This document shows, piece by piece, positions 1 through 22,582 of a stretch of DNA of 22,582 bases. Within the stretch, counting starts at the first letter, position 1; the number at the start of each line of letters is the position of its first letter. The position numbers and the translations under genes are program-made. Source of the DNA: a virus. The stretch lies in IMG/VR virus record IMGVR_UViG_3300048924_000581, positions 1 to 22,582 of that record, one strand, 5' to 3'. The notes below the pieces were generated by a model. The model saw only the letters and a program-made list of their open reading frames with translations, made no database searches and was not told the origin of the DNA.

Positions 1-900
1 TCATTGGTGCTGACTTTTTTCAAAGTTTTTATATTCCTCACGCATTCTCTGGTTTTGTATTATCATTTCCCTGACGTTTTCAGGAAGAAATTCATAATCA
101 AGAATTTTTTTTATTTTTTCTCTTGTGCATAATCTTATAATGTCAGGAGTAAAATAATCATAATCAGGAGCGAACTCGCCATTTTTTAACATAGATATTT
201 CGGCGTCTAAAATCTTTCGGTCTATTTCATTAAGGTTTAAGTTTAGCCAGTGTACTAATTCATGGAAGTTATTAATCAAATCAGTTTTTTTTTGTATATA
301 GCGGGATACATCTAATGGGTATTCTATATCTTCATCAGCAATTATTTCAGTAAGGATTATTAGGATCATTCCACATGATAAGATTTGTCTAATGTCATAT
401 ATGTCATATCTGAGTTCATATTTTATTCTGGTTTTTTTTGTATGCCCCCAGTACCTCACACTTGTAAGGATCGCTCTATTCAATAGAGATTTCAATACGT
501 TAGACTGAACTAAATGGCTGGTTTTTTTCTTGAACTCTTCAAATGTATACAAGCTGATGTTAGTATGTTTAGTTGCCTCAATTGCTCCAGATTGAAAACC
601 ATTTTTAGATATGATAAATCCTCTGTCCGCTCCAGTATTCTGAAGCACCGTGAAGAATGCATGTATAATCTCTTTAGTGACGTTACTTTTCCAATGTTTA
701 GCTTCAACTAACCACTTAAAGTCAGTTCCTAAATATTTTGATTCTACTAAAACGTCAATATCAGAAAAGCCTCTTACACCTTCAACTCTCACATTGGTTT
801 TAGCGCTAGCACCTAGGTTTATAAAATGCTCACAAATGTCTTCTTGAAATTTATACCAATCAGGTTTGCTGTTTTTTTTAATTTCAACGTCTTCAGGCAT
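1..900 (-). CDS. Mrr-like PD-(D/E)xK restriction endonuclease
   Basis: A complete 299-residue protein. Its first 125 residues look like the Mrr_cat/restriction endonuclease fold: an N-terminal helix (WYKFQEDICEHF), an acidic strand SDIDVLVE with D47/D49, the catalytic E66-A-K68 in LVEAKHWK, then a helix and strand reading NTGADRGFIISKNGF and QSGAIEAT, the usual Mrr ending. Residues 130-299 are not recognised and may be a specificity or partner domain; a hydrophobic patch lies near ILSCGMILIILTEII. Family members cleave foreign or modified DNA, or act as effectors in defence systems. The ATG at 900 has a GGAG site 7 bases upstream. It follows int on the same strand after 116 bases and is clearly A+T rich, suggesting a transferred accessory gene. 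Whether it lies inside the prophage or in the chromosome depends on the position of attL, which I cannot place. The fold call is good; the function is inferred. Confidence 0.75.
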   Translation of the reverse strand: MPEDVEIKKNSKPDWYKFQEDICEHFINLGASAKTNVRVEGVRGFSDIDVLVESKYLGTDFKWLVEAKHWKSNVTKEIIHAFFTVLQNTGADRGFIISKNGFQSGAIEATKHTNISLYTFEEFKKKTSHLVQSNVLKSLLNRAILTSVRYWGHTKKTRIKYELRYDIYDIRQILSCGMILIILTEIIADEDIEYPLDVSRYIQKKTDLINNFHELVHWLNLNLNEIDRKILDAEISMLKNGEFAPDYDYFTPDIIRLCTREKIKKILDYEFLPENVREMIIQNQRMREEYKNFEKSQHQ

Positions 901-1016
901 TTTAACTCCGCAGTTTTATTCTTATTAATGTTTGAAGGTGAGGGGGATTCTTTGCCGCTTTGATAGTTAATATGCTAATTCAGTAATGACTGAATGAATG
1001 GCTAATGATTTCCATC
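901..1016. other. int / nuclease intergenic gap, possible attL side
   Basis: A 116-base A+T-rich gap between the 3' end of int and the nuclease start. In P2-type prophages the attachment site lies just past the 3' end of int, so attL is expected here or to the left of the window. No tRNA end is visible. A perfect inverted repeat, ATTCAGT-AATG-ACTGAAT, spans 978-995. It could be an integrase or Cox arm site or a weak hairpin after int; it has no T-run, so it is not a convincing terminator. Confidence 0.3.
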
Positions 1017-2039
1017 TCAATTATTACTCATGAAATTTAGTGGATTTAGTAACATGGCATCAGCTAAGTGCTCTGGGGCTAAGTGCGCATACCGCATTGT
1101 CACCTTGATATCCGTATGTCCCAGTATGCGCTGAAGCACGAGGATATTCCCACCATTCATCATGAAATGAGAAGCGAAGGTATGTCGCAAAACGTGCGTA
1201 AGCTGCCCGGCAGGTGTTTCGATGCCAGCGCGCTGCATAGCCTTTCTAAAAGCTGAATAACATGGTTGAAAGAGCAACTGCGCTTTCCTGTTTGATGGTA
1301 GCTCAGCCTGCAATTTTTCAGTTATCGGCACCGCGCGGTTTTTCTTGCCTTTAGTTTTCACGTAGATGATCTGACCGGCGCGGATTTGGTTGCCCTTCAA
1401 GCCTTCGGCTTCACTCCATCGTGCACCTGTTGCCAGGCAGATTTTCACAACGGTCGTCAGATCTTTAGATCGGCTGTTCTCACATTCGGCCAGGAGGGTT
1501 CTGATTTCCTCAATGGTGAGATATGCCATCTCCGATTCACTGATTTTAAACTCGCGCACGTTCTCTAACGGGTTGGGTGCGGTCCATTCATCTAACCGGC
1601 GTAGCTCGTTAAACATCGCCCTGAAATATGCCAGCTCTAAATTAACCGTGCGAGGCGTAACCGTCTTCACCCGAGTGGAGCGGGTGATCTTTCCGCTTAA
1701 TCGCTGCTCGCGGTAAGACGCAAAAATTTTTGCGTTGAATTCGGTAGCCAGTGGATTTCCCATCGCTTCGCAGGCGAATGCCATTGTAGTTCGCCGCTTC
1801 TCGCCATCCGCCAAGGTGATGCCATGTGTGTTGAACCATAATTCAACCAGCTCGATTACCCGGCGCTTATCTGTTTTCTCTCCAAGCCAGGGCTTATCCT
1901 GAGCCTGATCTTTTACGAACTTCTCATAGGATTGTGCTTCGCCCTTCGTCGCAAACTGTCGGCGAATCCTTTTGCCGTCTCGGCCATTGGGAAAAACCTG
2001 CACCTGCCATTTCCCGCTGGGTAATTTATTTATCGCCAT
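1017..2039 (-). CDS. int: P2/186-type tyrosine integrase
   Basis: A 340-residue tyrosine recombinase, close to the length of P2 Int (337). It catalyses site-specific integration of the phage and, with Cox, its excision. The N-terminal arm-binding region starts AINKLPSGKWQVQVF, followed by a core-binding domain to about residue 165 and the catalytic domain. The visible catalytic set is R207 in ATGARWSEA, a lysine at K228 or K230 in the KTKGKK turn, H282 and R285 in HVLRHTF, H308 in LGHTD and the nucleophile Y317 in MRYAHL. Its ATG lies 9 bases after the repressor stop; the Shine-Dalgarno GAAGG overlaps that stop codon, so int is probably co-transcribed and translationally coupled with cI, as in 186 where pL drives both. 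Confidence 0.96.
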   Translation of the reverse strand: MAINKLPSGKWQVQVFPNGRDGKRIRRQFATKGEAQSYEKFVKDQAQDKPWLGEKTDKRRVIELVELWFNTHGITLADGEKRRTTMAFACEAMGNPLATEFNAKIFASYREQRLSGKITRSTRVKTVTPRTVNLELAYFRAMFNELRRLDEWTAPNPLENVREFKISESEMAYLTIEEIRTLLAECENSRSKDLTTVVKICLATGARWSEAEGLKGNQIRAGQIIYVKTKGKKNRAVPITEKLQAELPSNRKAQLLFQPCYSAFRKAMQRAGIETPAGQLTHVLRHTFASHFMMNGGNILVLQRILGHTDIKVTMRYAHLAPEHLADAMLLNPLNFMSNN

Positions 2040-2048
2040 GCTTAGCCT

Positions 2049-2654
2049 TCAAAGGTACTCAGTGCGGGCAACGACTTTGCCCAAAACCCTGATGTCATCT
2101 GCTTTACATTCGAATGAAGCTTTTCCATTCTCAACGCGAATGCGCCCGCCTGGAAAACGGTAAAGCTCTTTAACGCTAATGAGCTTATCAATCTCAATGA
2201 GCCACAGCCCGTCGGTGATCTCTGCGGTGGTCATATCAACCAGGTAATTCTGTTTCTCGAAATGTACTAATAACGGGGCTTTTACATCACTTGGTAAGAG
2301 CTGAGCGTCATATGCAACCCAATCAGATGATGAAAAGTTCCCATTTGTGATTTTTTTGAGTTCGATTTTGGTCAATGGTTGATCTTGATTTGTGATGTTA
2401 GAGTCACCGCGTCCATAGGTCAGCCACTCAAGAGAAGTGCCGGTTTCCATTGAGCAAATCAGCACCCAATCAGCAGGAAAGTTCCCACGCATTATGCGGT
2501 TAGCCATAGTGCTTTGAGACACATTCAAATGACGGCACAGTGCCTGTCGGGATGAAAAACCATATGCCTGAACGATACGCTCAATGGGATCTTTACCACC
2601 CTCTGGTAAAGTTGGTGCTTTACGACTCGTAAAATCTTTCGTTGACCTTTCCAA
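2049..2654 (-). CDS. cI: 186 CI-type immunity repressor
   Basis: A 201-residue repressor of the 186 CI family (186 CI is about 192 residues). A helix-turn-helix covers about residues 34-56 (SSRQALCRHLNVSQSTMANR), followed by FPADWVLICSMETG and SLEWLTYG, typical of phage CI N-domains. Residues from about 90 form the C-terminal oligomerisation domain; there is no obvious Ser/Lys self-cleavage pair, in line with 186 CI, which is inactivated by an antirepressor rather than RecA. No ATG precedes the HTH; an in-frame TAG lies just upstream, and the only good start is TTG at 2654 with AGGA 7 bases before it. It keeps the prophage silent by shutting the rightward early promoter and is divergent from cox. 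Two palindromes lie inside its first codons. Confidence 0.9.
   Translation of the reverse strand: MERSTKDFTSRKAPTLPEGGKDPIERIVQAYGFSSRQALCRHLNVSQSTMANRIMRGNFPADWVLICSMETGTSLEWLTYGRGDSNITNQDQPLTKIELKKITNGNFSSSDWVAYDAQLLPSDVKAPLLVHFEKQNYLVDMTTAEITDGLWLIEIDKLISVKELYRFPGGRIRVENGKASFECKADDIRVLGKVVARTEYL
2591..2633. repeat. Paired palindromes in 5' end of cI, possible operators
   Basis: Two perfect inverted repeats lie side by side: CTTTACCA-CCCTC-TGGTAAAG at 2591-2611 and TTTACGA-C-TCGTAAA at 2619-2633. Their centres are 25 bases apart and the half-sites share TTTAC. Both fall in the first 22 codons of the repressor. They could be repressor or Cox binding sites overlapping coding sequence. The differing spacers argue against one protein binding both in the same way. 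Confidence 0.4.
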
Positions 2655-2743
2655 TTTGTGATCCTAATATTCACTCGTCGTATCAAGACGTGTTTAATAG
2701 TGATTAATAGAGTTGGCTAGAACTCAACAGAGGATACTGCATC
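2655..2743. promoter_or_regulatory. Lysogeny switch region between cI and cox
   Basis: This 89-base intergenic segment separates the divergent repressor and cox genes and must hold the early rightward promoter and probably the leftward lysogenic promoter. Visible signals are a direct repeat TTAATAG-TGA-TTAATAG at 2694-2710 with a 10-base period, an inverted repeat GAGTT-GGCTAG-AACTC at 2710-2725, and an imperfect dyad CGTC...GACG at 2676-2690. The repeats suit repressor and Cox/Apl binding. I could not fix -35 and -10 boxes with confidence. AGAGGA at 2729-2734 is the cox ribosome binding site. Confidence 0.6.
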
Positions 2744-2980
2744 ATGACCCGTAAACTTTCAATGCGTCCTTCAATCAATCTCGTGATCTCGGAACCTTAC
2801 ATAACTGTCGAAGAGTTCTGCCGTCGCACTGGTTACAAGGAAGGCACCGTTCGCCAGATGTACCGTGAAAACCGTTTACCCATCAGAAAGAAAGAGGGCT
2901 TAAACGGACTTATCGAAATCAACATGGTTGCTCTCACTATCGAAGCCGCTGCTGGCTGCGAAATCACAATGCAGGCTTGA
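2744..2980 (+). CDS. cox: Cox/Apl-type excisionase and early regulator
   Basis: A 78-residue basic protein with a winged-helix/HTH pattern at about residues 19-47 (YITVEEFCRRTGYKEGTVRQ then MYRENRLPIRKK), typical of phage Cox regulators. Proteins of this family act as directionality factors for excision and repress the lysogenic promoter. It is the first gene of the rightward early operon, divergent from cI, exactly where P2 has cox and 186 has apl. AGAGGA lies 9 bases before the ATG. The Cox assignment rests on the HTH, size and position; sequence similarity to P2 Cox itself is low by eye. Confidence 0.8.
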   Translation: MTRKLSMRPSINLVISEPYITVEEFCRRTGYKEGTVRQMYRENRLPIRKKEGLNGLIEINMVALTIEAAAGCEITMQA

Positions 2981-3014
2981 TACATCCATATTGGGATAGC
3001 AGAAGGGATTTATC

Positions 3015-3524
3015 ATGTTTGATTTTCGAGTCTCCACACATAGCCATTTTGATGATGCGTGCCGGGCGTTTGCACTGAAGCACAACATCATTCAGCTGGC
3101 TAACAAAGCCGGGCTGAATCCTCAGACTATCCGTAACAAACTCAATCCGGAACAGGTTCACCAGTTAACCGTTCGTGAACTGCTGCTGCTGACCGATCTG
3201 ACGGAAGACGCCACGCTGATTGACGGCGCACTGGCGCAGCTGCATTGCCTGCCATGCGTACCTGTTAACGAAATGGCGCAGGAGAATCTACCTGCTTATG
3301 TACTTAAAGCCACTGCCGAAGTAGGGCAGTTAGCTGCGGGCGTAGTGTGCCAGGAGCAATTAACAGCATCTTGTCGCCGTGGTCTGGTTCAAAACGTACA
3401 CGCAGGGATCCGCTGCCTGACTCTGGCAGCACTGGCGGTTCAGGCACGAGTGCATTCTAACCCTGCGCTTTCAGGTACTGCTGATGTGTTGAGTGGTATC
3501 GGTGCATCTATGGGGATGGTGTGA
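3015..3524 (+). CDS. cII: 186 CII-type regulator (phage regulatory protein CII family)
   Basis: A 169-residue protein, the same length as 186 CII, starting MFDFRVSTHSHFDDACRAFA and carrying the family signatures NPQTIRNKLNPEQ, LLLLTDLTEDATLIDG, AQLHCLPCVPVNE and SGIGASMG at the C terminus. In 186 this tetrameric activator turns on the promoter for repressor establishment and so helps set the lysogeny frequency. An HTH is expected near residues 25-45 (QLANKAGLNPQTIRNKL). It lies 34 bases after cox with GAAGG upstream of the ATG. The family is very clear; the activating role here is taken from 186. Confidence 0.92.
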   Translation: MFDFRVSTHSHFDDACRAFALKHNIIQLANKAGLNPQTIRNKLNPEQVHQLTVRELLLLTDLTEDATLIDGALAQLHCLPCVPVNEMAQENLPAYVLKATAEVGQLAAGVVCQEQLTASCRRGLVQNVHAGIRCLTLAALAVQARVHSNPALSGTADVLSGIGASMGMV

Positions 3525-3531
3525 GGTAGTT

Positions 3532-3729
3532 ATGATCAAAGTATTGACCTATCAATTTAATTTACAGGGTAAGCGCGCAGAAGTTAAAGATTGGGATGTT
3601 GCGTTGTGCTTTCCATCCATTTCAGGCGATGGCAGTTATTTCTTTACTCTAAAAGATGGTACGAGGTTTCGCGGTGAAGAAGTCAAAGAAGTGATACGTA
3701 ATAAAGTATCACCTCTTACATATATTTAA
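3532..3729 (+). CDS. Small early-operon protein, unknown function
   Basis: A 65-residue protein starting MIKVLTYQFNLQGKRAEVKD, not recognised. It has no cysteine motif beyond one Cys, no membrane segment and a likely beta-rich makeup (SGDGSYFFTLKDGTRFRGEE). The chosen ATG has GAGG 5-8 bases upstream and begins 7 bases after the cII stop, implying coupling within the early operon. Its end overlaps by four bases the end of a gene on the opposite strand, so the two are tail to tail. It may be a small host-interacting early protein; nothing in the sequence says which. Confidence 0.65.
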   Translation: MIKVLTYQFNLQGKRAEVKDWDVALCFPSISGDGSYFFTLKDGTRFRGEEVKEVIRNKVSPLTYI

Positions 3730-3977
3730 TTGTTGTACCTGTTAACCCATTTTTCAATAGCGCTCATGAAAATGTGCTGGGTGTCAGAGCCGGGCGGAAG
3801 TTTGTTTAACTCACTGCGAACGGCAGAATAGAAAAGAGAATGATCATGTTTTTTATTAGTGAAGTAAGCGTTAAGAAGTCCTGAAATAACCATATTTTGA
3901 ATATTAACTTCGGAGCGGAGTTGCTGAAGATCCTTCTCCAGAAGTTCGAAGCGTTCTATTTCTTTCTCATTCAGCAT
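3726..3977 (-). CDS. Reverse-strand small protein inside early operon
   Basis: An 83-residue protein, mostly alpha-helical. Residues 1-30 (LNEKEIERFELLEKDLQQLR...) form a likely coiled coil, then a hydrophobic helix (MVISGLLNAYF) and a C-terminal helix ending SAIEKWVNRYNN. No family recognised. The start is supported by GAGG 6 bases before the ATG. It runs against the surrounding early genes and ends tail to tail with its left neighbour, so the lytic early transcript would cross it in antisense; expression is therefore expected mainly in the lysogen. On its own strand, a TGCATAAT element at 4013-4020 could be an extended -10, but the -35 is poor. Probably a small accessory (moron) gene; function unknown. 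Confidence 0.6.
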   Translation of the reverse strand: MLNEKEIERFELLEKDLQQLRSEVNIQNMVISGLLNAYFTNKKHDHSLFYSAVRSELNKLPPGSDTQHIFMSAIEKWVNRYNN

Positions 3978-4015
3978 TTGCGCCTCATGTCGTAACAGAT
4001 AATGGAGTGAGGATT

Positions 4016-4210
4016 ATGCAGGTTTTTGTAAGATTTTTGAAACAACAGTCACCACCACAGCAGTTACAAGATTTAGGGCATGGCTGGATTGAAACTAAAA
4101 CAGGCCAGCGCTGGCATCCGGCAATATCACAGGCCGAACTGCTGGCAGGATTAACCGGTAAGAGGAAAAAATCATGGGTTACAAGGCTGAGAGTATCACT
4201 GTTCAGATGA
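4016..4210 (+). CDS. Fil-like (phage filamentation) small protein
   Basis: A 64-residue basic protein. The core reads VRFLKQQSPPQQ, then LGHGWIETKTGQRWHP and SQAELLAGLTGKRKKSW, which I recognise as the pattern of the Fil family of small P2/186 early proteins; 186 Fil causes cell filamentation, probably by interfering with division. ATG at 4016 is preferred over a GTG nine bases upstream because GAGG precedes it and homologues start near the FLKQQSP motif. It overlaps the next gene by 37 bases, showing dense packing of the early operon. The family call is from memory and moderate; the filamentation role is inference. Confidence 0.6.
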   Translation: MQVFVRFLKQQSPPQQLQDLGHGWIETKTGQRWHPAISQAELLAGLTGKRKKSWVTRLRVSLFR

Positions 4211-4512
4211 ACGCAGGGCAACGTGCCTGTGCGCTTAATCATATCTCAGCACTTCGCACAATGATGTACGGCGATTGCAGTCATGAACTCAAACGCTTTA
4301 TCGAAGACATGCGCAACAAGCACGATCACCAGGCTGAACAGAATGGCCGCGCACTGAGCGCGATTTTCTTCCTAGCAAATATCAGCAAAGAACGTCACGG
4401 CGTTGATTTCAGTGAACTGACGAGTGACGAAAAAACGGCGCTGATTAGCGCAATGAATCACTTAAAAGCAGTAGTGAGTTTATTTCCGAAGAATATGACA
4501 TTACCTAATTAA
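4174..4512 (+). CDS. DUF5347-like early phage protein
   Basis: A 112-residue helical protein with the features GQRACALNHISALRT, FIEDMRNK, a central ALSAIFFLANISKERHG and a conserved end SAMNHLKAVVSLFPKNMTLP. This resembles the DUF5347 family of P2-like early operons, for which no function is known to me. No signal peptide, membrane helix or metal motif is visible. The ATG has AAGAGG upstream and lies within the preceding gene's 3' end, so translation is probably coupled. It occupies the region where P2 has B and its small neighbours, but it does not look like P2 B. Confidence 0.7.
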   Translation: MGYKAESITVQMNAGQRACALNHISALRTMMYGDCSHELKRFIEDMRNKHDHQAEQNGRALSAIFFLANISKERHGVDFSELTSDEKTALISAMNHLKAVVSLFPKNMTLPN

Positions 4513-4545
4513 TTAACCCAACGAAATTAAATGGCGTAAACCCGC

Positions 4546-4563
4546 CGGGCATTTTTTTGCCCG
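4546..4563. repeat. Hairpin with oligo-T loop in early operon
   Basis: A perfect 6-bp stem CGGGCA...TGCCCG with a TTTTTT loop lies in the 69-base gap between two early genes. The thymines are in the loop rather than after the stem, so it is not a standard intrinsic terminator. It may be an RNA processing or pausing structure. The next gene's strong AGGAGAG ribosome site follows directly. Confidence 0.4.
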
Positions 4564-4581
4564 AATTCAGGAGAGAGAGTA

Positions 4582-4809
4582 ATGCGAAATATCCAGACCC
4601 GAGATTTTAAAGCTGACGAAGACGCGCTTAATGCCCTGCTGAGCAAAGCAAAAACTGAACAGCGTAGTGATGATGCGCTGTCCGTTTCTTTCCGCCTGGC
4701 CGCACTGGCAATTCATGCCCGCAAAAATGAAATGTCCGCTGTAGAAATCATCGAGCTGCTGGACAAAGAGGCAGAGCGTTTTGAGAACCAGGCACAGGAG
4801 ATGCACTGA
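4582..4809 (+). CDS. DUF2732 family early phage protein
   Basis: A 75-residue all-helical protein. The pattern of a short N-terminal segment followed by DALNALLSKAKTEQRSDDAL, SFRLAALAIHARKNEMSA and EIIELLDKEAERFENQAQE matches the DUF2732 proteins found in P2/186 early operons upstream of the TraR-type gene. Function is unknown. A strong purine-rich site, CAGGAGAGAGAG, precedes the ATG. Its stop overlaps the next start by one base (TGATG), the usual sign of coupled translation. Confidence 0.75.
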   Translation: MRNIQTRDFKADEDALNALLSKAKTEQRSDDALSVSFRLAALAIHARKNEMSAVEIIELLDKEAERFENQAQEMH

Positions 4810-5036
4810 TGGCCGACTCAATGGATCTGGTACAGCAGCGTGTACAGGAAGAACTGGCGCGCAATCTAGCTAACACTATTCATCGTCCTGCTGGAGCGAG
4901 TGAATTTTTCTGCCTCACTTGCGGCGAAGGAATCCCTGAGCAGCGCCGCCGCGCACTGCCGGGCGTTTCCCTCTGCGTGACCTGCAAACAGATCAGTGAG
5001 CTGAAAAGCGTGCACTACAAAGGGGCGGCGTTATGA
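4809..5036 (+). CDS. TraR/DksA-type zinc finger protein (P2 orf82-like)
   Basis: A 75-residue member of the TraR/DksA C4 zinc finger family. Cysteines C35-x2-C38 and C56-x2-C59 flank EGIPEQRRRALPGVSL, the standard finger. The short N-terminal helix (MDLVQQRVQEELARNLANT) is half the length of the DksA coiled coil, as in TraR. TraR binds the RNA polymerase secondary channel and shifts promoter choice; phage versions are assumed to do likewise. It is coupled at both ends, by TGATG with the gene before and by ATGA with the short reading frame after. Confidence 0.9.
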   Translation: MADSMDLVQQRVQEELARNLANTIHRPAGASEFFCLTCGEGIPEQRRRALPGVSLCVTCKQISELKSVHYKGAAL

Positions 5037-5146
5037 GCATCATCCTGAAGTGGGCCGGCAGTAAGTCCGGCCTTGCTGCCGAAGAAGGCAAGTGCGCAAT
5101 CAAGATCATTCTCGTCCCGCATATTGAGCATGTGGCTTCACTGTGA
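5033..5146 (+). pseudogene. Probable DNA adenine methylase (dam) remnant
   Basis: A 37-codon frame that overlaps the zinc finger gene by ATGA and gene A by GTGA. Its start, MSIILKWAGSKSGL, resembles the N terminus of phage Dam methylases, where ILKWAGxK is the opening motif of the AdoMet-binding site, and 186-type phages can carry dam next to gene A. After residue 14 the resemblance stops (AAEEGKC...), and all catalytic motifs, including DPPY, are missing. The simplest reading is a large internal deletion that left a short frame still coupling translation into gene A. It could be a real 37-residue peptide with chance similarity. No methylase activity is possible. Confidence 0.55.
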
Positions 5147-7149
5147 CCGATATTGCCGTAAACGCCGTTGAGTTTAATGGTGACTATCACGCTGCCCTGA
5201 AAATGCAGCGTGAGAATTATGGCGTCAGAACGCCGCGTAACATGACCCTGGCTGAGCTGAAGCTGTGGAACGCTAACCCCGACGATCACAGCTGGCGCAG
5301 CCAATACCTGCATGACATGCCAGACTACCTGGCCGGGTACTTCGCTGACCGTTATCAAAAAATCCTTTCAGGAAAACATGGCCGTCGGCGGGCCAATGCT
5401 TTTCTGCGCCAGACCATTGGCCAGAGCGTATTGCCACGCCTGCAGCTTGTACGCACCCGCTACCGGCTGAACGATGCTGCGCAGTTTGAGCTGCCCTTTA
5501 TCAAACAGCTTGATCGCCTTCCAACGCTAGACCGCCAGGACATTCGCGATCTGGCTTATAAGATGGCCTCCTTCCTGTCACAAAGTCTGGCTGAGTTCGT
5601 TGATAAGGTCTCCATACCACAGGAGGCGGACGAACTGCCCGTGACGCTCACCGGATACCGTTACATCGCTGAACTGGCTGCGCTGACAGGAACGCAGCCA
5701 CCTTACTGGGCAGAGTTCTGTTCAGCTAAAGGTGAATTGCCTCTGCGCAAAGCCCAGTCTGGTCTGCTTCGCATGATGGCTCCTGAATGGTGGAGTGGCC
5801 GCCTGAAGCAGATGCGAGATTTACAGCGTGAACACATGGCTATCGCGGTTGGGCAGGTACAGAAAGCCGCATCACCTTACGTTTCCCGCAGCACGCTGGC
5901 CGAATGGATAGAGCAGAAAAAACGTAACCGTGAATTCTTCAAACGCTTTGATCTCATCAATCAGGACGGGGACCGTATTGCGCTGGATGAAATGGTCAAC
6001 CGCAGCGTGTCCAATCCGGCAATACGCCGCCGCGAATTGATGACCAGAATGCGTGGGTTTGAGGATGTCGCTAATGAAACAGGGTGCGTAGGTGAGTTTT
6101 ATACAATCACAGCACCATCACGTTATCACGCAGTTTACAGCCAGGGCGGCTTTGTTTCTCAGTGGAATGGTTCAAGCCCACGTGACACCCAGCGTTATCT
6201 CTGCCGTGTATGGGCGAGGATCCGCGCGGCACTGTCACGCGAAGCTATCCATGTCTTTGGCTTTCGCGTTGTTGAACCTCACCACGACGGCACGCCACAC
6301 TGGCACATGCTGCTGTTTATGCGCCCTGAAAACGTCCAGCGGGTTCAGCAAATCATGCGTGATCAGGCTTATAAAGAGGATTCCGGGGAGTTGACCACAC
6401 CGCATGCAATGAAAGCACGATTTCATGCCGAGCCGATCGACCCTGAGAAGGGCAGTGCGACAGGCTATATCGCCAAATATATTTCAAAGAATATCGACGG
6501 TTACGCGATGGACGGCGAGAAAGATGATGAATCCGGCGCAAATATGCGCGACATGGCTAAGGCTGTTTCGGCATGGGCTTCACGCTGGCGTATTCGTCAG
6601 TTTCAGCAGATCGGCGGTGCGCCTGTGACTGTCTGGCGTGAGCTGCGCCGTATGGGTGATGCACATCTGCCAGATAAGCAGATGGATGCGGTGCTGGCGT
6701 CAGCTTCCGTTGCCAGCTGTTGGGCGTCCTATACGATGGCGCAGGGCGGGCCGTTAGTGGCGCGTGAGGATTTAGTGATCCGCCTTTGCTACGAACTTAC
6801 CGAAATGGGCAATGAGTACGGCGAAGATGTTCAGCGGGTGCAGGGTATCTATTCGCCAATGGTGCCGGATTCAGAAGTCATGACGCGCCTGGTCAAATGG
6901 GAAAAGGTCGCTAAATTGGCCGAAGCGCCAGCGGAGGCTGGTTTTTCTGGCGGCATTGCCGCCCCTTGGAGTTCTGTCAATAACTGTACGGGGCCAGAGC
7001 GCCGACGGTTAGAGCTGGAACTAAAAGCCAGGGGATTTAACGGTGATGAATATGAAATTGGGCTGTTGCTTAAGGGCTGTAGCCTCAATGCAGGGGGCAA
7101 AATGAGGCTTTTCTACGGGAAAGGCAGATTGCAGGAAGAACCATTCTGA
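5143..7149 (+). CDS. A: P2 gpA-like HUH replication initiator
   Basis: A 668-residue rolling-circle initiator of the P2/186 gpA family (186 A about 694, P2 A 761). It nicks the origin, stays covalently on the 5' end and starts unwinding by host Rep. The HUH metal site is seen at H380-H381-D-G-T-P-H386-W-H388, and the two catalytic tyrosines at Y442 and Y446 in GYIAKYISKNIDG. An N-terminal region of about 300 residues precedes them. The GTG start overlaps the previous frame's stop (GTGA). In P2 and 186 the origin lies within the A gene, so ori is expected inside this sequence, but I cannot mark the nick. It is the last gene of the early operon. Confidence 0.95.
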   Translation: MTDIAVNAVEFNGDYHAALKMQRENYGVRTPRNMTLAELKLWNANPDDHSWRSQYLHDMPDYLAGYFADRYQKILSGKHGRRRANAFLRQTIGQSVLPRLQLVRTRYRLNDAAQFELPFIKQLDRLPTLDRQDIRDLAYKMASFLSQSLAEFVDKVSIPQEADELPVTLTGYRYIAELAALTGTQPPYWAEFCSAKGELPLRKAQSGLLRMMAPEWWSGRLKQMRDLQREHMAIAVGQVQKAASPYVSRSTLAEWIEQKKRNREFFKRFDLINQDGDRIALDEMVNRSVSNPAIRRRELMTRMRGFEDVANETGCVGEFYTITAPSRYHAVYSQGGFVSQWNGSSPRDTQRYLCRVWARIRAALSREAIHVFGFRVVEPHHDGTPHWHMLLFMRPENVQRVQQIMRDQAYKEDSGELTTPHAMKARFHAEPIDPEKGSATGYIAKYISKNIDGYAMDGEKDDESGANMRDMAKAVSAWASRWRIRQFQQIGGAPVTVWRELRRMGDAHLPDKQMDAVLASASVASCWASYTMAQGGPLVAREDLVIRLCYELTEMGNEYGEDVQRVQGIYSPMVPDSEVMTRLVKWEKVAKLAEAPAEAGFSGGIAAPWSSVNNCTGPERRRLELELKARGFNGDEYEIGLLLKGCSLNAGGKMRLFYGKGRLQEEPF

Positions 7150-7216
7150 TCGGGCAAGGTTCAGATCAATCCCATTGATACATAAAAAATGGTTTCAATT
7201 CCGATTGGATTTTCTA

Positions 7217-7236
7217 TACTGTATGTATAAACAGTA
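7217..7236. promoter_or_regulatory. LexA (SOS) box overlapping a promoter
   Basis: TACTGTATGTATAAACAGTA contains CTGT-N8-ACAG, the full LexA consensus, with the flanking TA on both sides and an A/T-rich centre. It overlaps a likely -10 (TATAAA at 7226-7231; a possible -35, TTGGAT, at 7205-7210 with short spacing). The box is 21 bases before the start codon of the 62-residue gene. In 186 a LexA-controlled promoter, p95, lies at the same map position and drives the antirepressor gene tum. Confidence 0.9.
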
Positions 7237-7257
7237 GTTGTAAGCAGAGGAGGGAAC

Positions 7258-7446
7258 ATGCAGGACTATCTTTTGGAGTCGGTGAAGCTTCAGCGTATTG
7301 ATTTCTTTTTAAAACTTGTTGCTGTCAGCGATTGTAGTGAGCAAGAAAAACGTATGGCAATTGAGTGGGTTTCCGAACTCACAGATGAGTTAATGGCTCG
7401 TCTACGCAATCATGAATACAGCCTTTCAATGAATCAGGCTGAGTGA
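7258..7446 (+). CDS. SOS-controlled small protein, candidate antirepressor
   Basis: A 62-residue helical, acidic protein with no family I recognise (LQRIDFFLKLVAVSD, EQEKRMAIEWVSELTDELMA). It has its own LexA-box promoter and an almost perfect AGGAGG site 4-5 bases before the ATG, so it should be strongly made after DNA damage. By position after A and by LexA control it corresponds to tum of 186, whose product removes CI from the operators during SOS. It is far shorter than 186 Tum (about 146 residues), so homology is not claimed. Because this CI shows no self-cleavage pair, an SOS-made antirepressor would be the expected induction route. An intrinsic terminator follows at 7533. Confidence 0.7.
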   Translation: MQDYLLESVKLQRIDFFLKLVAVSDCSEQEKRMAIEWVSELTDELMARLRNHEYSLSMNQAE

Positions 7447-7478
7447 TGAAAGGCCTAACAGAACTACGAGCCGTGAGT

Positions 7479-7579
7479 GCATGACTATGCTGCATGAAAT
7501 CGCATGATCCCAAAAGGATCTCTGATGCTCAGGCCCGCCAGTATTGGCGGGCTTTTGTTTATGTCATGCAGGTGCATGA
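7479..7579 (+). repeat. GCATGA repeats upstream of cos
   Basis: Four direct copies of GCATGA lie at 7479-7484, 7492-7497, 7502-7507 and 7574-7579, plus one inverted copy (TCATGC) at 7564-7569. The first three have starts 13 and 10 bases apart. Their position just before the cos cleavage site suggests terminase binding, like cosB-type repeats, but no protein site is proven. A small hairpin GATCC-CAAAA-GGATC sits at 7506-7520. Confidence 0.5.
7533..7556 (+). terminator. Intrinsic terminator of the early/SOS region
   Basis: A perfect 8-bp G+C-rich stem GCCCGCCA-GTAT-TGGCGGGC is followed directly by TTTTGTTT. It lies 87 bases after the LexA-controlled gene and just before cos, so it should end rightward transcription of A and the SOS gene before the genome end. 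It is strong evidence against a coding frame running across this segment. Confidence 0.88.
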
Positions 7580-7601
7580 AAACCGCTGCATAAAGCGGGC
7601 A

Positions 7602-7620
7602 GGCGTGGCGGGGCTACGAG
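7602..7620 (+). other. cos-like site (cohesive ends)
   Basis: GGCGTGGCGGGG followed by CTACGAG matches the first twelve bases of the 19-base cohesive end remembered for 186 (GGCGTGGCGGGG...) and, but for one base, P2/P4 (GGCGAGGCGGGG...). The leading context, CCGCTGCATAAAGCGGGCA, is also typical of P2-like cos. The last seven bases differ from P2. It marks the junction of the virion genome ends: the early genes lie at the right end of packaged DNA and the helicase cassette at the left end. The exact cut positions are inferred from the relatives. Confidence 0.75.
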
Positions 7621-7676
7621 CGCGCGCGATGCACGCGGAAGCAATAGTATGGCACGCAACTCGCAGTAATAAACTC

Positions 7677-7682
7677 TATAAT
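7677..7682 (+). promoter_or_regulatory. Candidate -10 box for the helicase operon
   Basis: A perfect TATAAT lies 68 bases before the helicase start in an A+T-rich stretch following cos. No good -35 is seen at the right spacing, so it would be weak or activator-dependent. Since the terminator at 7533 blocks read-through from the left, the cassette needs its own promoter, and this is the best candidate. The rest of the 303-base gap from 7447 to 7749 holds the repeats, terminator and cos; I see no convincing gene in it. Confidence 0.4.
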
Positions 7683-7749
7683 TCATTTGAATTTTTTTTG
7701 CCTTCAGGTGATTATTAAAACATCCAAAAATTTTTCACAAAGGCTCACA

Positions 7750-9771
7750 ATGAGTAGTTTTTTCTTCATTCAACCTGAATTAAAAAACGAGAAAAACGAC
7801 ACGTTTATAAGTTTGCTTGAGAAATATTCAAATGAACACCAAAAGCAGATTTATGTAATAAAGAACCCACTAGGGGAAAATAAGTATAATTATAATAGGG
7901 ATAGTGCTTTCGTTATATTAAGCCCAGGCTATAAGATAATGTTTGTAAATTGCGGTGAAGATGATGAAGGATTTAATGATTATGAAGAAGATTTTATTGA
8001 AGACTTAGGTTCCTTGTCAGATAAGTATAATTATAAAGATACAATCGGCCGCCCTCGTGATTGGAGAAAACATCTCGTTTCGAGCTATGATTTAGATAAG
8101 GAAACAGCAGATTTCGAGGAGTTTTTTCAACATATAAAGCTTAGCGATGGTGCCTTAGCAAAAAAAAATGAACTCATCATATCCCTTTTAACTGGCAGCA
8201 TTAACAATATAGATAAAGTTAAAGGTAACGTCCCAGACAACATTTTAGATAAAGTAAAGCAAAAAATAATTTTGTTTGATGGCGATCAGACGAGATTTGT
8301 ATATCAAAAATTCGACAAAAAGAAAGTTATAATTCAAGGTCTCTCGGGAACGGGTAAGACAGAACTGCTACTGCACAAGCTTAAAGAGATTTATCTGGAT
8401 AAAGAAAATGCTAACAGTAGAATAATGTTTACTTGCCACAATAAAATTCTAGCGGATAGTATGCGAAAAAGAATTCCTGAATTCTTTAACTTCATGAAAG
8501 TTGAGCAGCAGATAAGCTGGAATGAAAGACTGTGGTGTGTAAATGCCTGGGGTTCTCAATATGATGGTCACTCTGGGGCTTACAGATATATCTGTGAAAA
8601 TTACGGTATTACTTTTCAAAGATTCAGTTATGTAATGACCTTTGATAGAGTCTGCCGAATAGCTCTTGACGAATTAAAAAAGATCCCTGATATTGATTTT
8701 AAACATTGTTTTGACTTTATGCTAATTGATGAAAGCCAGGATTTCCCTGCCAGTTTCATTGAGCTTTGTGAACTGGTTACTCGTGATACTATATACGTTG
8801 CAGGTGATATATTCCAAAGTATATTTGATACGAATATATCAAATGAAATTCAGCCAGACTTTTTATTAAGCAAGTGCTATAGAACTGATCCAAGAACCTT
8901 AATGTTTGCTCACGGAATTGGCATGGGGCTTTTTGAAAAAGAGCCTTTGACGTGGCTAATGCATGATGAATGGGAAGCCTGTGGTTACTTAGTCGATGAC
9001 TCTGAAAAAAATAGACTTAAATTAAAAAGAGAGCCTCTTCGCAGATTCGAAGATGTTACTGACGCCCAAATACATAGCATAGAGTTATTGCATTCTTCAT
9101 CTGACACTGAAGAGAAAGAAATACTCAGTATTTTGACGCGGATTAAAAATGAAAACCCAACAGTTCTCGCTGATGATATTGGGATAATCTTCATTGATAA
9201 AGCAAAAGAAATTTACAAAACCGCTGATAGGCTGGAACAAAGCATACCAAGAATTTTTGGGTGGAATGTCAATAAAGCATATGAAACAAAAGAAAAAGTC
9301 AAAGACACTTTATTTGTAAGTAACAAAAATCACGTCAAAGGCCTCGAGTTTCCTTTTGTTATTTGCGTCACAAGAGATATAAGCCGTAGTCATTCTTATA
9401 GAAACTCACTCTATATGATGCTGACTCGGTCTTTTATAAAATCCTACTTACTTTTAGGCGTAGATAATGAAGAGTTGCAACAGGCAATAGGAAGTGGTCT
9501 TCAGGTCATTAATGAGCATGGATATATGGATATAGCAATACCACCAAAAGATGTTATTGCAAAAATAAGAACCACCATAAAATATGATGAGAAGAATATT
9601 TCACACTATGACTTTGTTGCAAGAATTTTCGATGAATTAAATATCGAGAATATATTCAGGCCGCAGCTTTACGATATTATTAAAAGCGTCATTCCTGACT
9701 CCTTTGATGCTGAAAGGATCACTAAAGTAATTAACTTTAACTATGATGAAATGCTTCAGGAGATGAAATGA
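7750..9771 (+). CDS. SF1 UvrD/Rep-like helicase of a helicase + DUF2290 defence pair
   Basis: A 673-residue superfamily 1 helicase. Motifs in order: a Q-like segment FDGDQTRFVY, Walker A GLSGTGKT at 197-204, Walker B LIDESQD with D327-E328, motif III VAGDIFQSIFD, motif IV-like SKCYRTDPRTL, motif V HVKGLEFP near 531, and motif VI YMMLTRS with R560. About 190 residues precede the helicase: a strand-rich segment (SAFVILSPGYKIMFV), an acidic stretch (DYEEDFIED) and a GRPRDWRKH motif; this part resembles NERD-associated helicases but I see no clear D-ExK nuclease site. The ATG at 7750 has AAGG 8 bases upstream; a TTG 63 bases earlier lacks support. The next gene overlaps by ATGA. The pairing matches the helicase plus DUF2290 antiviral system reported from P2/P4 hotspots. 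Strongly A+T rich compared with the phage core. The helicase call is certain; the defence role is likely. Confidence 0.88.
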   Translation: MSSFFFIQPELKNEKNDTFISLLEKYSNEHQKQIYVIKNPLGENKYNYNRDSAFVILSPGYKIMFVNCGEDDEGFNDYEEDFIEDLGSLSDKYNYKDTIGRPRDWRKHLVSSYDLDKETADFEEFFQHIKLSDGALAKKNELIISLLTGSINNIDKVKGNVPDNILDKVKQKIILFDGDQTRFVYQKFDKKKVIIQGLSGTGKTELLLHKLKEIYLDKENANSRIMFTCHNKILADSMRKRIPEFFNFMKVEQQISWNERLWCVNAWGSQYDGHSGAYRYICENYGITFQRFSYVMTFDRVCRIALDELKKIPDIDFKHCFDFMLIDESQDFPASFIELCELVTRDTIYVAGDIFQSIFDTNISNEIQPDFLLSKCYRTDPRTLMFAHGIGMGLFEKEPLTWLMHDEWEACGYLVDDSEKNRLKLKREPLRRFEDVTDAQIHSIELLHSSSDTEEKEILSILTRIKNENPTVLADDIGIIFIDKAKEIYKTADRLEQSIPRIFGWNVNKAYETKEKVKDTLFVSNKNHVKGLEFPFVICVTRDISRSHSYRNSLYMMLTRSFIKSYLLLGVDNEELQQAIGSGLQVINEHGYMDIAIPPKDVIAKIRTTIKYDEKNISHYDFVARIFDELNIENIFRPQLYDIIKSVIPDSFDAERITKVINFNYDEMLQEMK

Positions 9772-10397
9772 AAAAGGAATTTTATTTTGACCTTGACCAA
9801 GCCCAATGTGATTGGGCATTTAAGGCCATTCGAAGTAAAAGTGATGTTATAGAAATTCTAATGAAAGCTCTAAAAACAATTTCTATTTATGTGCAACCGT
9901 CTCCCGAAAGTGTAGTTGGAAAGATGAAACTTCACATAAGCAAAATGAGCAGGATTTTTTTCTTTACAGAAAATAAGTATTACTCTATAGCATTCCCTTT
10001 TATTGTTGAGGAAAATAATGGTCAACTTTGCTTTAGCAGTATCGACCTTGAGGAAGTGGATAATTACATCACCTCGAAAGTTTTATCTGTTATAAATGAT
10101 AGCAAATCTAGCAATGGCTCATTGTGGGCTTTTTTTGAGCCACTTTTAGAAATTGAAGATCAAAATACAGCCCCCGGATTTTGGCCATTTTTTAGAATGT
10201 TACTTACGTATGAGGATGGTTACATAAGATATGATGTAGACCATATTCGAGAAGATGGGAATAAACATCCACTTCATCACTTTGATGTTTTTTATTCCAA
10301 CAACCCCACCTTTAAAATTGGATTAAGAGAAAATATATCAAATGATTCAATGATAGACTTGTTAGACCGAAATACAGACTGCCATTTTTTCAGATGA
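9768..10397 (+). CDS. DUF2290-like partner of the helicase
   Basis: A 209-residue protein. The C-terminal half has the pattern I associate with DUF2290: GYIRYDVDH, then HPLHHFDVFYSNN and FKIGLREN. The N-terminal helix region (DQAQCDWAFKAIRSK) and IFFFTENKYYSIAFPFIV precede it. No known catalytic motif, signal peptide or membrane helix is visible; the HPLHH histidines could bind metal or nucleotide, which is speculation. It starts within the helicase stop (ATGA), with CAGGAG 5 bases upstream, so the two are made together and probably form a complex, with the helicase as DNA-acting motor and this protein as sensor or effector. A strong bidirectional terminator follows. The family call is from memory. 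Confidence 0.72.
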   Translation: MKKEFYFDLDQAQCDWAFKAIRSKSDVIEILMKALKTISIYVQPSPESVVGKMKLHISKMSRIFFFTENKYYSIAFPFIVEENNGQLCFSSIDLEEVDNYITSKVLSVINDSKSSNGSLWAFFEPLLEIEDQNTAPGFWPFFRMLLTYEDGYIRYDVDHIREDGNKHPLHHFDVFYSNNPTFKIGLRENISNDSMIDLLDRNTDCHFFR

Positions 10398-10407
10398 CTT
10401 AATATTT

Positions 10408-10430
10408 AAAGCTGGCATTTTGCCAGCTTT
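10408..10430. terminator. Bidirectional intrinsic terminator between defence operon and Q
   Basis: A perfect 10-bp stem AAAGCTGGCA-TTT-TGCCAGCTTT lies between the stop codons of two convergent genes. The stem's own A and T runs give a U-tract on either strand, so it should end both the rightward helicase operon and the leftward P-Q late transcript. Only 41 bases separate the two genes. Confidence 0.88.
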
Positions 10431-10438
10431 AAGCTTAA

Positions 10439-11470
10439 CTATAGTTCGTAATCTAAAAATTTTATAACTTCACTTCCCATCCATTCATTTAATTCTTCAA
10501 ACCTTTTCTGTAAAGGATTTAATTCATTTCTCACAAAAACCTTACTGGCTTTCTCAATATCACCGAACCCACCGGTGTTGTTCGGAATAATCCCCATCAG
10601 CTGCGGCGGCACACGATGCACGGCCAGCATGTCGTCACGGCTCACGTTTTTGATGTTCAGGAATTCATCCTTTGCCGCCACCTCTGACAGTGGAATGATC
10701 TGAATGCCGTCCTTTTTCCCGTTCGGGCTGTACATAAACAGGTTACGGAAGTTGCCAGGGCCCTTTGCGCTTTTCATGGCACCTCGGATATTGTCCACGT
10801 CCTGCTGACTCTGCGCTGGATCGGTCATATACATGATGAAACCCGCATGGCTGCCGTTGAGGTAATACTTGCGGCGGAACAGCGTAGCCGATTCGTTCAG
10901 CAGCGCCGACGGGATGGCAGACAGGTAGCCCGGCAGGCCGTAAATCTCCTGATTGATGTCCGGCTCCATCAGGTGAAACACGCTGCCCTTCGCAAACTCA
11001 TACGGTTCCGTGTTAATGCCGTAGTGCGCGTACCAGTACGTGTCCAGGTCAAGGCCGCGCCGGGTAAACTTTGCCAGCGACGGCTCCAACTTCAGCACGT
11101 TACCGAGGCGGCTGGTCCGTTTCTCCAGGTAGGCATTGCCGAAAATCAGGTAATCCAGCGCGAAGCGGCTGAACGCCTGCTGACTCAGTAGCGGATGCGG
11201 GATAAAGGTACTCGCCAGAATATTGCACTTCACGCTGATGGGTGAACTGTGATGCACGGCGGCGCGGAACGTGCGCGCCAGCCCGTCAACGCTTACGGGC
11301 GGCTCATACCAGCGATCATTGATGACGCACTCTACGTAATCCAGCAGTTCGCGGCGGTCCAGCACCGGGATCGGGTCGCCAAAGGTAAACGCCTCCGATG
11401 CTGCCCCGCTGGGCATGTTATCCGGCTGCGGCACGGGCTGCGTGCGGGTGCGGTTCCTTCGTTTGCTCAT
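10439..11470 (-). CDS. Q: P2 gpQ portal protein
   Basis: A 343-residue portal of the P2 family (P2 Q 344 residues). Twelve copies form the ring at one head vertex through which terminase packages DNA and to which the tail joins. Diagnostic segments include PIPVLDRRELLDY, YEPPVSVDGLARTFRA, HSSPISVKCNIL, LDYLIFGNAYLEK and HRVPPQLMGIIPNNTGGFGD. The ATG overlaps the stop of P by one base (TAATG). The last 40 or so codons are strikingly A+T rich, unlike the rest of the gene, suggesting that the 3' end came in with the neighbouring cassette. Function is firm. Confidence 0.97.
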   Translation of the reverse strand: MSKRRNRTRTQPVPQPDNMPSGAASEAFTFGDPIPVLDRRELLDYVECVINDRWYEPPVSVDGLARTFRAAVHHSSPISVKCNILASTFIPHPLLSQQAFSRFALDYLIFGNAYLEKRTSRLGNVLKLEPSLAKFTRRGLDLDTYWYAHYGINTEPYEFAKGSVFHLMEPDINQEIYGLPGYLSAIPSALLNESATLFRRKYYLNGSHAGFIMYMTDPAQSQQDVDNIRGAMKSAKGPGNFRNLFMYSPNGKKDGIQIIPLSEVAAKDEFLNIKNVSRDDMLAVHRVPPQLMGIIPNNTGGFGDIEKASKVFVRNELNPLQKRFEELNEWMGSEVIKFLDYEL

Positions 11471-13236
11471 TAATAAATCTCCACAATGTTCTGCGTGTGT
11501 GCCGCCTGTCCCTGCAGCGGCTCGTTTGCCAGCGCGTGCATGGTCGCCCAGGCTAAATCGCCGTGGCTGACTTCCTCGCTGCGGCTGGTTTCATAGGTCG
11601 GACGGTTGCCGCTGGCCGTGGTGGCCTTGCGGATAGACATAAACGACTGCGCGATGTCGAGGTGGCTGGCGTCAAACTCCAGCCGCCCGCTGGCGATGGT
11701 GTCGTAAGCCTTCAGCACCAGGGCGTTTTTCACGTTCGGGTTATAGACAAACTCCTTAACCTGCGGGAAAAACGCTTTGACGTTTTCATACACGCCCAGC
11801 CCGACGCCGGTGGAGTCGATGCCGATATAGGTGACGTTATACTGCTGCGTCAGCGTCCTGATGGCGTCAGCCTGCGCCCGGAAGTCCATCCCGCGCCACT
11901 GATGACGCTCAAGGATGCGGAACTTGCCGCCCGGCACGGCTGGCGGTGCCATGACCACACATCCGGCGCTGTCGCCGTTCTGCGTTCCCTTCGCAGGGTC
12001 ATAGCCGATCCAGACTTCCTTCCAGCCAAACGGGCGCAGCGCCAGCGCCTCAAAGTCGGTCCAGACTTCCCAGCTGTCCACCATGCATTTTTGCAGCATG
12101 GCCAGCTGGAACACCGACGCCAGATCGTCCATAAAGACGCACATCAGCAGGTTCTGATAATCCTCCGGGCTGTAACGCGTGCGCAGCTGCTCCAGGTCAA
12201 ACAGGTCACAGCCGCCGCGCACCGCGTCTTCAACCGTGACAATCTGGCGAAACTGGCCGTCTTCACAGAGGCGGCCTGCGGCCAGTGACTGATGGCTGAG
12301 GTCGATATCAACCCGGTCAGCTTTGGCCCGGCCCTTGTTGAACTGCGAACCGGACCAGAACGGATAGGCGCTGTGGGTGAGGCTGGACGGGGTGGAAAAG
12401 TAGGTTTCGCGCCACTTCTTATGCAGCGCCATGCCGGACGCCACTTTCTGCAGTTCCTGAAACTTGGAGATCCAGAAATATTCATCCAGGTACAGATTGC
12501 CGTGATAGCTCTGCGCGGTGCGGGCGTTGGTGCCTAAGAAATACAGGCACGCGCCGTTACTGAGCGTCATCGGGTCGCCCTTCAGGTCTACGTCCACCTC
12601 GCGGGCAAATTCGATAATGTACTGTTTAAAGACGTGCGCCTGCGCCTTACTGGCTGACAGGAAAATCTGATTACGCCCGGTGGTCAGCGCATCGATCAGC
12701 GCCTCGCGGGCAAAAAAGAAGGTGGCCCCGATCTGGCGCGACTTCAGCAGATTGCGGACCGAATATTTATTTCCGGCTTCCCACCACTGGCGCTGATAGC
12801 CGAACATCGAGCCGTGGAAAACCTCCTGCAGCTTCTCAATCTGCTCGTCGCTGAACAGGTTCTTTTCAGGTGGTCTACGCGGGCCTTTATTCCGGTTCTC
12901 CACGTTCGGATTGAGGTCCGCTTCATTACCGCCGTTGCTGAATTTACCGATCCGGGCGTGACGCTCTGACTGACGCGCCAGCAGGTCGATTTCCTTAAAG
13001 TCCTTCCCTTCCTTCTGCTCCTTCATGATGAGCTGGCAGTAGCGTGCGGCGGTGGTCAGCTGCATCTGATCCAGCGGGCCATAGTCGCCCCACTTATCGC
13101 GCTTTTTCCAGCTGTGAACGGTTGCGGGTTTCTCTCCCAGCATTTCAGCAATGCGGGCGATACGGTATCCCTGAAAGTACAGCAGTAAAGCCTGCCTGCG
13201 GGGATCGAGGTCGTCGGGGGCGGGTGTCATGTTCAT
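11470..13236 (-). CDS. P: P2 gpP large terminase subunit
   Basis: A terminase ATPase/nuclease of about 588 residues (P2 P 590). It cuts cos and drives DNA into the prohead with gpM. The N terminus has an HTH used by this family (YRIARIAEMLGEKPATVHSW), the ATPase has the Walker A variant SRQIGATFF and Walker B LYLDEYFWI, and the C-terminal RNase-H-like nuclease shows WIGYDPAKGTQNGD and TYIGIDSTGVG. Start choice is between ATG at 13236 and ATG at 13230; neither has a strong ribosome site. It is divergent from O, with a late-activator dyad between them, and is coupled to Q by TAATG. Confidence 0.95.
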   Translation of the reverse strand: MNMTPAPDDLDPRRQALLLYFQGYRIARIAEMLGEKPATVHSWKKRDKWGDYGPLDQMQLTTAARYCQLIMKEQKEGKDFKEIDLLARQSERHARIGKFSNGGNEADLNPNVENRNKGPRRPPEKNLFSDEQIEKLQEVFHGSMFGYQRQWWEAGNKYSVRNLLKSRQIGATFFFAREALIDALTTGRNQIFLSASKAQAHVFKQYIIEFAREVDVDLKGDPMTLSNGACLYFLGTNARTAQSYHGNLYLDEYFWISKFQELQKVASGMALHKKWRETYFSTPSSLTHSAYPFWSGSQFNKGRAKADRVDIDLSHQSLAAGRLCEDGQFRQIVTVEDAVRGGCDLFDLEQLRTRYSPEDYQNLLMCVFMDDLASVFQLAMLQKCMVDSWEVWTDFEALALRPFGWKEVWIGYDPAKGTQNGDSAGCVVMAPPAVPGGKFRILERHQWRGMDFRAQADAIRTLTQQYNVTYIGIDSTGVGLGVYENVKAFFPQVKEFVYNPNVKNALVLKAYDTIASGRLEFDASHLDIAQSFMSIRKATTASGNRPTYETSRSEEVSHGDLAWATMHALANEPLQGQAAHTQNIVEIY

Positions 13237-13282
13237 GCAGCCAAAATACGGCCCCGCCGCCACCTTTTCCGCCATCCCTCAT

Positions 13283-13300
13283 TGTGTGGTTTCCCGCACA
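13283..13300. promoter_or_regulatory. Ogr/Delta late activator site between P and O
   Basis: TGT-GTGGTTTCCCGC-ACA fits the TGT-N12-ACA dyad recognised by zinc-finger late activators of P2 (Ogr) and P4 (Delta), normally centred near -55. The centre is 13291.5, predicting a rightward start near 13346 for O and a leftward start near 13236 for P. The dyad is symmetric, so one site may serve both promoters. A second inverted repeat, ACAACG-TCCGCG-CGTTGT, follows at 13298-13315 and shares the ACA arm. Confidence 0.7.
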
Positions 13301-13378
13301 ACGTCCGCGCGTTGTTTCGATACCCCTGCCGCCGCAACCATAGAGCCTCACAGAGTTTTACTGACCGGAGCCTGGACA

Positions 13379-14236
13379 ATGGCAAAGAAAGCAAAGCGTT
13401 TTCGTATCGGGGTGGAAGGTGCCACCACGGACGGGCGCACCATCGAGCGCAGCTGGCTTGAACAGATGGCGGCAAATTACAGCCCTGAGCTGTACACCGC
13501 CGTGATCAACATGGAGCACATCAAGGGCTACACACCTGATAGCCCGTTCCGTCGCTTTGGCGTAGTGGAAGCGCTGGACGCTGAAGAAATCAGCGACGGC
13601 CCGCTGAAGGGCAAGCTGGGTCTGTATGCCCTGATTAACCCGACTGACGAGCTGGTCACGCTGACCGGCACCATGCAGAAAATCTTTACCTCTATGGAAA
13701 TCCGCCCGGAGTTCGCGGACACCGGCGCGGCCTATCTGATTGGCCTGGCCGTGACCGACGATCCGGCCAGCCTCGGCACCGAAATGCTGCAGTTCAGCGC
13801 CAGCGCCGGGGCGAACCCGCTGGCAAACCGCAAGCAGCATCCTGACAACGTTTTCTCTGCCGCTGAAGAAACCCTGATCGAGTTTGAGGACGTGGCCGAC
13901 GAAAAGCCCGCCCTGTTTACCCGCATCAAGGCGATGTTCAGCAGACAGCAGCAGACCGACGCGGCGCGCTTCAGCGACGTGCATCAGGCCGTTGAGCTGA
14001 TTGCCACCGAGCAGCAGGACCTGAGCGCGCGCATTGAAACGGCGATGAGCGAACAGGCCGACAGCCTGAAATCACATTTCAGCAGTGCGCTGGGTGAGGA
14101 AGTGCTGAAGCGCGAACAGCTGCAGGCGGACTTCACCGAACTGCAGCAGCAGCTGAGCCGGGAAGATGGCCGCCAGCAGGTCCGCCCGCGCACGCAGGGT
14201 AACGGCAGCGGCGGCGAAGTGCGCACCGACTGCTGA
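13379..14236 (+). CDS. O: P2 gpO capsid scaffold and maturation protease
   Basis: A 285-residue protein (P2 O 284) with an N-terminal serine protease and a C-terminal scaffold. It guides gpN assembly and then cleaves N, L and itself. The likely catalytic triad is D18 (TTDGR), H47 (INMEHIKG) and S105 (FTSMEI). The C-terminal third is helical and charged, with QLQADFTELQQQLSRE forming the core-binding coiled coil. Start ATG at 13379 is preceded by CGGAG; the frame upstream is not conserved-looking. It heads the rightward head operon. Confidence 0.95.
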   Translation: MAKKAKRFRIGVEGATTDGRTIERSWLEQMAANYSPELYTAVINMEHIKGYTPDSPFRRFGVVEALDAEEISDGPLKGKLGLYALINPTDELVTLTGTMQKIFTSMEIRPEFADTGAAYLIGLAVTDDPASLGTEMLQFSASAGANPLANRKQHPDNVFSAAEETLIEFEDVADEKPALFTRIKAMFSRQQQTDAARFSDVHQAVELIATEQQDLSARIETAMSEQADSLKSHFSSALGEEVLKREQLQADFTELQQQLSREDGRQQVRPRTQGNGSGGEVRTDC

Positions 14237-14278
14237 TACAGCGGCGACAAACCTTTAACGAACAGAGAAAGCAAAGCG

Positions 14279-15484
14279 ATGAAAAATACTACCCGTTTTA
14301 AGCTGAATGCTTACATGTCGGTGCTGGCAGAAATCAACAAGATTGACCTGTCCGCGCTGAACAGCAAATTCACCATTGAGCCGTCCGTGTCGCAGACGCT
14401 GGAAAGCAAAATTCAGGAATCGTCCGCGTTCCTGCAGGCCATCAACATCATGCCGGTCAGTGAGCAGAGCGGCGAACGGCTGGGGCTGGGGATCGGCACC
14501 ACCATTGCAGGCACCACCGATACCACCCAGAAAGAGCGCGAGCCGACCGATCCGACCTACATTGACGGCGACGGCTATAAATGCACACAGACCAACTTTG
14601 ACACCGCGCTGCCTTATTCAAAGCTGGACATGTGGGCGAAGTTCAGCGATTTCCAGGTGCGCATCCGTGACGCCATCGTGAAGCGTCAGGCGCTGGACCG
14701 CATCATGATCGGCTTCAACGGACTGAAGCGTGAGAAAACCTCCAACCGCGTGCAGAACCCGCTGCTGCAGGACGTGAATATCGGCTGGCTGGAAAAAATC
14801 CGCCAGGAAAAACCGGCGCAGGTGCTGGGTCAGCACATCGGTGACGACGGCAAGGTGGTGTCGGACAAAATCACCGTGGGGAAAAATGGCCTGTTCCGTA
14901 ATCTGGACGCGGTGGTGATGGGCGCGGTGTCGGAAAAAATCGGCGTGCAGTACCAGGACGACACCGAACTGGTGGTGATCTGCGGACGCCAGCTGCTGGC
15001 TGATAAGTATTTCCCGCTGGTCAATCAGAGCCAGCCCAATACTGAAGCGCTGGCCGCTGATCTGATCATCAGTCAGAAGCGCATCGGTGGCCTGCAGGCA
15101 GTCCGTGCGCCGTACTTCCCGGCGAATGCGCTGCTGATCACCCGTCTGGATAACCTGTCCATCTACTGGCAGGAAGAGACGCGCCGCCGCTCCATCATCG
15201 ACAACCCGAAACGTGACCGCATCGAAAACCTTGAGTCGGTCAACGAGGCTTACGTGGTCGAGGACTATGACTGCACCTGCCTGGTGGAAAACATCGAGCT
15301 GCTGGAGCAGGAGCCGGAAAAAGAGCAGGAGCCGGAAAAAACGTCAGGTGAAATGAGCGAAGCGGAAATCGCACGCATCGCCACCGTAGCGGCCAGCGTG
15401 GTCAAGTCCATGAATGATGCAGGCAGTTCAGCCGCCAGCGCGGACACCACGCAGACCGGTGGCGACAGCAAAGGCGGAGCGTAA
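14279..15484 (+). CDS. N: P2 gpN major capsid protein with C-terminal extension
   Basis: A 401-residue major head protein of the P2 N family (HK97 fold). The body carries family signatures such as TRFKLNAYMSVLAEIN, the cleavage-prone N-terminal region, TDTTQKEREPTDP, and KRIGGLQAVRAPYFPANAL, ending near NEAYVVEDYDC. P2 N has about 357 residues. From residue 343 this one adds about 59 residues: two perfect EQEPEK units, a short helix (EAEIARIATVAASVVKSM) and a Ser/Thr/Gly-rich end. The tail may be surface exposed on the capsid, or removed by gpO. It lies 42 bases after O with GAGAAAG upstream. Confidence 0.95.
   Translation: MKNTTRFKLNAYMSVLAEINKIDLSALNSKFTIEPSVSQTLESKIQESSAFLQAINIMPVSEQSGERLGLGIGTTIAGTTDTTQKEREPTDPTYIDGDGYKCTQTNFDTALPYSKLDMWAKFSDFQVRIRDAIVKRQALDRIMIGFNGLKREKTSNRVQNPLLQDVNIGWLEKIRQEKPAQVLGQHIGDDGKVVSDKITVGKNGLFRNLDAVVMGAVSEKIGVQYQDDTELVVICGRQLLADKYFPLVNQSQPNTEALAADLIISQKRIGGLQAVRAPYFPANALLITRLDNLSIYWQEETRRRSIIDNPKRDRIENLESVNEAYVVEDYDCTCLVENIELLEQEPEKEQEPEKTSGEMSEAEIARIATVAASVVKSMNDAGSSAASADTTQTGGDSKGGA
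15305..15340 (+). repeat. Perfect 18-bp tandem duplication in gene N
   Basis: Two identical copies of GAGCAGGAGCCGGAAAAA, at 15305-15322 and 15323-15340, encode EQEPEK twice. The lack of any difference between copies suggests a recent slippage event. It is in frame and lies at the junction between the conserved capsid body and the added C-terminal tail. Confidence 0.9.
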
Positions 15485-15487
15485 CCC

Positions 15488-16132
15488 GTGACTAACCCTT
15501 TCCGCGCGCATACGCGCTTTATTCAGGCACAGGAGGCCGCCCGGTCGGGCGGCAGTGGCCGCAGCACAAAGGGCTATGACCTGATGCTGCTGCAGCTGAA
15601 CGAAGACCGCCGCCGCCTCAAGGGCATTCAGTCCAACGTCCGAAAAGCTGAAATCAAGGTGGAGGTGCTGCCGAAGTACGCCGCCTGGGCTGAGGGCGTG
15701 CTGAGCGCGGACGGCGCACAGCAGGACGACGTGCTGATGTACGTGATGCTCTGGCGCGTTGACGCCGGTGACTATGCCGGTGCGCTCGCGATTGGCCGCC
15801 ACGCGCTGAAACACGGCTGGGCGATGCCGCTGGGAAGCCGCACCACGGCGACGGTGCTGGCCGAAGAAATTGCCGACGCGGCAAAGGCTGCCATCCTGGC
15901 AAAGACGCCTTTTGATCCGGCCCTGCTACTGGAGGCGCTGGAGGTGGTCGACGCTCACGACATGCCCGATCAGTCGCGCGCCCGTCTGCACAAGTCCATC
16001 GGCTGGGTGCTGACGGAAAGCAGCCCGGCGTCTGCGCTGAACCATCTGAAGCGCGCCCTGCAGCTGGACGAGAAATGCGGCGTTAAAAAAGACATTGAGC
16101 AGCTGGAGCGGAAAATCCGTAACGCCAGCTGA
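15488..16132 (+). CDS. M: P2 gpM small terminase subunit
   Basis: A 214-residue small terminase (P2 M 247 residues), the DNA-recognition and cos-binding partner of gpP. Family features are the N terminus NPFRAHTRFIQAQEAA, GYDLMLLQLNEDRRRLKGIQS, the central LKHGWAMPLGSRTTATVLAEE and the helical C terminus. It starts at GTG 15488, three bases after the N stop, with GGAG 9 bases before. A 99-base gap with no gene separates it from L; this gap holds a long-loop inverted repeat (ACGGGGT...ACCCCGT) of unclear meaning. Confidence 0.93.
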   Translation: MTNPFRAHTRFIQAQEAARSGGSGRSTKGYDLMLLQLNEDRRRLKGIQSNVRKAEIKVEVLPKYAAWAEGVLSADGAQQDDVLMYVMLWRVDAGDYAGALAIGRHALKHGWAMPLGSRTTATVLAEEIADAAKAAILAKTPFDPALLLEALEVVDAHDMPDQSRARLHKSIGWVLTESSPASALNHLKRALQLDEKCGVKKDIEQLERKIRNAS

Positions 16133-16231
16133 TAACCGGACGTGCCCACGCGCGGGGCGGCACGGGGTGGCGACAGGCAGCGCCGCATCAAAACCCCGTC
16201 CACCGCCCACCTATTCAGGAGTAACAGAGCA

Positions 16232-16696
16232 ATGGAATTTATCGCGCCACAGAAGGCGACGGCAGCGCCGGACATCATCCCCAATAACTCATTCTGGCCC
16301 GACGTTGATCTGGCGAAGTTCCGCAGCGTCATGCGCGTTGACGGCACCGTGACGCCGGAGCGTCTGCGTCAGGTGGTGCTGACCGCTATGGCGGAAGTTA
16401 ACGCGGAGCTTTATCCGTGGCGTGAGCGGCAGGAGCTGGCCGGTCATAACGGCCTGGCCGACGTTCCGGCGGAGAAGCTGGCCGGTGAGAGCGTGCGTCT
16501 GCATCACTACATGAATGCGGTGTGGTGCTGGACGCGCGCGGTGCTGAACGAGCGCTATCAGGACTTTGACGCCACCGCCTCCGCCGTGAAACGCGGCGAA
16601 GAACTGAATGATGCCAGCGGCGACCTGTGGCGCGATGCGCGCTGGGCCATCAGCCGCGTGCAGGACATGCCGCACTGCACCGTGGAGCTTATCTGA
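16232..16696 (+). CDS. L: P2 gpL head completion protein
   Basis: A 154-residue head-completion (connector) protein of the GPL family (P2 L 169). It closes the filled head and prepares the portal for tail joining; in P2 it is a target of gpO cleavage. Signatures are ATAAPDIIPNNSFWPDVDLA, RVDGTVTPERLRQVVLTA, AVWCWTRAVLNERYQDFD and ARWAISRVQ. The ATG at 16232 follows AGGAG at about 10 bases; the frame further upstream lacks family similarity. The stop overlaps the X start (TGATG). Confidence 0.93.
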   Translation: MEFIAPQKATAAPDIIPNNSFWPDVDLAKFRSVMRVDGTVTPERLRQVVLTAMAEVNAELYPWRERQELAGHNGLADVPAEKLAGESVRLHHYMNAVWCWTRAVLNERYQDFDATASAVKRGEELNDASGDLWRDARWAISRVQDMPHCTVELI

Positions 16697-16899
16697 TGAA
16701 AGTGCGTGCGCAGCAGTATGACACGGTGGACGCACTCTGCTGGCGTCACTACGGACGCACGCAGGGAATGACAGAGCAGGTACTGCAGGCAAATCCGGGG
16801 CTGGCGGAGCACGGCCCCCTCTTACCACACGGGCTGGAGGTGGAGTTGCCGGACGTGACAACGACGGCCACCGTGCAGGCCGTCCAGCTTTGGGACTGA
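16696..16899 (+). CDS. X: P2 gpX tail protein
   Basis: A 67-residue protein of exactly P2 X length. It starts KVRAQQYDTVDALCWRHYG and continues QVLQANPGLAE, PHGLEVELPD, which is a LysM-like peptidoglycan or tail-tube-interacting fold found in tail proteins. It is needed for P2 tail formation. Coupled to L by TGATG and followed by the holin after three bases. Confidence 0.94.
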   Translation: MKVRAQQYDTVDALCWRHYGRTQGMTEQVLQANPGLAEHGPLLPHGLEVELPDVTTTATVQAVQLWD

Positions 16900-16902
16900 A
16901 TC

Positions 16903-17115
16903 ATGTGGGAAAAAATCAGCACCTTTATCACCTGGTGCATGGCGGTAGTGATGGCGTGGCTGGGCGGCATGGACCTGAAGGACGTTTCCACCGTGGCCGG
17001 TGTATTCATCGGCCTGCTGATGGCGCTTATCAGCTGGTACTACAAACACAAAACCTATCAGCTGCTGCTGAGCGGGCGCATCACACGGAGTGATTATGAA
17101 TCTGCAAATCGTTAA
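16903..17115 (+). CDS. Two-helix phage holin
   Basis: A 70-residue membrane protein with two predicted helices, about residues 7-22 (TFITWCMAVVMAWLGG) and 30-46 (VAGVFIGLLMALISWYY), and a basic C terminus (KHKTYQLL, SGRITRSD). This is the class II holin plan, shorter than P2 Y (93 residues, three helices), and resembles HP1-type or pinholin-sized proteins. It would depolarise the inner membrane and release the SAR endolysin. It sits directly before the endolysin and overlaps it by 20 bases. Confidence 0.85.
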   Translation: MWEKISTFITWCMAVVMAWLGGMDLKDVSTVAGVFIGLLMALISWYYKHKTYQLLLSGRITRSDYESANR

Positions 17116-17605
17116 GCGCTGCGCCGTGGGCGTGGTGCTGGCGCTGGCCGCCACGCTGCCCGGTTTTCAGCAGCTGCACACCTCCGTGGAGGGGCTGCGG
17201 CTCATTGCCGATTATGAGGGCTGCCGCCTGCAGCCGTACCAGTGCAGCGCGGGTAAGTGGACCGACGGGATCGGCAACACATCCGGCGTGGTGCCGGGCA
17301 GGTCCATCACGGAACGGCAGGTGGCGGGGAATTTCATCACCAACGTGTTACGCACTGAGGCGGCACTGGCGCGCTGCGTGGCGGTCTCTATGCCGCAGCA
17401 GGTTTATGACGCGCTGGTGTCGCTGGCGTTCAACGTTGGCACCGGCAACGTGTGCGGCTCCACGATGGTGGCGCTGCTGAAAAAGGGCCAGTGGCGCGAG
17501 GCGTGTTACCAGCTGCCGCGCTGGGTATACGTGAAAGGCGTATTCAATCAGGGGCTGGATAACCGGCGCGGGCGTGAACTGGCCTGGTGCCTTAAGGGAG
17601 TCTGA
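17096..17605 (+). CDS. K: SAR endolysin (T4-lysozyme type, P1 Lyz-like)
   Basis: A 169-residue muramidase at the P2 K position. The N-terminal residues 9-22 (CAVGVVLALAATLP) form a weakly hydrophobic signal-arrest-release helix. The catalytic triad follows: E41, C50 and T56, with the 9 and 6 residue spacing of P1 Lyz and P21 R. Cysteines C9, C43 and C50 match the P1 Lyz arrangement, where the active-site cysteine is held in a disulfide until the SAR helix leaves the membrane. The ATG at 17096 is chosen over a GTG six bases earlier because GGAG is correctly spaced. It degrades peptidoglycan after the holin collapses the membrane potential. Confidence 0.92.
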   Translation: MNLQIVKRCAVGVVLALAATLPGFQQLHTSVEGLRLIADYEGCRLQPYQCSAGKWTDGIGNTSGVVPGRSITERQVAGNFITNVLRTEAALARCVAVSMPQQVYDALVSLAFNVGTGNVCGSTMVALLKKGQWREACYQLPRWVYVKGVFNQGLDNRRGRELAWCLKGV

Positions 17606-17609
17606 GCAC

Positions 17610-18035
17610 ATGAAGAACATCATCGTGATGGTTCTTTTTTTTCTGGGGATTGTGTTGTGGCAGTCGTGGAATCTGCACAACGCCTATCAGAAGATTCACG
17701 CACATGAGGCAGTCATAGAAACTCAGGGAAAAAAGCTGAGCCAGAAAAACAGCCAGCTGATTGCCCTGAATACCCTTACGCAGACCAGCAGCCAGGCGCA
17801 GACGCAGCTTTACGCCGCCGCCGAACGCAACGGTCAGCTGCTGCGCGACCGGCAGCGAAAGATTGAGGAACTGAAACGTGAAAATGAAGACCTGCGCCGC
17901 TGGAGTGATACCACTCTGCCTGATCCTGTTGTCCGGCTGCGCCAGCGACCGGCCCTCTCAGGAGGTGAATCTTACCGTGAGTGGCTGTCCGAAAATCACA
18001 CGCTGCCAGCTGGACCCGGCAGCGCCGCGCACTAA
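17610..18035 (+). CDS. lysB: LysB, Rz-type inner membrane spanin
   Basis: A 141-residue protein, the length of P2 LysB. One N-terminal membrane helix (residues 2-16, NIIVMVLFFLGIVLW) is followed by a periplasmic coiled coil (QKIHAHEAVIETQGKKLSQ and ERNGQLLRDRQRKIEELKRE) and a proline-rich end. As the Rz subunit it spans the periplasm with the LysC lipoprotein to fuse the two membranes at lysis. It begins four bases after the endolysin stop; no lysA-like gene intervenes as it does in P2. Confidence 0.92.
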   Translation: MKNIIVMVLFFLGIVLWQSWNLHNAYQKIHAHEAVIETQGKKLSQKNSQLIALNTLTQTSSQAQTQLYAAAERNGQLLRDRQRKIEELKRENEDLRRWSDTTLPDPVVRLRQRPALSGGESYREWLSENHTLPAGPGSAAH

Positions 18036-18168
18036 CGGAGATCTTCTAGCCCTGCTGGACGAAACCGAGGCCGCCTGGGCGGCATGTGCCGGTAAGGTGG
18101 ATACCATCATCAGCTGTCAGGAAAAAGACGATGAACAAGCCGCAGTCCTTACGCAGCGCACTGAATAA
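17884..18168 (+). CDS. lysC: LysC, Rz1-type outer membrane spanin lipoprotein
   Basis: A 94-residue lipoprotein nested in a different frame within the 3' half of lysB and running past it. The signal sequence KTCAAGVIPLCLILLSGC ends in the lipobox LSGC, giving an acylated mature N-terminal Cys. The mature part has proline and cysteine (SGCPKITRC) and a helical end. The ATG at 17884 is preferred; a GTG at 17878 is possible. It extends 38 bases into gene R. Nested Rz/Rz1 genes are the standard layout of spanins. Confidence 0.9.
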   Translation: MKTCAAGVIPLCLILLSGCASDRPSQEVNLTVSGCPKITRCQLDPAAPRTNGDLLALLDETEAAWAACAGKVDTIISCQEKDDEQAAVLTQRTE

Positions 18169-18562
18169 GTCGGTCCCCTACGTTGCCGAAAACCCTGACC
18201 GCCTGCACCTGTTCGTAGACAGCGGCCAGCTGGTCGCCACGTCCGCCGCGTCCCTGTCGTGGGAGTATCGCTACACGCTGAACGTGGTGATCACCGACTT
18301 CACCGGCGACCAGAATCTGCTGATGGCCCCGGTACTTTTATGGCTGCGGGAAAATCAGCCCGACGCGATGCAGAACAGCGAGGCGCGCGAAAAGCTGTTT
18401 TCGTTTGAGGTCGATATTCTGGCAAATGACCGCTGTGACATCAGCATGGACCTGAAGCTGACCGAGCGCGTGATAGCGACGGTTGAGAACGGCAAGGCAC
18501 ATATCGAAGCGGTGCCGGAGCCGGACGCGCCGGAGGAATTCTGGACGGTGAAGCATGGCTGA
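18131..18562 (+). CDS. R: P2 gpR tail completion protein
   Basis: A 143-residue protein (P2 R 155) with family signatures KPQSLRSALNKSVPY, RLHLFVDSGQLVATSAASL, WEYRYTLNVVITDFTGD, and VLLWLRENQPDAM. It is needed to finish the tail end that joins the head. The start ATG at 18131 aligns with the P2 N terminus and lies inside the end of lysC; the 3' end overlaps S by eight bases, so lysis and tail completion genes are on one tightly coupled transcript. Confidence 0.93.
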   Translation: MNKPQSLRSALNKSVPYVAENPDRLHLFVDSGQLVATSAASLSWEYRYTLNVVITDFTGDQNLLMAPVLLWLRENQPDAMQNSEAREKLFSFEVDILANDRCDISMDLKLTERVIATVENGKAHIEAVPEPDAPEEFWTVKHG

Positions 18563-19004
18563 ACTGCATGAAGTGGATGCCTGGCTGGCTGCGCTTCTCT
18601 CACAGCTGGAACCGGCAGCCCGGAAAAAGATGCTGCGCGAGGTGGCACACGACGTGCGCCGCATTCAGCAGGCAAACATCACAGCACAACGTTCCCCGGA
18701 CGGCACCGCATGGGAGCCGCGCCGCGTCAGCGCCCGCAGCAAAAAGGGGCGCATCCGTCGCGGCATGTTCGCGAAGCTGAAAACGTCAAAATATCTGAAG
18801 GTAAAAACAGACGCAGACGCCGCTGAGGTTGCCTTTATTCCGGGAGTGCAAAAGCTGGCCCGCGTTCATCATTACGGCCTGCGCGACCGGGTAAGCCGTC
18901 GTGGCCCGATGGTGAAATATGCTGAACGACCACTGCTTGGTTTTAATGAAGAAACTGAGAATAAATTATACGACATAATGCTTTCTTGGCTTAATCAGGA
19001 TTAG
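18555..19004 (+). CDS. S: P2 gpS tail completion protein
   Basis: A 149-residue tail completion/sheath terminator protein (P2 S 150). Signatures: RKKMLREVAHDVRRIQQANI, QRSPDGTAWEPRR, RRGMFAKLKTSKYLKVK, and YAERPLLGFNEE. The last 25 or so codons become A+T rich, with NKLYDIMLSWLNQD at the end, unlike the G+C-rich body. Its 3' end overlaps by 14 bases the end of the convergent membrane protein gene. The composition shift suggests that this terminal segment arrived with the adjacent cassette. Confidence 0.94.
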   Translation: MAELHEVDAWLAALLSQLEPAARKKMLREVAHDVRRIQQANITAQRSPDGTAWEPRRVSARSKKGRIRRGMFAKLKTSKYLKVKTDADAAEVAFIPGVQKLARVHHYGLRDRVSRRGPMVKYAERPLLGFNEETENKLYDIMLSWLNQD

Positions 19005-19449
19005 CTTTGGCCGGTTCCGCTTGCTTATCTGGTTCCGGCTTTATAAATAGATCGGTAAAGGAAAGGCCGAACCTAAATATTGATGTTGTGACTAAAATTA
19101 CTGCAACCAATGTAGAGACATAAGGGTGTTTGTCGACAAATGGACTTATCAAATCTGGTGCTGCCATCCCATTTTTTTGGTAAAGAACAAAGAAAGTAAT
19201 ACTCATCGTAAAAACAATGCAAGTCTCCATATTCCAAATTGCATTAAATATTTCTTTATAAAATTTATTCTTTCCTGACTTAGTAATTGTATGGCAGATA
19301 TGAACTATGCCTGAAAAAAGAAAAATCCCACCCAAAAAAGCTAGTGGCAAATCAAAATTATTTGGCATGAGTGTCAACGGATAAACAAATAAACAGCCTA
19401 AAACAAAGGTTAGATCTACAAACTTATTTCTTCGTTTTCTTCTGCGCAT
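18991..19449 (-). CDS. Four-helix membrane protein, accessory (moron) gene
   Basis: A 152-residue membrane protein unlike any phage structural protein. It starts with a very basic segment (RRRKRRNK), then four likely helices at about 12-28 (DLTFVLGCLFVYPLTLM), 34-55 (LPLAFLGGIFLFSGIVHICH), 75-91 (ETCIVFTMSITFFVLYQ) and 110-134 (STLVAVILVTTSIFRFGLSF), with a polar proline-rich tail (KPEPDKQAEPAKANPD). By the positive-inside rule both ends face the cytoplasm. The ATG at 19449 has a perfect AAAGGAGG 6 bases before. It is A+T rich, antisense to the late operon, and lies where P2 has orf30, between S and the V promoter. Expression is expected in the lysogen, suggesting superinfection exclusion or host conversion; no family is recognised. 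Confidence 0.85.
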   Translation of the reverse strand: MRRRKRRNKFVDLTFVLGCLFVYPLTLMPNNFDLPLAFLGGIFLFSGIVHICHTITKSGKNKFYKEIFNAIWNMETCIVFTMSITFFVLYQKNGMAAPDLISPFVDKHPYVSTLVAVILVTTSIFRFGLSFTDLFIKPEPDKQAEPAKANPD

Positions 19450-19466
19450 AAATCCTCCTTTAGGAT

Positions 19467-19484
19467 TGTTTGGTGGTTGGTACA
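19467..19484 (+). promoter_or_regulatory. V: Ogr/Delta late activator site upstream of V
   Basis: TGT-TTGGTGGTTGGT-ACA is an exact TGT-N12-ACA dyad, centred at 19475.5. By the P2 rule (activator centre near -55) it places the V-W-J-I-H-G transcript start at about 19530, next to the V start codon. It survives just upstream of the reverse-strand membrane gene, so the cassette sits between S and this promoter without breaking it. Confidence 0.75.
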
Positions 19485-19530
19485 ACATCAGTTTAATGCC
19501 AGAAAAAAGCAACTGCTTCAAGCTTTAGCT

Positions 19531-20109
19531 ATGAATGCACAACTCACCGAAATTATGCGCCTTATCACCAACCTGATCCGCACCGGCACCGTGTCCGAAG
19601 TTGATCCGGTGAACTGGCTGTGCCGGGTGAAAACGGGCGACCTTGAAACCAACTGGATTAACTGGCTCACCCTGCGCGCCGGTAGCACCCGCACATGGTG
19701 GAAACCCTCCGTCGGGGAGCAGGTTGTGCTGCTGAGCCTGGGCGGCAACCTTGAAACCGCCTTTGCGCTGCCCGCCATTTATTCCGAAGCCTTCCCGCCG
19801 CCTGACTACTCGGAAGACGGCACCACCACCGTGTTTAAGGACGGCGGCTGGTTTCAGTACGAGCCGGAAACCGGCCAGCTGCTGATAAAAAACATCAAAA
19901 GCGTGCGCATTGAAGCGGCGGACGGCATTCAGCTGATCACCGATGCGCTGGGGATAGAGGCCAGCCAGACACGGATTAACGGTGACACCACGATGAACGG
20001 CGATGTGACACACGGCGGCGGTTCAATGAGTTCTAACGGCGTAATTGCTGATAAGCACTTACACGACAAAGTTAAGAGTGGCGGCGATCTGTCAGGAGGC
20101 CCGCAATGA
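19531..20109 (+). CDS. V: P2 gpV baseplate spike protein
   Basis: A 192-residue spike of the P2 V family (P2 V 211). The N-terminal OB-like part has LITNLIRTGTVSEVD, NWLTLRAGSTRTWWKPSVGE and NLETAFALPAIY; the C terminus is a trimeric beta-helix tip ending in KHLHDK, whose H-x-H could hold the iron ion seen at the P2 spike tip. It punctures the outer membrane. The ATG at 19531 aligns with the P2 start but has no clear ribosome site. The stop overlaps W by ATGA. Confidence 0.93.
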   Translation: MNAQLTEIMRLITNLIRTGTVSEVDPVNWLCRVKTGDLETNWINWLTLRAGSTRTWWKPSVGEQVVLLSLGGNLETAFALPAIYSEAFPPPDYSEDGTTTVFKDGGWFQYEPETGQLLIKNIKSVRIEAADGIQLITDALGIEASQTRINGDTTMNGDVTHGGGSMSSNGVIADKHLHDKVKSGGDLSGGPQ

Positions 20110-20462
20110 TGTATCTCGGCATGAACCGCGACACCGGCGAAGCCATTACCGACATCGATCACATCCGGCAGAGCATGCACGACATCCTGATCACCCCGGA
20201 AGGCAGTCGCATCGCCCGGCGTGATTACGGCTCGCTGCTGTCGGTGCTGATTGACCAGCCACAGAACGACGTGATCCGCCTGCAGGTAATGGCGGCGGTG
20301 TATGTCGCCATCAGCCGCTGGGAACCTCGCGTGAGGCTGAGCACCGTAAACCTTACCAGCGACTTTGACGGCTCTATGGTGGTTGAGCTGACCGGCCAGC
20401 GCGATGACGGTTCGCCGGTTGCCATGTCTGTACCAACGGGGGTGAACAGTGGCAGTAATTGA
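20106..20462 (+). CDS. W: P2 gpW baseplate protein (gp25-like)
   Basis: A 118-residue baseplate protein of the W/gp25 family (P2 W 115). Signatures: YLGMNRDTGEAITDIDHIRQ, LITPEGSRIARRDYGSLL, IDQPQND and WEPRVRLS. It forms a baseplate wedge part and the sheath docking point. It starts in the V stop (ATGA; a second ATG follows directly) and overlaps J by 14 bases. Confidence 0.95.
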   Translation: MMYLGMNRDTGEAITDIDHIRQSMHDILITPEGSRIARRDYGSLLSVLIDQPQNDVIRLQVMAAVYVAISRWEPRVRLSTVNLTSDFDGSMVVELTGQRDDGSPVAMSVPTGVNSGSN

Positions 20463-21363
20463 CCTTTCTCAGCTGCCCGCACCGCAGATTATTGAGGTGC
20501 CGGACTTTGAATCGCTGCTGGCTGAGCGCAAAGAGGCGCTGATTGCGCTTTATCCGGCGGATGAACAGGCCGCCATGCGCCGCGTGCTGGCGCTGGAGTC
20601 AGAGCCGATTGTGAAAAGTCTGCAGGAAAACACCTACCGCGAAATCCTGTTACGCCAGCGCATCAATGAGGCGGCGCAGGCGGTAATGGTGGCCTACGCA
20701 ATCGGCAGTGATCTGGACCAGCAGGCCGCCCGCAATAACGTGAAGCGCCTGACCATTACGCCTGCGAATCCCGACGCGGTGCCGCCGGTGGATGCGGTGA
20801 TGGAATCGGACGACGCACTGCGCGTGCGCGTGCCGGAGGCGTTTGAGGGGCTGAGCGTGGCCGGACCGACGGGCGCGTATGAGTTTCACGCTAAAAGCGC
20901 CGATGGCCGGGTGCAGGACGTGTCCGCCATCAGCCCGTCACCGGCGACAGTGCTGATCACTGTCCTGAGTCGCGAAGGCGACGGCACGGCGGCAGCGGAT
21001 TTGCTGACTACAGTGGACACAGCACTGAGCGCCGACAGCGTGCGCCCGGTGGCCGACCGTGTGACGGTTCAGGGGGCGACTATTCGCAACTACAGCGTGA
21101 AGGCCAGGCTGCACCTGTTCGACGGCGTGGCCGCCGGTCCCTGCCTTGAGGCGGCAAACGCTAATCTGGCGGCTTACCTTACTGAACAGAAAAAGCTGGG
21201 GCGCAGTGTGCGGCGTGAGTCCTACGGGGCGGTGATGCGTGTGGCCGGTGTGGATTGGGTGGAAATCACCGAACCGGCGGAGGACATCATCATGGACCGC
21301 ACGCAGGCGGGTTACTGCACCGGTACGGACATTTCCGTGGCGGGCGATCAGGGGGTGACATGA
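20449..21363 (+). CDS. J: P2 gpJ baseplate protein
   Basis: A 304-residue Baseplate_J protein (P2 J 302), a wedge component linking the central hub to tail fibres. Features: IDLSQLPAPQIIEVPDFESL, ERKEALIALYPADE, the long central helix RINEAAQAVMVAYAIGSDLD, VPEAFEGLSVAGPTGAYEFH and VAGVDWVEITEPAEDI. It starts at GTG within W and ends in the I start (ATGA). Confidence 0.95.
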   Translation: MAVIDLSQLPAPQIIEVPDFESLLAERKEALIALYPADEQAAMRRVLALESEPIVKSLQENTYREILLRQRINEAAQAVMVAYAIGSDLDQQAARNNVKRLTITPANPDAVPPVDAVMESDDALRVRVPEAFEGLSVAGPTGAYEFHAKSADGRVQDVSAISPSPATVLITVLSREGDGTAAADLLTTVDTALSADSVRPVADRVTVQGATIRNYSVKARLHLFDGVAAGPCLEAANANLAAYLTEQKKLGRSVRRESYGAVMRVAGVDWVEITEPAEDIIMDRTQAGYCTGTDISVAGDQGVT

Positions 21364-21971
21364 GCAACAGTAGCCTGATGCCGCCCGGTTCGTCTGCGCT
21401 GGAGCGCCGCCTGGCGCAAGCGTGCAGCGGGATTTCCGGGCTGAACGTGCCGCTGCGCGACCTGTGGAACCCGGCCACCTGCCCGGTGAGCTTTCTGCCC
21501 TATCTGGCCTGGGCCTTCTCGGTGGACCGCTGGGACGAAAGCTGGGCTGAGAGCGTCAAGCGGCAGGTGGTGAGCGATGCGTTTTATATTCATCAGCACA
21601 AAGGCACCATCAGCGCCATCCGCCGCGTGGTGGAGCCGTTCGGCTTCCTGATCCGGGTTATTGAGTGGTGGAAAACCAGTGAACCGCCCGGCACGTTCCG
21701 GCTGGACATCGGCGTGCAGGACCAGGGCATTACTGAAGAAACATATCAGGAGCTTGAGAGGCTGATCAGCGATGCAAAACCCTGCAGCCGTCACCTGCTT
21801 GGAATGTCCATCAACCTGCAGGTCAGCGGCGAAACACGCATGGCAGCAGCCAGCTATGACGGTGATGACCTGACCGTTTACCCGTACACCCCGGAAATTA
21901 TCTCCGTCAGCGGCGCGGCTTATGGCGGCGCGGCGGTACACGTTATTGACCTGATGGAAGTGGGACCATGA
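21360..21971 (+). CDS. I: P2 gpI tail/baseplate protein
   Basis: A 203-residue protein of the P2 gpI family (P2 I 176). Signatures: LMPPGSSALERRLAQAC, VPLRDLWNPATCPVSFLPYL, WAFSVDRWDESW, FYIHQHKGTISAIRRVVEPF and DAKPCSRHL. It is a baseplate wedge tip protein that anchors the H fibre. The C-terminal 45 residues (from about 160) are an extension relative to P2 and appear beta-rich. Coupled on both sides by ATGA. Confidence 0.94.
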   Translation: MSNSSLMPPGSSALERRLAQACSGISGLNVPLRDLWNPATCPVSFLPYLAWAFSVDRWDESWAESVKRQVVSDAFYIHQHKGTISAIRRVVEPFGFLIRVIEWWKTSEPPGTFRLDIGVQDQGITEETYQELERLISDAKPCSRHLLGMSINLQVSGETRMAAASYDGDDLTVYPYTPEIISVSGAAYGGAAVHVIDLMEVGP

Positions 21972-22582
21972 CACAAAAATACTATGCGATCGTAACCAAC
22001 CTGGGCGCGGCGAAGATTGCCAACGCTGCCGCGCTCGGCACAAAACTGAACATCACACAGATGGCCGTGGGGGATGGCGGCGGCACACTGCCGACGCCGA
22101 ACGCCAGCCAGACAAAGCTGGTTAACGAGGTGCGCCGCGCCGCTATCAATTCGCTGAGCATTGATGCGGCCAATGCCAGCCAGGTGATTGCTGAGCAGGT
22201 GATCCCTGAAACGGAGGGTGGATTCTGGATCCGGGAAATGGGGCTGTTTGATGCGGACGGCACGCTGATTGCAGTGTGTAACACGCCGGAAACCTACAAG
22301 CCCGCGCTGCAGGAGGGCAGCGGACGCACACAGACCGTGCGCATGATTCTGATCATCAACAGCACCGACGCCATCACTCTGAAGATTGACCCGTCCGTGG
22401 TGCTGGCAACGCGGAAGTATGTGGATGACAGTATCCTGACGGTTCGCCAGTACGCGGATAAGTTACTGGCGGATCATCTTGCGGCTGAAAACCCGCATGA
22501 TCAGTACCTGCTGACAGCGAATGCGCTGGCAGAAATCAAAGACGCCGATCTGATTGCTGAGCTTCTCAAAAACCTCGGTTTA
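21968..22582 (+). CDS. H: P2 gpH tail fibre protein, N-terminal part (runs off window)
   Basis: An open frame of 205 codons reaching the window edge, so the receptor-binding part is missing. The N terminus is the conserved baseplate-attachment domain of P2 H fibres: YYAIVTNLGAAKIANAAALG, MAVGDGGGTLPTPN, IAEQVIPETEGGFWIREMGL, YKPALQEGSGRTQTVRMI and ATRKYVDDSI. The last visible residues, LIAELLKNLGL, begin the fibre shaft repeats. Host range is set further on, with a G-type chaperone expected next. Confidence 0.95.
   Translation, partial: MTQKYYAIVTNLGAAKIANAAALGTKLNITQMAVGDGGGTLPTPNASQTKLVNEVRRAAINSLSIDAANASQVIAEQVIPETEGGFWIREMGLFDADGTLIAVCNTPETYKPALQEGSGRTQTVRMILIINSTDAITLKIDPSVVLATRKYVDDSILTVRQYADKLLADHLAAENPHDQYLLTANALAEIKDADLIAELLKNLGL

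Follow-up and report, generated by a model that had tools for sequence, protein, structure and literature searches.

Two hotspots of exchangeable cargo have been described in P2-like phages, namely hotspot 1 between A and Q (tin/old), in the accessible portion of Rousset 2022 (PMC9122126), and hotspot 2 at the fun/Z locus, in the accessible portion of Vassallo 2022 (PMC9519451). The gene orf30, between S and V, is one of three variable loci in P2-like phages according to the available part of PMC3091744, and the orf30 slot of phage R18C is filled by a different ORF of 741 bp (PMC6823313). The latter source gives P2 ORF30 as 261 bp; in NC_001895 the gene spans 9439-10224, i.e. 786 bp, or 261 aa. 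The P2 record annotates Orf30 (NP_046770.1) as nonessential, places the activator binding site for pV next to its start codon, and sets the start of V transcription at the gpV ATG. The term orf30 occurs zero times in PMC9122126, and the loci named in the accessible portion of PMC9519451 are A-Q and fun/Z only, not the S-V slot. A literature search that left aside bioRxiv preprints and most subscription papers found no paper describing a defence hotspot at the S-V slot, and within the same limits no name for the protein family described here.

The window analysed in the present study, an IMG/VR virus record of 22,582 bases taken over its whole length, represents most of a P2-like prophage. A single reverse-strand gene lies between its gpS and gpV genes and sits in the P2 orf30 slot, antisense as Orf30 is in P2 (Table 1). 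The gene has 152 codons, an ATG start and a GC content of 0.35, and overlaps gpS tail to tail by the final 14 bp of the latter. It also has the ribosome site claimed for it in an earlier sequence-only reading of this DNA, with the GGAGG of AAAGGAGGA positioned 4 nt from the ATG. The right-hand limit of the slot is an activator-like site, TTGT-N12-ACAA, which starts 16 nt past that ATG, the same place as in P2, and which we take to be of the Ogr type. Exact matches to this element are also present at 13282-13301, in the position upstream of the O operon where a late promoter would be expected, and at 4026-4045 in the early region, the latter possibly by chance; allowing up to one mismatch, seven matches were observed in the window against 9.9 expected. 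The lysis genes Y, K and lysB are found at 16903-18035, and antisense ORFs are frequent in the window. Elsewhere, a helicase (7774-9771, +; NCBIfam STM2767, E 2e-295), also matched by the generic Helicase model of PADLOC, and its partner (9768-10397, +; NCBIfam STM2766, E 5e-66) occupy the A-Q (tin/old) hotspot of the prophage; this pair is known from Fels-2. The window edge past int encodes a protein of 299 aa (1-900, -) in which Pfam finds an Mrr_cat restriction endonuclease domain (E 2e-14); it has relatives on six viral contigs, three of them identical.

Table 1 Features of the S-V slot in the window, with window coordinates
Feature	Position	Strand	Basis
gpS tail completion gene, left flank	18555..19004	+	phrog_26
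CDS of predicted four-helix membrane protein, 152 aa	18991..19449	-	ORF, homologues, dN/dS
Codon of R126, predicted helix 4	19072..19074	-	invariant among 17 aligned members
Codons K65-F80, motif K-x3-N-A-x-W-N-x-E-T-x3-F, predicted cytoplasmic start of helix 3	19210..19257	-	invariant in 17/17 aligned members
Ribosome-binding site AAAGGAGGA of the four-helix gene	19453..19461	-	sequence reading
TTGT-N12-ACAA, activator-like site of the V late promoter, right-hand slot limit	19466..19485	+	exact match
gpV baseplate assembly gene, right flank	19531..20109	+	phrog_9992, phrog_6142

Collecting the genes found between S and V, a check that the sequence-only reading had itself suggested, yielded 126 distinct S-V junctions after removal of four duplicates from 130; 18 of 201 loci were left out because they lacked S or V. 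The slot is occupied in 106 of the 126 junctions, a fraction biased slightly upward since three loci (L001-L003) were taken into the survey for carrying the gene, and empty in the other 20, where 69-80 bp separate the S stop from the V start. The main ORF of the occupied junctions is antisense in 99 cases and sense in six, and one junction has no ORF of at least 80 aa. In 122 of the 126 junctions, compared with 0.25% of shuffles, an activator-like TGT-N12-ACA lies 62-67 bp ahead of the ATG of gpV. Slot inserts end at this site, so that the cargo is bounded by the stop codon of gpS on one side and the V-promoter activator site on the other, and in the window, L003, L165, L176 and P2 the distance from the cargo ATG to the site is 14-19 nt. 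The 45 bp between the site and gpV have a GC content of 0.63 in empty but 0.36 in occupied junctions, and from this low value the cassettes seem to bring the 45-bp stretch along with them, the site itself being retained. As the slot is empty in 20 of the 126 junctions, its gene is dispensable.

Clustering of the cargo gave 50 clusters whose representative measures 80 aa or more, and the representatives of 20 clusters, without the other members, were scanned against PADLOC. At E <= 1e-5, eight of the 20 matched, comprising Septu PtuA and PtuB, ApeA, a type II restriction enzyme, and the candidate systems PDC-S15, PDC-S31 (two clusters) and PDC-S49, whereas none of ten core phage genes of the window did so. 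The matching clusters hold 38 of the 106 occupied sites; the 20 scanned clusters together account for 79, with 27 outside, and 68 are so far without a PADLOC-matching cluster. Pfam additionally assigned FRG, KAP NTPase, DUF2971, DUF5677, DUF6216 and endonuclease/exonuclease/phosphatase domains among 20 representatives. Cargo of this kind, which includes both known and candidate defence genes, makes the S-V slot behave like a third defence hotspot of P2. A second membrane-protein family of 231-268 aa also occupies the slot (cluster 1; L178, L070, L073, L076, L105, L184, L014 and L195), and one of its eight members matches DUF6216. Cassettes do not track the phages that carry them: L201 shares 92-95% identity in gpV with L176, L214 and L215 but only 18% in the cargo, which in L201 represents a remote branch of the same family, and cargo and gpV identities correlate at only 0.29. 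On these identities the cargo is exchanged independently of the phage, with cassettes swapping between them.

The reverse-strand gene that the sequence-only reading had placed at the orf30 locus proved to be real, with 18 further copies and thus 19 contigs including the window, 16 of which carry the gene antisense between V and S. The viral contigs contributed a close copy, identical in protein, and a homologue at 55%; the survey of S-V loci (viral and genome contigs), with clustering, contributed copies in Pantoea sp. SOD02 and two Silvania genomes; and profile searches added seven family contigs and then six more. One contig has a longer gap at the locus (L223) and another is rearranged on its left side (L215). 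The three contigs L220-L222 are prophage remnants of one shared type, in which a short gpV stub that has lost its start codon is followed by the family gene, gene P from residue 413, and Q; residues 1-412 of P are gone and the family gene is nonetheless open. L221 is the only remnant in which the P remnant is itself broken while the family gene is intact. Since dN/dS in the remnants is also low for the P remnant (0.07) and Q (0.075-0.091), the survival of the family gene there is not special, which weakens the argument that a gene outliving its prophage must be wanted by the host, and remnant genes may be exchanged with live phages. L220, L221 and L222 share a single junction beside the cargo gene, that at which P begins at residue 413. 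By translation reading, Q is followed in L222 by an accessory gene for an ATP-binding protein-like product and in L220 by RelA-like and DUF262-like accessory proteins.

Purifying selection is indicated by dN/dS values of 0.06-0.24 in all 13 pairs examined, including 0.093 between the window and L003, for which dS is saturated at about 3.2. Conserved homologues, a lack of which the sequence-only reading held to count against itself, are therefore present and evidently constrained. The family is rare, because in the species-genome samples, which overlap, the only carrier was each time the centre genome itself (1/392, 1/61, 1/394, 1/369 and 1/392). Across all viral contigs, a DNA motif scan returned 33 stretches, among which the membrane proteins of this kind were the known family members alone. 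In phage records, tblastn with the proteins of the window, L176 and L206 turned up just one hit, partial and spurious (35% across 34% of the query, E 0.5), and no match to the L176 protein was found in plasmids. In E. coli, a search for near DNA matches with the S-V stretch of the window matched gpV and nothing else, and a distant search with the L207 gene found no match.

The product is predicted to be a small protein made up mostly of membrane helices, four in number. AlphaFold2 placed long helices at residues 2-25, 34-57, 61-93 and 109-135 of the window protein with a mean pLDDT of only 63.7, and the same layout was obtained for L176 modelled with 17 sequences (pLDDT 75.4, pTM 0.65). The four helices of the sequence-only reading are thus reproduced by the models, whereas the hydropathy count finds three strong segments in the window protein, because helix 3 is partly polar. 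Averaged over 17 members, the N terminus (+2.7), loop 2 (+2.1) and tail (+3.0) are positive, and loops 1 (-1.1) and 3 (-0.6) negative, so both termini and loop 2 should be cytoplasmic. An alignment of these 17 members (about 160 positions, 16-84% identity to L176) has ten invariant columns, comprising the start Met and, in window numbering, K65, N69, A70, W72, N73, E75, T76, F80 and R126. The invariants from K65 to F80 map to the cytoplasmic start of predicted helix 3 and R126 to helix 4; at 100 degrees per residue, positions 65, 69, 72, 73, 76 and 80 share one helix face. The conserved residues differ, in this alignment, from the features stressed by the sequence-only reading, namely a strongly basic N terminus and a proline-rich tail. 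Both are present in the window protein (MRRRKRRNK and KPEPDKQAEPAKANPD, respectively), but they vary across the 17 aligned proteins, the strongly basic N terminus being shared with L003 and L201 only.

No recognised family emerged, just as none had suggested itself from the sequence, when the proposed profile and fold searches were run. For the window protein, no Pfam or NCBIfam model scored over its curated cut-off, PHROGs and a PDB sequence search gave no match, and PADLOC-DB returned 0 families at E <= 1; Foldseek with the L176 model found nothing at E <= 0.001 in PDB or BFVD. When every member was searched in Pfam, PHROGs and NCBIfam, only scattered weak matches appeared, and the members did not agree on them. 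Two below-threshold matches, MASE3 (PF17159; 20.2 bits against a gathering score of 31) and YgaP-like_TM (PF11127; 19.1 bits against 25.3), were each obtained for one of 11 members and were discarded. The VIA-align rows for the L176 model (best Z 6.0) are unrelated helical bundles covering about 90 of 172 residues, and no fold was taken from them.

The position of the start codon constrains how the gene can be expressed, since the ATG is so close (14-19 nt) to the activator site that a promoter or leader reading leftward has to overlap both that site and the V promoter. A consensus promoter scan found one chance-level site, inside the window gene, and the best score for this gene with an unfitted sigma-70 weight matrix was below the shuffled mean. 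A GGCAT-like element conserved in three upstream regions was initially taken for a cargo promoter and was rejected, as it occupies the expected -35 region of the V promoter. Upon induction, binding of the late activator together with strong rightward and read-through transcription would be expected to shut off the cargo gene, although the lack of a recognisable promoter for the window gene speaks against such control.

We tentatively propose, at somewhat less than an even chance, that this gene encodes a putative lysogen-expressed inner-membrane anti-phage protein that most likely hinders entry of a superinfecting genome. The gene appears to serve the lysogen because it encodes a single-gene membrane protein in a defence-rich slot, lies on the strand opposite the late genes and is absent from many relatives; the idea of an accessory gene for the lysogen, put forward from sequence, fits a site at which defence genes, established or candidate, are found in other prophages. 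That reading is therefore confirmed in its observation and partly supported in its interpretation. In our proposal, the gene would be lysogenic-conversion cargo carried by a P2-like prophage at the orf30 slot and would give rise to a small inner-membrane protein with four helices and both ends cytoplasmic, in which a conserved polar face running from the second cytoplasmic loop into helix 3 would stand opposite the conserved arginine of helix 4. Superinfection exclusion would take place at the inner membrane, where host genome-passage machinery would be occupied or altered; an incoming phage would adsorb successfully but fail in genome entry, and in the lysogen the cell, and hence the prophage, would be protected from other phages. 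Anti-phage action of any kind is somewhat more likely than not, and a block of genome entry in particular is possible, at somewhat under an even chance. Against an anti-phage role, the protein has no PADLOC or fold match and no profile homology to RexB, P22 SieB, HK97 gp15 or GtrA, and a defence-rich site does not make every resident defensive.

This last point bears on a conversion function apart from phage defence, in which the protein would alter the envelope or another host trait such as a surface polymer or stress tolerance. The accessible portion of PMC9122126 reports non-defence genes in P2-like variable regions, hotspots included, and, as described above, 68 of the 106 occupied S-V sites are without a PADLOC-matching cluster and 27 fall outside the tested clusters. 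We nevertheless consider such a function rather unlikely, since the slot in the window contains no glycosyltransferase or other enzyme partner and similarity to GtrA was not found, the profile comparison with this single-sequence target being a weak test. Within phage defence, the protein could instead be an abortive-infection effector of the RexB or SieB kind, inactive until a phage product touches the helix 3 face, whereupon the membrane would become depolarised or leaky and the infected cell would be killed. Its size and helix number resemble those of lambda RexB (144 aa), which has four helices, and N69, N73, E75, T76 and R126 within predicted membrane helices would be more fitting in a gated pore or a sensor than in a passive plug, with the charged pair E75 and R126 one that could favour opening of a leak. 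Single-gene cargo in a slot rich in defence genes would also be compatible with an effector. However, no sequence relation to RexB or P22 SieB was found (a weak test of profile against single sequences) and the window gene has no adjacent gene for a sensor partner, making this mechanism unlikely.

Two further explanations have little to recommend them. Being small, membrane-bound by prediction and encoded not far from Y, K and lysB, the lysis genes, the protein might help the phage's own lytic cycle through lysis timing, as a holin antagonist or by control of the late promoter, yet the gene lies on the strand opposite the late operons, is missing from 20 of the 126 junctions, in phages that retain intact S and V, and has a counterpart in the P2 slot that is annotated nonessential, all of which makes a lytic role very unlikely. 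Likewise, the abundance of antisense ORFs in the window could suggest a chance open frame opposite the gpS-gpV junction, but the gene has its own ribosome site and its own low-GC DNA (0.35), which is not the reverse of a core gene, and conservation in 17 aligned proteins at dN/dS of 0.06-0.24 refutes this explanation, to which we attach a negligible probability.

Returning to exclusion by a lysogen-expressed membrane protein, the most inclusive form of the proposal is that of an unnamed single-gene anti-phage family, recognisable by the N-A-[IL]-W-N-x-E-T of helix 3 and the helix 4 arginine, in a third P2 hotspot that ends at the V activator site and whose cargo the late activator could silence on induction. 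Taken as a whole this is doubtful. Were the cargo silenced in this manner, defence would be on in the lysogen and off while the phage makes progeny. If the proposal is true, a prophage membrane-protein family would be named whose sharp motif invites mutation, and orf30, long known as a variable slot, would join the two P2 loci from which anti-phage systems have already been mined. The precise slot rule, from the gpS stop to the V activator site, would moreover permit an easy harvest of further candidate defence genes.

Among known systems, HK97 gp15, P22 SieB and lambda RexB are membrane proteins of the superinfection-exclusion type, gp15 being annotated as a moron product and SieB as superinfection exclusion, and all three are small phage-borne proteins like the four-helix family. 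Profile comparison found no relation in sequence, with hhalign probabilities of 0.1% for RexB and 0.1% for SieB and no relation for gp15, each a weak test against a single sequence, and we know of no report of the motif N-A-x-W-N-x-E-T for any of the three. Within the S-V slot, P2 Orf30 is longer than the window protein (261 against 152 aa) and reaches an hhalign probability of 0.5% against the family profile, again a weak single-sequence test. The DUF6216 slot proteins (L184, L178, L070 and others) are likewise antisense and mostly single-gene inserts, with two or three strong membrane segments, but unlike the four-helix family they run to 231-268 aa and contain a large middle domain (0.3% probability in hhalign). 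The closest parallel is one of place: hotspots 1 and 2 of P2, like the S-V slot, are short stretches flanked by conserved P2 genes, where the cargo is exchangeable, mostly hypothetical and rich in anti-phage systems. The S-V slot is a third such place, apart from A-Q and fun/Z, and the protein described here belongs to an unnamed family in a place of known kind.
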